Shown here: piece after piece, positions 1-49,329 of the stretch
Layout: the number at the start of each line of letters is the position of its first letter
Numbering within the stretch: the first letter of the stretch is position 1
Source of the DNA: a virus
Length of the DNA stretch: 49,329 bases
Direction: 5' to 3' (one strand)
Virus record (IMG/VR): IMGVR_UViG_3300025424_000016
Span: 1-49,329 of that record
Notes under the pieces: model-generated
The model's input: only the letters and a program-made list of their open reading frames with translations
Told to the model about the DNA's origin: nothing
Database searches by the model: none
Position numbers and translations under genes: made by a program

Positions 1-1
1 T

Positions 2-928
2 ATTCTTGGATCAAAACAAGATCTACAAACAGCTTATAAAGAAGCTACAGAAGAATCTGAGAAGACTGGTAAGCCTGTAGATCCATTTAGAGTTGATACT
101 CTTGCTGCACAAATGGCAGCTAAACGTGGTGATCTTAAATCTTTTGAGAAGTTTAATAAAGATGCACAAACACATAAAACTGCAAATATTAATAATCAAT
201 TAAATGAATTAAAGATTCAAAATGATAAGATTGAAAAAGCAGAACAGACATTACAAATGATGGATAGTCCACAAGATGCATTAAAAGAAGTTATGCGTGA
301 AGACAATCCACTACCTATGCAACAAAGATTAGCAATGGTAAAACAAATAAGTGCTTTGGGTAATGATCCAGAGAAGTTTAAAGAGTGGAAAAAACAACAC
401 AGTGATGCTTTGTTAACTGCTAAAGAACGTAATACTGCTCAAATAAAAACTATACACGAAGAAAATGTTGTTAGCAATAAAGAAAAAGACTTAGAATTTA
501 AACGTGAAAAAGCTAAACAAGAAGCCAAAGATAAATCAGAAAAAGCTGCTGCTGGTGCTGTTGCTAAGGCTGCTAAAGATGCTAAGAAAGAATCTGAAAA
601 ATCCGCTAAAGAACAAGAAAAAGCAGAAGCTCACGATGAAAAGATTGAATCTTCTATTGATAAAGAGAATAAAGATTTTCAAAGAGAAAAACGATTAATT
701 AATACTTCTAAACAGTCTCCCGAAATTAAACAAAAGCAATTACAAGAAGCTGAAAAATTACATAAAGAAACTGTTAGTCATTTAAAATCTAAATTAAAAC
801 TTAAGCCTAAAGAAACAACAGCAAAAAAAGATTATAAAGATGCTGGCGAAATTAAGTCTGCTTACAAAAGCGGTAAAATTACTAAAGAAGAAGCTGTAAA
901 AGCACTTAAAGAACACGGGTACGATTAA
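2..928 (+). CDS. C-terminal part of a coiled-coil, charged virion-type protein (5' end lies at the other end of the window)
   Basis: The reading frame is open from base 2, so this is a 3' fragment rather than a gene starting at the ATG at 113. If the window is circular, it joins in frame to the start at 49262 and makes a 331-residue protein. The visible part is very rich in Lys, Glu, Ala and Gln and low in aromatic residues, with long predicted helices and coiled coils. The end resembles short phage C-terminal motifs of the type GKITKEEA...L.E.GYD. It overlaps the next gene by one base and lies among tail and internal virion genes, so a structural or ejected protein is likely. No enzymatic motif is seen. 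Confidence 0.75.
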   Translation: MLGSKQDLQTAYKEATEESEKTGKPVDPFRVDTLAAQMAAKRGDLKSFEKFNKDAQTHKTANINNQLNELKIQNDKIEKAEQTLQMMDSPQDALKEVMREDNPLPMQQRLAMVKQISALGNDPEKFKEWKKQHSDALLTAKERNTAQIKTIHEENVVSNKEKDLEFKREKAKQEAKDKSEKAAAGAVAKAAKDAKKESEKSAKEQEKAEAHDEKIESSIDKENKDFQREKRLINTSKQSPEIKQKQLQEAEKLHKETVSHLKSKLKLKPKETTAKKDYKDAGEIKSAYKSGKITKEEAVKALKEHGYD

Positions 929-3900
929 TGAATGCAGAAGACTTTTTAAATGATAAACAACCTACTACTGTTAAAGATGAAAAGTCTACTAAAACAAAAT
1001 CAGCTGGTGATTTTTTAGAATCAAAAAGCACTCCCTCTGCTAAAGTAAAAAAATCCGCAGATTCTTTTTTGGATAAAAATTCTGCGGAATCTTTTTTGGA
1101 TGATGAAGATGAACCCAAATCTAATAAGTTGGGCTACGGATTAGATCGTATAGTTAAACATCCAGGCTCTGCTATTATCTCTGAGTTTACTAGTCTTGCT
1201 GAAATGGTGACTGGATTGCCTAAGATGGCTGTAGAAGATATATCTACATTACTTGTACCGGGAGCATTATCTGCTGCTGAAAAAGTAGGAGTAATTAAAA
1301 AATCAACAAATGAAGCTAAGGTTGCTGTTGGTGTTGCAGCAGGTCAAAAACTATCTAAAGATTTAGGGTTTGATATACTTGCTAAAGCACCAACTAAAAT
1401 AGCTGAGATGTCTGGTTTTGATAAAGAAACTCTTGAATCTTCTGGTTTAAATCTTACTATGCAAGCTGTTGGTAAAAGCATGGAGTATGTTGCTGACCAA
1501 ATAGAGAAACAAACTGGAGTAGCTAAAGCACAGACAATGGCTATGTTTGATATAGGTATGATCAAACTTGGTGATGCTATACATCCTGTAACTAAAAAAC
1601 TTAATGATAAGTTTGTAGACAAAATGTCTAATGTTACTGAAACAGAAGTTAAAGCTTATCGTGAAGAGTTTGATCGTCAGTCTGCTGCTTATCAAGAGTA
1701 TACTAAGTCTAAAGAGAAACAAGCTAAAGCTGAAGTTAAAACTAAACCAGAAGAACCTGTCAAAGAAAAAACTGTTGAGGAAGTAAATAAAGAAGTTCAA
1801 GAAGTTAAAGCAGAAGAAAAAGCTGCTGAAGAATCTGAAATGCCTGGTCGTGAAAAAGAAACAGACGCATTGCAGAAAGAGATGATTACTCTTGACATGA
1901 TGCCTCCTACTGTTAAAGTAGATCCAATTAAACAAAGAGATTGGACTACTGCTTGGTCAGAGGATGTTAAAGACGCTATTGGCGTTAATACTAGAGCATC
2001 TATTGCTGACAAAAGACTTGTTCTTAATTTAATGAACAAAATGAAAGAAATAGTTCCGGATGAAGCTGAAAGATCTAAAATTTGGGAAGCTATAAACAGA
2101 GGAACTGTAGATCAACTTGCAGACAAATCTAAAGAGTTAGCAAAAATATATATTGATGAAATGGATAAATTAGGCAATCGGTTTAAAGACGAAGGTCTAA
2201 TTAAAGGGCTACTTGATGACTATGCTACTCGTATTATAGATTTAAATGGTGTTGATCCTAAAGTATTGCCTGATATTTTAAAGGGATTAGAGGCTCGAGC
2301 AAAAGACGCCCCAACTACATCCCGTTTTGGTAAATCTAGAGCTGGTGGAACATTTGATGATTTTTTACAGGCTATAGATAAAGCTGGATTAAAATTAAAG
2401 ACCACTGATCTTGCTGAAGTATTTAAAGAGTACGGTATATCTATGTACAAAGCTTCAGAAAATAAAAAATTAATTGACAAATTAAAAGACACTTCTTTTG
2501 AAGGTGCTGGTATTTTTATTGATAAAAATAAAAATAAATATGTACCATCTAATTATGTCATGTTTGAACAAGGTCAGTTTTCTGGATATGCTGTTCATCC
2601 AGAGATTGCACCAGCATTAAAATTTGTAATTGATGCTAGAGAACCTGGTATGTTTATTAAAGCTGCTGGTACTTTAACAGCAGCAATTAAAAGGCTTCTT
2701 ATTGGATTATCTTTTTTCCATGGAACTTCTCTTACTATGGCCAATTTATTTGCTAATGTACCTAAGGATATTTATTATGGTAATGTTTACGAATTAATTC
2801 GTGAAATTCGTAACGGTGTTCTTAAAGAGCTACATGAAGGTGGATTAGGAGATTCTGTAGACAGTTGGTTACGTGATGCTGGTCTTGGTTTAGGTATGTC
2901 TGAAGACGTTGGTAGAGGAGCTATAACACAAATAGCTGAAGTTGCTGATAGATTAGTACAAAAATATACAGGATTTGAAGGCGATTTAGCACAAAAGGCA
3001 ACTAAACCTGTTGGTTGGTTTCAAGAAAAATTAGACTATGCAACATGGACTGTTCTTCATGATGGATTAAAACTATTTACTGCTGAAAAATATCTTGAAA
3101 AAGCTAAGATAGATCATCCAAATAAACCAGAGGCGGAGTTACGGAAAGAGATTGCATCAGCTGTAAACAATATTTTTGGTGGATTAGATTGGTACGGTAT
3201 TGCTAGGGACTCAAACAATAAATTTGCAGAGTCTATGAAAATGGCAATGTTTAGTCCTGAAGGTCGTAGAGTATTACAAACTGTTTTGTTTGCTCCTGAT
3301 TGGACTCTATCTACTATACGTGCATTTACAGAAGCTATTCCTAAGAACTTATTAAAACCAACTGAATGGGATATTGCTAAAGGTTTATCTGGATTACAGA
3401 AACCTTTAACAAAAGAAGACTATGCTAGAAGATATCAAATGCGTTATGCTTTGTATTATTTAACATTGTTTAATGCAATTAATATGGCTACTTCTGGACA
3501 TCCTATTTGGGATAATAAAGACAAGACAACTATTGATTTAGGTAACGGACAGACATTAGCTTTTGCTAAACACCCAAATGAACCTTTTGATTGGATAGGT
3601 GATTTTGATAAAACATTAGCATACAAACTTGGATTTATTCCTAGAAGCATTGTCATGATGTTAGGTGGTGTTGAGTATGCTAGTCCAACTGCTCCTAAAT
3701 TAAAAGATCAATCTTTAGAAGGTAGATCATTAGCAGTTGCTAAAGGTGCTGTTCCATTCTCTGTTAGTGGATTATCTAATGGTTGGCAACAAGCTTTGTC
3801 AGGTTTTATTGGATTACCTATTCGTGGTCCTAAAAATGCAGAACCATTAAAACCATCTTTAGATAAAGCAATTAAAAACGTAGAACATGCGTTGGGTATT

Positions 3901-3954
3901 AAAGTAAAAAAACATGCAGACGATTTCCTAGATTCGGACGAAGAAGAAGAATGA
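928..3954 (+). CDS. large internal virion protein, 1008 aa, with repeated FLD motifs at both ends
   Basis: This is the longest protein in the window. The N-terminus carries four copies of a short motif A-[EGD]-[DS]-F-L-[NED] (about residues 3-8, 26-31, 44-49, 53-58). A fifth copy (997-1002) lies directly before an acidic tail. Residues about 270-320 are charged and probably coiled coil. The middle has a hydrophobic stretch around residues 585-615 (AAIKRLLIGLSFF). Size and position, after the tail genes and before lysis, match the large ejected or internal virion proteins of podoviruses. I see no lytic transglycosylase or polymerase motif. The start overlaps the upstream stop (TAATG), and the end overlaps the next start (ATGA). 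Confidence 0.7.
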   Translation: MNAEDFLNDKQPTTVKDEKSTKTKSAGDFLESKSTPSAKVKKSADSFLDKNSAESFLDDEDEPKSNKLGYGLDRIVKHPGSAIISEFTSLAEMVTGLPKMAVEDISTLLVPGALSAAEKVGVIKKSTNEAKVAVGVAAGQKLSKDLGFDILAKAPTKIAEMSGFDKETLESSGLNLTMQAVGKSMEYVADQIEKQTGVAKAQTMAMFDIGMIKLGDAIHPVTKKLNDKFVDKMSNVTETEVKAYREEFDRQSAAYQEYTKSKEKQAKAEVKTKPEEPVKEKTVEEVNKEVQEVKAEEKAAEESEMPGREKETDALQKEMITLDMMPPTVKVDPIKQRDWTTAWSEDVKDAIGVNTRASIADKRLVLNLMNKMKEIVPDEAERSKIWEAINRGTVDQLADKSKELAKIYIDEMDKLGNRFKDEGLIKGLLDDYATRIIDLNGVDPKVLPDILKGLEARAKDAPTTSRFGKSRAGGTFDDFLQAIDKAGLKLKTTDLAEVFKEYGISMYKASENKKLIDKLKDTSFEGAGIFIDKNKNKYVPSNYVMFEQGQFSGYAVHPEIAPALKFVIDAREPGMFIKAAGTLTAAIKRLLIGLSFFHGTSLTMANLFANVPKDIYYGNVYELIREIRNGVLKELHEGGLGDSVDSWLRDAGLGLGMSEDVGRGAITQIAEVADRLVQKYTGFEGDLAQKATKPVGWFQEKLDYATWTVLHDGLKLFTAEKYLEKAKIDHPNKPEAELRKEIASAVNNIFGGLDWYGIARDSNNKFAESMKMAMFSPEGRRVLQTVLFAPDWTLSTIRAFTEAIPKNLLKPTEWDIAKGLSGLQKPLTKEDYARRYQMRYALYYLTLFNAINMATSGHPIWDNKDKTTIDLGNGQTLAFAKHPNEPFDWIGDFDKTLAYKLGFIPRSIVMMLGGVEYASPTAPKLKDQSLEGRSLAVAKGAVPFSVSGLSNGWQQALSGFIGLPIRGPKNAEPLKPSLDKAIKNVEHALGIKVKKHADDFLDSDEEEE

Positions 3955-5279
3955 AAATATTAATCATTGATGCGGGTGGTAATGGATGTTTAGATTTTGC
4001 ATTACGATGCAAAGTTGCTGGACACCAAGTTAAAACATTTATTAGACATCATAAAGACGGATCTCGTAATGAATCTGGTGACGGTATTATTGATCGTGTG
4101 TCTGAATGGGAAAAATATATGAACTGGGCAGACCTTGTGTTCTGTACAGACAATGTATTTTATATACATGGACTAGAACGTTGGAGAGATAAAGGCTATC
4201 CAATTTTTGGACCATCTGTTGACACTACTCGTTGGGAACAAGATCGTGTACATGGTGCTGATGTCATGGAAAAAGCTGGGATTAAAACAATTCCTAGTAC
4301 TAGATTTAGTAAATATGATGAAGCCATAAAACACGTTATAGACAATCCAAAACGTTACGTATCTAAACCTATTGGCGATGGTGCAAAAGCCTTGTCATAC
4401 GTCTCTAAATCAGCCGCAGACATGGTTTACATGCTTCAGTATTGGAAGAAGTGTAACGCATATAAAGGTGAATTTATTCTTCAAGACTTTCATCCTGGAA
4501 TTGAGATGGCTGTTGGTGGTTGGTTTGGTGATTGTGGATTTAGTAAACACTGGTGTGAGAACTGGGAGTTTAAAAAATTCATGAATGATGATTTAGGAGT
4601 TGCAACAGGAGAACAGGGAACTGTTTTACGATATACAGAAGAATCACAGCTAGCTGATTGTGTTCTTAAACCTTTGGAAGATTACTTACATGGACTTAAT
4701 TACACAGGATACATTGATGTTAACTGTATTATTGGTAAAGATGGTACTCCTTGGCCTCTTGAGTTTACTATGCGTCCGGGTTGGCCGTTGTTTCAAATAC
4801 AACAATCGTTGCACAAAGGAGACCCAGCAGAGTGGATGCTTGATCTCATTAATGGAAAAGATACTCTTAAAGTTAAAAGTGAAGTAGCATGCGGTGTTGT
4901 TGTTACTATTCCTGATTATCCATATGGTAATGTAACCAAAAAAGATAACTGTGGATATCCATTATGGGGTATAACAGAAGAAGATGCTGTTAAAGACATA
5001 CATTTTTCTGAAGTACAGATGGGTAAAGCACCTTGTATGGAAGACGGAGAGGTAAAACTTAACGTACCTATGTATGTAACAGCAGGAGATTACATATGCA
5101 CTGTATCTGGAGTTGGAGATACTGTTTGTGAAGCTTCTGAAAAAGCATATAAGACTATAGATAAAAAGATAGAGATACCTAATTCTATAATGTACAGAAC
5201 TGACATTGGTTGTAGGCTTGAGAAACAATTGCCAGAGCTACATAATATGGGTTATTGTTTGGATTTATACTATGAGTAA
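3951..5279 (+). CDS. PurD-like ATP-grasp ligase in the late operon
   Basis: The 442-residue protein has the layout of phosphoribosylamine-glycine ligase. A Rossmann-like N-terminus (MKILIIDAGGNG) is followed by an ATP-grasp. Its nucleotide lysine lies in YVSKPIGDGAK, the conserved hinge is EFILQDFHPGIE, and the metal-binding end reads PLEFTMRPGWP, close to the LEFN.RFGDPE of PurD. Such enzymes activate a carboxylate as acyl phosphate and join it to an amine. No other purine-pathway gene is present, and it sits between an internal virion gene and a fibre gene. It may therefore modify a virion or cell-surface molecule rather than make purines. It overlaps both neighbours by a few bases, so it is co-translated with late proteins. 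Confidence 0.8.
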   Translation: MKILIIDAGGNGCLDFALRCKVAGHQVKTFIRHHKDGSRNESGDGIIDRVSEWEKYMNWADLVFCTDNVFYIHGLERWRDKGYPIFGPSVDTTRWEQDRVHGADVMEKAGIKTIPSTRFSKYDEAIKHVIDNPKRYVSKPIGDGAKALSYVSKSAADMVYMLQYWKKCNAYKGEFILQDFHPGIEMAVGGWFGDCGFSKHWCENWEFKKFMNDDLGVATGEQGTVLRYTEESQLADCVLKPLEDYLHGLNYTGYIDVNCIIGKDGTPWPLEFTMRPGWPLFQIQQSLHKGDPAEWMLDLINGKDTLKVKSEVACGVVVTIPDYPYGNVTKKDNCGYPLWGITEEDAVKDIHFSEVQMGKAPCMEDGEVKLNVPMYVTAGDYICTVSGVGDTVCEASEKAYKTIDKKIEIPNSIMYRTDIGCRLEKQLPELHNMGYCLDLYYE

Positions 5280-5691
5280 CCTACTCCCCCCAATCCCTCA
5301 AAGTCCTATATCTGAAAACTTTCAGTGGAGAGATTGGTTAAGAAATTTAGGAAACTATATATCTGTAGTACAAATTGGTGGTAGTGCTTGGAGTATTGTT
5401 CAAGGAGGTACTGGAGCAAGTACAGCAAGTGGTGCTAGAGCTAACTTAGGTATATCTGTTGTTGGTAATACAGGACAGTACTCTGATCTTATAGGTAAAC
5501 CAACACTGGCTACAGTAGCAACTACAGGTGCTTACTCAGATTTAACTGGTAAGCCTACATTAGGTACGATGGCTGCACAGAACGTAGGTATTACTGCTAC
5601 AATAACAACAGCTAAATTAACATCAGGTGGTACTAACGGAAGTATGACTTTTGTTAATGGTATATTAACAGCACAGACACAGGCAACATAA
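5272..5691 (+). CDS. short tail-fibre-like protein with YSDL.GKPTL repeats
   Basis: I start it at the ATG at 5272 (MSNLLPPIPQ), which overlaps the upstream stop by 8 bases, giving 139 residues. The track-style longer start would run deep into the PurD-like gene. The N-terminus has a basic amphipathic stretch (QWRDWLRNLGNYI). It is followed by GGTGA.TA..AR.NLG and two copies of a YSDL.GKPTL.TVATTG-type repeat, which is common in phage fibre shafts and chaperone-adjacent domains. The C-terminus is Gly, Thr and Ala rich. It is probably a minor fibre, or a piece attached to the tail. It lies directly before the lysozyme gene, with the stop and start touching (TAATG). Confidence 0.65.
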   Translation: MSNLLPPIPQSPISENFQWRDWLRNLGNYISVVQIGGSAWSIVQGGTGASTASGARANLGISVVGNTGQYSDLIGKPTLATVATTGAYSDLTGKPTLGTMAAQNVGITATITTAKLTSGGTNGSMTFVNGILTAQTQAT

Positions 5692-6134
5692 TGATGAAGA
5701 CAGGTGATAAGGGTATTGCTCTCATTAAAAAATGGGAAGGTTTTAGATCTATGCCGTACAAGGATGTTGTAGGTAAATGGACAGTAGGGTATGGGCATTT
5801 GATGGTCCCAGGAGATGGTTGTGTAGTTGGCAGTCCAATTACTATGGGACAAGCTACAACACTATTGCAAAGAGATTTAACTACAGCAGAACTAGGTGTT
5901 AATACAAGTGTTAAAGTTCCTATTACACAGAATCAATTTGATGCTTTAGTTTGTTTTACATATAATTTAGGGGTTGCAGCATTACAATCGTCAACATTAC
6001 TTAAATTAGTTAATCAAAAAAAGTTTACAGAGGCAGTAGATCAATTTAAATTATGGAATCATGCTGGAGGTGTAGTTGTTGATGGGTTAACTACACGAAG
6101 AAAAGAAGAAGCACAACTATTTATGGAGAGTTAA
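5691..6134 (+). CDS. GH24 endolysin (T4-type lysozyme)
   Basis: This is a muramidase that cuts the glycan chain of peptidoglycan at lysis. The catalytic residues are visible with the exact spacing of T4 lysozyme: E16 in KKWEGF, D25 in PYKDV and T31 in KWTVGYGH. The 147 residues are the normal length for a single-domain GH24 enzyme, and no signal or SAR segment is seen, so a holin is needed for release. The start ATG overlaps the previous stop; the second codon is also ATG, so either could be used. The next gene is a holin, forming a standard lysis pair. Confidence 0.93.
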   Translation: MMKTGDKGIALIKKWEGFRSMPYKDVVGKWTVGYGHLMVPGDGCVVGSPITMGQATTLLQRDLTTAELGVNTSVKVPITQNQFDALVCFTYNLGVAALQSSTLLKLVNQKKFTEAVDQFKLWNHAGGVVVDGLTTRRKEEAQLFMES

Positions 6135-6135
6135 A

Positions 6136-6543
6136 ATGAGTTTAGATCCAATCTCAGCAGCATTAGACTTAGGAACAGCGTTAATTGAACGTATATTTCC
6201 TGATCCAACACAAGCCGCTAATGCTAAATTAGAATTATTAAAGATGCAACAGTCTGGTGATTTAGCTACTATGACTGCACAAACTGATATTAATAAACAA
6301 GAAGCTGCAAGTACATCAGTATTTGTTAGTGGATGGAGACCAGCCATTGGTTGGGTATGTGCCTCAGCACTAGGATATCAGTATTTGTTTAGACCTATTA
6401 TTACATGGGCTGCTATGTGGGCAGGATATAATGTACCAACAATGCCAGGACTTGATGATAATCTTTGGCAATTAATGATGGGTATGTTAGGTATGGGTGG
6501 TTTAAGAACTTTTGAAAAGATTAATGGCGTAGCTAGCAAGTAG
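6136..6543 (+). CDS. holin of the 3-TM gene-transfer-agent type (Holin_3TM_2-like)
   Basis: The 135-residue protein has a soluble helical N-terminus (PISAALDLGTALIERIFPDP). It continues with the family hallmark W-R-P-A-I-G-W followed by hydrophobic segments (VCASALGYQYLF, IITWAAMWAGY) and a C-terminal LMMGMLGMGGLRTFEK helix. This pattern is typical of holins first described with gene-transfer-agent release and common in phages next to GH24 or other endolysins. It starts one base after the lysozyme stop and is the last gene of the rightward late block. Confidence 0.85.
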   Translation: MSLDPISAALDLGTALIERIFPDPTQAANAKLELLKMQQSGDLATMTAQTDINKQEAASTSVFVSGWRPAIGWVCASALGYQYLFRPIITWAAMWAGYNVPTMPGLDDNLWQLMMGMLGMGGLRTFEKINGVASK

Positions 6544-6640
6544 TCAACACGGCAAGAGAGGTATCAAGAACATAACTATTTTCCGTGTTTCTAGTTATGG
6601 TATCAACGAATAGGCAGGCGAGTTTGTAACCCTCTCACCA
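6544..6640 (+). other. structured 3' region after the late operon (interleaved complementary segments)
   Basis: Three exact complementary pairs are seen. AACACGG at 6546-6552 pairs with CCGTGTT at 6583-6589, CATAACTA at 6571-6578 with TAGTTATG at 6592-6599, and GAGAGG at 6556-6561 with CCTCTC at 6631-6636. The first two are interleaved, which gives pseudoknot topology. GGTATCAA also occurs twice, at 6560 and 6599. It could protect the 3' end of the late mRNA or be a small RNA. No tRNA cloverleaf fits. Confidence 0.5.
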
Positions 6641-6644
6641 ATTA

Positions 6645-6676
6645 AAAAAGCCCCGTAAGGGGCTTTCTTTTTATTT
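6645..6676. terminator. bidirectional intrinsic terminator between convergent blocks
   Basis: The hairpin AAAGCCCC-GTAA-GGGGCTTT has a T-rich run on its right and an A-rich run on its left. It can therefore end the rightward late transcript and the leftward early transcript. It sits exactly where the two blocks meet; the last leftward gene stops at 6671, inside its edge. Confidence 0.9.
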
Positions 6677-6826
6677 GCTTTTACAGGATTCTTCTGTTTC
6701 AATTCCTTTACAATCTTCATCTTTCTTTTTCTTTTTAAAGATTAGATCCCAATTGTTATTGAATTTTTCAGCATCTTTAGGTAGTATAGGTCTGTCTCCT
6801 TTACCACCATCATGTTTATTAAACAT
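6671..6826 (-). CDS. small charged protein, 51 aa, last gene of the leftward block
   Basis: The start ATG at 6826 immediately follows the stop of the 47-residue gene (TGA then ATG), and GGGAGAAATGA supplies a ribosome binding site. The protein begins MFNKHDGGKGDRPILP and continues with a K, D and E rich stretch containing NNNWDLIFKKKK and two Cys near the end. Small proteins with a K-G-D-R-P start and an N-F/W-D.IF core recur at similar places in phage genomes, but no function is known to me. The stop lies at the edge of the terminator. Confidence 0.6.
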   Translation of the reverse strand: MFNKHDGGKGDRPILPKDAEKFNNNWDLIFKKKKKDEDCKGIETEESCKSK

Positions 6827-6970
6827 TCATTTCTCCCAATATAACATGACTCTAAATAAACCTAGTTCAAGTATAACTATAAACCAAGTTCCTTGTTCGT
6901 CTTCATAGTTGTCAATGTATTGAATACCAAAACTAATACCATTAATTAGTTCTACGTTGTAAGCTGTCAT
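6827..6970 (-). CDS. small protein, 47 aa, coupled to ribonucleotide reductase
   Basis: The ATG at 6970 overlaps the reductase stop (ATGA), which argues for translational coupling. The protein (MTAYNVELINGIS...) is acidic in the middle and ends with a hydrophobic stretch (WFIVILELGLFRVMLYW) that could be a short membrane or amphipathic segment. I do not recognise the family. It lies between the reductase and the 51-residue gene, with no spare bases on either side. Confidence 0.6.
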   Translation of the reverse strand: MTAYNVELINGISFGIQYIDNYEDEQGTWFIVILELGLFRVMLYWEK

Positions 6971-8829
6971 AGTATTTCACATGCTCCGTTTACACAAGCT
7001 AATTCATGCATATTAATTGTAGCATCATCTTGTTCAAATTGATTAAATTCATTCCAGTCAATATCAGGAAACTCTGATAATGCTTTTTCATAAACTTCTT
7101 TAGTACAATCTTGGTATGGTGCTTGTTGATATATATGATCACTGTATGGTAAGAAACTTACACCACCGATGTCATCAAAGTTTTTATATACCCAAGCTCC
7201 AACTTCCATCCACTCATGTTCACGTACATTAACTGTAATAGATGGATTGTGTTCACACCATAATTGTTTAAACTTTAGATAGTGTTCAAGTTGTTCAATA
7301 GCTGTCCATTGTTTTCTATGGATAGAACCAGTAGGTGCTTTTTGTGGAAATGAAAAGACATAGTTACTGTCATTCATTACATCAATTTCGCACGCAACTC
7401 CTTTATCTCTAAGAAAAACTGCGAGAGGATCTTTAATATCCGCCCTAACAGTACGTATGTAGTAATCACTGTGGCGAGGGTGAATACCACTGGCAGAATC
7501 AACAAGCTGAGAAACTGTTCCACTAGGCTTAACTGTTGTAATTGCTGCAGATTGAGGAATAGAGAGTCTTTGACTCCATTCCAGATTTGTTCTAATTGAT
7601 TCATCTTTCATGTCCTTTAACCATAATTCTGGTTTGTTAGCTAATGTTGTGTTGTCTAGAATACCTGTTAATGATACACCTAGTAATCGTTCTTCTTCAG
7701 CGTTTCGTTGCCATATCTTTCGGATATATTTAAAGTCTGTGAGAGTACTTTGAAAAGTCCCAAGGATTGTAGCAATGCGAATCTTTCTGAGAATATCTTC
7801 GAGTTTATCATCGTGTCGTACAATAACCTCTGTAAGATTACAAAATCCATTTGGTCGGAGGATGATTTCTCCACAAGGATTTGTTCCAAACTCGTGATCA
7901 GCATCTCTGCGTCCTGTAGACTCTGCTTGTTTCTTTGCAGATACTCGGTTAAATATTCCACGTTCTCCTGATTTACTGTCATACAAAGATTTCCATTCAT
8001 CCATAAAAATGCCAATGTCTGGTTTCTCTGTATAAGATACGGAGTTATTGGCTAGTGCTCTTTGTTTATCATCTTCCCACCAAGCACCATTTTTAGCATT
8101 ACGCATACGCTCATCTGTTAGATTTGATAAGGATATCAAAGCAGATCTTCTGACGCCCCCCACAACAACTATCTGAGCAATTTTACAGATAAGGTCATGA
8201 CACTCAACAGAAGTTAGCTGTCTTCCTGCTGCTTTTTGAAAGAGTTGAACAGCGAATTGAAATAAGTCTTGGAGGGGTTTTGGTCCACTTGCTCTTCCTC
8301 CAAAGGTTTTAAGTCTAGCTCCTGCTGGACGCACTCTGCTATAGTCAACAGAAGGGATGAGGCCGCTGTATAATAATCCCAATAATTCTCTAAGAGCTGT
8401 TGCCCATCCTTGCTTTGAGTCAGCAACACTAATAGTTGTTTCTGTGCGACTGAACTCGCTTGCAATAACCGGTAATCGTTTAACATATTGTCTTTCTACA
8501 GAAAATCCTAAGCCAGTTCCATTCATAAGAATAAACATAGCTTCATCAAATGCTCTAACATCATCAACAGCAATGTAAGAACAATTATAACCAGCAATAT
8601 TATCTCTTTCTAATGCAGGTCCTGCTGTCATTAAAGCACGCATAGACGGCATTACATCTAAGTTATATATTGCATCATATACTTCTTTGTATGGGAATAC
8701 ATCTGGGTATTTATTTTTCCAGAAATCACAGTACCTTGTTACTGTTTCTTCCCATGTTTCTCTTCTACCTTGTTCAGGAAGCCATCGAGCATACCTTGAT
8801 TTATGTATGTATGTTTGAAAACTATTCAT
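6967..8829 (-). CDS. class II (adenosylcobalamin-dependent) ribonucleoside-triphosphate reductase
   Basis: It reduces ribonucleoside triphosphates to dNTPs using B12 and needs no second subunit. Visible residues are C83 (GYNCSY), the radical and redox block N-P-C319-G-E321-I...C330-N-L, and the C-terminal redox pair C612/C617 (CVNGAC). The start of the mature fold (YARWLPE.GR.E.W.ETV) matches the monomeric Lactobacillus-type enzyme. I choose the ATG at 8829 (MNSFQTY, 620 residues) because AAGGA lies 4 bases upstream and it overlaps the stop of the small upstream gene. A longer start at 8877 would overlap that gene by 56 bases. It supplies nucleotides for replication next to the other DNA genes. 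Confidence 0.92.
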   Translation of the reverse strand: MNSFQTYIHKSRYARWLPEQGRRETWEETVTRYCDFWKNKYPDVFPYKEVYDAIYNLDVMPSMRALMTAGPALERDNIAGYNCSYIAVDDVRAFDEAMFILMNGTGLGFSVERQYVKRLPVIASEFSRTETTISVADSKQGWATALRELLGLLYSGLIPSVDYSRVRPAGARLKTFGGRASGPKPLQDLFQFAVQLFQKAAGRQLTSVECHDLICKIAQIVVVGGVRRSALISLSNLTDERMRNAKNGAWWEDDKQRALANNSVSYTEKPDIGIFMDEWKSLYDSKSGERGIFNRVSAKKQAESTGRRDADHEFGTNPCGEIILRPNGFCNLTEVIVRHDDKLEDILRKIRIATILGTFQSTLTDFKYIRKIWQRNAEEERLLGVSLTGILDNTTLANKPELWLKDMKDESIRTNLEWSQRLSIPQSAAITTVKPSGTVSQLVDSASGIHPRHSDYYIRTVRADIKDPLAVFLRDKGVACEIDVMNDSNYVFSFPQKAPTGSIHRKQWTAIEQLEHYLKFKQLWCEHNPSITVNVREHEWMEVGAWVYKNFDDIGGVSFLPYSDHIYQQAPYQDCTKEVYEKALSEFPDIDWNEFNQFEQDDATINMHELACVNGACEIL

Positions 8830-8992
8830 CAATTCCTTCATTAAATTCTTGTTCAAGCTCATCAGCTTTGTTATCAATTACATCTTTAAAACGATCAACA
8901 ATATCCTCGCTGGAGATATTTAATACTTCCAGCAAGGTTATTTCATCTACGTTTATTAACAGTTCATAGAGGTCAGGTAATGTTAAGGGCAT
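8822..8992 (-). CDS. small acidic protein, 56 aa, upstream of ribonucleotide reductase
   Basis: The frame reads MPLTLPDLYELLINVDEITL... and ends in an acidic helix (ADELEQEFNEGIDE). The Leu and Asp/Glu pattern, including EVLNISSEDIVDRF, looks like a folded small protein. Similar short proteins beginning MPLTLPDL occur in phage genomes, with no known role. The start overlaps the end of the DUF3310 gene by 20 bases, and the stop overlaps the reductase start. This tight packing and the conserved-looking sequence support it as real. Confidence 0.65.
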   Translation of the reverse strand: MPLTLPDLYELLINVDEITLLEVLNISSEDIVDRFKDVIDNKADELEQEFNEGIDE

Positions 8993-9191
8993 TTGTTCTT
9001 TTTTCTATTTCTCTGTCAATATACCATTTAGCTTTGTGAAGATCTTCAATTGCATTTTGTTTTAAATCACATCGCCAAATATACTTTAAAGCATTACCTA
9101 GATTAAATCCCATGTGTTCTGTAATCTGAATACATTCAATACCACTTGGATGTCCTGTATAATGTTTTGGATTGTTTACAGGATCATGCAT
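8973..9191 (-). CDS. DUF3310-family small protein
   Basis: I start it at the ATG at 9191 (MHDPVNNPKHY), giving 72 residues. The longer frame upstream overlaps the exonuclease gene and has low-complexity content unlike a protein. The family core is clear: NPKHYTGHPSGIECIQITEH followed by LGNALKYIWR and a helix with DL.KAKWY.D.E. DUF3310 proteins are widespread in phages next to replication genes; their function is not firmly known, and some are annotated as nucleotide kinase-like. It overlaps the exonuclease stop by 8 bases. Confidence 0.85.
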   Translation of the reverse strand: MHDPVNNPKHYTGHPSGIECIQITEHMGFNLGNALKYIWRCDLKQNAIEDLHKAKWYIDREIEKRTNALNIT

Positions 9192-9930
9192 GGGCTTTGA
9201 TCGCCACTTTGCTAGACTCTGTTGTATTGCTTCTTGACCATGTGCCACAGTCTTGGCATTGGTATCTTTGATAGACTTGTGCGAGTGTTCGTGCTTTTCC
9301 TCGGCTATGCAACCTGGTGGAGGAGCAGTTAGGGCAGGCCACGGATACTTCTTTGCTTGTTGTATAGAGGTTTCTGTTGGGGTGGTTTTTGATCCAAGGG
9401 AGGACAACATTGTATACCTTTTCTAATAATATTACATCTTGTTTATTATATGCTTCCATTTGTTTCCAAGCTTTAGGATCTTTGTTCATACAATCAATCC
9501 ATAGTTGGAAGCTGGTTTCTTTTTTTGCACCTAATCCGAGTCTTTGGGCGACATAATCGAGTTTATTACTAGGAAACCTAAACTGATTGCGTACAGTCCG
9601 TAGAAGATCGATATTACGATATGGAGCTGGTGGGGGTAACTCATTAATTAAAAATTCCTTATTCAGTGTTGGGATGTCAAACTTAGTACCATTATAGTGT
9701 ATGACTGCATCTGCTTCTTCTAATAGTTTGTGAATCTTTTTAAGCATTGTTAGAGGTTTACTCTGATACACAGAATCAAACATAACTTCTTTTTCACCTA
9801 ACCATTTAGCAGACCAGCACAATACATAAGATGATTCTAATAATGCTGACAGTCCTATGTTTTGTTGCCAAAGTCCCCACACATGTGCTGTATTAGGACT
9901 GGTTTCAATATCTAATAACAGTATTTTCAT
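9184..9930 (-). CDS. DnaQ/RNase H-like 3'-5' exonuclease with C-terminal zinc ribbon
   Basis: The N-terminal 180 residues show the three exonuclease motifs: LLLDIETSP (D7, E9), HYNGTKFDIPTL, and YNKQDVILLE near the end. This type is found in YprB-like nucleases. The last 60 residues contain a zinc ribbon (CPNC...CQDC), which may bind DNA or RNA. With 248 residues it is complete. It is separate from the exonuclease domain of the polymerase, so the phage has two such nucleases. The start overlaps the upstream stop (TAATG). Confidence 0.82.
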   Translation of the reverse strand: MKILLLDIETSPNTAHVWGLWQQNIGLSALLESSYVLCWSAKWLGEKEVMFDSVYQSKPLTMLKKIHKLLEEADAVIHYNGTKFDIPTLNKEFLINELPPPAPYRNIDLLRTVRNQFRFPSNKLDYVAQRLGLGAKKETSFQLWIDCMNKDPKAWKQMEAYNKQDVILLEKVYNVVLPWIKNHPNRNLYTTSKEVSVACPNCSSTRLHSRGKARTLAQVYQRYQCQDCGTWSRSNTTESSKVAIKAHA

Positions 9931-10184
9931 TAATGTTGGTCTATCTTTTTAGGTTTACTAACAAAATTCATTTGATCTGCTAAGTCCCAACATTTACGTA
10001 GACCATCTTCTGTTCTATTTTTTTCTGGAGTTCTATGTAAATAATCTTCAAGGAATGTACTAGCAAACATACTACGTTGACTAATTGATACACCTTCTTT
10101 AAATCCCTCTAAGAATGCTCCACGTAACGCTGCTTGCATCTCTTGTTCATTTACATGTGTTTCACCAATAATTGGTACACTCAT
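9930..10184 (-). CDS. small hypothetical protein, 84 aa
   Basis: The protein begins MSVPIIGETHVNEQEMQAALRGAFLEGFKEG and ends in a basic tail. The segment AALRGAF.EGF.EG is typical of small phage proteins of unknown role with a helical N-terminus. It starts at an ATGA overlap with the upstream gene and ends in a TAATG overlap with the exonuclease. I do not recognise a function. Confidence 0.7.
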   Translation of the reverse strand: MSVPIIGETHVNEQEMQAALRGAFLEGFKEGVSISQRSMFASTFLEDYLHRTPEKNRTEDGLRKCWDLADQMNFVSKPKKIDQH

Positions 10185-10360
10185 TGTAATTCCTCCGATC
10201 CAGTTACTATTGTTGATTTGCTAACATCTACCACAGATATACCTTTTTGTAATAGTACGTTTAATCCAAACTCAACAACAAATTGTAATTCATTTGGGGA
10301 TAGGTTTGCAGTATATTCTGCCGACCCATCTTCATGCTCTACTATAGTTGTAATTTTCAT
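10181..10360 (-). CDS. small hypothetical protein, 59 aa
   Basis: I use the ATG at 10360 (MKITTIVEHEDGSAEY), which overlaps the endonuclease stop by four bases (ATGA), rather than the upstream TTG. The protein has a beta-rich start and a helix (LSPNELQFVVEFGLNVLLQKGI). It resembles short phage proteins with a H.DGSA.Y core, but no function is known to me. It is part of the unbroken leftward replication operon. Confidence 0.7.
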   Translation of the reverse strand: MKITTIVEHEDGSAEYTANLSPNELQFVVEFGLNVLLQKGISVVDVSKSTIVTGSEELQ

Positions 10361-10788
10361 AATAGCCAACTTTCTGGTAACCCGTCACGTAAATCAGACC
10401 ATTCAAAGCCAGCTTTACTTGCCCAGTCACCGTAAGACGTTTTGCTTCCTTTTCTTATTTTAACTCTTGCATTTTGAAAAAAGATGTAGAATGTATAATT
10501 TGGATATTGCTGTTTAACCCATAACATTTTTTTTCTATCTTCAGAAGTAAGTTTACCTTTAGTTTCAATGTACACTTTATCCTTGACTTTCCAATCAGGA
10601 ATATATGTACGTGTAGCTTCAGGCTGTATAAATTTTAATTTGTCTGGTTCGTATGTAACAGAATCAGGTAATAGTTTCCTGACTTTCTCCTCGAACTTCG
10701 ACTTGTAAATTTGGTGGGTTCCAGATTTCTCCGATTGTTCTTTGGATATGCAGGAGTCTTCCATTGATAATGATGTTGTTTGTTTCAC
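10357..10788 (-). CDS. T7 endonuclease I-like Holliday-junction resolvase
   Basis: The family acts on branched DNA (four-way junctions) during phage replication and packaging. The catalytic set is visible: E33/E34 in KSKFEEKV, D65 in YIPDWK, E75 and K77 in YIETKGK. The D-to-E and E-to-K spacings equal those of T7 endonuclease I (10 and 2). The start is uncertain: the frame opens with GTG at 10788, and an ATG lies at 10764, both inside the exonuclease gene. The conserved region alone still overlaps that gene by about 50 bases, so an out-of-frame overlap is real. Confidence 0.87.
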   Translation of the reverse strand: MKQTTSLSMEDSCISKEQSEKSGTHQIYKSKFEEKVRKLLPDSVTYEPDKLKFIQPEATRTYIPDWKVKDKVYIETKGKLTSEDRKKMLWVKQQYPNYTFYIFFQNARVKIRKGSKTSYGDWASKAGFEWSDLRDGLPESWLL

Positions 10789-11401
10789 TTGAATATATAT
10801 TCCTTACATAATCATACATGTCTAGATCGTCTGAACAAGAATCAATAAAGTCACGATGATGTTCCATAAATTTAGGCCATTTTTGTCTAGCTTTACCATC
10901 AAATCCAGGGATATTATCAGAAGAATCACCCAGAATTAATTGTTTGTAGAAATATTTAAGCCCTTCTAACGGAGTAACAAACTCTTTTACTTTAGTTACA
11001 AAGTTATAATGGTTGCCTGGAATTTGTTTTAAATCTTTATCAATTGAACAAATGATATAAGCCATCATATCATCAGAAGAAGTAGCTTCAATACCCATTA
11101 AATCATCGGCTTCACAACCATCTGAAATAATCGCCCCCCAATGTTCTAATAGATAGTTACGACAGACTTCTAGCCATACTGGTTTAGGTTTATCTTTTCT
11201 GTTAGCTTTGTATTCAGGATAAATCTTATATCTGAAATTATTTTTACCTGTTAAGAATGTTTTATAGGTGTCGCTTTGCGTATCATGAAGCATGTCACGC
11301 ATCATGGTTTCAACCCGAAGGAGGGCTATCTCCTCCGGATCGTTTTCAGCAGAAGCAGAGCATCTATAGGCGACGATATCGCCATCGATGATAGCTAGCA
11401 T
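10664..11401 (-). CDS. 5'-3' exonuclease (FEN / PolA-N type, T7 gp6-like)
   Basis: It removes primers and degrades DNA 5' to 3' during replication or recombination. Acid clusters of the family are seen: IIDGDIVAYR at the start, GCEADDLMGI, SIDKDLKQIPG, and GDSSDNIPG followed by a KARQKW.KF helix. The usual bridging basic region (YKANRKDKP) is also present. It has 245 residues and no polymerase domain. Its last 125 bases overlap the endonuclease I frame. The start at 11401 lies three bases after the SSB stop. Confidence 0.87.
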   Translation of the reverse strand: MLAIIDGDIVAYRCSASAENDPEEIALLRVETMMRDMLHDTQSDTYKTFLTGKNNFRYKIYPEYKANRKDKPKPVWLEVCRNYLLEHWGAIISDGCEADDLMGIEATSSDDMMAYIICSIDKDLKQIPGNHYNFVTKVKEFVTPLEGLKYFYKQLILGDSSDNIPGFDGKARQKWPKFMEHHRDFIDSCSDDLDMYDYVRNIYSSETNNIIINGRLLHIQRTIGEIWNPPNLQVEVRGESQETIT

Positions 11402-11404
11402 TAA

Positions 11405-11896
11405 TTATTCTATTTCAGGCATGTCATCAATCATATCAGTAATATTTACTTCTTCTTTGCCGAAGACGTAGTTTTCGAAGGTTTTGGCTGCTTCCAAGAC
11501 ATCACTAATTTTGATGCTTTTAGCACCCACTGATAGAAAACTGATGGCTGCATTGATGTTTGATTGTCTGATGATGTAGAGTTGTTTTGCTGCTCTTTCT
11601 TCAGGCGTTTCGAAGGTTGATTTTGGGCTTGGCGAAGCTGATTGATTCGGTTTTGCTGTTGCTGCGGATGCTCTTGTGGCACTTGTAAATTCCCAGTAGC
11701 CTTTGTCGTTTTTTCCGAGTGTGACTTCATAAATTTCTCCTGGTTTAGCTACAGATAGCGTTGAATATAAATCTTTGTTGGCAAAGCTCATGACATTTTT
11801 CTTTTCAGCTTTACCTTCTGGATTGGTATATTCTACTACTGCTTTGCTATATTTAGCAGTGCGTTCTACATCAACAGAGTTGATTGTTATTTGCAT
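11405..11896 (-). CDS. single-stranded DNA-binding protein-like
   Basis: The 163 residues begin with a beta-rich segment (QITINSVDVERTAKYSKAVVEY) compatible with an OB fold. A Ser, Pro and Ala rich linker follows, then helices and an acidic end (DMIDDMPEIE) like the C-terminal tails of SSB proteins. Its place between DNA polymerase and the 5'-3' exonuclease matches the phage SSB. The sequence is not diagnostic by itself, so the assignment rests on tail and context. It overlaps the polymerase C-half by 26 bases. Confidence 0.7.
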   Translation of the reverse strand: MQITINSVDVERTAKYSKAVVEYTNPEGKAEKKNVMSFANKDLYSTLSVAKPGEIYEVTLGKNDKGYWEFTSATRASAATAKPNQSASPSPKSTFETPEERAAKQLYIIRQSNINAAISFLSVGAKSIKISDVLEAAKTFENYVFGKEEVNITDMIDDMPEIE

Positions 11897-12638
11897 TTTC
11901 TTCCTTTACTTGTTTTAGATATTGTGAATAGTATTCTACTGAGTTATTCATGTTTGGCCCAACAGAACATTCACATTTTAGTGGTATGTTTGGTTTGACT
12001 CCGAACATCCTGTTAAAATTATCAGGCATGTCTGCGAAGCATTCTTCAAACAATTGTACTACAGAATCAACATTGGTTGTAGGTGTATCTACCAATATTG
12101 AATCGTGTATGGTTCCAATTAGTCTAGCATCTATATTTTTCTTTTTTAGACGTTTAAAGAACGATACACGTATAATGGCCATAATGTCATGGCCTGTCCC
12201 TTGGACGGGATGATTAGTTAAAGTAGTCCATGGAATTGCGAGATCTCCACGGAAATCTTTTTTCATATCGAAGAACCACTCTCTGCCTTGCGGTCCACGT
12301 ATGGGCTGTCCTGATGTAACTAGCCTTGCCCATCTTTGATGGGTTGCGTTTAATCCATTGTATTTTGCGAAGAACTTTTCGCCGATGTTCTCCCAGAATT
12401 TTACGGAAGAGCTTGTAGTGGCAAATTCTGGATCTTTTGAGAATGCGTATGCACTTCCACGATATATTGTACGGAACAGATACTTTTTTGCAATTAGTCT
12501 TGATGGTAGTCCGAATGCTTTTTGATTTTCTGTATGCAGATCTAACCCGTCTAATATTTCTTGTATACCTGTTTTGTCTTGAGATAACCATACGGCGGTC
12601 CACCATTCTAATGCTTTTGCATCTGCTTGTATTAACAT
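11871..12638 (-). CDS. DNA polymerase A, C-terminal half (palm and fingers)
   Basis: This 255-residue piece holds all polymerase motifs. Motif A is QADAKALEWW with catalytic D6, motif B is RLIAKKYLFRTIYRGSAYAF, and motif C is TIHDSILVD. It begins only five residues before motif A, and the missing N-terminal part is the separate gene 13139-14251. The start ATG has only a weak AGG nearby, and a perfect sigma70 promoter lies directly upstream (12650-12678). The two pieces must work together to give a full family A polymerase. Motif A has Ala where many enzymes have Tyr or Phe. Confidence 0.93.
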   Translation of the reverse strand: MLIQADAKALEWWTAVWLSQDKTGIQEILDGLDLHTENQKAFGLPSRLIAKKYLFRTIYRGSAYAFSKDPEFATTSSSVKFWENIGEKFFAKYNGLNATHQRWARLVTSGQPIRGPQGREWFFDMKKDFRGDLAIPWTTLTNHPVQGTGHDIMAIIRVSFFKRLKKKNIDARLIGTIHDSILVDTPTTNVDSVVQLFEECFADMPDNFNRMFGVKPNIPLKCECSVGPNMNNSVEYYSQYLKQVKEENANNNQLC

Positions 12639-12649
12639 TTATACCTAAT

Positions 12650-12678
12650 ATTATAACACGTTATTGTTTATTTGTCAA
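12650..12678 (-). promoter_or_regulatory. perfect sigma70 promoter before the polymerase C-half
   Basis: On the minus strand TTGACA (12673-12678) and TATAAT (12650-12655) are separated by exactly 17 bases. The -35 lies inside the last codons of the 56-residue gene. The -10 ends 11 bases before the polymerase ATG, so the transcript would begin only a few bases before the start codon. Confidence 0.85.
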
Positions 12679-12831
12679 GAAACATTTTTCACTTATTGTT
12701 TGTGGGAAAAAGATTAATTCATATGTATCTTTGTCAAATTCTAGTAACGAATCTTTAAATGTTTTACAACCGTATTTTTTAACAAAGGATTGTATTTCAG
12801 ACATTACTTTCCATGTTTCTTGTTCATTCAT
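12661..12831 (-). CDS. small hypothetical protein, 56 aa, inside the polymerase split
   Basis: The ATG at 12831 overlaps the upstream stop (ATGA) and follows GAGGG. The protein starts MNEQETWKVMSEIQSF and ends CFLTNKQ; the FLTN end is coded by the -35 region of the embedded promoter. The middle looks folded (KKYGCKTFKDSLLEFD). I do not recognise it. It is one of two small genes that separate the polymerase halves. Confidence 0.6.
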   Translation of the reverse strand: MNEQETWKVMSEIQSFVKKYGCKTFKDSLLEFDKDTYELIFFPQTISEKCFLTNKQ

Positions 12832-13142
12832 CCCTCACTCGCTTTCTTTAGTATTGCATCAACAATCCAATAACATTGTTCTGTTGTTAAAGTTACTGTT
12901 GTGTTTAATGCACATATCCCAAAAATATTATCTATTTCCTCATCACTTAATTCACGCATTGGGTGTTCATAGAGTGGAATACTCTGCCCTTCTTCTAATT
13001 CAGCAAATGCTATTGGTGGATGGGCGTAAAGGAATTCACCTTTTTTTCTCGTTTTCCAATCACTTCCTGAACCTGAGTCAATATACATATATCCATATCC
13101 ATCGAAGTCATAACGCATTGCCACTGGTTCTCTTGAATTCAT
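12828..13142 (-). CDS. hypothetical protein, 104 aa, inside the polymerase split
   Basis: The start overlaps the stop of the polymerase N-half (ATGA). The protein contains a Y/H-PP-type segment (LYAHPP) and later PMRELSDEEIDNIFG, a layout seen in many small phage proteins of unknown role (HPP...LTDEEI). It has no homing-endonuclease motif (no LAGLIDADG, GIY-YIG or HNH), so it does not explain the polymerase split as a homing element. Together with the 56-residue gene it forms the insertion. Confidence 0.7.
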   Translation of the reverse strand: MNSREPVAMRYDFDGYGYMYIDSGSGSDWKTRKKGEFLYAHPPIAFAELEEGQSIPLYEHPMRELSDEEIDNIFGICALNTTVTLTTEQCYWIVDAILKKASEG

Positions 13143-14251
13143 TTCTCACTCCTAACACATTCTTGTATTTCAGGACACATGTTTTGTAGGTTTGGTTTAG
13201 TACTGGATAATCTACCAGTAGCTGTAGTTACTTGATTAAACTGACCATGTATTTTATTAACAGGCCAATTCATTTCTTTGTTTATACGAATAAAACTTTC
13301 AAAGAATTCTTTAATTTTTGTTAGTTGTGCTAGTTTTAATAACGCATCTACAACTCCTGTTTTGTCTTTTAATTTTTTAAGAACATCTTCTGCTGTTGAA
13401 TACAGATTTTCTTTTTTAAGTTCAGAACCATCGATTGGCTTCACAAGACCAGCCAATTGATGTTCTAGAGTAATGTTCTTGAATTTAGGTTGACCAGCCT
13501 TAGCCCCAGTTTTAAACAGGCCTACAAGTTCTTTTGAGTCTTCTTTAATGATGCCGCCATAAAGAAAAGCAGACAGATGGTCAGGACTGTTAAAGTTGAT
13601 AGGAACATGTGGATATTTAGTTTGTAATTGTGTGATTATTTCTGTTATTTGTTGTTGTATTTTTTCACAGTCTTGTACACATTGATTTAAATCTATAGGC
13701 AAACCATTGTATTCCATTTCTTGTAATGTAAGTAAGTCTTGACAACAAAGATGAATTAGTCGTTTTTGTATTGGTGTCGCTATTTCTTGTTGTTTGTAGT
13801 ACAAGGCTAAGGTTTGTTTGACATCTTGAATATTATATTCAGACAGAATATCCCAAGGAATTTGGTCAGTATCAATGCCTTTATCCCAGTATTCTGTTTT
13901 AACAATGTCTAATTTAGATTCTAGTCCGTATTTTTCTAGAGAATCTTTTAATGATGGATATTTAATACGTTGTCTTGATAGAATAAATTCTGCAAGTTGA
14001 CAATCCCAGACTTTTATGTTGTCAATGTTATAACCACACTTACGCAACCAATGCAGATCAAACTTAATATTAAACCCGACAACAAGTGCCGAGGATTCCA
14101 ATAACTCCTGTAAGTCATCCAATCTAGCAGCTCTAAAACAACAATACCTATCCCCGTCAGTATACCCAATAGAGACCAGACGATTATTGTTATCAAAAGG
14201 ATTTCCTTTGTTACTAATAGTAGTTTCAACATCTAAGCATAACACTTTCAT
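13139..14251 (-). CDS. DNA polymerase A, N-terminal half (3'-5' exonuclease and thumb)
   Basis: The 370 residues from the ATG at 14251 (MKVLCLDVETT) carry the proofreading exonuclease: D7 and E9 in LDVETT, N61...D65 in FNIKFD, Y139...D143 in YNIQD. The polymerase thumb follows, ending with T-G-R-L-S-S-T-K-P-N-L-Q-N (about 345-357). That segment normally comes shortly before motif A. The protein then stops (VRSEK), and motif A begins in the gene at 12638, about 500 bases later. The start was set at the TAATG overlap with the preceding gene; another ATG lies 12 bases upstream. Confidence 0.92.
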   Translation of the reverse strand: MKVLCLDVETTISNKGNPFDNNNRLVSIGYTDGDRYCCFRAARLDDLQELLESSALVVGFNIKFDLHWLRKCGYNIDNIKVWDCQLAEFILSRQRIKYPSLKDSLEKYGLESKLDIVKTEYWDKGIDTDQIPWDILSEYNIQDVKQTLALYYKQQEIATPIQKRLIHLCCQDLLTLQEMEYNGLPIDLNQCVQDCEKIQQQITEIITQLQTKYPHVPINFNSPDHLSAFLYGGIIKEDSKELVGLFKTGAKAGQPKFKNITLEHQLAGLVKPIDGSELKKENLYSTAEDVLKKLKDKTGVVDALLKLAQLTKIKEFFESFIRINKEMNWPVNKIHGQFNQVTTATGRLSSTKPNLQNMCPEIQECVRSEK

Positions 14252-14436
14252 TAATAGTGACAATAGAATACAGGTTGTACTTCAGCAGATATTTGTAATT
14301 CATGTTTTTCATATTCTGCTTGTGCATTTTCTGCATAAGCTTCTGCTTCATCTAATTCAGAAAATACTCTTAAAACATATGGTGGATGGTTTCTGATGAC
14401 AGCCCATGCTGTTTCTGTTTTAAGTGCTGGTTTCAT
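14251..14436 (-). CDS. small hypothetical protein, 61 aa
   Basis: The protein begins MKPALKTETAWAVIRNHPPYVLRVFSE. It has a central Glu and Ala rich helix (ELDEAEAYAENAQAEYEKHE) and ends FYCHY. It lies between the transglycosylase and the polymerase N-half, with overlaps on both sides. I do not recognise a function. Confidence 0.65.
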   Translation of the reverse strand: MKPALKTETAWAVIRNHPPYVLRVFSELDEAEAYAENAQAEYEKHELQISAEVQPVFYCHY

Positions 14437-14911
14437 TTTGCTCCAAGTTAACTTTTTTGTTTATTACTTTTCTATAATAATTACCACTGAGATCACCTCC
14501 ATAATGGTTAAGAGCTTCTTTTATACTTTTGTATTGGTTAATATATTTACGTAATACATAAGCACCAGCATGTATTGCATCTGCTGGGTGATAGCTTACC
14601 CATATTTCTGGATGGTATCTAGGTATTACTTGCATTAAACCAACAGCACCAGATGGGTTGTATGCTTGTTCATTAAAAGAAGATTCTACTTCCATTATAG
14701 CAAGAATTAATAGTGGGTCTATGTTATATTTATTACCATAAGCAACAGCATGATTTACGTATATTCTTGCTTTGTCATCATCTTTGGTGTAGGTATCTGA
14801 AATGTAATGTATTGTCTTTTCATATGGTTCTTTTACTATTTCTTTTTTAGTTGGTTTGTGATTATAACAAAGTAATGCTAAACATAGAATTAATAGTATC
14901 CATTTACTCAT
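14420..14911 (-). CDS. membrane-anchored lytic transglycosylase (SLT fold)
   Basis: I choose the ATG at 14911 (MSKWILLILCLALL) because GAGGA lies about 10 bases upstream; an ATG 27 bases earlier is also open. The N-terminus is a hydrophobic anchor or signal without a canonical lipobox. The SLT domain is clear: ILAIMEVESSFN with the catalytic Glu, then NPSGAVGLMQVIP and a C-terminal ALNHYGG. It cuts peptidoglycan with anhydromuramic acid formation. It lies in the early replication block rather than the lysis genes. Confidence 0.87.
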   Translation of the reverse strand: MSKWILLILCLALLCYNHKPTKKEIVKEPYEKTIHYISDTYTKDDDKARIYVNHAVAYGNKYNIDPLLILAIMEVESSFNEQAYNPSGAVGLMQVIPRYHPEIWVSYHPADAIHAGAYVLRKYINQYKSIKEALNHYGGDLSGNYYRKVINKKVNLEQNETST

Positions 14912-16130
14912 TGTGTTGTATATCCTCATATCTAGCAATACTTGGTGATATTAATACTTCTAAACGACCGTGACGAAGTTCAGGATTAGTATCAGGATCA
15001 CCTTGTAATTTGTTTTTACATATGTTTAAGAATCTAATGTATTCAAGTCCAATGTCGTGGATTTTACCAATACCAAGAATCCAGTCAGCTTCCGCTTGTT
15101 TGGATGTTTTAGCATTAGCTACATTATTCATATTAAGCCAACGTTGGTTTTCACCAGTACCATCAGCTTGTGTTACACCGATAACAGGACCGTAAGTTTT
15201 AGCTAATTCTCGTGCCCATTGGTAAATGGCACCGAGACGTAAGTCTTCACGATCGTCATCAAAACCACGAATTTTGTCAATTTGATCAAACACGATTAAT
15301 TCTGGTTGTAGTTGTGTACATATTTTTTCAATTTGTGATGCAGATGCAGACACACCGTTAAATATTCGTAAACGACCTTGTAGCTCGGTTTGGAAGCGAG
15401 CTTGAGCATTTGGTATGTCTGCAAACAATTCTACGTCTGTAAGGCCTAATAACGCTTGGAAACAACGTAACATAACTTTATCAGATTGTTCTTCGTTGTT
15501 TACCCATAAAACAGGTCTTGTGGCTTGTTTTGCCATAAAAGTTAGTTCTGATGCTAGGAAAGTAGTTTTACCTGTTTCTGGTCTAGCAAACACAAAACCA
15601 AAATCACCTTTACGTAAAGAACCTAGTGATTGATTTAAGGCGGATAAACGCCAACGAAGACCTGGTTTAAGATATGTGGTTTGATATAGTTCATTTAAAT
15701 TGTCAGTAGCAAAAGATAATTCAGTATTGTCAGTTAATTCTTGTGGTGTATCTAATTGTTTAATTAAATTATTAACAGTGTCAATACTTTTTCTACCTTC
15801 AGAAGCATCATAAGATGCTAATGCAAGTTGAGATAGTATTGTTTTTTGTTTATAGGCTTTAAGTAAGTCTTCAATTAGAGTAGGATTAACAGTAGATTCA
15901 AGCATTGTTTGTAACACAGCTTGATGTGTTTTATCAGTTTTACCACTAATTTCACAAACAATTTCAAATTCAGGAACAGTCAAGTCTGATTCATTGTTTG
16001 CATGATAAGTATCTAATATATCTAACAGTGTAGATAATTCTTTTGTTAATAGTTTTTTATTAATATACTTTCTATATGTAACCCACGTATCTTTGGTTAA
16101 TAGACTTTTTAATATTTGTAATTCTATCAT
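14904..16130 (-). CDS. replicative DNA helicase (DnaB / T7 gp4 helicase type)
   Basis: A RecA-like helicase that unwinds DNA at the fork. Walker A is at residues 182-190 (ARPETGKTT) after the typical LRKGDFGFVF strand, and Walker B is LIVFDQIDK near 280. An N-terminal helical region (about 150 residues) could serve for primase contact or ring formation. T7 joins primase and helicase in one protein; here they are two genes. No clear ribosome binding site precedes the ATG, because a perfect promoter lies immediately there. An in-frame stop just upstream fixes the longest start. Confidence 0.9.
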   Translation of the reverse strand: MIELQILKSLLTKDTWVTYRKYINKKLLTKELSTLLDILDTYHANNESDLTVPEFEIVCEISGKTDKTHQAVLQTMLESTVNPTLIEDLLKAYKQKTILSQLALASYDASEGRKSIDTVNNLIKQLDTPQELTDNTELSFATDNLNELYQTTYLKPGLRWRLSALNQSLGSLRKGDFGFVFARPETGKTTFLASELTFMAKQATRPVLWVNNEEQSDKVMLRCFQALLGLTDVELFADIPNAQARFQTELQGRLRIFNGVSASASQIEKICTQLQPELIVFDQIDKIRGFDDDREDLRLGAIYQWARELAKTYGPVIGVTQADGTGENQRWLNMNNVANAKTSKQAEADWILGIGKIHDIGLEYIRFLNICKNKLQGDPDTNPELRHGRLEVLISPSIARYEDIQHNE

Positions 16131-16132
16131 AT

Positions 16133-16161
16133 ATTATACCAAGGTTTAATTAATTTGTCAA
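16133..16161 (-). promoter_or_regulatory. perfect sigma70 promoter at the primase/helicase boundary
   Basis: On the minus strand TTGACA (16156-16161) and TATAAT (16133-16138) are spaced by 17 bases. The -35 is within the last codons of the primase. The -10 ends two bases before the helicase ATG, so transcription would start inside the helicase gene. It may serve downstream genes more than the full helicase. Confidence 0.75.
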
Positions 16162-16851
16162 GAAGTATTTTATTTTGTCTGTTGTATACTCTTTAGGATC
16201 AAGATGGGTATAAATGGCTAGAGCAGGTAGACCAATAGATTTAGATCTTGCTACAATGTCTTGACTATTTTTCCATTTGTCACTGTCTAACCACACAATA
16301 ATACTAGTAGCATGGCTTTTTAAACGCATTAAAAGCTCTGTAGAAGCCTCTGAACCGAACAGAGGCATAGCAGAGGAGAGTCTGGCAACTTTAATGGCAC
16401 TGAGAAGGTCTTCTACAAGTATTATAGGTGATTGTTTGTTGCCACAAAAATATAGAATATTATGTATTTTACCTTGACTGAAGTATTTATTTTTTATATT
16501 ATCAGAGAAATTACGTGCTTGCCAAGCAATTAATTCATTTTCTTTATTATAAACAGGAAATATTAATTGTTCTTTTGATTCTGACCATAACATACGATAT
16601 CTAATACGTTCTTGTGGAGTAATATTGTATTTGTCAAGCCAGTCTAAACCTTTTTGATTTATTTGTGTACTTACATCATCAGGTAATTTAATTATTTTTA
16701 TAGAATCATCATTGTCAAGTTTTGGGATATATTTATTATTTTTTTCTGTGTATTTACAACCGAAGCAGTATGCTGAATTGTCATCATATCTACCTAAATT
16801 ATCTTTTGAACCACAATTAGGACATGCTTCGTGTCTTAGGAATGTAGCCAA
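16150..16851 (-). CDS. DNA primase (zinc ribbon plus TOPRIM)
   Basis: It makes RNA primers for lagging-strand synthesis. The zinc ribbon has C10, C13, C29 and C32. The TOPRIM core follows, with E147 in ILVEDLLSA and the D189-S-D191 pair in IVWLDSDK. The 233 residues equal the primase half of T7 gp4. The start codon is TTG at 16851 (reading ATFLRHEACPNC): an in-frame stop lies just upstream and no earlier ATG exists. The final codons contain the -35 of the promoter before the helicase. Confidence 0.9.
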   Translation of the reverse strand: MATFLRHEACPNCGSKDNLGRYDDNSAYCFGCKYTEKNNKYIPKLDNDDSIKIIKLPDDVSTQINQKGLDWLDKYNITPQERIRYRMLWSESKEQLIFPVYNKENELIAWQARNFSDNIKNKYFSQGKIHNILYFCGNKQSPIILVEDLLSAIKVARLSSAMPLFGSEASTELLMRLKSHATSIIVWLDSDKWKNSQDIVARSKSIGLPALAIYTHLDPKEYTTDKIKYFLTN

Positions 16852-16861
16852 TATTTATTTT

Positions 16862-17179
16862 TTACCTTTCTTGTACTGTAGGTATGCTGTTGAAAGTATT
16901 AGTAGCAGTAGTAGTAGCATTTGGTGTAAAGAACCTTATAGCGTCATTATTATTTGGTGTTAGACGAGCTGCTAACATGTCTATCATTGATCTGAAGTAT
17001 CTTTCTGGTTTACGTTTATTGTATACCCTTACAACTTCTGTATTTATACATTGATAGCTATGATTTAAAGTGAGTAAAGCACCTTCAACATTAGTTACAG
17101 TCATTGGTTTTGTTTTTTTACTGTATAAGAGACGTACTTGACAACCAATTGGGAATATTTCTAATGTTCTAGTAGACAT
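16862..17179 (-). CDS. small SH3-like hypothetical protein, 105 aa
   Basis: The first 60 residues look like a small beta barrel (CQVRLLYSKKTKPMTVTNVEG). They are followed by the motif R-K-P-E-R-Y-F-R-S-M-I-D and a Thr and Asn rich tail. A related R-R-P-E-R-Q-W-K-R-G-I motif occurs in the protein at 20573-21181. The function is unknown. It lies at the junction between the amide cluster and the replication genes. Confidence 0.65.
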   Translation of the reverse strand: MSTRTLEIFPIGCQVRLLYSKKTKPMTVTNVEGALLTLNHSYQCINTEVVRVYNKRKPERYFRSMIDMLAARLTPNNNDAIRFFTPNATTTATNTFNSIPTVQER

Positions 17180-17243
17180 GTTTGACCTTTGGTGCTGGGA
17201 ATAATAAATATTTTTTAGGTTTTCTGTTATATTTCTGTGCCAT
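17169..17243 (-). CDS. possible 24-residue basic peptide
   Basis: The ATG at 17243 follows AGGAG at 6 bases, and the frame (MAQKYNRKPKKYLLF...) runs into the start of the next gene, overlapping it by 11 bases. It is very basic and too short to judge by composition. It may be a leader peptide for the downstream gene or chance. Confidence 0.3.
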   Translation of the reverse strand: MAQKYNRKPKKYLLFPAPKVKHVY

Positions 17244-17406
17244 CAACATCTCCTATTTCTTTAAGATCGTTACGTTCAATTACATGGATATCTTCTGCAA
17301 TAGGTGTAAAACATTTATTACATAAGTCAATAAATTCATTTGTGTTAGCACCACGACGAGTTGCTTCGAAGTCTGTTAACACACAATTACAGGATAAACA
17401 TCTCAT
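17227..17406 (-). CDS. small zinc-ribbon protein, 59 aa
   Basis: The frame reads MRCLSCNCVLTDFEATRRGA and has a second Cys pair (LCNKCF), giving a C-x2-C...C-x2-C zinc site, followed by an acidic tail. Small phage proteins with this MRCL.CN..L.DFE.TR pattern are common next to replication or metabolic genes; the function is unknown to me. It lies 11 bases after the GcvH-like gene stop, with GGTAAAAA upstream of its ATG. Confidence 0.72.
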   Translation of the reverse strand: MRCLSCNCVLTDFEATRRGANTNEFIDLCNKCFTPIAEDIHVIERNDLKEIGDVDGTEI

Positions 17407-17417
17407 TTTTTACCTTT

Positions 17418-17711
17418 TTAAGCTTCAGCAAGAATAATTGGTGTATGTGGTGTTAATTCGTCAGGTCTATCTAATGCTCTACCAATAAAAGTCATTTTTT
17501 TGATGTTAAATGGTGTTGTAATGGTGCTTAATGCATCAGAACCTTCAATAGCAATGATTGGTTCACCCATTGCAAAGTTGCGTTTGCGCTCATTTACAGG
17601 TAAAATAGCCCAAATTTGACCAAAGATTTCAAATGCTTTGTCAGTTAAACCAATTTTAAATACTTTATCTTGTTCATCAAGTTCTTTCCAGAACAATGTA
17701 TCGTCAACCAT
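17418..17711 (-). CDS. GcvH-like (lipoyl-domain fold) protein lacking the lipoyl lysine
   Basis: Residues 17-75 follow the glycine-cleavage H protein pattern. F-K-I-G-L-T-D-K-A-F-E-I-F-G-Q-I aligns with the YTVGITEHAQELLGD region of GcvH. G-E-P-I-I-A-I-E-G-S-D aligns with the G...A.ESVK hairpin, then TP.....I and DRPDELT (like L.D.PELVN). The lysine that carries lipoate is Asp59 here, so it cannot be lipoylated in the usual way. It lies directly after the ATP-grasp gene (8-base overlap). It could be a scaffold, or a carrier that uses another group. The fold match is by eye only. Confidence 0.6.
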   Translation of the reverse strand: MVDDTLFWKELDEQDKVFKIGLTDKAFEIFGQIWAILPVNERKRNFAMGEPIIAIEGSDALSTITTPFNIKKMTFIGRALDRPDELTPHTPIILAEA

Positions 17712-18498
17712 AAGCTAATTCCTTTATAATATTTACATACGAAGTTAATGTTGTGCCCTCTAAACCGGGTGCTGTATTTACTTCTAAGGCATAACATTTG
17801 TTTTGTTTTTCATTCCAAATAACATCTACAGCACCGAAATCTAAACCTAAAGCGGAAATAGCAGATAATGCAACATCCCTAAGATCATCAGGCTCAGTAA
17901 TATTATCCCTACAGTACACAAAACCGCCCAGACGATTACGAATACGGAAGTCAACAGAAGGTACATTATTAGACTTACGTTTTTCTTGAATATCAATGAT
18001 TCTATTATTGAATACATGGACTCTAAATTCTTTTTTCTTTTTTATGTATTTAGTATATAGAGGAGCAGGCACAACATCAGTGACATTATCTGCAAATACG
18101 ATTCCATCGCCACTGTGAGCATCAAGTCTTGTTCTACATACCACAGTTGTTCCAGACTGTGCCCAATCTCTAGCAATTGTTTGGTCGGTTGTCCATTCAG
18201 GAGAAGAGACACCAGCATTAGTAAAGGCCCTAAAAGTATACAATTTATTGCTAGCCAAGCGAACACAATTGGGTAGATTGTATACTTTGCAATTTGCAGC
18301 ATTAATATTTTCATCTGATGATCCCCAGTTAATAATAACTCTAGTTGGTTTTACTGCATGAGAACGATTTTGTTTAATGTATAGCACATTCTTGTTGATT
18401 GCTGAAGTTAGGCCAATCCGTAAAGACTTTGCAGACCGACTCCCCCTCTTGTACGTCATTATTGCTATCTTTGAGCTTGGTTGGCGTTGTAGCCGCAT
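17704..18498 (-). CDS. RimK-like ATP-grasp ligase
   Basis: An ATP-dependent carboxylate-amine ligase. ATP-grasp landmarks are present: CRTRLDAHSGDGIVF (121-135), KEFRVHVFNNRIIDIQEKR (about 156-175), GAVDVIW and the metal-binding EVNTAPG (239-245). The start at 18498 has a strong GGAGG six bases upstream and lies inside the amidotransferase gene, a 125-base overlap in another frame. A second ATG at 18459 (MTYKRGS) is also possible but lacks a good site. ATP-grasp enzymes of this type sit with phiEco32-like amidoligases in other phages. Confidence 0.85.
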   Translation of the reverse strand: MRLQRQPSSKIAIMTYKRGSRSAKSLRIGLTSAINKNVLYIKQNRSHAVKPTRVIINWGSSDENINAANCKVYNLPNCVRLASNKLYTFRAFTNAGVSSPEWTTDQTIARDWAQSGTTVVCRTRLDAHSGDGIVFADNVTDVVPAPLYTKYIKKKKEFRVHVFNNRIIDIQEKRKSNNVPSVDFRIRNRLGGFVYCRDNITEPDDLRDVALSAISALGLDFGAVDVIWNEKQNKCYALEVNTAPGLEGTTLTSYVNIIKELAYG

Positions 18499-19738
18499 CT
18501 AATGCCTCCATTACACAGTCAGGACAAACTACTCTAAATTTATTTGACAGATTTTTGATTTTAACACTAGTTAAATCTGCTTGATGTTGATGTATATCAT
18601 TACCACATTTATCACATTTATTATTTTTGCATATATGTTCCCACAAAAGTTTAGGTAATTTAGTTTTATTGTATACAGTAATTGTTTCTGCTGGTTCTAC
18701 ATTTTTAATATAATAAGATAAACCACAAGTAGTGTTGATACTGCCAGTCACAGTACCTTCACAAATTTTATTAAAAGCTAAATTATTAATGTCATCTGAT
18801 TTTAAATCATTGCTAAATGTACCAGAAAAGTCAGTATTTATAGTTGGATGTATTATTTTACCATTACATTTATTAATATTATTTAAACCTAATGAAATAC
18901 TGCTAATGTTTAATAGTACTTTTGTATTATGAGCTAATCGTTTTTCATTATAATTATTTTTAATGTCCGTAGTAATCATACCAATCTTTGTAGGAGGCAT
19001 CTGAGTATAAGTCTTCTGATAGCCCCCTAAATACTTTGGGTGGTATAAATCAAAGTCCTCGCTTTCTGCATTACCGTGCATGTCATATGAAATCAATTTA
19101 CCGACAGGATATGCGTAAGCTTTTGCTGGTGTGGCAGTAGTTGCTGATCTATTTAGCAGATATTCTAACATACCAGGTTCTGAACCAAAGTAAGTATGAG
19201 TATTTGTTTCTACATAATGTAGAGGACGTTCTCTGTTTCTAGCAATAAACAATTTACCTTGTTCACGATCATACCAAACAAATGCAAAGGCACCATCAAT
19301 TTCAGACAAGACTTCTTTAGCAGGACGTTCATTAAGTGCATGAGTGATTGCATGACTGTCTACTTCAACTTCTTTGTTAAATGTTTTATGATTGTTTAGA
19401 GTACCATTATGTACTAATACAATCTTACCTTCATTGAATGGGTGTGCATTTTCTGTAGTAACAGCACCACGTGTTGCTGATCTGTTATGACCAACTAAGA
19501 TACGCATACTAGAGATTGCTTTTGATTTAAATGTATCCCATTCTTCTGTTCTAAACATTAAATGAGGTTCAGCAGCAACTTTGATAGTTTTTGCTTGTTT
19601 GTTTGTAAATATACCAAACGCCCCAGTACTATCCTCACCACGCAAACTGTCAAGAACTAACATGTTTTGGAACATAGTAATGTCACTATAATACAGTCCT
19701 TGTTTGTTTTTTGAGATTATACCTACAATTCCGCACAT
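18374..19738 (-). CDS. class II glutamine amidotransferase (Ntn hydrolase) with zinc ribbon
   Basis: Cys2 after the initiator Met (MCGIVGII) is the catalytic nucleophile. NRSATRGAVTTENAHPF, LVHNGTLNN and VDSHAITHAL are the glutamine-binding motifs of the GlmS, PurF and AsnB domain. It releases ammonia from glutamine. The 454 residues lack a known second catalytic domain. After a Lys, Asn and Ser rich part there is a C-terminal zinc ribbon (CDKCGN...CPDC). AAAAGGA precedes the ATG. The ammonia acceptor is presumably one of the neighbouring ligases. Confidence 0.88.
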   Translation of the reverse strand: MCGIVGIISKNKQGLYYSDITMFQNMLVLDSLRGEDSTGAFGIFTNKQAKTIKVAAEPHLMFRTEEWDTFKSKAISSMRILVGHNRSATRGAVTTENAHPFNEGKIVLVHNGTLNNHKTFNKEVEVDSHAITHALNERPAKEVLSEIDGAFAFVWYDREQGKLFIARNRERPLHYVETNTHTYFGSEPGMLEYLLNRSATTATPAKAYAYPVGKLISYDMHGNAESEDFDLYHPKYLGGYQKTYTQMPPTKIGMITTDIKNNYNEKRLAHNTKVLLNISSISLGLNNINKCNGKIIHPTINTDFSGTFSNDLKSDDINNLAFNKICEGTVTGSINTTCGLSYYIKNVEPAETITVYNKTKLPKLLWEHICKNNKCDKCGNDIHQHQADLTSVKIKNLSNKFRVVCPDCVMEALDAATTPTKLKDSNNDVQEGESVCKVFTDWPNFSNQQECAIH

Positions 19739-20586
19739 TATATGATTCCTTTTAAAGATTGATTTGTTATAAACAGTTTACTGATTGATAAATCTTGACG
19801 CATTGCTTTGTCCCACATAGTATTGTTACACAACGTTGGAAATAAAGAACCAAAAACAGAAGTACCTAGTGTGAAGTATGTCTCTTCATCTCTAGTTGTT
19901 TTGATCATTGATTCTAGCTGTTCTGTATTAATATTAATTGCATAGTTATAAAGACTATAAATTAATTCTAACCAAGTACAGATTGTATTAACATTTTTTG
20001 TACCACGTAAATGCCTGAATTCTATAGTACCAAGAGATCCTAATGGTGCAAGATTTAATCCAGTATATTTACTCCAATTCATTAAATTTTTACTTTGTAT
20101 AATTGATTTAAAGTCAATATAATAACTAGAATTACCTACAGGAACACAAAATATTGACTTTTTACGTTCTGGACCAGCAAAATTGTAGAATAAATCTTCA
20201 AAACATTGATATAAAATTACAATATTATAAACTTGCATTAAAGTAAGTTCACGACAGTTTAAATGAACGTGAATACTAGTTCTAGGACTAAAATGTATAG
20301 TGTCAGGTAATGTTTTTTCAAGTAAATTAGTTAAAAGTGTTTCTACATGTGCTGGATATGTAGGTTTGCTAATAAACTCTATACCACCATTACGTAAAGA
20401 ACCATCATTTTCAATATTCCAACTACTAGTATAGTCTCTGTCTATGTTGTCTGTATCACAGTTTTCTACTTCAACTTCAATACCAGTGATTGGAACAGAG
20501 AATCTATCTAATTTGAAATTATTTGCTGTTATTTTTGGTTTTATTACGTTTAATTGATTATAAGGAACCATATCAATTAGTCTCAT
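19738..20586 (-). CDS. Amidoligase_2-type ligase (glutamine-synthetase fold)
   Basis: The COOH-NH2 ligase pattern is visible: G35-I-E37-V-E39-V-E41, DGSL...GIEFISKP at 61-75, HVH at 106-108 and LGTIEFRHLRGT at about 185-195. These correspond to the metal and ATP-binding acids, the His pair and the arginine of the glutamine-synthetase/GCS superfamily. Such enzymes join a carboxylate to an amine with ATP. The start at 20586 has AAGGA eight bases upstream and overlaps the preceding gene. The stop overlaps the amidotransferase start (TAATG). Confidence 0.82.
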   Translation of the reverse strand: MRLIDMVPYNQLNVIKPKITANNFKLDRFSVPITGIEVEVENCDTDNIDRDYTSSWNIENDGSLRNGGIEFISKPTYPAHVETLLTNLLEKTLPDTIHFSPRTSIHVHLNCRELTLMQVYNIVILYQCFEDLFYNFAGPERKKSIFCVPVGNSSYYIDFKSIIQSKNLMNWSKYTGLNLAPLGSLGTIEFRHLRGTKNVNTICTWLELIYSLYNYAININTEQLESMIKTTRDEETYFTLGTSVFGSLFPTLCNNTMWDKAMRQDLSISKLFITNQSLKGII

Positions 20587-21181
20587 TTAATATTTCCTTT
20601 AAAAAGTTTTCAGAAACAATCTCACCAGTAATTTTATTTACTGTTCCAACAGGTAAAAATCTATAAAAAATAATACAATAATCTTTTTTTGGTCTATTTA
20701 CAATAGCAATGTTACGACTAAGTGCAACACCATTGTATTTTTCTTTGTTAATTTTGTTTAAAGCATCTTTTAATGTACTATATTTAGTTTCGAATATAGC
20801 GTTTACAGTATTAAAGTTAAAAGGAATAGTAGGTGTTTCTAAATGATTATAATGAACTAATGGATGTAAAATAGAAGTATTGTTGACATTTATACCACGT
20901 TTCCACTGTCTTTCTGGACGTCTTGTATAATAAGCAACGGTTTTGTCAAGTTGAATGTATCCTGTTTGTGGAATTTTAAAGATTATTTTTGCATTTGTAT
21001 TGTAATTAAGTAGAATAGTACCTTTAAGATTAGATTGTAACTCTAATTTAGGGAATTTAGAACCATCACGAACAATACGACGCAGTTGAAACAATGCTGG
21101 TTTTTCATTTTTAAATGCAATTTGCACAAAACTGTGTTGATATTTTCTATCAAAATCTTCAAAAATCATGTTTGGATTCAT
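20573..21181 (-). CDS. unknown cluster protein, 202 aa, with RRPERQWKRGI motif
   Basis: The protein is beta-rich at first (FVQIAFKNEKPALFQLRRIV). It then carries Y-T-R-R-P-E-R-Q-W-K-R-G-I followed by N.TSI.HPL, a helix (YSTLKDALNKINK) and a second beta segment. The R.PER..R.. stretch is shared with the 105-residue protein at 16862-17179. It lies between the two amidoligase genes, with short overlaps on both sides, so it is probably part of the same process. No catalytic motif is recognised. Confidence 0.65.
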   Translation of the reverse strand: MNPNMIFEDFDRKYQHSFVQIAFKNEKPALFQLRRIVRDGSKFPKLELQSNLKGTILLNYNTNAKIIFKIPQTGYIQLDKTVAYYTRRPERQWKRGINVNNTSILHPLVHYNHLETPTIPFNFNTVNAIFETKYSTLKDALNKINKEKYNGVALSRNIAIVNRPKKDYCIIFYRFLPVGTVNKITGEIVSENFLKEILNETN

Positions 21182-21945
21182 AGTAATTTAGCCCATTCCA
21201 TAACTTTACGAGCAACTTTAATGTTTGATGCATTAATAGCACGTTGAATCATTACACCTAGTTCTTCTGGAATTTCTTTACCAGAACGAACAAATTCAAC
21301 AGCTTTTTGTGTTTGATTGAATACCCAACGTTTTTTGTCATCATCTTGCAACCAAGCATTTGATGCTGTACGATACTCAACACCGTAAGATTTAGGACGA
21401 TAAGCACCAGCTTTACCATACAGTTTACGACGTTCTGAATCATTATCAAATTCTAACATAGGAACACCAACAAAAAGATCCATTGCTTGAATAAGTTTTT
21501 CTTTGTCAAGATCAGGTGCTTCAATATGAATATGACCACCAGCAGATCTTAAGTTTTGATTTTTAGAATTTGGACGAGGATTTGCAGCACTGAAATTCCA
21601 AGCATTGAAGTCAGGATCACATCCAAATGTTTGAGCTTCTCTCGTGCCAAGTTGCTCATTATCGAATTCTGCAGACGGTGTGTACACAACAGACAAATTA
21701 AGTTCAGCAGCACGACGAGCAATCCAAGAAAGATTGTAATTAACAACATTAACAAATTCCTCAATATTATTTGTTGGTGGTGTATTGAATTCTACAGTAA
21801 CATTATCTTCTTGAACAGAACAGTTATTACCAATATCCATTGGTTTATCTTTACTACCACCAATAAGACCAACAGAACTGATGTATTTACCAGTTTTATC
21901 CATTAAAAATGTTTCAGGATCACTTCCGATTCTAACATTACTCAT
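21178..21945 (-). CDS. phiEco32-like COOH-NH2 ligase type 2
   Basis: This matches the phage amidoligase family named after phiEco32. Family landmarks are GSDPETF (7-13), VEFNTPP (51-57), CDPDFNAW, AGGHIHIE (135-142) and V-E-Y-R-T-A-S-N-A-W at about 190. The acids and His residues are those expected for the glutamine-synthetase-like fold that forms amide bonds with ATP. It has 255 residues, the usual size. Comparative work on amidoligases has proposed cell-wall or peptide modification for such phage genes. It overlaps its neighbours by four bases on each side. Confidence 0.9.
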   Translation of the reverse strand: MSNVRIGSDPETFLMDKTGKYISSVGLIGGSKDKPMDIGNNCSVQEDNVTVEFNTPPTNNIEEFVNVVNYNLSWIARRAAELNLSVVYTPSAEFDNEQLGTREAQTFGCDPDFNAWNFSAANPRPNSKNQNLRSAGGHIHIEAPDLDKEKLIQAMDLFVGVPMLEFDNDSERRKLYGKAGAYRPKSYGVEYRTASNAWLQDDDKKRWVFNQTQKAVEFVRSGKEIPEELGVMIQRAINASNIKVARKVMEWAKLL

Positions 21946-22436
21946 AATAAGGCCTTTCTGTTAAATTGATATACATCACATTGGTTATCACTGTTACTGT
22001 TTATAAAACTGTGTATTATTTTTGCATCTGTTAGTTCAATTAAATTGTTGACAAAGTTTGAAAATACATAATTATTATTGATTTCAAGTGTATTTTTTAT
22101 AAGTTCACCTGTTTCAAAATCATATTCTTCGTCTCTATGACCACGTTTAATAGCTACAAATTGAATAGTAGGACACCATTCATTATATGTTGCTTTAAAG
22201 AATTCAGATAATTGTTCTTTATCTGTCGATGCAGGGTTACCAGCCCAGAAACCGTGTAAAATACTGATACCACAACATTCAGGATATTGTACATTACTAA
22301 AGGACATATTACAATTTACTGGTGATGTTGGTTGTATTAGTAGATCATATTTTGATTTTCTTTGAAAATTAAACATTTTATCTTGTCTATCAACTAAATA
22401 ACCAAATTGTCCAAGTTTAATAATATTGCTAGACAT
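21942..22436 (-). CDS. unknown cluster protein, 164 aa, with CCG motif
   Basis: Between the class I amidotransferase and the amidoligase, with short overlaps to both. The protein has ECCGISILHGFWAG at 53-66, then a helix and strands (FFKATYNEWCPTIQFVAIKRGHRDEE), and C-terminal helices. The CCG part resembles FCCGVGQIGNF in the protein at 23336-23800, and the order of segments after it is similar, so the two may be distant paralogues. I do not recognise the fold. Confidence 0.65.
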   Translation of the reverse strand: MSSNIIKLGQFGYLVDRQDKMFNFQRKSKYDLLIQPTSPVNCNMSFSNVQYPECCGISILHGFWAGNPASTDKEQLSEFFKATYNEWCPTIQFVAIKRGHRDEEYDFETGELIKNTLEINNNYVFSNFVNNLIELTDAKIIHSFINSNSDNQCDVYQFNRKALL

Positions 22437-23055
22437 ATAGTTTATCCTTTATTTGGTTGATTGTAAAATCAATTTCACCAGCAGATGCTTTCCATTCTGG
22501 ATGCCATTGGAATGCTAATGCTTTAATTTTAGGGAAGAAACAAGCTTCTGGTTCTACTTTATGCTTTACGTCATCAATTTCATGACCGACATACACGTTT
22601 GATTTATGATCATCAGACCAAGCCAATAGATCATGATCCACGTCCCATGGGTACATTTGTTGGTGATGTACAGAAGATACCCTGAAAACATCATCATTAA
22701 TAGTTCTTGCATTGTGACTTCCTTGATGTCCTGGCACATGTTGAACAAGTTTACCTCCAGCTAATGCACAAGCTAATTGTGCCCCCCTACAAATACCAAT
22801 AATTAGTTTGTTTTTTTCAATAGCATGTGTCATAGCTTTTACTTCATATTTATCTCTATAAGATAAACTATCATTCACATGACTTGCAACATTTGGAGCA
22901 TTATAGATTGATGGGTGGATATCTGAACCACCTTCAAATAAAATTGCATCATAAATTAATTCTGGGCTCCATTCTACAACATTATCAAATAAATCAGCAA
23001 TTTCGGGTGCTAAACCGGTACCTAAAGATACTGTGGCTAAAGTTAGATTAGACAA
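22429..23055 (-). CDS. class I glutamine amidotransferase (peptidase C26 / PuuD-like)
   Basis: The triad is visible: C89 in IIGICRGAQL, and H185 and E187 in FQWHPEW. LFEGGSDIHPSIY and SSVHHQQMYP are typical of the gamma-glutamyl hydrolase branch (PuuD, C26), which cuts gamma-glutamyl amides or supplies ammonia. The 208 residues are one domain with no synthetase attached. In this cluster it could trim or transfer a gamma-linked product. It overlaps the next gene by eight bases. Confidence 0.9.
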   Translation of the reverse strand: MSNLTLATVSLGTGLAPEIADLFDNVVEWSPELIYDAILFEGGSDIHPSIYNAPNVASHVNDSLSYRDKYEVKAMTHAIEKNKLIIGICRGAQLACALAGGKLVQHVPGHQGSHNARTINDDVFRVSSVHHQQMYPWDVDHDLLAWSDDHKSNVYVGHEIDDVKHKVEPEACFFPKIKALAFQWHPEWKASAGEIDFTINQIKDKLYV

Positions 23056-23332
23056 TTACAAGTTCTCCTTCATCAGTAAAACGTTTACGAATAATAGTTG
23101 GTTGTCCTGTTTCTACAATATCATCAATAGCCATGACAACATAAGGTTTCATTGGATTTTCACTTGCTAATCTATTACAAGCTTCAATAGCAGATTCACG
23201 GCTTACATAGAAGGTTTTAGGTATATGTTCTCGTTCTAGAGCAAAACCAGTATTTGCTCTATTTCTTCGTAGTAATTCGTCAAGATCATTAGTGAATGTC
23301 GGCATTCTTACAATTAACCAGAATTTACGCAT
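23048..23332 (-). CDS. small hypothetical protein, 94 aa
   Basis: The protein begins MRKFWLIVRMPTFTNDLDELLRRNR. It has a YVSRESAIEACNRLASENP helix, a strand pair (KPYVVMAIDDIV) and a C-terminal VRFTDEGEL-type end. It looks like a small alpha/beta domain. The start is three bases after the preceding stop, and it overlaps the amidotransferase start. The function is unknown. Confidence 0.65.
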   Translation of the reverse strand: MRKFWLIVRMPTFTNDLDELLRRNRANTGFALEREHIPKTFYVSRESAIEACNRLASENPMKPYVVMAIDDIVETGQPTIIRKRFTDEGELVIV

Positions 23333-23335
23333 AAT

Positions 23336-23800
23336 TTATCCTCTTGGAATAGTCATTTGATAGCCTTTGACAGTGTTTCCACTGTTAGGATTGAAAGAAG
23401 CTTTACCAATTGCTTTCATACCACCCAATGAACACATTTTTTGTATTGTTGGATGATAGTATATTTTTTGACTTTTTTGTTTATAAAACCAAGCTTGTAC
23501 AATACCTCTGTTATTTATGTTTCTGAGTATTGATATAATAATTTTGAATGTTTCTAATAAAACATCATCAGGAACAGGATTAGTTGAATCAAAGAAATTA
23601 CCAATTTGACCAACACCACAACAGAATGTTGTAGGACCAAAATCTAGTGTAAAGCCTATTCCTTGTGGATTAATTAATGTTAGTCTATTGCCATGATCAA
23701 GTTTTAGTTTGTATGTGTCATTAAGTTTGTAACCAGTATTAGTTGACATGCTTCTGTATATTACATTGAATTCATTACTGCTTTTTGGGTATGGTTTCAT
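23336..23800 (-). CDS. unknown cluster protein, 154 aa, with CCG motif
   Basis: The protein has beta-rich segments (YKLKLDHGNRLTLINPQGIGFTLDFG), then F-C-C-G-V-G-Q-I-G-N-F at 59-69, a helix (VLLETFKIIISILRNI) and more strands (IVQAWFYKQ). The CCG region and the order of helix and strand resemble the protein at 21942-22436. A cysteine-based active site is possible, but no triad can be assigned. It is next to the amide cluster and probably belongs to it. Confidence 0.6.
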   Translation of the reverse strand: MKPYPKSSNEFNVIYRSMSTNTGYKLNDTYKLKLDHGNRLTLINPQGIGFTLDFGPTTFCCGVGQIGNFFDSTNPVPDDVLLETFKIIISILRNINNRGIVQAWFYKQKSQKIYYHPTIQKMCSLGGMKAIGKASFNPNSGNTVKGYQMTIPRG

Positions 23801-23805
23801 GTTTA

Positions 23806-23985
23806 TTACCTGTTAATGAGTTGTTGGGAAATTTCTGCGTATAAAGCGTTTGGAACTGGAGAACCTTTGATTAACAACAAACGATTGCGTTCACGTTTAA
23901 AACATGCCCAATCATTCCAACCTTCTTTACCAAAAAATACGTCAAAAAGGTTGTTAGTTCTTGCTTTTATAATAATTTTATTCAT
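23806..23985 (-). CDS. small basic hypothetical protein, 59 aa
   Basis: I use the ATG at 23985 (MNKIIIKARTNNLF) with GGAG about 11 bases upstream, rather than the upstream GTG. The protein contains GKEGWNDWACFKRERNRLLLIKGSPVP, a compact basic stretch with aromatic residues. The function is unknown. It overlaps the preceding gene's end by eight bases and lies just before the CCG protein. Confidence 0.6.
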   Translation of the reverse strand: MNKIIIKARTNNLFDVFFGKEGWNDWACFKRERNRLLLIKGSPVPNALYAEISQQLINR

Positions 23986-24217
23986 TGTAATCTTCTCCGT
24001 CACCTATAAAAATATGTATTTCGTTAAATTTATTTGAATCTTCAAAAGCATGAAATTCTTCTTCTGTAATAGGTATTAAAGTAAAGATAAATGGTGGTCT
24101 TTCAAATCTTTCACGGAATTCTGTGATAAAAAAGAACATATTGCATTCTTTTACAATAAGATTTTGTCTTCTGTCACCCCATCCTTCACTAATATAATAG
24201 CAAGCATCACAAAACAT
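23978..24217 (-). CDS. small hypothetical protein, 79 aa
   Basis: The protein starts MFCDACYYISEGWGDRRQN with a C-x2-C pair (one possible half zinc site; a third Cys is at KECN). It continues with hydrophobic strands (MFFFITEF, FIFTLIPI) and an acidic end. The start touches the preceding stop (TAATG). No function is recognised. Confidence 0.6.
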   Translation of the reverse strand: MFCDACYYISEGWGDRRQNLIVKECNMFFFITEFRERFERPPFIFTLIPITEEEFHAFEDSNKFNEIHIFIGDGEDYNE

Positions 24218-24666
24218 TAAACTTCTCCTTGCATAATTTGACCAAGTTCCATATCATCAGGAGGATACATTACAACAATAAGATCTGATTCATGATGATA
24301 CGACGTTTTACCATTTAACCAACGTACTTCAATAGGAACAAATGTATGATTTTCTCCAGCAATATAGGTTACAATGTCTTGGACAATACCCCAAGAATGT
24401 GGTTCTATACGTAAATATGGATTTAAATCACGTTTTACAACAATACAACCAGCATCAATACCTAATAATTTGATGTTTTTAACAATTTCACGACGATCTT
24501 CAAGAGTACTGTGAATTTGTCTTAGGTTGTTTATGTTTTGTTGTATTGGATTTATTTCCTCTTCAAATAATAATTCACTGATTGGAGGATCAATTGCAAC
24601 TTCATAAAAATCTTCCTCTGGTTCAATATTTGCTTCTAAAGCATCTTTTGTTGTTATGTGGGCCAT
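24217..24666 (-). CDS. hypothetical protein, 149 aa, with SH3-like C-terminus
   Basis: The N-terminal 60 residues are acidic. The rest contains SWGIVQDIVTYIAG...FVPIEVRWLNGKTSYHHESDLIVV, typical of a small SH3-like barrel that often binds nucleic acid or protein. It is the first gene after the intrinsic terminator at 24855-24893. Either readthrough or an unseen promoter must drive it. Confidence 0.6.
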   Translation of the reverse strand: MAHITTKDALEANIEPEEDFYEVAIDPPISELLFEEEINPIQQNINNLRQIHSTLEDRREIVKNIKLLGIDAGCIVVKRDLNPYLRIEPHSWGIVQDIVTYIAGENHTFVPIEVRWLNGKTSYHHESDLIVVMYPPDDMELGQIMQGEV

Positions 24667-24854
24667 GATTTATTACTCAGTTTTACAACATATTTAAGAA
24701 AATACCCAAATAAATAAATAATTTGAGCCACGCCCCCCACATATATAGTAGGTTAGCGTCTGGTTTTGTTTTTTTTTGGATATATAAGTTGCGTTTTTTG
24801 CAACTTTATAGCCATTTTTAATACAGCGAGCTTGCTCGCCTGGATACCACGAAT
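24667..24854. other. intergenic segment with palindromes, no gene seen
   Basis: No plausible ORF is seen. It holds AAGTTGC-GTTTTTT-GCAACTT (about 24787-24807) and the perfect palindrome-like GCGAGC-TT-GCTCGC (about 24826-24839), plus a run CCCCCC. They may be RNA hairpins in the leader of the 149-residue gene or protein sites. No good sigma70 promoter is seen. Confidence 0.4.
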
Positions 24855-24893
24855 AAAAAAAAAGCGAAATAGGTCATTATAACCTATTCCGCT
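24855..24893 (-). terminator. intrinsic terminator, leftward
   Basis: On the minus strand a 12-bp stem (AGCGGAATAGGT with ACCTATTTCGCT, one G-U pair) with a 7-base loop is followed by eight or more T. It follows the stop of the gene at 24902 by a few bases. Confidence 0.88.
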
Positions 24894-24901
24894 ATTAAAA
24901 C

Positions 24902-25216
24902 TTAGTAAATTGCTGGTTCGAATTGATTAGCATCTGCAACAGGAGCGGTTGGAGATGGAGTAGTATCAATTGGAGGTTGTTGACGTTGTGCTTTCATTGC
25001 AACTTCTTTGTATCTAGCACGAATATCATCAAGTTCTTCAGATAATTTGATTAAATCATGCATCAAAGGTGATTTGTATTTAATAGCAGAACCAACAACG
25101 TCTGACATTAACTGAGTTACTAGGAATAACTTAAGACCGGCATTTGCTGGTTTCATTACTGCATTGTATGCTTCAAAATTGAAATCGTTACGAATCATTG
25201 TATTGTTAGTTGCCAT
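24902..25216 (-). CDS. early hypothetical protein, 104 aa
   Basis: I start it at the ATG at 25216 (MATNNTMIRND) because the longer frame runs into the upstream terminator hairpin. The protein is mostly helical (LKLFLVTQLMSDVVG, IKLSEELDDIRARYKEVAMKAQRQ) with a Pro and Thr rich tail. It is flanked by intrinsic terminators on both sides, so its expression may be set separately. The function is unknown. Confidence 0.65.
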   Translation of the reverse strand: MATNNTMIRNDFNFEAYNAVMKPANAGLKLFLVTQLMSDVVGSAIKYKSPLMHDLIKLSEELDDIRARYKEVAMKAQRQQPPIDTTPSPTAPVADANQFEPAIY

Positions 25217-25244
25217 GATATATATCTTTCTATAAAAAGTTAAA

Positions 25245-25292
25245 AAATTAAAAGGAAACACGCCCCGCACCAAGCGGTCGGGCGTGCTTTCC
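25245..25292 (-). terminator. intrinsic terminator, leftward, GC-rich
   Basis: GGAAA-CACGCCC pairs with GGGCGTG-C-TTTCC (one bulged C), about 12 bp, with a smaller inner stem. On the minus strand it is followed by a T-rich run at about 25240-25253. It ends the transcript of the gene at 25300. Confidence 0.85.
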
Positions 25293-25299
25293 GAGGAGT

Positions 25300-25740
25300 T
25301 TACTGTTGATTAAGATGATGGAATGTTTCAACGTAGTCATAAGCTAGTTCAACTTCTTCATCAGCAGTTTCAGATGGATCTTCAAGTAGCATCCATTGAT
25401 CTTCTTCATCAAGTTGATCTTCAACATCTTCAACGTAAGGCATGTTGCTGGATTTGTCAACAGATAGAACGATGTCATCATCAGCATGTAACATTTGGAT
25501 TAATTCGTTCCATTGATCAGGTTCAAGTAATGTGTAACGTTGACCATTGATTCTAGCTTGAACTAAAGAAGCCATTATTTGGTCGTATTTACCACGAACA
25601 TATTCAGTTGTTTCAACACCATGAACTGCGTGTTGTGTGATTCTCCAGCCATTTTCAAATGCTAGATCAGATAGGGATTCTGTTGAATCAATAGCATATT
25701 GTGATTTAAGTTGTTGATTTGTGACGATATTGTATAACAT
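25300..25740 (-). CDS. early acidic hypothetical protein, 146 aa
   Basis: The ATG at 25740 (MLYNIVTNQQLKSQYAI) has AAGGAG seven to eight bases upstream; the longer frame starting at 25833 overlaps the small membrane peptide gene. The protein has a helical N-part (ESLSDLAFENGW), strands, and a highly acidic C-half (DVEDQLDEEDQWMLLEDPSETADEE cut into parts). Acidic early phage proteins sometimes bind host enzymes, but this is inference only. Confidence 0.7.
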   Translation of the reverse strand: MLYNIVTNQQLKSQYAIDSTESLSDLAFENGWRITQHAVHGVETTEYVRGKYDQIMASLVQARINGQRYTLLEPDQWNELIQMLHADDDIVLSVDKSSNMPYVEDVEDQLDEEDQWMLLEDPSETADEEVELAYDYVETFHHLNQQ

Positions 25741-25756
25741 GATATAGCTCCTTGGA

Positions 25757-25846
25757 TTAAGAATTAGAGAAAATAACAAAGAAAGAATAATAACCAACTG
25801 CAATTGCAAATATTGTTGCCAATATGTAATCAATAAACGTATTCAT
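25757..25846 (-). CDS. tiny single-span membrane peptide, 29 aa
   Basis: The frame MNTFIDYILATIFAIAVGYY continues SFFVIFSNS. It is one hydrophobic helix with AAAGG upstream of the ATG, and it ends 16 bases before the next start. It would be the first product of the leftward block. Small membrane peptides are common in early phage regions. Hydrophobicity and the ribosome binding site support it, not homology. Confidence 0.5.
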   Translation of the reverse strand: MNTFIDYILATIFAIAVGYYSFFVIFSNS

Positions 25847-26410
25847 ATATTGCCTTTCGTATTAAATGTAAAAAGAATGTGTGCTACATACTACGGTTTT
25901 CAGATTAATCGACGGCAACGAGGACGTCAAGGACAAGCGAAGCGAAGAAGGAACTAGCAGGACATAGATGACTTGTCATCGCATTGTCTGCTTGTGACTG
26001 ATCCTTGAACCGCAAGTTGACTAGATTATGATAGAAAATCCGTGTGTAGCCCATAGTATTAGAAGGAATATATGAGCCAAGCGATCTGAATAAACTGTAT
26101 CGATTTACATACTAAAGTATATATCAGGTGGATGATGTAAGTTATTGATTTGATTTGATGTGCAAATATCCCCTCATTTAAAAGATCTTACCGTGTTTTA
26201 ACGACAGTTAACAACAGATAACGTAAGATAGGGGGGAGTAGTATATAGTAGTATACCTATATAATATATTAGAAGGAGGGAGGGGGTAAATTTAATTTTA
26301 TAAAAAATTAGGTTATACCACCTTACTATATTTTTTATAATTTTTAAAACAAAGGGGGGATACAAGGTCTACAATCAATTTATTTAAGTTTTAATGGTTA
26401 GGTATTACTA
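25847..26410. other. non-coding region with a nested inverted-repeat element at 25926-26010
   Basis: No ORF longer than about 11 codons is seen on either strand. TCAAGGA (25927-25933) pairs with TCCTTGA (26002-26008), ACAAGC (25933-25938) with GCTTGT (25990-25995), and GATGAC (25967-25972) with GTCATC (25975-25980). They are nested, giving a long branched hairpin. The rest has G-rich runs (26231-26236, 26272-26286, 26353-26359) and AT-rich parts. It may be a leader RNA, an origin or a protein site. AGAAGGAATATATG at about 26061 starts only a 5-codon frame. Confidence 0.45.
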
Positions 26411-26437
26411 GATAATAAAAAAGGCCCCTAAGGGCCT
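26411..26437 (-). terminator. intrinsic terminator about 190 bases after the leftward promoter
   Basis: On the minus strand AGGCCC-TTAG-GGGCCT is followed by six T and a further T-rich part. It faces leftward transcription only and lies between the leftward promoter (26621-26649) and the first leftward gene. Confidence 0.85.
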
Positions 26438-26614
26438 CTATTCACGTTTAAATGGTATTCTGTGATCTGGTCTCCCCACACTTCGTTCTTACGGGGTCGA
26501 CGACTGTCTTCTTTGTTACACAGTCTACTATATTAATATATTTAATATATATATAATATATATAATATAATAATAATAAATAATAAATAATAATATATAT
26601 AATATATATTAATA
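26411..26614 (-). ncRNA. putative short leader RNA of about 200 nt between promoter and terminator
   Basis: A transcript starting about seven bases after the leftward -10 would end at the terminator. Its first 85 or so bases would be only A and U; the 3' part has GACTGT pairing with ACAGTC, and CCCC...GGGG. It contains no ORF. It could be a true small RNA or an attenuated leader. Confidence 0.4.
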
Positions 26615-26627
26615 TATTTTATTATAT
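26529..26627. other. 99-bp tract with only A and T (possible origin unwinding element)
   Basis: From 26529 to 26627 there is no G or C; it is mainly alternating TA, ATA and TAA steps. It lies between the divergent promoters and the terminator and contains the leftward -10. Such tracts melt easily and are common at replication origins and promoters. Origin function is inferred from position only. Confidence 0.5.
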
Positions 26628-26649
26628 CATACTTTGTTAATATTGTCAA
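26621..26649 (-). promoter_or_regulatory. perfect sigma70 promoter, leftward (PL)
   Basis: On the minus strand TTGACA (26644-26649), 17 bases, TATAAT (26621-26626). It faces the early block and is back to back with the rightward promoter. Confidence 0.87.
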
Positions 26650-26705
26650 TACATACTTGTAAATAATTATACTACATACGTGTTAAAAAATAATTACAAT
26701 AAAGC

Positions 26706-26734
26706 TTGACAAATGATTAAAAGTATGGTATAAT
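26706..26734 (+). promoter_or_regulatory. perfect sigma70 promoter, rightward (PR)
   Basis: TTGACA (26706-26711), 17 bases, TATAAT (26729-26734). The start of transcription would be near 26741, giving a leader of about 24 bases with AAGGA at 26753-26757 before the ATG at 26765. It drives packaging and head genes with host RNA polymerase. Confidence 0.9.
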
Positions 26735-26764
26735 ATTAGTATGTAGTTAGAAAAGGATAATAAT

Positions 26765-27349
26765 ATGGATGATTCAAGTAAAGCATCAGTTAACAATTTA
26801 AGTAATGCTCCTAAACGTAGACGTGCTGTAAACAAGACAGGTAAACATTGGTCTCAACAACAAAAGATTGAAACAGTACTTACATATCTTGCTACGGGCA
26901 GTGAAGTAAAAACGTCGGCTGCTACAGGTGTACCTAAGGCTACTTTGCATATCTGGAGATATCAGCCTTGGTGGAAAGAACTTGTTAGACAACTTCAAGA
27001 AGAGCAAGACGATGCAATTAATGCAGATGTAGCTAAGATTATTGAAAAAAGTATGGCTACTGTTGCTGACAGACTTGAAAACGGTGATTTTGGGTTTAAC
27101 CAAAAAACTGGCGAGATATTCCGTAAACCTGTTAACCTTAGGGATGCCCATAAAGTTGCTGTTGATATGATTGACAAACGTAACTTGTTAAACGGCAAAC
27201 CAACTTCTAGAACTGAAACAAGTAGTGCAAATAACCAGCTTGAGTTTCTTGCTAAGAAATTCGCAGAGTTTGCATCTATGACCAAACAAGATTTAAAACA
27301 CGCTATCAATCAAGATGAAATTATAGACGTGGAAGTAAATGAAGAATGA
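26765..27349 (+). CDS. terminase small subunit-like DNA-binding protein
   Basis: The 194 residues have a basic start (KRRRAVNKTGKHW). A helix-turn-helix follows (QQKIETVLTYLATGSEVKTSAATGVPKATLHIWR) of the kind used by small terminases to bind pac or cos DNA. Next come a long helical region and an acidic tail (DEIIDVEVNEE). It is the first gene of the rightward block and overlaps the large terminase start by four bases, which supports the role. Confidence 0.82.
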   Translation: MDDSSKASVNNLSNAPKRRRAVNKTGKHWSQQQKIETVLTYLATGSEVKTSAATGVPKATLHIWRYQPWWKELVRQLQEEQDDAINADVAKIIEKSMATVADRLENGDFGFNQKTGEIFRKPVNLRDAHKVAVDMIDKRNLLNGKPTSRTETSSANNQLEFLAKKFAEFASMTKQDLKHAINQDEIIDVEVNEE

Positions 27350-28863
27350 GAGTAACCAAGGAAATTGTATACGGATTGATGGGTTCAGTCCTGTCTTCTA
27401 ACCTTGGAGATGCTGTTGCAACACCAGCTTGCCACCTTGAGTGGTGGGATCTGTGTTGTGGACCAGACAAGTATGTAGCTATATCCGCCCCACGGGGGCA
27501 CGCCAAATCAACTGCGGTCACGATGGGATACGGTTTAGCTACGCTCTTGTTCAGGGAAAGAAAGTTTATGTTGTTAGTCTCAGACACTGAGTCTCAATCA
27601 GCTTTGTTCCTAGGTGCGATTAAACAGCAGTTAACAGAGAATGAAGACCTTATCAACATGTTTGGAATTAAACGTGATGAAAAAGGGATTGTTAAGTTTG
27701 TTAAAGAAACAGAAACAGATATCATTGTAGCTTTTGATAACGGAGATAAGTTCCGTATTATTGCCAAGGGTGGCGAACAGAAGATGCGTGGTCTTATCTG
27801 GGATGGTAGTAGACCAGACATAGTTATCTGTGATGACATGGAAAACGATGAAGCTGTAATGAACAGTGATCGTCGTAAGAAATTTAGAAGATGGTTTTTC
27901 GGAGCGTTATTACCTTGTTTAAGCGATAAAGGTATTGTCCGGATAGTAGGTACCATCTTGCATATGGATAGTCTCCTAGAGTCTCTAATGCCTCGTGAGG
28001 GGGATAAAAAGACTGTAGTAGAAGATCTAAAAATGTATAGTGTAGGTCGTGGTATGTGGAAGTCGGTTAAGTACCGAGGACACAACCAAGACTTTTCAAA
28101 GATATTATGGCCAGAAAAAAAATCAGCAGAGTGGTTCAAAGACTACAGAAATGAGTGTATTCGTCTTGGTATGCCAGATGTTTATTCTCAAGAAATACTT
28201 AACATTCCTCTTGACGAAGCTTCAGCCTATTTTAAAAAAGTAGACTTTATGCCAATGACCGAAGAGGATCATAAGCTTAAAGTTAATTATTATATAACTG
28301 CAGACTTAGCTATATCACAGAACAATCAAGCTGACTATAGTGTGTTTATGGTTGCTGGTGTAGATGAGAACAAACGATTACATGTTAAACAAGTAATACG
28401 TGAACGTCTAGATGGTCAAGAGATTGTAGATACAATATTAGCATTACATAGGCTGTATGAGCCAGATGCTTTTGGTATTGAAGACATGCAAGTGTCTAAA
28501 TCTATCGGTCCTTTTCTTCGGGAAGAAATGTTCAAGACTGGTACGTTTGTAAACATAGTTCCACTTAAACATGGTGGTAAAGATAAAATCGCAAGAGGAC
28601 GTAGCATCCAAGCCCGTATGAGAGCTAAGGGTGTTAAGTTTGATAAGAACACTGATTGGTATCAAACACTAGAAGATGAGTGTTTAAGATTTCCAAGAGA
28701 CAGACACGACGACCAAGTAGACTGTTTAGCTTATTTAGGCATGATGCTTGATAAACTCATTGAAGCTCCAACTCAAGAAGAAGTAGACGAAGACGAGTAC
28801 AGAGAAGCTTTACATGAGTATGGATATGACCAAAAAGGTCGCAACGCAGTTACAGGATATTAA
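27346..28863 (+). CDS. terL: terminase large subunit (packaging ATPase and nuclease)
   Basis: The ATPase shows Walker A at about 47-56 (SAPRGHAKST) and Walker B D158-I-V-I-C-D163-D164 followed by the catalytic E166. The nuclease domain shows ITADLAIS (first Asp), FGIEDMQ and D-R-H-D-D-Q-V-D with the late acids. The 505 residues are the normal length. It pumps DNA into the procapsid through the portal and cuts it. The start overlaps the small subunit stop (ATGA-type); the end overlaps the portal start. Confidence 0.96.
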   Translation: MRVTKEIVYGLMGSVLSSNLGDAVATPACHLEWWDLCCGPDKYVAISAPRGHAKSTAVTMGYGLATLLFRERKFMLLVSDTESQSALFLGAIKQQLTENEDLINMFGIKRDEKGIVKFVKETETDIIVAFDNGDKFRIIAKGGEQKMRGLIWDGSRPDIVICDDMENDEAVMNSDRRKKFRRWFFGALLPCLSDKGIVRIVGTILHMDSLLESLMPREGDKKTVVEDLKMYSVGRGMWKSVKYRGHNQDFSKILWPEKKSAEWFKDYRNECIRLGMPDVYSQEILNIPLDEASAYFKKVDFMPMTEEDHKLKVNYYITADLAISQNNQADYSVFMVAGVDENKRLHVKQVIRERLDGQEIVDTILALHRLYEPDAFGIEDMQVSKSIGPFLREEMFKTGTFVNIVPLKHGGKDKIARGRSIQARMRAKGVKFDKNTDWYQTLEDECLRFPRDRHDDQVDCLAYLGMMLDKLIEAPTQEEVDEDEYREALHEYGYDQKGRNAVTGY

Positions 28864-30877
28864 ATTGAACGAATTAAATGCAAAATTAAAACTTGAAGAT
28901 TTGGTTTCATGTCCTAACATTGCCGAACTACTTGATGAAGCGGATTTAAATAAGATTGGTTGGGATTGTGTTCACGGCTTTGATTTAGATTTACTAAGCC
29001 GTTCTGCTTGGGAAAAGAAAACAGAAGAGTCTATGAAGCTTGCTTTGCAAGTAGTAGAACAGAAATCCTTTCCATGGCCAGGTGCTTCAAACGTTAAGTT
29101 TCCCCTTATTACTATTGCAGCATTACAGTACCATGCACGTAGTTATCCTGTTCTTGTAAGTGGTGATCAACCTGTTAGGTGTCGTGTTATTGGACAAGAC
29201 CCAGACGGAGAAAAGACCCGTAGAGCAGATCGAGTAGGTGCTCATATGTCCTATCAAATCCTAGAAGAGGATGATGATTGGGAAGAAGAGATGGATAGAG
29301 TTCTTATTACTCAACCTATTATTGGTTGTGCTTTTAAGAAGACATATTACCATCCTGTCATGCGTCGACCTGAATCAGAATACATTCTAGCTCAGGATCT
29401 TGTAGTTAATTACTGGACCAAAAGTTTAGATAAAGCTCCAAGAGTGACGCATGTACAATACATGGATAGTAACAAATTGTATGAGTTTAATGCTCGTGGT
29501 TTATTCCTTAAACTAAAAGATGAAACACCAAGAGCTATAGTCCAGTCAAATTTATCTTTGACTAAGAACAAAGCCCAAGGTATGGATGCTCCAATGTCTG
29601 TAGACAAAACGACACCATACGAAATATTAGAACAACATTGTTTTATAGACTTTGATGGCGATGGATATGCTGAACCATACATTGTGTGGATCAATAGATC
29701 TAACAAACAAGTGTTAAGAATTGTAGCTAGATATTTTACAGAGTCAATAGAATACTCTGATAAAGGTAAAGTATTAAGTATCACACCTGAATCTTATTTT
29801 ACTAAGTTCCCTTTTATACCATCACCAGATGGTGGGTTTTACGACTTAGGGTTTGGAGTTCTATTAGGACCGTTAAATCAAAGTATTGATACTATCATTA
29901 ATCAATTGATTGATGCTGGAACAATGGCTATTACAGCCGGTGGTTTCTTGAGTCGTGGTATTAAAATTCGTGGTGGTAATACTAACTTTGCTCCGCTAGA
30001 ATGGAAGCATGTAGATACTACAGGCGATGATTTACGTAAAGGTATTGTACCATTACCAGTAAGAGAACCTAGTCAAGTTATGTTTACATTGCTTGGTATG
30101 TTAATCAATTACGGTGAACGTATTGGTGGTTCAGTAGATATTCTTGTTGGTGAAAACCCAGGACAGAATACTGCAGCAGAAACTACACGTACAATGGCTG
30201 AACAAGGTATGAAGATCTTCTCAGGTATTTTTAAACGTACCTACAGAAGTTTAGCACAAGAGTTTAAAAAGCTGTATCGTTTAAATCAGTTGTACATGGA
30301 TGACTCTGACTTTCAATCTGATCTAGGAGATTTCAATATCTTTGCATCAGACTATAATGGACCAATGTCAGACATTAGACCGGCAGCAGATCCAAACATT
30401 GTATCAGATTCACAACGTATGGCACAAGCTCAAGCAATACTACAATTAGCTTTAACAACTCCTGGAGTTAACATAAGACAAGCACAGTTAGGTTATGTTA
30501 GAGCTTGGAAGTATGCTGAGATTGAACAGTTGTTACCGGATCCAAAAGGACCTAATGCAATACCTCCTAAACAAGATCCTAAGGTACAGATTGAACAAAT
30601 GAAGTTACAAGGTAAGCAGATGGACATCCAGATGACTACTAAGTTAGCTACATTAAAGTTAATGCAAGAGCATGAAGTAAATCAAGCTAAGATTGCTAAG
30701 ATGGAAGCAGAAGCAATTCTAGCATTAGAGGAAGCTGGTGGAGTATCCAAAGGACACGACATCGCAGTATTAAATGCAGAAATAGCTTTGGCTAAATCTA
30801 AAAATGATGGTATAATGCAATCCATCGAAGCTATGTTAAAAATCTCTGAACATAATAGAGACCAAGAAAAGGAATAA
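28814..30877 (+). CDS. portal protein
   Basis: A 687-residue ring protein through which DNA enters and leaves the head. Features include KSFPWPGASNVKFPLI near residues 85-100, a conserved-looking P-W-x-G-A-S start seen in podovirus portals, and a long C-terminal helical, Gln and Lys rich domain (PKVQIEQMKLQGKQMDIQMTT and on) typical of the barrel or clip. It begins inside the terminase end (50-base overlap); a second ATG at 28826 is possible. It is followed by head genes. Confidence 0.92.
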   Translation: MSMDMTKKVATQLQDIKLNELNAKLKLEDLVSCPNIAELLDEADLNKIGWDCVHGFDLDLLSRSAWEKKTEESMKLALQVVEQKSFPWPGASNVKFPLITIAALQYHARSYPVLVSGDQPVRCRVIGQDPDGEKTRRADRVGAHMSYQILEEDDDWEEEMDRVLITQPIIGCAFKKTYYHPVMRRPESEYILAQDLVVNYWTKSLDKAPRVTHVQYMDSNKLYEFNARGLFLKLKDETPRAIVQSNLSLTKNKAQGMDAPMSVDKTTPYEILEQHCFIDFDGDGYAEPYIVWINRSNKQVLRIVARYFTESIEYSDKGKVLSITPESYFTKFPFIPSPDGGFYDLGFGVLLGPLNQSIDTIINQLIDAGTMAITAGGFLSRGIKIRGGNTNFAPLEWKHVDTTGDDLRKGIVPLPVREPSQVMFTLLGMLINYGERIGGSVDILVGENPGQNTAAETTRTMAEQGMKIFSGIFKRTYRSLAQEFKKLYRLNQLYMDDSDFQSDLGDFNIFASDYNGPMSDIRPAADPNIVSDSQRMAQAQAILQLALTTPGVNIRQAQLGYVRAWKYAEIEQLLPDPKGPNAIPPKQDPKVQIEQMKLQGKQMDIQMTTKLATLKLMQEHEVNQAKIAKMEAEAILALEEAGGVSKGHDIAVLNAEIALAKSKNDGIMQSIEAMLKISEHNRDQEKE

Positions 30878-30883
30878 CAATTT

Positions 30884-31102
30884 ATGGTAGTAACAGAGCC
30901 AGAGTTTCTTGACTGGAAACAAAGCCCAGTCACGAGTGCTTTTATGAAAGCTTTATTTAATGATAGAGAATACTTAAAAGAAATGTTGTTAGCAGGTACT
31001 GATGATGATTCAAATGTCAGAGGACGTGCAGCAGCAATTGCTTTAATTATGACTATGACTTATGAAGACTTAATGGAATCACTAAAGGAAAACAGACAAT
31101 GA
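30884..31102 (+). CDS. small hypothetical protein, 72 aa
   Basis: The protein (MVVTEPEFLDWKQSPVTSAFM...) is helical and acidic, with ALFNDREYLKEMLLAG and RGRAAAIALIMTMTYEDLM. A small gene of this kind often lies between portal and scaffold in podovirus genomes, perhaps as an assembly factor. The end overlaps the GroES-like start (ATGA). No specific function is recognised. Confidence 0.7.
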   Translation: MVVTEPEFLDWKQSPVTSAFMKALFNDREYLKEMLLAGTDDDSNVRGRAAAIALIMTMTYEDLMESLKENRQ

Positions 31103-31458
31103 GTAATGTAACTGGTATTAATCCAATTTTAAATAGAATCCTACTTAAACCATTATATGTTGTAAATAAAACAGCTACTGGTATTATAGTATCTTCTGAT
31201 GGGATGAGTGAACGAGAGCAACTAGGTAATACTACCGGAGAAGTTGTTGCAATTGGTCCAGACGCTTTTAAAGAAGAGGGTTACACAGAACCACCTGTTA
31301 AGGTTGGAGATAAAGTTGTTATTGCTAAGTATGCGGGTTTAATGTATATAGGCAGAGACGGTAACAAGTATAGAATGATTAACCATGATGACATTACAGG
31401 TATCTTAGATCCTGACATGGACATTGTTGATCCACATTTAGTTAAAGGAATAAAATAA
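31099..31458 (+). CDS. GroES-like co-chaperonin fold protein
   Basis: The 119 residues follow the Cpn10 pattern. NRILLKPLYVVNKTATGIIVSS is the first strand and loop, GEVVAIGPDAF is the middle, and VKVGDKVVIAKYAGLMYIG...YRMINHDDITGIL is the end. GroES caps GroEL; a phage version could help fold the capsid protein. It sits in the head gene block before the scaffold gene, which fits. It is longer than bacterial GroES because of a C-terminal tail (DPHLVKGIK). Confidence 0.8.
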   Translation: MSNVTGINPILNRILLKPLYVVNKTATGIIVSSDGMSEREQLGNTTGEVVAIGPDAFKEEGYTEPPVKVGDKVVIAKYAGLMYIGRDGNKYRMINHDDITGILDPDMDIVDPHLVKGIK

Positions 31459-32300
31459 TGAGCGAAGATACTTTGCAACAAACAGAAACAACACAACCAG
31501 ACTTACCAGACTATGAAACAGAAGCTAGATCACAAGGTTGGGTAGCTCAAGATGAGTTTCGTGGTAATGAACATGATTGGGTTAATGCTGAAACTTTTGT
31601 TAAACGTGGAAGAGAGATTCTACCAATTGTTCGTAAGAATAATGAAAAGCTTCTTAAAGAATTAAATGAAGCTAAGAAGGATGCTCAAGAAGCTAAATTA
31701 GCAGCTAAGGAGTTTCAGAAGTTCCAACAGGAACAGTACGAAAGAAAAGCCAGAGAATTACAAGCACAATTAGATGCTCTTAAACAAGCAAAAAAAGAAG
31801 CTATTAATTCTGGAGACGGAGAACGAGCAGTAGAACTTGATGACTTATCAGATGCTCTCAAAGAAGAAATTCGTGAGACTAAAGAACAAGCTAAAGTTAA
31901 ACCTGTAGAAGTTTTAGACACTCCACCAGCACCAGATGTCAACCTACAAAATTGGTTAGACAAAAATGATTGGTTTGGTACAGACAAGCGTACAACTGGT
32001 ATTGCAAATGGATTAGCGGAAGCTATCCGTATAGAGTCGCCTCATTTACAAGGTCAAGCTTTTCTTGACCAACTAGATAAAGAACTTGCAGAAGTACTTC
32101 CAGCTAAGTTTGGTAAACAGAAAAAATCAAATCCAATGGATACTGGAAATACTACAAGCACAACAACAAACCGTCCTGTAAAAGGTAAACGGACTTACGA
32201 AAGTCTACCAAGTGATGCTAAAGCAGCTTGTGATAGATTTGTAAAACAAAAATTAATGACTCGTGAAGAATACATTGAGTCATATGATTGGTCAGAGTAA
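31458..32300 (+). CDS. scaffolding-like protein
   Basis: The 280 residues are rich in Glu, Lys and Ala. A long coiled coil lies at about 55-150 (ELNEAKKDAQEAKLAAKEF and on), followed by a linker, a C-terminal W and D segment (LQNWLDKNDWFGTDKRTTG) and a basic tail region. Such a helical protein between portal and capsid genes is the usual scaffold. It would guide capsid assembly and then leave. The identity is inferred from composition and position. Confidence 0.72.
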   Translation: MSEDTLQQTETTQPDLPDYETEARSQGWVAQDEFRGNEHDWVNAETFVKRGREILPIVRKNNEKLLKELNEAKKDAQEAKLAAKEFQKFQQEQYERKARELQAQLDALKQAKKEAINSGDGERAVELDDLSDALKEEIRETKEQAKVKPVEVLDTPPAPDVNLQNWLDKNDWFGTDKRTTGIANGLAEAIRIESPHLQGQAFLDQLDKELAEVLPAKFGKQKKSNPMDTGNTTSTTTNRPVKGKRTYESLPSDAKAACDRFVKQKLMTREEYIESYDWSE

Positions 32301-32315
32301 TTAACGGAGATAGAT

Positions 32316-32828
32316 ATGACAGCAAGCAATAACAAAGTAGAACCAAAATCTGAAGAATTAAAATCAACATCTGATTTAGTTTCCACAGTTCCTTCCGAGA
32401 AACCAGTACGCAGAAACAAAGGTGCGTTTAACGGGACCCGTGGTAAACTACAAGTAGGACAGCTCATTCAAGGCTATCACTTGTATTTCTTTAATGATGA
32501 ACCAGGTCGTATACAAGCGGCGTTAGATGCTGGCTGGGAATTTGTCGCTCCTGATGAGGTAGGTTATTCTTCTAGTAACGTTACAAATACAAACGTAGAT
32601 CTAGGAAACAGAGTTAGTGTATTAGGCATGAAGAATGAAATGGGACAACCACAACAACAAATCCTTCTTAAAATTCGCCAGGAATGGTGGGAAGAGGATC
32701 AAGCCGAAATACAAAAAAGAAACGACAAAACTGATGCATCAATCAAACGAGGTAAAGGTGGTCATAGTGTTGACACTACCGGTTTCTATGATGCAGGAAT
32801 TAAAACCTCTATGAGTAACAAATTTTAA
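32316..32828 (+). CDS. virion-associated hypothetical protein, 170 aa
   Basis: The protein starts with a Ser, Lys and Glu rich tail, then RRNKGAFNGTRGKLQVGQLIQGYHLYFFNDEPGRIQAALDAGWEFVAPDEVGYS. The pattern G.HL.W.ND.PG.I..A...GYEFV is seen in small phage head-region proteins of unknown role. AACGGAGATA lies upstream of the ATG. It is probably structural or an assembly factor. Confidence 0.65.
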   Translation: MTASNNKVEPKSEELKSTSDLVSTVPSEKPVRRNKGAFNGTRGKLQVGQLIQGYHLYFFNDEPGRIQAALDAGWEFVAPDEVGYSSSNVTNTNVDLGNRVSVLGMKNEMGQPQQQILLKIRQEWWEEDQAEIQKRNDKTDASIKRGKGGHSVDTTGFYDAGIKTSMSNKF

Positions 32829-32840
32829 AAGGAATTTTAA

Positions 32841-33464
32841 ATGGCAAACTTAAATGCCCCTCGTGGTCTAAGCCCTATCGGTACTATTACCGGTGGAGCA
32901 TGGAACCAGCAAGGCCAATTATTCGCTATTGCTTCCGATGCTTCTAACACATACGCTATTGGCGATGTAGTTAAGTTGGCAGGCGGTGCGGATACTAATG
33001 GTATTGCTTATGTAACAAAAGCAGCAACTACAGATATTCCTGTAGGTGTTATTGTCGCTACTCGTGTAGCTGACTATGGTGTATCTTTACAAGGTACAAC
33101 CTTAGATCTAACTAAATTATATATTAGCTTAAGTGCTGGTTTACGCTATGTATACGTTGTAACAGATCCAAATGTAATTTATGAAATTGAAACAGATGCT
33201 ACAGGTGTTGCAGCTGCTGACGTAGGTAAGAATGCTGGTATGACTATTACAGCCAACCAAACATCTTTATCTCAGTCTAGCCCATTATCCTCTACTGTGT
33301 TAAATAGTTCCTCATTACTTGCTCAATCATCTTCAGGTTCATTAGCATTACCTTTAACTGTTATTGGAGTTTCATTACGTCCAGATAACGCTCCAGGTGC
33401 TTATGATAATGTTCAAGTAATATTTAATAGACATCAATTCAAGCAAGCCCAAGGCACAGCTTAA
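32841..33464 (+). CDS. head decoration-like protein
   Basis: The 207 residues begin MANLNAPRGLSPIGTITGGAWN and are rich in small and beta-forming residues (Ala, Thr, Val, Ser). Such proteins with the start NAPRGL.P lie directly before the capsid gene in many podoviruses and are capsid-associated. AAAAGGA precedes the ATG. A Ser and Leu rich loop (SSLLAQSSSGS) lies near residues 150-165. It is likely a cement or head fibre base protein. Confidence 0.65.
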   Translation: MANLNAPRGLSPIGTITGGAWNQQGQLFAIASDASNTYAIGDVVKLAGGADTNGIAYVTKAATTDIPVGVIVATRVADYGVSLQGTTLDLTKLYISLSAGLRYVYVVTDPNVIYEIETDATGVAAADVGKNAGMTITANQTSLSQSSPLSSTVLNSSSLLAQSSSGSLALPLTVIGVSLRPDNAPGAYDNVQVIFNRHQFKQAQGTA

Positions 33465-33484
33465 TACTTTAAAGGAATAATAAT

Positions 33485-34411
33485 ATGGCAGGCGTAATTA
33501 CCACTGGAACACATCCAAAAGCCCTATGGCCAGGCATTAAAGCTTGGTGGGGTCAAGTATACGACGAACATCCTGAAGAGTATTCAGCATTGTTTGACAA
33601 AGATACTTCACATCAAAACTACGAAGAAGATGTCCAGTTAACTGGCTTCGGACTTGTACCACAAAAATCTGAAGGTATGGGTACTCAGTATGACTCAGAG
33701 ATTCAAGGTTTTACAACACGTTACACACACATTGCATATGCTTTGGGTTATATTGTAACTAAAGAAGAATTAGATGACAACCTCTATGAACAAGTTTCTA
33801 AGAAACGTTCTGGTGCTTTGGCAATGTCTTTCCGCCAAACTAAAGAAAACGTTGGAGCTAACATCTATAACCGTGCTTTCACTACTGGTACTAACTTACA
33901 GTACGCTGGTGGTGATGGTGTCGCATTATGCTCCACAGCACATCCTAACACTTCTGGTGGAACTTTTTCAAACAAGTTAACAGTTGATGCTGACTTGTCT
34001 GAAGCAGCATTAGAAGATGCTACTATTGCCCTTATGGGTTTCCAAGACGATCGTGGATTGTTAATCAATGTAATGCCTAAATCATTACACATTGCTCGTC
34101 AAGAAATCTATAATGCAGGACGTATTCTTAAAACAGTATCACAACCAGGTAATGCAAACAATGACTTGAACATCCTCAAGGCAAACAATGTATTCCCAGG
34201 TGGTGCAATTGTAAACCACTATTTCACAGCTCCACACGCATGGTTCATCAGAACTAATGTACGTGACGGTATGAAGTATTACGAACGTGTTGGTATCCAG
34301 TTTGATCAAGATAATGATTTTGATACAATGAATGCTAAGGCTAAAGGCTATGAGCGTTACAGCTTTGGTTGGACAGACCCACGTGCAATCTTTGGATCTA
34401 ACGGTCCTTAA
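33485..34411 (+). CDS. major capsid protein
   Basis: The 308 residues include GVITTGTHPKALWPGIKAWWG at the start, YALGYIVTKEELDDN, K.R.GALAMSFRQTKE...NRAFTT and a C-terminal GWTDPRAIFG. This layout matches the HK97-fold capsid proteins of the Mu gpT-like kind. It has a good ribosome binding site (AAAGGA) and stands after scaffold and decoration genes. Codon use looks optimised (many Gly and Ala codons GGT, GCT), as for an abundant protein. Two hairpins follow its stop. Confidence 0.88.
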   Translation: MAGVITTGTHPKALWPGIKAWWGQVYDEHPEEYSALFDKDTSHQNYEEDVQLTGFGLVPQKSEGMGTQYDSEIQGFTTRYTHIAYALGYIVTKEELDDNLYEQVSKKRSGALAMSFRQTKENVGANIYNRAFTTGTNLQYAGGDGVALCSTAHPNTSGGTFSNKLTVDADLSEAALEDATIALMGFQDDRGLLINVMPKSLHIARQEIYNAGRILKTVSQPGNANNDLNILKANNVFPGGAIVNHYFTAPHAWFIRTNVRDGMKYYERVGIQFDQDNDFDTMNAKAKGYERYSFGWTDPRAIFGSNGP

Positions 34412-34427
34412 TAGTAGTAACTAATGT

Positions 34428-34512
34428 AGAGAGGGTTTAACCGACCCTTTCTATGTTTACAGATTAATAAACCCCCCTTAACGCCTTCGGGCGTGACTAA
34501 TTCACGTTAAGG
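34428..34512 (+). promoter_or_regulatory. two hairpins after the capsid gene; the second can hide the next ribosome binding site
   Basis: AGAGAGGGT (34428-34436) pairs with ACCCTTTCT (34444-34452, one G-U). CCTTAACG (34476-34483) pairs with CGTTAAGG (34505-34512), and inside it ACGCC-TTCG-GGCGT (34481-34494) makes a UUCG hairpin. The pair CGTTAAGG contains most of the AAGGA site for the gene at 34521. The two inner pairings share bases 34481-34483, so they compete. Stabilisation of the capsid mRNA, or a limit on the next gene, is possible. Confidence 0.55.
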
Positions 34513-34520
34513 AAAACAAA

Positions 34521-35231
34521 ATGGGAAATCCCACAAGATTACAGGCAGGACTATCAACAGCTTATCAAAACGAAGTTTTTTATAGCTATCCATATCCAGA
34601 CCCTTTCCACACAGGAAGCACACAAGCATTAGGTAGCACAAGCTACATGAATGACTTTAATACCCTTATTGGTACAGACTATACTGTATCTGGTTCAGGT
34701 TCAGCTTTTGCTTTAGCTTCTGGCGTAGGTGGAATTGCTGTATTAACTCCAGGTGGTACTACAACAGCCTCCGCAGCTTATAAAGCCGCACCATCTTTTC
34801 AATTCATTTCTGGTAACCGTTTCTGGTTTACAACTCGTTTTAAAACTTCTGCTGTTGCTGGTAGCGTATCTTATTATGTAGGTTTACGTAACGGCTCTTC
34901 TGCTACTGATGGTTTGTGGTTCTCTAAAGCAGCTTCTTCAACAAGCATTAATTTAGTATCTACTGTTGGTTCTACAGCAACTACTTTAGTTACTGGTGTA
35001 GCTACAGCAGCTGCAGATACATACGTAGAAGTAGGTTTTTACTTTGACGGTACAGATTTATTAGTATATGCTAACAGTGCTTTAGTAGCTAGAGTAAGTG
35101 CACCAACAATTGGTTCTTCAGGAACAACTTTAACTAATGCTGTTATTGGACAAGTTTTCCAAATTACTCCAACAGCAACTGATACTATGACTGTTGATTT
35201 TGTAGGAACAGCACAAGAAGTATCAAGATAA
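34521..35231 (+). CDS. head or fibre protein, jelly-roll-like, 236 aa
   Basis: The N-terminus reads MGNPTRLQAGLSTAYQN...PYPDPF. A Gly, Ser and Thr rich beta domain follows, with FWFTTRFKTS, SYYVGLRNGSSATDGLWF and YVEVGFYFDGTDLLVYAN. This alternation is typical of lectin-like or jelly-roll domains of virion proteins. It lies after the capsid gene and its hairpins. I infer a decoration or fibre role only from composition and position. Confidence 0.65.
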   Translation: MGNPTRLQAGLSTAYQNEVFYSYPYPDPFHTGSTQALGSTSYMNDFNTLIGTDYTVSGSGSAFALASGVGGIAVLTPGGTTTASAAYKAAPSFQFISGNRFWFTTRFKTSAVAGSVSYYVGLRNGSSATDGLWFSKAASSTSINLVSTVGSTATTLVTGVATAAADTYVEVGFYFDGTDLLVYANSALVARVSAPTIGSSGTTLTNAVIGQVFQITPTATDTMTVDFVGTAQEVSR

Positions 35232-35243
35232 TAGGAGCTATAT

Positions 35244-35870
35244 ATGGCTAATGCAGTCAATACTCAGATTATTTTAGATGGTCATCGTAATGCAATTGTT
35301 AAAGTTACAGGTGTTTTAGATACGTCTAACATAGCTGCTTCTGGTACTTTAGGTACAGCCGGTTCTGGTGTAACTACTAACGGATCTAAAGTTATTACAT
35401 TTACTGCAGGGGGTTTATCCCCCACAGTAGGTCAAGGTGTAACTGGTACTAACATTCCAGCCGGTGCTTATATAGCTAGTGTTCAAAGTACAACTCAAGT
35501 AACTTTAAACGTAGCAGCAACAGGTCCTGGAACTGGCTTAACTTTTTCTCTTGTAGCTGGTAGTGTTATTATTATTGATCCAGTTAATTATGATTTAATA
35601 CCTACTGGATTCTCTATTCATCATTTAGACTATTCTATTTCAGATCCTTTAGAAGTTAGATTGTTCTGGGATGGGACAACTCAAGTAGATATTTTACCTA
35701 TTGCTGGTCGTGGTAAAATGAGCTTTGGTAGTTTTGGTGGTTTGCAAAATAATGCAACTAATCCTACTGGACGTATTGCTCTTGGTACAGCAGGTTACAA
35801 TACAACATTAGGCACTACACCATTAGTATTCTCTGTTGTTCTTGAGATGGTTAAAACTGGTGTACAATAA
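35244..35870 (+). CDS. virion beta-rich protein, 208 aa
   Basis: The protein contains VTTNGSKVITFTAGGLSPTVGQGVTGTNIPAG.YI..VQSTTQVTLN, a segment common in phage tail and fibre proteins, between two other beta-rich parts. TAGGAG precedes the start. The C-terminus (YNTTLGTTPLVFSVVLEMVKTG) is strand-rich. It is a structural protein of unknown place, probably part of the head-tail or fibre set. Confidence 0.65.
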   Translation: MANAVNTQIILDGHRNAIVKVTGVLDTSNIAASGTLGTAGSGVTTNGSKVITFTAGGLSPTVGQGVTGTNIPAGAYIASVQSTTQVTLNVAATGPGTGLTFSLVAGSVIIIDPVNYDLIPTGFSIHHLDYSISDPLEVRLFWDGTTQVDILPIAGRGKMSFGSFGGLQNNATNPTGRIALGTAGYNTTLGTTPLVFSVVLEMVKTGVQ

Positions 35871-36031
35871 TGAATGTAGTAGAAACTAAATCAGACGTAA
35901 AACAAATAGAATTACAAGCAATTATTATTAGAGCTGATGGCACTATAGTTAATCTTGGTACTATTGATTATTGGCATAAAAACCCAATTAAAAGATTTAT
36001 ATGGAGAATTAAAAAATGGCTACTCTCTTAG
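35870..36031 (+). CDS. small hypothetical protein, 53 aa
   Basis: The ATG at 35870 overlaps the previous stop (TAATG), and the end overlaps the next gene by 16 bases. The protein reads MNVVETKSDVKQIELQAIII, then a strand with RADGTIVNLGTI and a basic amphipathic end (PIKRFIWRIKKWLLS). Short proteins with this RADGT..N.G core occur in phage structural regions. The function is unknown. Confidence 0.6.
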   Translation: MNVVETKSDVKQIELQAIIIRADGTIVNLGTIDYWHKNPIKRFIWRIKKWLLS

Positions 36032-36381
36032 TAAATACAGGTAAAGCTATAGTGACCAACAGACTCAATGGTGGAGGAACTACTCCGCAATATGTTGGTT
36101 GGGGAACAGGTGCAGGTACAACTGCAGCTGCTGATACAACACTATTTACCGAAGTATCTCCACGAGTTTCTGGTACAGTAACTCAAGTAACAACATCTAC
36201 TACTAATGATACATTTCAAGTAGTAGGTACACAGACAGCTGGAACAACAGAAACAATAACTAATGCAGGATTGTTTGATGCTTCTACATCTGGAAACCTC
36301 TTTGTTAAAGGTGATTTTACAGGTGTTGGATTAAACTCAGGTGACAGTATTCAGTTTACTTTTAAGGTTCAGTTTAGTTAA
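36016..36381 (+). CDS. virion beta-rich protein, 121 aa
   Basis: The sequence MATLLVNTGKAIVTNRLNGG...YVGWGTGAGTT continues with Thr and Gly rich strands (TETITNAGLFDAS, GDSIQFTFKVQFS). This is common in phage proteins next to fibre genes, possibly a tail or fibre attachment part. It lies between the 53-residue gene and a fibre gene. There is no enzyme motif. Confidence 0.62.
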   Translation: MATLLVNTGKAIVTNRLNGGGTTPQYVGWGTGAGTTAAADTTLFTEVSPRVSGTVTQVTTSTTNDTFQVVGTQTAGTTETITNAGLFDASTSGNLFVKGDFTGVGLNSGDSIQFTFKVQFS

Positions 36382-36383
36382 TT

Positions 36384-37142
36384 ATGGCCCATCAAGTAGC
36401 GGATAGAATACAACAAACAGGTACGGCTAACACAACTGTTAGCTTTACCTTATCTGCCACTACTGCTGGCTATCAATCTTTTTCATCTGCCATTACAACA
36501 GGTAATACAACTTATTACTCTGCTAATGACGGAACCAATTGGGAAGTAGGTATTGGTACATTAACCAATTCTACAACCCTTACAAGAACAACAATTCTAT
36601 CCTCAAGCAATTCAGGATCAGCAGTAACATTTAGTGGCACAGTTACTGTATTTTGTGATTATCCTGCAGCTGTAGCTGTATACTCTAGTAACAATCCAGG
36701 CACAGCAGGACAAGTTTTAACCTCCAACGGAACAGGTACAGTACCTAGTTGGGGTGCAGTCTATGGTAGTTATTCAAGAACGTCTGTAACAGCAACGGCA
36801 TCACAAACTACTTTCACTGTAAGTTATACAGCACCATATATTGAAGTCTATTACAACGGTGTATTACTTAATGCTTCTGATTACACAGCAACTAATGGTA
36901 CTACAGTTGTATTAGCTACGGGTGCATCAGCAGGTGCTATTGTTGAGTTTATTGCTTACAATACTTCTGTTACAGTTCCAGTTGCCGGTTCTAACACACA
37001 AGTACAGTATAATAACGGTGGTGCTTTAGGAGCATTTTCAGGATTTACTTTTGATGGAACTAATTTAAACATTCCTTTTGGAACATCAGGTTCTGCAACC
37101 CCTAGTGCTAAAATAGCATTAGCACTTTCTATGATTGCTTAA
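36384..37142 (+). CDS. fibre protein with a FTV.Y..PYIEVY.NG module
   Basis: The 252 residues start with Thr and Ser rich strands. At about 130-195 there is a module FTVSYTAPYIEVYYNGVLLNASDYTATNG...AGAIVEFIAYNT, and then NTQVQYNNGGALGAFSGFTFDGTNLN. The module also occurs in the tailspike at 40699-42765 (FTVPYTYTVGGNNIAVFVNG...YTE), so fibre genes here share parts. It starts two bases after the preceding stop. Confidence 0.72.
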   Translation: MAHQVADRIQQTGTANTTVSFTLSATTAGYQSFSSAITTGNTTYYSANDGTNWEVGIGTLTNSTTLTRTTILSSSNSGSAVTFSGTVTVFCDYPAAVAVYSSNNPGTAGQVLTSNGTGTVPSWGAVYGSYSRTSVTATASQTTFTVSYTAPYIEVYYNGVLLNASDYTATNGTTVVLATGASAGAIVEFIAYNTSVTVPVAGSNTQVQYNNGGALGAFSGFTFDGTNLNIPFGTSGSATPSAKIALALSMIA

Positions 37143-37467
37143 TATGCCTATTAATTATATATCTGCTCAAACATCAAACGTATCAACATCAACAACAGTT
37201 TATAACCCAACTACGTCTGGTGTTCAAGCCACTTTAATTGGTTGTTTAATTGCTAATACAAGTTCTGTCCCTGTTAATGCTACAGTAACTTTAACTAATG
37301 CATCATCAACTGTAACAACAAATATTATTCAAAACGTAACAATACCTAGTGGTAATTCATTAGATATTTTAAGTACAGCTAAGATTGTTGTACCACAAAA
37401 TTATACAGTTAAGGTAAGTTCTACAGGTTCTGTTGATGTAACTATTTCTAGTATCGAGGTGTCCTAA
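37135..37467 (+). CDS. beta-rich virion protein, 110 aa
   Basis: The protein contains ISAQTSNVSTSTTVYNPTTSGVQATLIGCLIANTSS and strands such as VPVNATVTLTNAS and YTVKVSSTGSVDVTISSIEVS. This alternation suggests an Ig-like or fibre domain. It overlaps the previous gene end by eight bases and the next start by one. The role is unknown; it is probably structural. Confidence 0.6.
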   Translation: MLNMPINYISAQTSNVSTSTTVYNPTTSGVQATLIGCLIANTSSVPVNATVTLTNASSTVTTNIIQNVTIPSGNSLDILSTAKIVVPQNYTVKVSSTGSVDVTISSIEVS

Positions 37468-38504
37468 TGGCTTTAATTAACCCAAGCACCACAACAACAT
37501 TAACCAATACAACAACTAATCCGTTACCAACGCAAGATGGTAATATTGCTCAAGCATTATCTACTGATTCTCCTTTAAAGGTTTCTTTAACTGGAGACGA
37601 GTCTGGTGATTTTGCTGGTGTAAATATTCTTGAACAAGTAGTGACAGACGGTACAGGTTTATTTGTTAATACTCGTGTACAAAACCCTGTCAAAACTGAC
37701 GCAAACAATGCAACAATAATATCAGACGCACCACCTAGTATTGTTCTTACAATTCCACCTAACACGTTTCAGTCAATTGATACAACAGGCTATCAAACGG
37801 TGGTATTCCAACAACAAGCGGCAGTAGCAATTACCGTAACGCATTCAAATGATAACAACAACTTTCAACCTGTTTTTGGACTTCCATTAACAGCAGCAGC
37901 GAATACGTATGCTACAACAACAACAGCAACGGCTAACTTAGTTTATGCTTTCCCTGTAGCTGCTCGTTATATGCGTTTTACCGCTGCAACTGCAACAACA
38001 GTCATTATTTATTTAAGACAAACCCCTTTTGCATCTTACGCTGGTTTAGGCACGCCAACTGTAACAGCCACTATTTCAGGAACTCCTGCGGTTACAGCTT
38101 CAGGAACTATTGCAGTTGGAACGGCTGCATCAGCCAACCCTGTACCTGTGGGTGGTTTTGACGGTACTGGTTTAACTCGTAGGATTTTAACTGATACTGC
38201 TGGTCAGGTACAAACAGATGTAAACAACCAGTTATATAATGGTGCAATATACACCGAACAATTTTTACCTCTTCGTGTAGAACAAATACACACAAACAGA
38301 GGACAAGATTCGCTTCAAGATTTGTTAACTCAAATTTTGGGGGAATTGAAAACATTAAATTACTATACTAGGGAAACACCTAATGCAGTAAATTTAATGC
38401 TTCAACAGTCAAGCATAGCAGGATTTATGCCAGCTTCAATGCAAGACGAACAAGAGCAATTCTTTTCAGACTCAACTTTATTTAACTTAACCAAAGGACA
38501 GTAA
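37467..38504 (+). CDS. virion protein with discoidin-like middle, 345 aa
   Basis: The protein has a Thr rich start, then a region (IPPNTFQSIDTTGYQTVVFQQQAAVAITVTHSNDNNNFQPVFGL...AARYMRFTAATATTVIIYLRQ) that reads like a carbohydrate-binding or discoidin-like beta sandwich. The C-terminus is helical (GQDSLQDLLTQILGELKTLNYYTRE). It may be an adsorption or baseplate-type protein. Context among fibre genes supports a receptor-related role. No motif is decisive. Confidence 0.62.
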   Translation: MALINPSTTTTLTNTTTNPLPTQDGNIAQALSTDSPLKVSLTGDESGDFAGVNILEQVVTDGTGLFVNTRVQNPVKTDANNATIISDAPPSIVLTIPPNTFQSIDTTGYQTVVFQQQAAVAITVTHSNDNNNFQPVFGLPLTAAANTYATTTTATANLVYAFPVAARYMRFTAATATTVIIYLRQTPFASYAGLGTPTVTATISGTPAVTASGTIAVGTAASANPVPVGGFDGTGLTRRILTDTAGQVQTDVNNQLYNGAIYTEQFLPLRVEQIHTNRGQDSLQDLLTQILGELKTLNYYTRETPNAVNLMLQQSSIAGFMPASMQDEQEQFFSDSTLFNLTKGQ

Positions 38505-38505
38505 A

Positions 38506-39192
38506 ATGTTAATACAAGGTATTGTTGGACAACCGTCCACTTCATCAATTCAGGCTGGTACAACTCCAACAGTGCGGTCTGGACAATTAGGAGACGTAAT
38601 TGTTTCCGAACTACATGGTCGTTTTTATGAACAAGTATATCGTGGTAACGTATATTCAGCTGGTTCTTCTACAACTGCATTATCAGCTAACACTATCACT
38701 TTAACTGCAACTACAACTCCAATCGTGGGTCTTTATAACCCAACTACATCATCAGTAAACTGTGTGATTTTGCAAGCTTCTTTACAGGCTTTCATTAACA
38801 CATTGACAACTCCTGTTGGTGCTGGTGCATTTGTATGGGCTACATCTATCGGTAATGCTGCCGTATCTACTGGTGCTTCACCATTCAACAGAAAAACTTT
38901 AGCTTCTTCTGGTTCACAGGCTAAAGCATTCAACGGAGGTGTTGCGTTAACTGGTTTGACTAACAACTTAGTAATTTTAGAAGGTGCAGACTTTACTAGC
39001 CCAACTGGTCAAACTTACGGAACTATTACTGCTCCAACAACAGGTACTACACTAACTTCATTCGGTGGTGTACAAAACTTTGACGGACAGTTAATTGTTC
39101 CACCAGGCGGTGTATTAGCTTTGTTGAATACAACTTCAACAACAACTATGTCAGCTACTTCACGCTTGTTATGGGAAGAAGTTCCAGTCTAA
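38506..39192 (+). CDS. virion protein, beta-rich, 228 aa
   Basis: The protein starts MLIQGIVGQPSTSSIQAGTTPTVRSGQLGDVIVSELHGRFYEQVYRGNVYSA. The start is typical of phage proteins that follow head genes (QLGD.IVSELHGR.YEQ.YRG). The remainder is Thr, Ala and Gly rich with strands and ends with RLLWEEVPV. It is likely a capsid or fibre-associated protein. It is followed by a GC-rich hairpin. Confidence 0.68.
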   Translation: MLIQGIVGQPSTSSIQAGTTPTVRSGQLGDVIVSELHGRFYEQVYRGNVYSAGSSTTALSANTITLTATTTPIVGLYNPTTSSVNCVILQASLQAFINTLTTPVGAGAFVWATSIGNAAVSTGASPFNRKTLASSGSQAKAFNGGVALTGLTNNLVILEGADFTSPTGQTYGTITAPTTGTTLTSFGGVQNFDGQLIVPPGGVLALLNTTSTTTMSATSRLLWEEVPV

Positions 39193-39200
39193 TGTAGTAT

Positions 39201-39215
39201 GGGGGCTCTGCCCCC
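39201..39215 (+). terminator. GC-rich hairpin after the 228-residue gene
   Basis: GGGGGC-TCT-GCCCCC lies 9 bases after the stop and is followed by TTATTT. The T-run is short, so it may be a weak terminator or an mRNA-stabilising hairpin rather than a full stop. Confidence 0.5.
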
Positions 39216-39230
39216 TTATTTGGAGTTTGT

Positions 39231-39395
39231 ATGGATATAAATGATATTTTGACTGTGCTTCAAAACAAGATTACAGTATTGCAAAATGCTAAAAACACTG
39301 CTATTAATAACGGTGAAATGAATGCTATTGCACAAATAGAAGTTGAAATGATAAGTACACAAGCATCGATAGATAAAATTAAAACTTTAAGTTAA
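39231..39395 (+). CDS. small coiled-coil protein, 54 aa
   Basis: The ATG at 39231 has TGGAG seven bases upstream. The protein MDINDILTVLQNKITVLQNA continues as one helix with heptad-like Leu, Ile and Val spacing and ends IKTLS. The next gene starts one base after its stop. It lies among virion genes and could be a small assembly or trimerisation part. Confidence 0.6.
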   Translation: MDINDILTVLQNKITVLQNAKNTAINNGEMNAIAQIEVEMISTQASIDKIKTLS

Positions 39396-39396
39396 T

Positions 39397-40080
39397 ATGT
39401 TTGGTAAACAACCTTTCTCTTCTGCCTCTTATTCTGGCAGTTCTGGTTCTGTATATCAACAGATTCTAAATGTTCTATCTAGTAGTTCAAGTAGTATTGG
39501 TAAACAAATAAATAAATTTATTAGTTATACATCTACAAGTAATGTAACATTAAATATAACAAAAGCATTAGTTAAAATATTAAGCGTAGCATCAACATCT
39601 ACATCTAGTATTGTTAAAGCTGTTAGAAAAACATTTAATACTATATCAGAGATGTCTATTGTTGTATTGACTGAAAGTACTTTTCATTTAATATTGTTAT
39701 CAGTAACACAGACAAGTATTAAGACTATTACTAAAGCAATAGCAATAACAAAATCAGTTACATCAACAAACACAACAACGTTATTAAAATCAAAAGTATT
39801 TAATAAGTTGTTACAAATAGTATCAACATCAACAGCAACATTAACAGTAATTAAACAATTACAAAGACTATTAAATGTGTTGTCAACAAGTACAACAACA
39901 TTAAAGAAACAAATTAATAAACAATTAAGTTTAATAAGTACAACAGCATTACAATTATTTGCTCAGTTTGTTCCTAAGTTTGGAGCAGTAGCTAAGTATA
40001 CATTTATTGTACAACCTAAAAAATTAGTAATACAGATAATCAAAACAACTACATTGATTATGTCTAAAGGTAAAAAATAA
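39397..40080 (+). CDS. Ser/Thr-rich repeat protein, about nine units of 19 residues
   Basis: After a start (MFGKQPFSSASYSG) seen in several phage proteins, a unit with a hydrophobic pair, S/T-S-T-S-T, two or three residues, then K/L-I/V-K-x-I/L-x-K repeats about every 17-21 residues. Units centre near residues 28, 46, 66, 87, 106, 123, 143, 163 and 181. The repeats are basic and look like a solenoid or fibrous protein. AT-rich codons (ACA, TCA, AAA) dominate. The function is unknown; the neighbours are fibre genes. Confidence 0.65.
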   Translation: MFGKQPFSSASYSGSSGSVYQQILNVLSSSSSSIGKQINKFISYTSTSNVTLNITKALVKILSVASTSTSSIVKAVRKTFNTISEMSIVVLTESTFHLILLSVTQTSIKTITKAIAITKSVTSTNTTTLLKSKVFNKLLQIVSTSTATLTVIKQLQRLLNVLSTSTTTLKKQINKQLSLISTTALQLFAQFVPKFGAVAKYTFIVQPKKLVIQIIKTTTLIMSKGKK

Positions 40081-40096
40081 TACAAACGGAATAATT

Positions 40097-40408
40097 ATGG
40101 CAGAATCGTTTTCATATAAAATTACTACTGAGTCTGAATTGTTTTCATTTGATTTTTCTCAAGTATTAGCTCCATCAGAAACTATTTCAAGTGCAGCATG
40201 TACAGCTACTGTTATGAATGGAACTGATTCTAATCCGTCTAATATTATTGTAGGTACTCCAGTAATAGCAAATAAAATAGCATCACAAAGAATAGCAAAC
40301 GGTGTCAGTGAAGTTACTTACAGACTTCAAATGACTATAACAACTTCTACAAGTAATACATATGTTGGTGTAGGAGATCTTACAGTATACGCTTCTAACT
40401 TAGTTTAA
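40097..40408 (+). CDS. fibre-tail adaptor-like protein, 103 aa
   Basis: The protein is beta-rich: SFSYKITTESELFSFDFSQVLAPSETISSAACTATV, then ...ASQRIANGVSEVTYRLQMTITTS...YVGVGDLTVYAS. This pattern (fold start with FDFS..LA.GETI.S..) is found in phage proteins that join fibres to the tail. It lies immediately before the zinc-ribbon and tailspike genes, which fits an adaptor. GGAATAATT precedes the ATG. Confidence 0.62.
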   Translation: MAESFSYKITTESELFSFDFSQVLAPSETISSAACTATVMNGTDSNPSNIIVGTPVIANKIASQRIANGVSEVTYRLQMTITTSTSNTYVGVGDLTVYASNLV

Positions 40409-40410
40409 TT

Positions 40411-40695
40411 ATGAGCCATACACCACAGTATAGAAAAGGTAATTGGAAAACAATATGTGATTCATGTGGTCGCATAGTGTTAGCAACTGAATTACAATTA
40501 CGCTGGGATGGTTTTATGGTTGACAACAGATGTTGGGAACCAAGACAACCTCAAGATTTTGTAAGAGGTGTTGCAGATTATCAAGCACCTGTTTTTACTA
40601 GACCAGAACAATCTGATCAGTTTGTTACTATATTTTCACTTCCTCCTGGCCAATGGGTTAACGGCTCAGCAATGAATCTTTTTACAATAGGATAA
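40411..40695 (+). CDS. zinc-ribbon-like tail gene protein with a lost cysteine, 94 aa
   Basis: The protein has ICDSCGR (C-x2-C) then LQLRWDGFMVDNRCWEPRQPQDFVRGV. In the usual phage protein the second pair is C-x2-C before W-E, but here the first of these is not Cys (VDNRCWE), so the zinc site may be incomplete. The QDFVRGV.D.Q.P...RPEQ section is typical of these proteins near fibre genes. The function is unknown; it starts two bases after the adaptor stop. Confidence 0.7.
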   Translation: MSHTPQYRKGNWKTICDSCGRIVLATELQLRWDGFMVDNRCWEPRQPQDFVRGVADYQAPVFTRPEQSDQFVTIFSLPPGQWVNGSAMNLFTIG

Positions 40696-40698
40696 CCA

Positions 40699-42765
40699 AT
40701 GGGAAAACCATTATTTGCTAACAACGCTTATACTACGTTAGCCTCTAGCATAAGTAATACACAGACTACTATTACAATACAGTCTAGTGCTGCTTCTTTA
40801 TTTCCTACAATTACTGGTACTGATTACTTTATGGTAACATTACAAAGTGCAACATTCTCTAATCAAATAGAGATTGTACAGGTTACAGGAACAGTCGGTA
40901 ATGTATTTACTGTTGTCAGAGGACAAGAAGGTACAACACCACTATCATTTAATGCTAATGATTTAGTACAGTTACGTTTAACTGCTGGTTCTTTACAATA
41001 CTTTACTACACTACAAACAGCGTCGCAATCTACTGCATTTACAGCAACACAAGGTCAGACATTGTTTACTGTACCTTATACATATACTGTTGGTGGTAAT
41101 AACATTGCTGTGTTTGTTAATGGTAGTAAACAACTTGTTGGTACTAACTATACAGAAACAACTTCATCTAGTATTACATTTAATACTGGACTTAATGCAG
41201 GTGATTTAGTTGAAATAATTACAACTGAATCTATTACTGCAGGTAGTGTTCCGTCTAATGATGTGTCTTACACACAAGGTAGTACTGGTGCAGTAACAAC
41301 CAATGTACAAGCAAAACTACAGCAAACAGTATCTGTAAAAGACTTTGGTGCTGTAGGTGATGGAGTAACGGATGATACAAGTGCCATACAAAATGCCATA
41401 AATGCTTTAGGAACTGGATGTGTTTTAGATGGAGCAAACAAAACCTATGCAGTAACAACATTAAATCTTAAATCAAACATTGTATTACAAAATTTTAATT
41501 TTATTACTATTGCTGGAAGTACAGATTTTGTATCACCAATTACTATTGGAGCAAATGGTAGTACGGCAACAATTTCAAATATTGTATTAAGCAATATTCA
41601 CATTAATGGTAATCGTCAAAACCAAACAAATATATTAAGTACAGAAAATGGCGGTAGAAGTGGATTTAGAATAATTGGTCATGTAAGTAATCTTTACATT
41701 GAAAATTGTTCTGCTACATATTGTGCAACAGATGGAATTGAGTTTTTTTCTGGAACAAGTACTGGTTCAACATGGCCTAGATTTTCTAATATAACTGTAA
41801 AAGATTCTCAATTTACATGGAATAGAAGGCATGGTGGCTCTGGTGAATCTATGCAATATGTTACTTTTGAAAATTGCGTATTTAGCAATAATGGATTAGA
41901 TTTAAATACAACTGATCCATTAACAAGTGGCAATAGAGGTTCAAGAAATGGTGGTGGAAGTTTATATGGAAATGGATTTGATTGTGAAACTTATGGTGTA
42001 GGTTATCAATCTAGTAATGTTTCTTGGAATAATATAACTGCATTGCAAAATGCTTCTTCAGGATTATTATATTTTGACAACTCTGTAGCAACAAATACAG
42101 GTTGGGTAATTAATAATTACATTAAATTTTCTAAATGTATTGTTGATTACGGAACAGTTCCAAGTCAATCTTCTTATTATGGATTACAATTAACACCACC
42201 AAGTGCTGACCAATCTTTAGGGCCTTATTTCAATTATGTAACTATTACAGATTGCACAATATTAGGAGCTTTATTATTAACTTCTGTTTCAAATTGTTCA
42301 ATTACTGGTGGGTATATTCAAGGTTATACATACGCTGGAACATTAAGTTATTCAACGAATGTATTTGTAGGAAATAGTGTAAATTTAAACAATTTAGCAT
42401 TTTATACTGCATCATCAACAATAACATATCCTTATAGACCTGTAGATTCAACAAGAGTAGTTGATGGAATACAAACTACAATTGCTTCAGGAGCTTCTTA
42501 CAATACAGGACTTTCAGGCTCAAGTTCTTTTCAAGGTTTATTGCGAGTATTTAATACAGGTGCTTCTTTTCCTACAGGTGGTGCTTTTGCTGTTGATATT
42601 TATCTTGATGGTGGTGCTGGTGCTTTTATAGGTTCTATTTATAATGGAACTCAAGTTGGTACTGCTGGAACAAATAAGTTACAAGTCATTAATAATGGCA
42701 CGAATTGGGTATTAAAAAATAATGATAGTTCTTCTATGACAATTAGTGTTTATTCATTTATTTAA
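40699..42765 (+). CDS. large tailspike with pectate-lyase-like beta helix, 688 aa
   Basis: N-terminal parts (about 1-130) would attach to the virion. They are followed by the FTVPYTYTVGG module and, at about 214-235, KDFGAVGDGVTDDTSAIQNAINAL, the hallmark start of a Pectate_lyase_3 right-handed beta helix. A long run of Asn, Ser and Gly rich rungs follows (for example NIVLSNIHINGNRQN, ENCSATYCATDGIEF). Such spikes bind and often cut host surface polysaccharide. The C-terminus (GAFAVDIYLDGGAGAFIG) looks like a trimerising beta domain. Confidence 0.87.
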   Translation: MGKPLFANNAYTTLASSISNTQTTITIQSSAASLFPTITGTDYFMVTLQSATFSNQIEIVQVTGTVGNVFTVVRGQEGTTPLSFNANDLVQLRLTAGSLQYFTTLQTASQSTAFTATQGQTLFTVPYTYTVGGNNIAVFVNGSKQLVGTNYTETTSSSITFNTGLNAGDLVEIITTESITAGSVPSNDVSYTQGSTGAVTTNVQAKLQQTVSVKDFGAVGDGVTDDTSAIQNAINALGTGCVLDGANKTYAVTTLNLKSNIVLQNFNFITIAGSTDFVSPITIGANGSTATISNIVLSNIHINGNRQNQTNILSTENGGRSGFRIIGHVSNLYIENCSATYCATDGIEFFSGTSTGSTWPRFSNITVKDSQFTWNRRHGGSGESMQYVTFENCVFSNNGLDLNTTDPLTSGNRGSRNGGGSLYGNGFDCETYGVGYQSSNVSWNNITALQNASSGLLYFDNSVATNTGWVINNYIKFSKCIVDYGTVPSQSSYYGLQLTPPSADQSLGPYFNYVTITDCTILGALLLTSVSNCSITGGYIQGYTYAGTLSYSTNVFVGNSVNLNNLAFYTASSTITYPYRPVDSTRVVDGIQTTIASGASYNTGLSGSSSFQGLLRVFNTGASFPTGGAFAVDIYLDGGAGAFIGSIYNGTQVGTAGTNKLQVINNGTNWVLKNNDSSSMTISVYSFI

Positions 42766-42767
42766 TT

Positions 42768-43826
42768 ATGACAATACCTCGTAACCTATCATTTCTTGCT
42801 GAAGGTGCTTCTAGTACAGGAGTATTATCTGTTGCTAAAGGTGGCACAGGAAACGTAACTTTAACTGCTGGTTATATACCTTATGGTAATGGTATAAGTG
42901 CATTAAATAGTAGTTCTAATTTAACTTTTGATGGTACTAATTTGGCAGTATCAGGTTCTGTTACATCAACAAATTCTGGTGTTTATGCTGCTGGTTCTTA
43001 TGGATTTTATAGCACAACATTTACTGCTAATTCAAGAAATCCAATATGGAGATTTGGAAATGCCGATGCTTATGGATTGAGTTATTTTCAAGGAAGTGCT
43101 GGTTATGGTTCAACAGATGTAGTTGGAATACATTTTGGTACTGCAACTGCCGTTGGTTCAACTGCTCAATTTTTAGCAAATGGAGCAGCAATATTTTCAG
43201 GATACTGTCAAGCAACAATATTTTCACCAACTGGTTCTACAGTTCCTTCAAATGGAATGTTTTATCCAGCAACAAATACATTAGGATTTTCTACCAATAA
43301 TTCTGAAAAAGTAAGACTTTTTTCTTCAGGTGGTGTATCCATAGGAAACACAACTGATCCAGGAGCAAGTAATTTAAGTGTGACAGGTACAGGTAATTTT
43401 GGTGGAAAACTTGGAGTTAATAAAGCATCTCCATCTGAATTTTTAGAAGTTGGTGGTGCTATAAGAAGTAGTGGTGCTGTTAGTGCTAATGCTACAGGCG
43501 GTATTTTAGCTTATCAAGGTTCATCTGTAACTATGCTTGGTGCATGGGGTATAAATTCATCTACTCGTGGGCAAATACAATTTTATCTTTCTGATAGTGC
43601 TGGCGGTATTGGTGGCGAATATATGCGTTTGCAAGATACACAATTAAGTGTACAAGTTCCTGTTATTACACCAGGATATACAGTAGCAACATTACCAACG
43701 GGGGTAACAGGCATGAGAGCTTATGTAACTAATGCTTTATCACCTAGTTATGGTTCAACAGTCGTAGGTGGTGGTTCTGTAACCATACCTGTTTTTTATA
43801 ACGGAACAAACTGGATAGTGGCTTAA
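42768..43826 (+). CDS. fibre tip-like protein, 352 aa
   Basis: The protein begins with a GGTGNVTL.AGY.PYGNGISALNSSSNLTFDGTNLAVSG repeat of fibre type and later has YMRLQDTQLSVQ. The end V-T-G-M-R-A-Y-V-T-N-A-L...VVGGGSVTIPVFYNGTNWIVA is common at the end of phage fibres. It starts two bases after the spike gene stop. The shared block TFDGTNL also occurs in the protein at 36384, showing domain reuse among fibres. Confidence 0.8.
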   Translation: MTIPRNLSFLAEGASSTGVLSVAKGGTGNVTLTAGYIPYGNGISALNSSSNLTFDGTNLAVSGSVTSTNSGVYAAGSYGFYSTTFTANSRNPIWRFGNADAYGLSYFQGSAGYGSTDVVGIHFGTATAVGSTAQFLANGAAIFSGYCQATIFSPTGSTVPSNGMFYPATNTLGFSTNNSEKVRLFSSGGVSIGNTTDPGASNLSVTGTGNFGGKLGVNKASPSEFLEVGGAIRSSGAVSANATGGILAYQGSSVTMLGAWGINSSTRGQIQFYLSDSAGGIGGEYMRLQDTQLSVQVPVITPGYTVATLPTGVTGMRAYVTNALSPSYGSTVVGGGSVTIPVFYNGTNWIVA

Positions 43827-43827
43827 T

Positions 43828-45360
43828 ATGACAACATTAATACCTAAATTTGATTTTATGAACGGTGGGGTAACACCTACAGGTGCAGTTAATCGTGCCA
43901 TTAATCTTAAACTTGCGGAAACTATTTTTGTTTCTGATTTCGGTGCGGTGGGTGATGGTGTAACCGATGATACTGTAGCTATTCAAAATGCTTTTAATTC
44001 TGTATCTTCTACTGGTGGAACTGTATCTTTTGTTGATGGCAAAACATATATGATTAATGGTTTATATGCACCAATACAAACATTGTTTGGCGGTGTTAAA
44101 CCTAAGAGTGGAACTATTATTAATGGAAATAATGCAACGCTTAAAGTTATTCCTAATAGTTCAACTGGATATTGCATCCTAAATTTAAATGCTGTAAATA
44201 ATGTTGTTGTTAATAATTTAAATATTGTTGGTGATGTAGGATCTCACACAGGTTCTACAGGTGAGTTTGGTCATGGTTTAATGGTCATGGGTTGCGACAA
44301 TATTATTTTAAACAATTTGTTTATTACGTTATGTTGGGGTGATGCTTTATTGTTTAGTGAATATACTCACGTTAATGGCAACACAAATATAAACATAATG
44401 AATAGTGAATTTGTTGATTGTAGAAGGCAAGGTGTTTCTATTATTAGTTTAACAAACGGAACATTTACAGGATGTTCTTTTAGAAACATTGGGCAAACTG
44501 CTGCCACATCTCCAGCATCAGGTGTTGATATTGAGCCTGATTATACTGGTGCAGTAGTTAATGGAGTTGACTTTATTGGTTGTAGTTTTCATAACAACAA
44601 TAGTCATGGGTTTTTAGGTGGTTCATCAGTTTATGTAGTTGAAAACATAAGAATAATTGGTTGTTCATTTTACAATAATGGTGCAAATGCAATTACAGCA
44701 TATTCAACAGGATCAACTGCCACTATTCAAAACGTATTTGAAATTATAAGTTGTGATATTGGTGGCCAAGTTTCAGTAGATAATTGCAAAATCATTGGTG
44801 GACAAATTACTGTTGATGGAAGTTACACTAACAGTCAATATGCTATTTATTCTGCTTCTGATTTGCCATTTCAAATGATTGGTACATCAATATTTGTTAC
44901 AAGCACTAAAAAAGCAGCATCTATTTATGGAGCAACAACTGAAGCTAATCGTAAATTAGTGTTGAATTGCAAATTCAATCAAGACGGAAACTCATTAACT
45001 GATTTAGATTCATGGGCAACTATGGGTGGATTTATTACTTTGGAAAATTGTCAGATGACTAGAACTGGAGCTTCTCCAGCAACGGCATATTCATTTTCAG
45101 GGGCATCTGATTTTACAGGCTTTAATGCCAAAATGGTTAATTGTTATCTTGACCCAAAATTAGCTTATGGTTTTTCACAAGACAGCTTAATGAATTTAGT
45201 TGCTCAACGTGGTTGGGTTTCTGCTGCTCCTACAACTGGCACTCATAATGTTGGCGAAATAGTATTAAATTCAACACCAGCATCTGCTGGATATGTGGGA
45301 TGGGTATGTACGGTGGCTGGCACTCCTGGCACTTGGAAAACATTTGGATTAATATCGTGA
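43828..45360 (+). CDS. second tailspike with pectate-lyase-like beta helix, 510 aa
   Basis: It begins with a short N-terminus (MTTLIPKFDFMNGGVTPTGAVNRAINLKL) and then, at about residues 36-50, DFGAVGDGVTDDTVAIQNAFN, the same beta-helix start as the first spike but much closer to the N-terminus. Rungs follow, such as NNVVVNNLNIVGD and SCDIGGQVSVDNCKIIGGQI. The C-terminus ends GWVCTVAGTPGTWKTFG, a capping motif found in other fibre proteins. A different receptor than the first spike is likely. Its stop overlaps the next GTG start. Confidence 0.87.
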   Translation: MTTLIPKFDFMNGGVTPTGAVNRAINLKLAETIFVSDFGAVGDGVTDDTVAIQNAFNSVSSTGGTVSFVDGKTYMINGLYAPIQTLFGGVKPKSGTIINGNNATLKVIPNSSTGYCILNLNAVNNVVVNNLNIVGDVGSHTGSTGEFGHGLMVMGCDNIILNNLFITLCWGDALLFSEYTHVNGNTNINIMNSEFVDCRRQGVSIISLTNGTFTGCSFRNIGQTAATSPASGVDIEPDYTGAVVNGVDFIGCSFHNNNSHGFLGGSSVYVVENIRIIGCSFYNNGANAITAYSTGSTATIQNVFEIISCDIGGQVSVDNCKIIGGQITVDGSYTNSQYAIYSASDLPFQMIGTSIFVTSTKKAASIYGATTEANRKLVLNCKFNQDGNSLTDLDSWATMGGFITLENCQMTRTGASPATAYSFSGASDFTGFNAKMVNCYLDPKLAYGFSQDSLMNLVAQRGWVSAAPTTGTHNVGEIVLNSTPASAGYVGWVCTVAGTPGTWKTFGLIS

Positions 45361-45629
45361 ACTATATCCTATTCTCTCTCTTTATTATTCTTCAGTTCCT
45401 AGACTTTTGGACAACGTATAACGTCATTAAAGCCGACAAAGGACATGAAGGTAATCCAGTTATGGCTTGGTTATTCTCCAAAATTGGAGTAATAGGTGGC
45501 TTTGCCTTAATGAAGGCATTCGTAATTGTGGCAATGTGGTTTGTAAAAGACATACTATTTGCCATTAGTTTAATTAATATTATTTATGTTTACGTTGTAT
45601 ATCAAAATTATAAAATACTAAAGGGTTAA
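45357..45629 (+). CDS. small membrane protein, DUF5658-like, 90 aa
   Basis: I start at the GTG at 45357, which overlaps the spike stop (GTGA); the longer frame is mostly out-of-phase spike sequence. Three hydrophobic segments are seen (YILFSLFIILQFLDFW, GVIGGFALMKAFVIVAMWFV, ILFAISLINIIYVYVV). The D-F-W-T-T...H-E-G-N-P segment is typical of small membrane proteins with a DUF5658-like arrangement. A holin or superinfection role is possible but unproved. Confidence 0.65.
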   Translation: MNYILFSLFIILQFLDFWTTYNVIKADKGHEGNPVMAWLFSKIGVIGGFALMKAFVIVAMWFVKDILFAISLINIIYVYVVYQNYKILKG

Positions 45630-45631
45630 CT

Positions 45632-45862
45632 ATGACTCAAGAACTAGAATCACGAGTTGTTAAACTCGAAGTACGAACAGACAATCACGAAGAAGACATT
45701 AAAGAGATTAGACTTGCTAATGCTGATTTAAAAAAAACAATGGCTGCGATTGAAAAGAATTTAGCTCAAATTAAATATATTGCTATAGGAGCACTTGCTG
45801 TTGTAGTTGCTCAATCAATAGGGTTAGATAAAGCATTTAAAGCCGCTATAGGATTAATATAA
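45632..45862 (+). CDS. XhlA-like coiled-coil membrane protein, 76 aa
   Basis: The N-terminal 50 residues form a coiled coil (LESRVVKLEVRTDNHEEDIKEIRLANADLKKTM). One hydrophobic segment (YIAIGALAVVVAQSIG) and a short tail follow. The layout is that of the hemolysin XhlA family found near phage lysis genes. It may be a spanin-like or holin accessory. It follows the small membrane protein gene by two bases. Confidence 0.6.
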   Translation: MTQELESRVVKLEVRTDNHEEDIKEIRLANADLKKTMAAIEKNLAQIKYIAIGALAVVVAQSIGLDKAFKAAIGLI

Positions 45863-45863
45863 T

Positions 45864-46637
45864 ATGTCAAGCACATTTAGTATTACACGAGATCAATTAA
45901 TAACAATGGCTTTAATTAAGTTAGGTGTTATTGAGATTGGTGAAATACCAGACTCTGCTGCAGTATCACATTTGTCTTTGAATTTAAATGTAATGCTTAA
46001 ACAGATGGCTACTGATGGATTAAAGATTTGGAAGAATACTGAATTAGTATTTCCAATGGTTGCTAATCAAACATCTTATGTTCTTGGTGGTACTAATAGT
46101 ATTAACATGTATGACAGTTATGATACTGGATTTACAACACCAATAACAGACAAGCCTCTTAAAATTATTCAAGCATTCTACAGAAACAATTTATCAACAC
46201 CACCTGTTGATGTTCCTTTACAAATACTATCAAAACAAGAATATAATTTATTAGGATCTAAACAATCAACTGGTGTTGGTAATAGTGTGTTTTATGATCT
46301 TAAACAAAACTATGGTATGTTGTCTTTGTATTTAACTCCTAATGCTTTTACAGCTGCTAATTATAACATACACGTTGTAGCTCAAATGCCTATGAATGAT
46401 TTGTTAAGGGGTCAAGATGTACCAGATTTTCCTAATGAGTGGATGAATTGTTTGTTGTGGAATTTATGTGATCAAGTAGCTCTTGATTACCAAGTACCAC
46501 AAAATCATAGACAAGAGTTTATTGCTAAGGCTAAAGTATTTAAAGATCAAATGACTGACTTTGATGTTGAATCTACAAGTACTTTCTTTCAACCAGATTT
46601 AAGAATGAAGAATTATAACCCTGGAAATATTGTTTAA
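45864..46637 (+). CDS. short-tail adaptor protein, P22 gp4 / tail tubular A-like
   Basis: The protein begins TITRDQLITMALIKLGVIEIGE-like (here STFSITRDQLITMALIKLGVI) with ...SLNLNVMLKQMATDGLKIWKNTELVFP, a pattern of podovirus head-to-tail adaptors. It ends with a helical FIAKAKVFKDQMTDFDVES region. It would stack under the portal and link to the tail tube. It lies before the gp10-like gene, as in other podoviruses. Confidence 0.86.
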   Translation: MSSTFSITRDQLITMALIKLGVIEIGEIPDSAAVSHLSLNLNVMLKQMATDGLKIWKNTELVFPMVANQTSYVLGGTNSINMYDSYDTGFTTPITDKPLKIIQAFYRNNLSTPPVDVPLQILSKQEYNLLGSKQSTGVGNSVFYDLKQNYGMLSLYLTPNAFTAANYNIHVVAQMPMNDLLRGQDVPDFPNEWMNCLLWNLCDQVALDYQVPQNHRQEFIAKAKVFKDQMTDFDVESTSTFFQPDLRMKNYNPGNIV

Positions 46638-48103
46638 TGGCACAAGACAGAGTTCCTTTTACTCAACCAATAGAAACACGTGATGGTACATTAACTAAAG
46701 ATGCTAAAACATACAATGGTTATTTTGAAGCTCGTGAAACTAAACGTGAGTTTGTAAAACGTCCAGGATTATTGGCTGTTGGAGCTTCTTTACCTGCAGG
46801 TATAGCACAAGGGTTAACATACTTTAATGGTTATCTTTATGCTGTAGTTAACAATGTAGTATATAAAATAGATCCAACAACGTATGCAACAACAACTGTA
46901 GGTACTATGACTGGTACTGTAAATGGTTCTGTAGCTACTTGTTATTTTTCACAAACACTTAATGCAACATATTTGTTTTTACATAATCAAGTTAATGGTT
47001 ATTTAGTTAATGGAAGTACTGGTGCTTTTACATCTGTAACATTTCCATTTAGTGGAATTAATATAGTCCCAGGTGCTGTGTTTATTGATACATATATTGG
47101 TGTTGGATTACCAAATGGTCGTGTGTATACATCGGATCCAAACGATCCAACAAGTTGGAATGCTTTAGATTATCTTACAGCACAACAACAACCAGATAAT
47201 CTTGTAGGTATAGGTAGACACCTTAACTATGTTATTTCTTTTGGTCAATGGTCTACTGAATTTTTTTATGATGCAGCTAATTCAGCTGGATCTCCACTTA
47301 GTCCTGCTAGTACATATACTATAGAACTAGGTTGTGCTAATGGTGATTCAATTGTTTCTTTTGAACAAACTATTGTTTGGATAGGTACATCACTTACTGT
47401 TGGTACTGGAGTTTATCTTATTGATGGTGTAACACCAAATAGAGTATCTACTCCACACATAGATAGAATTATTAACAACAGTAATTTACAAAATGTTAAA
47501 GCATATTCAATGAAGATTAATGGTCATATGTTATATGTATTAACAATGATTGACATTAATAAAACAGTAGTGTATGATTTAAATGAACAGCAATGGTATG
47601 TGTGGACATCATTTGCTGCAGGTACATCTACATATGGTAATGCTGGTATTTATGCAGAGCAGTTTTTTAAACCAACATTCTTTGCTGGTAACGGATTAAA
47701 CTATTTTGTACTTGATTATGATTCTGGTACTTTGTATTTAATTAATGATCTGTATTATACTGATAATGGTGCTCCTATTTATTACAGGATTGTTACAGAA
47801 AATATAGATAGCAATACAACTAAACGTAAGTTCTACAGTCGTGCTGAAGTAATTGGTGATAAGATTCCAGCAGTGATGATGATACGTCATTCTAGTGATG
47901 ATTACAGAACATGGTCTAGTTATAGGTCTGTAGATCTATCTAGAGACAGACCACAGATTACAGCATGTGGATCTGGTCGTAGACGTGCTTGGGAATTCTT
48001 GTGTACAGAACCACAACCACTAAGATTAGATGCTGTTGAAGTTGAATACACTGTTGGTGGATTAGAAAATGAAGGTTTAATGCCTACTCATTATAGGAAA
48101 TAA
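46637..48103 (+). CDS. tail hub protein, P22 gp10 / packaged DNA stabilisation-like
   Basis: The 488 residues have an early TRDGTLTKDAKTYNGYFEAR...VKRPGLLAVGASLPAGIAQGLTYFNGYLYAVVNNVVYKID. WD- or kelch-like beta rungs follow (TYLFLHNQVNGYLVN, NYVISFGQWSTEFFYD). This sequence pattern is the podovirus tail hub that follows the gp4-like adaptor. It binds spikes and closes the tail tube. The start overlaps the adaptor stop (TAATG). Confidence 0.88.
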   Translation: MAQDRVPFTQPIETRDGTLTKDAKTYNGYFEARETKREFVKRPGLLAVGASLPAGIAQGLTYFNGYLYAVVNNVVYKIDPTTYATTTVGTMTGTVNGSVATCYFSQTLNATYLFLHNQVNGYLVNGSTGAFTSVTFPFSGINIVPGAVFIDTYIGVGLPNGRVYTSDPNDPTSWNALDYLTAQQQPDNLVGIGRHLNYVISFGQWSTEFFYDAANSAGSPLSPASTYTIELGCANGDSIVSFEQTIVWIGTSLTVGTGVYLIDGVTPNRVSTPHIDRIINNSNLQNVKAYSMKINGHMLYVLTMIDINKTVVYDLNEQQWYVWTSFAAGTSTYGNAGIYAEQFFKPTFFAGNGLNYFVLDYDSGTLYLINDLYYTDNGAPIYYRIVTENIDSNTTKRKFYSRAEVIGDKIPAVMMIRHSSDDYRTWSSYRSVDLSRDRPQITACGSGRRRAWEFLCTEPQPLRLDAVEVEYTVGGLENEGLMPTHYRK

Positions 48104-48105
48104 TT

Positions 48106-48612
48106 ATGGAATTAGTTGATAACAGTATTGAAAAAGTTACATTTAGAGAAAATGTTTTAAAGGTACAAGAAGTATTATCAGCATTAATTGAAAACAATGA
48201 ATTGCCAAATAAAAAAGATGATTGTCTTTTAACACATTATTATACTCCTATAGATAAAACTTATGGTTGTGGAACATATGCTCGCCAAATGTTTATTCCT
48301 AAAGGCACTTTAATTATTGGAAAGATACATAGACATCAACATCTTAATTTTATAATGCAAGGTAAAGTATCTGTATCTACAGAATTTGGTATAAAGTATT
48401 TAGAAGCTCCTTGTGTATTTGTATCTGAAGCAGGACTTAAAAGAGCTGTTGTTGCTGAAGAAGATACTATATGGGTTACTGTTCATTTAACAAAACACTT
48501 AGGTGAAGAAAATTTAGACAAAATGGAAGAAGAAGTTATTGCTCCTGAATATAAAGATTTAGGTTTAATATCTTCTACACAAGAATTAATTAAATTAAAT
48601 GGAGAAGTATAA
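48106..48612 (+). CDS. cupin-fold protein in the tail operon, 168 aa
   Basis: At about 60-125 a cupin-like pattern is seen: MFIPKGTLIIGKIHRHQHLNFIMQGKVSVSTEFG...LEAPCVFVSEAGLKRAVVAEEDTIWVTVH, with GK-I-H-R-H as the metal-type His pair. Cupins bind metals and small molecules or serve as structural parts. In other phages a similar gene follows the tail hub, with unknown role. It may be a virion part rather than an enzyme. It begins two bases after the previous stop. Confidence 0.7.
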   Translation: MELVDNSIEKVTFRENVLKVQEVLSALIENNELPNKKDDCLLTHYYTPIDKTYGCGTYARQMFIPKGTLIIGKIHRHQHLNFIMQGKVSVSTEFGIKYLEAPCVFVSEAGLKRAVVAEEDTIWVTVHLTKHLGEENLDKMEEEVIAPEYKDLGLISSTQELIKLNGEV

Positions 48613-49259
48613 TGACATTTGGATTTACGCTTACTGAAGTAGCTGGTGCTACAGCAATTGCTGGAGGATTAAACTCTCTAACTGGTGGTAGTATTACTAA
48701 TGCTTTAGGTTTGGGTAAAGCAGGAGCTCCAAATACAGCCGCAGGACAATCTACTGCTGCTGATCCATATGGTCAGTATAGACCTGGTGATGCTGCTTTG
48801 TTACAGCAATACTATAACAATCCTAATATGATTACAAGTGATCCTGGATATCAAGCTCAAACACAGGCAGGAGAAGCTGCTGTCACTAGACAGATGGCAG
48901 CTACTGAACAATCACAATCAGGTAATGAACAAATAGCATTACAACAATATGGTCAAGGCACTTTTAGTAACTATAGACAACAAATGATTAATAATCTTAT
49001 GATGTCTTCTGGTGCTAGTACTTCTCCAGCTAATGCAACTAGTGCTACAACAGGTCAAAATACATTACAAAGTAATTTGTTTACTTCTGGTTTGGCTGGT
49101 GCTGCTTCTGGTCTTGGTGGTTTAAGTGTGTTGTATGGTTCATCTAAATCAACACCAACTCCTTGGGGATCTCCTGTTGCTGGAGTAGGAACACAACAAT
49201 CTATTATGGATGCTTACGGTAATATACCTGAAGGCATGGACATGTCTGGAGCGGTTTAA
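48612..49259 (+). CDS. small internal virion or ejection protein, 215 aa
   Basis: The protein is Gly, Ala, Ser and Gln rich with a hydrophobic start (FGFTLTEVAGATAIAGGLNSLTGG). It has a middle with DPYGQYRPGDAALLQQYYNNP and Gln rich helices (VTRQMAATEQSQSGNEQIALQQYG), and a Gly rich hydrophobic part near the end (SGLAGAASGLGGL). Such composition is typical of podovirus ejection proteins. It is followed by another protein of the same kind. The start overlaps the previous stop (TAATG). Confidence 0.68.
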   Translation: MTFGFTLTEVAGATAIAGGLNSLTGGSITNALGLGKAGAPNTAAGQSTAADPYGQYRPGDAALLQQYYNNPNMITSDPGYQAQTQAGEAAVTRQMAATEQSQSGNEQIALQQYGQGTFSNYRQQMINNLMMSSGASTSPANATSATTGQNTLQSNLFTSGLAGAASGLGGLSVLYGSSKSTPTPWGSPVAGVGTQQSIMDAYGNIPEGMDMSGAV

Positions 49260-49261
49260 TT

Positions 49262-49329
49262 ATGGGCGTAATGGAAAGCTTTGCATCTGGAGCACAGGCA
49301 GTTACAGAAGCCGCACAATCAAAAGAAGA
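49262..49329 (+). CDS. start of a gene that continues at base 1 of the window
   Basis: The ATG at 49262 opens a frame (MGVMESFASGAQAVTEAAQSKE) that reaches the end of the window with two bases left over. Joined to base 1, the next codon is GAT, and the frame then continues from base 2 without a break to the stop at 928. The composition (Ala, Gln, Glu, Lys) is the same on both sides. A second ATG at 49271 could also be the start. Confidence 0.7.
   Translation, partial: MGVMESFASGAQAVTEAAQSKE

Follow-up and report, generated by a model that had tools for sequence, protein, structure and literature searches.

The stretch of DNA analysed here, referred to as the window, is a 49,329-bp IMG/VR virus record, and the element examined lies at positions 26411-26614 (Table 1). 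It is preceded by a leftward promoter, TTGACA-17-TATAAT, which matches at 12 of 12 positions and carries a TG before the −10; only four such 12/12 sites were found between positions 6900 and 26800, this one, with a transcription start expected at about 26614, being among them. The promoter is conserved in the relatives L018, L004, L016, L009, L063 and L066, and takes the form TTGACA-17-TTAAAAT in marine relatives. A divergent rightward promoter leads into a putative TerS gene (26765-27349), and in two relatives, L034 (4832-5156) and L102 (4898-4972), the rightward half of this divergent region carries tRNA genes (Pro, Leu, Asp, Tyr; Trp). As a second contig (L003/L064) matches the window without any difference over 1546 bp (100% identity), an assembly error is unlikely.

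The original prediction for this region was a promoter-to-terminator unit giving an RNA of roughly 200 nt without an ORF, and all of its parts could be located at 26411-26614. The strong leftward promoter is the 12/12 site described above, the A/U-only 5' part corresponds to a strand composed of A and T only from 26627 to 26529, and the structured 3' part contains two adjacent stem-loops; the predicted RNA folded better than 200 of 200 shuffled sequences (z = −3.6, and −3.0 when only the 3' part was folded). The strong leftward terminator was recovered as the AGAGGCCCUUAGGGGCCUUU stem with its U-rich tail, one of three that satisfy a strict definition in the leftward operon, 6600-26614 (at 26439, at 24893 and at the operon end, 6665), compared with 0.00 in shuffles. 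A bidirectional terminator is present at 6647-6665, where the leftward and rightward operons converge. No ORF of at least 20 aa lies within the predicted RNA on its own strand, which rules out a hidden ORF of that size; the sole leftward ORF overlapping the RNA begins upstream, at the −35.

The unit as such, however, is not what has been conserved. The terminator at 26420-26439 is specific to the window's species and was missing in all relatives checked (L018, L004, L016, L009, L063 and L015). In L018, the nearest distinct relative, with 76% identity over this region, the site of the terminator is occupied by GGGCCCTACAAGGCC / GGGCCCTACAAGGCCATAACA and has no U-run, whereas the promoter, the A/T tract and a GUCGACCCC...GGGGAGAC hairpin are all retained; stem-loop 1 is kept only in part. 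The conserved leader reaches past this terminator to at least about 26136. The ∼200-base RNA thus forms only the first part of a long untranslated leader, structured and standing ahead of the early genes in a broad family of aquatic phages, which in the window would measure ∼770 nt up to the first candidate ORF. Four conserved blocks follow the terminator (Table 1), of which ATCAATAACTTACA, when up to three mismatches are allowed, recurs in 16 of the 26 leaders at about 280-600 nt past the A/T tract. C exceeded G in all 26 leaders counted, with near parity in two, and such a C-rich, G-poor leader would be rut-like and prone to Rho. Some leaders also carry repeats. Inverted repeats of the type GTTGTATAAAAACAAC occur in L009 and L016 in three copies 42 nt apart, and L009, L016 and L063 have a similar repeat, GTTGTAAAAAAACAAC, after their copy of the conserved small early gene; these are possible operator or initiator sites. 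The leader region of L038 contains an iteron-like tandem array of 12-bp units (∼9 copies of GGGTTTTAGAAA, 4593-4698).

Table 1. Features of the leftward early region of the window, listed from the divergent promoter in the direction of leftward transcription.
Feature	Coordinates	Strand	Basis
Divergent rightward promoter, 12/12, into putative TerS gene	26706..26734	+	promoter match
Leftward early promoter, extended −10 (TG)	26621..26649	−	12/12 match and conservation in relatives
A/T-only tract, 99 bp, includes −10; A/U-only 5' end of leader	26529..26627	−	composition
Stem-loop 1, GACUGU...ACAGUC	26502..26525	−	fold prediction
Stem-loop 2, tandem-GA hairpin GUC-GA-CCC-loop-GGG-GA-GAC, family-wide motif	26470..26501	−	motif scan, comparison
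Intrinsic terminator inside leader, AGAGGCCCUUAGGGGCCUUU; stem 26439-26420 and U-rich tail	26413..26439	−	strict terminator scan
Conserved leader block TATCCCCCCTT	26352..26362	−	comparison with relatives
Conserved leader block AAAAATTATAWAAAWTATAGKAWNGTG	26318..26345	−	comparison with relatives
C-rich leader block, family form TTTTCCCCCACCCCC	26275..26290	−	comparison with relatives
Conserved 14-nt leader block ATCAATAACTTACA	26136..26149	−	comparison with relatives
First candidate leftward ORF after leader, 29 aa, hydrophobic	25757..25846	−	ORF list
Small leftward early gene shared by 9 phages, immediately ahead of next terminator	24902..25273	−	comparison
Strong intrinsic terminator in early operon, 14 pairs, T8 tail, tL1-like position	24863..24893	−	strict terminator scan

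Relatives were gathered by a TerL search, which yielded 61 related loci, and more distant loci were fetched later as validation. Down to ∼47% TerL identity, the order of a sigma-70 promoter, an A/T tract of 40-195 nt and a small hairpin was conserved, and an A/T tract of at least 40 bp begins at the promoter in 39 loci. The hairpin, represented in the window by stem-loop 2, has the architecture stem-GA-stem-loop-stem-GA-stem with a symmetric tandem G·A internal loop; in many relatives the scan found just one such GA hairpin. The window form is GUC-GA-CCC/GGG-GA-GAC, and the corresponding forms are UGC-GA-CCC-gcga-GGG-GA-GCA in L066 (Alcaligenes phage QDWS535), GACC-GA-GGAC/GUCC-GA-GGUC in L065, GC-GA-GGUC/GACC-GA-GC in L029 and GACU-GA-GGAC-guaa-GUCC-GA-AGUC in later-fetched phages with a TerL about 47-49% identical to the query. 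In the first leader set the GA hairpin occurred 15 times in 12 of 21 phages, compared with 0.12 in dinucleotide shuffles, and when all 256 combinations of 2x2 internal loops were compared, GA/GA was the commonest (15 matches in 12 phages), the next reaching 6 in 6. When the sole criterion for a leader was an A/T tract of 40 bp or more, the hairpin was present in 16 of 21 discovery leaders (shuffle mean 0.06) and 12 of 18 later-fetched ones (0.02), the loci inside each set being partly related and the counts thus not fully independent; the opposite strand gave one and none, respectively. As GA/GA is found almost exclusively on the transcript strand, RNA, or single-stranded DNA of that strand, is likely to be the functional form.

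Covariation in related phages, the check proposed along with the original prediction, was carried out and proved positive: both helices of the GA hairpin covary while GA/GA stays unchanged, with double changes in five of six pairs and a score of 0.521 as against 0.129 for shuffled and at most 0.079 for slid alignments. Because MAFFT misplaced long-loop hairpins, equal-length members and a covariance model were used; the best matches of the model, built from six such members, fall in leaders, six of its matches being its own seeds. The covariation alignment leans on structure, so the main weight of evidence lies with the shuffle and validation tests; likewise, the motif scan demands Watson-Crick pairs, so that hand counts of pair types are descriptive only. 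Independent support for the pairing came from the orthologous positions of L133 and L135, which fail the scan and have the outer pairing GACG/CGUC in place of GACU/AGUC. When the marine variant was searched in IMG/VR without any context, 10 contigs matched, and in all 10 the match lay after a TTGACA-17-TTAAAAT promoter and ∼100 nt of 96-99% A/T. A degenerate promoter-plus-CGNCGACCCC pattern was rejected as a marker, as it retrieved six unrelated IMG/VR matches besides family members. Overlapping GA hairpins that share one arm (A-B-A'), and could thus form two mutually exclusive pairings, were seen in L018, L065, L094 and L130, and the marine leaders contain a similar third segment, GAC-GA-GGAC.

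Searches of Rfam 15 at the gathering score gave no leader match in the window, L125, L066, L029, L102 or L130, sub-threshold matches to Atu_C8 and STnc460 being judged due to chance. Leader DNA did not match named phages, the only two short matches lying inside the putative terS, and the tandem-GA leader motif was not found in the non-subscription literature searched. Thus, the hairpin is apparently uncatalogued in Rfam 15. In marine relatives a helix flanked by tandem G·A (CUGA-GGAC-GUAA-GUCC-GAAG) resembles the GA-flanked stem II of the hammerhead ribozyme, but here the outer strands pair together and do not form a hammerhead core; Rfam ribozyme families gave no match in the leaders.

In order to describe what the polymerase would meet further on, terminators were surveyed under a strict definition in 25 phages, covering 104 kb after the A/T tract. 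Twenty leftward terminators were detected in 15 of the 25, mostly 0.7-1.9 kb past the tract, compared with 2 on the opposite strand and 0.2 in shuffles, and in 13 of these 15 phages no promoter of at least 11/12 was present in the stretch scanned. The remaining 10 phages had no strict leftward terminator within it. In the window, the early-operon terminator directly follows a small gene, and several phages have a terminator at once after the homologous gene. The protein it encodes belongs to no Pfam family, has no relative in named phages and is near neutral (14 K+R, 12 D+E), and the gene is not family-wide; an N-like arginine-rich protein was not found between the site and the first terminator. 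The first early genes as a whole are not conserved across the family. The next promoters of at least 11/12 past the window's terminator lie only at 16718 and 16161, so the amidoligase cluster depends on read-through or weak promoters. In QDWS535 (vB_Af_QDWS535, a phage of Alcaligenes faecalis), the leader lies on the minus strand at about 47600-48600, the first early gene is followed by two terminators in tandem (46864 and 46819), and a promoter of at least 11/12 does not recur until 31926. Elsewhere in the window, the family-A DNA polymerase is divided between two ORFs, 13139-14263 and 11871-12638, the second of which has a 12/12 promoter (12678-12650) immediately ahead of it.

The locus, therefore, has an early promoter, a conserved, covarying and strand-specific hairpin, and downstream terminators with no strong promoter soon after. 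The best, albeit tentative, reading is that of a put/nut-like antitermination leader, a function that we infer from the sequence together with transcription itself and the persistence of the RNA on the polymerase. Among the three roles originally proposed, an attenuated leader needing antitermination is the best supported, by the covarying hairpin and by strong leftward terminators beyond which most genes have no strong promoter to rescue them. Most likely, the tandem-GA hairpin helps the host RNA polymerase to ignore stop signals further on. Host polymerase would start at about 26614 and copy the A/U-only stretch and then the structured element with the hairpin as its core; while still nascent, this element would stay on the polymerase, either unaided or assisted by a factor from host or phage, and render it resistant to termination. 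The polymerase would then pass the leader terminator, the long untranslated, Rho-prone leader and the terminator at 24863-24893, and delayed early genes, i.e. the amidoligase cluster and beyond, would be expressed. As a search of the neighbouring genes revealed no conserved basic protein, our interpretation leans towards antitermination by the RNA alone or with a host factor. Antitermination would explain why an RNA structure is kept directly after an early promoter and why terminators are tolerated, and might explain how a long C-rich untranslated leader escapes Rho. Against it speak the ten phages without a strict terminator in the stretch scanned, the possibilities that terminators simply set gene dosage through partial read-through and that weak promoters serve the downstream genes, and the A/T tract and downstream DNA blocks, which it leaves unexplained.

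The PL-nutL-N-tL1 region of lambda is laid out as a promoter, an RNA hairpin, a small early gene with a terminator directly after it, and the rest of the operon. The window likewise has the order PL, site, small gene, terminator and operon, a likeness to both lambda and HK022; however, the family hairpin is not boxB-like, no boxA was noticed, and the protein of the conserved gene ahead of the terminator lacks the arginine-richness of N. In HK022, the put RNA is formed just after PL and contains non-canonical G-A pairs (PMC9378689). RNAs of this type suppress both intrinsic and Rho-dependent termination in cis without a phage protein, via the zinc-binding domain of the RNA polymerase β' subunit. 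The GA hairpin is similar to putL and putR in being an RNA hairpin of the transcript strand just downstream of a leftward early promoter, with terminators further on, and in needing, in principle, no conserved phage antitermination protein. It differs in that put, found in lambdoid phages at both PL and PR, is ∼70 nt long with two stem-loops and a triplex, whereas the family described here has one or more small symmetric tandem-GA hairpins, often a single one, after a 40-195 nt A/T tract, on the leftward side only and in lytic-type aquatic phages; this difference in size and form also weighs against antitermination. As no sequence or Rfam relationship to put was found, the A/T tract is present and the hairpin is different, the leader was not filed as a put or nut member and is best called a variant of phage early leader RNAs.

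The main rival is a replication origin, which we regard as unlikely but a serious contender. Transcription from the promoter would cross an unwinding element made up of A/T only and leave behind an R-loop or, as in the primer role originally proposed, an RNA that primes replication, and the hairpins and DNA blocks (the A/T block, a C-rich/G-rich block, ATCAATAACTTACA and lineage-specific repeats) would be origin elements. The T7 primary origin and the promoter-DUE origins of T4 have a promoter followed by an A/T-rich stretch, the transcript of which could prime replication. The same applies to ColE1 RNA II, and transcription-driven origins have been described for lambda and ColE1 (PMC5043065). 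Unlike in T7, T4 and ColE1, the promoter here is of the host sigma-70 type with a structured RNA predicted downstream. The A/T-only tract of the window is a possible unwinding element, placed directly after the promoter as in the other loci of this kind, and together with the DNA-like blocks it is better explained by an origin than by antitermination. Further conserved non-coding blocks in the leaders, repeat arrays in some relatives, such as the 12-bp units of L038, and the DnaB-like helicase, split family-A polymerase and 5'-3' exonuclease encoded by the phage also fit an origin. Cumulative GC skew turns near 25 kb, but gene orientation changes there as well and confounds it. The restriction of the covarying GA hairpins to one strand points to RNA and not to duplex DNA, and no initiator or common iteron was identified. 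An origin and antitermination may both be true together.

Three other explanations were weighed. A 5'-UTR element for mRNA stability, processing or autoregulation, with the A/U stretch as a site of cleavage or binding and the GA hairpin either shielding the early mRNA or binding a translation-controlling phage or host protein, would suit a long A/U-rich single strand followed by a stable hairpin, and the alternative A-B-A' hairpins could act as a switch; with the hairpin ∼620 nt from the window's first candidate ORF and first genes varying across the family, we consider it distinctly unlikely. A discrete phage sRNA was among the roles originally proposed; that such an RNA of ∼200 nt ends at 26413 and acts in trans is improbable: promoter and strict terminator frame it in the window and the fold favours it, but in the nearest relatives the promoter, tract and hairpin remain while the terminator at its 3' end is absent, and the weak Rfam sRNA match is far below the cut-off. 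Least probable is a cos/pac packaging signal, with the blocks as terminase sites and the hairpins incidental. The region lies about 0.4-0.6 kb upstream of the putative terS, and in one relative (L068) the 49.5-kb contig stops near the C-rich block, but contig breaks at C-runs are common and strand-specific tandem-GA hairpins after a promoter would be left unexplained.

Very few phages are, to our knowledge, known to antiterminate by RNA alone. A broader proposal, plausible yet doubtful, is that a tandem-GA hairpin after a promoter and A/T tract defines an undescribed family of cis-acting phage RNAs. Such RNAs would program host RNA polymerase for processive antitermination with no phage protein devoted to the task, would have evolved separately from lambdoid put, and would be widespread among uncultured phages of fresh and marine waters. 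If antitermination is true, the leader would offer a second system for testing how RNA polymerase is reprogrammed by a nascent RNA; should it instead be an origin, it would supply the replication origin of the phage family. On either reading it is a compact, testable and apparently uncatalogued RNA motif, and Alcaligenes phage QDWS535 provides a cultured representative of this widespread aquatic phage family, in which early control in lytic-type phages without a polymerase of their own may rest on leader RNA.
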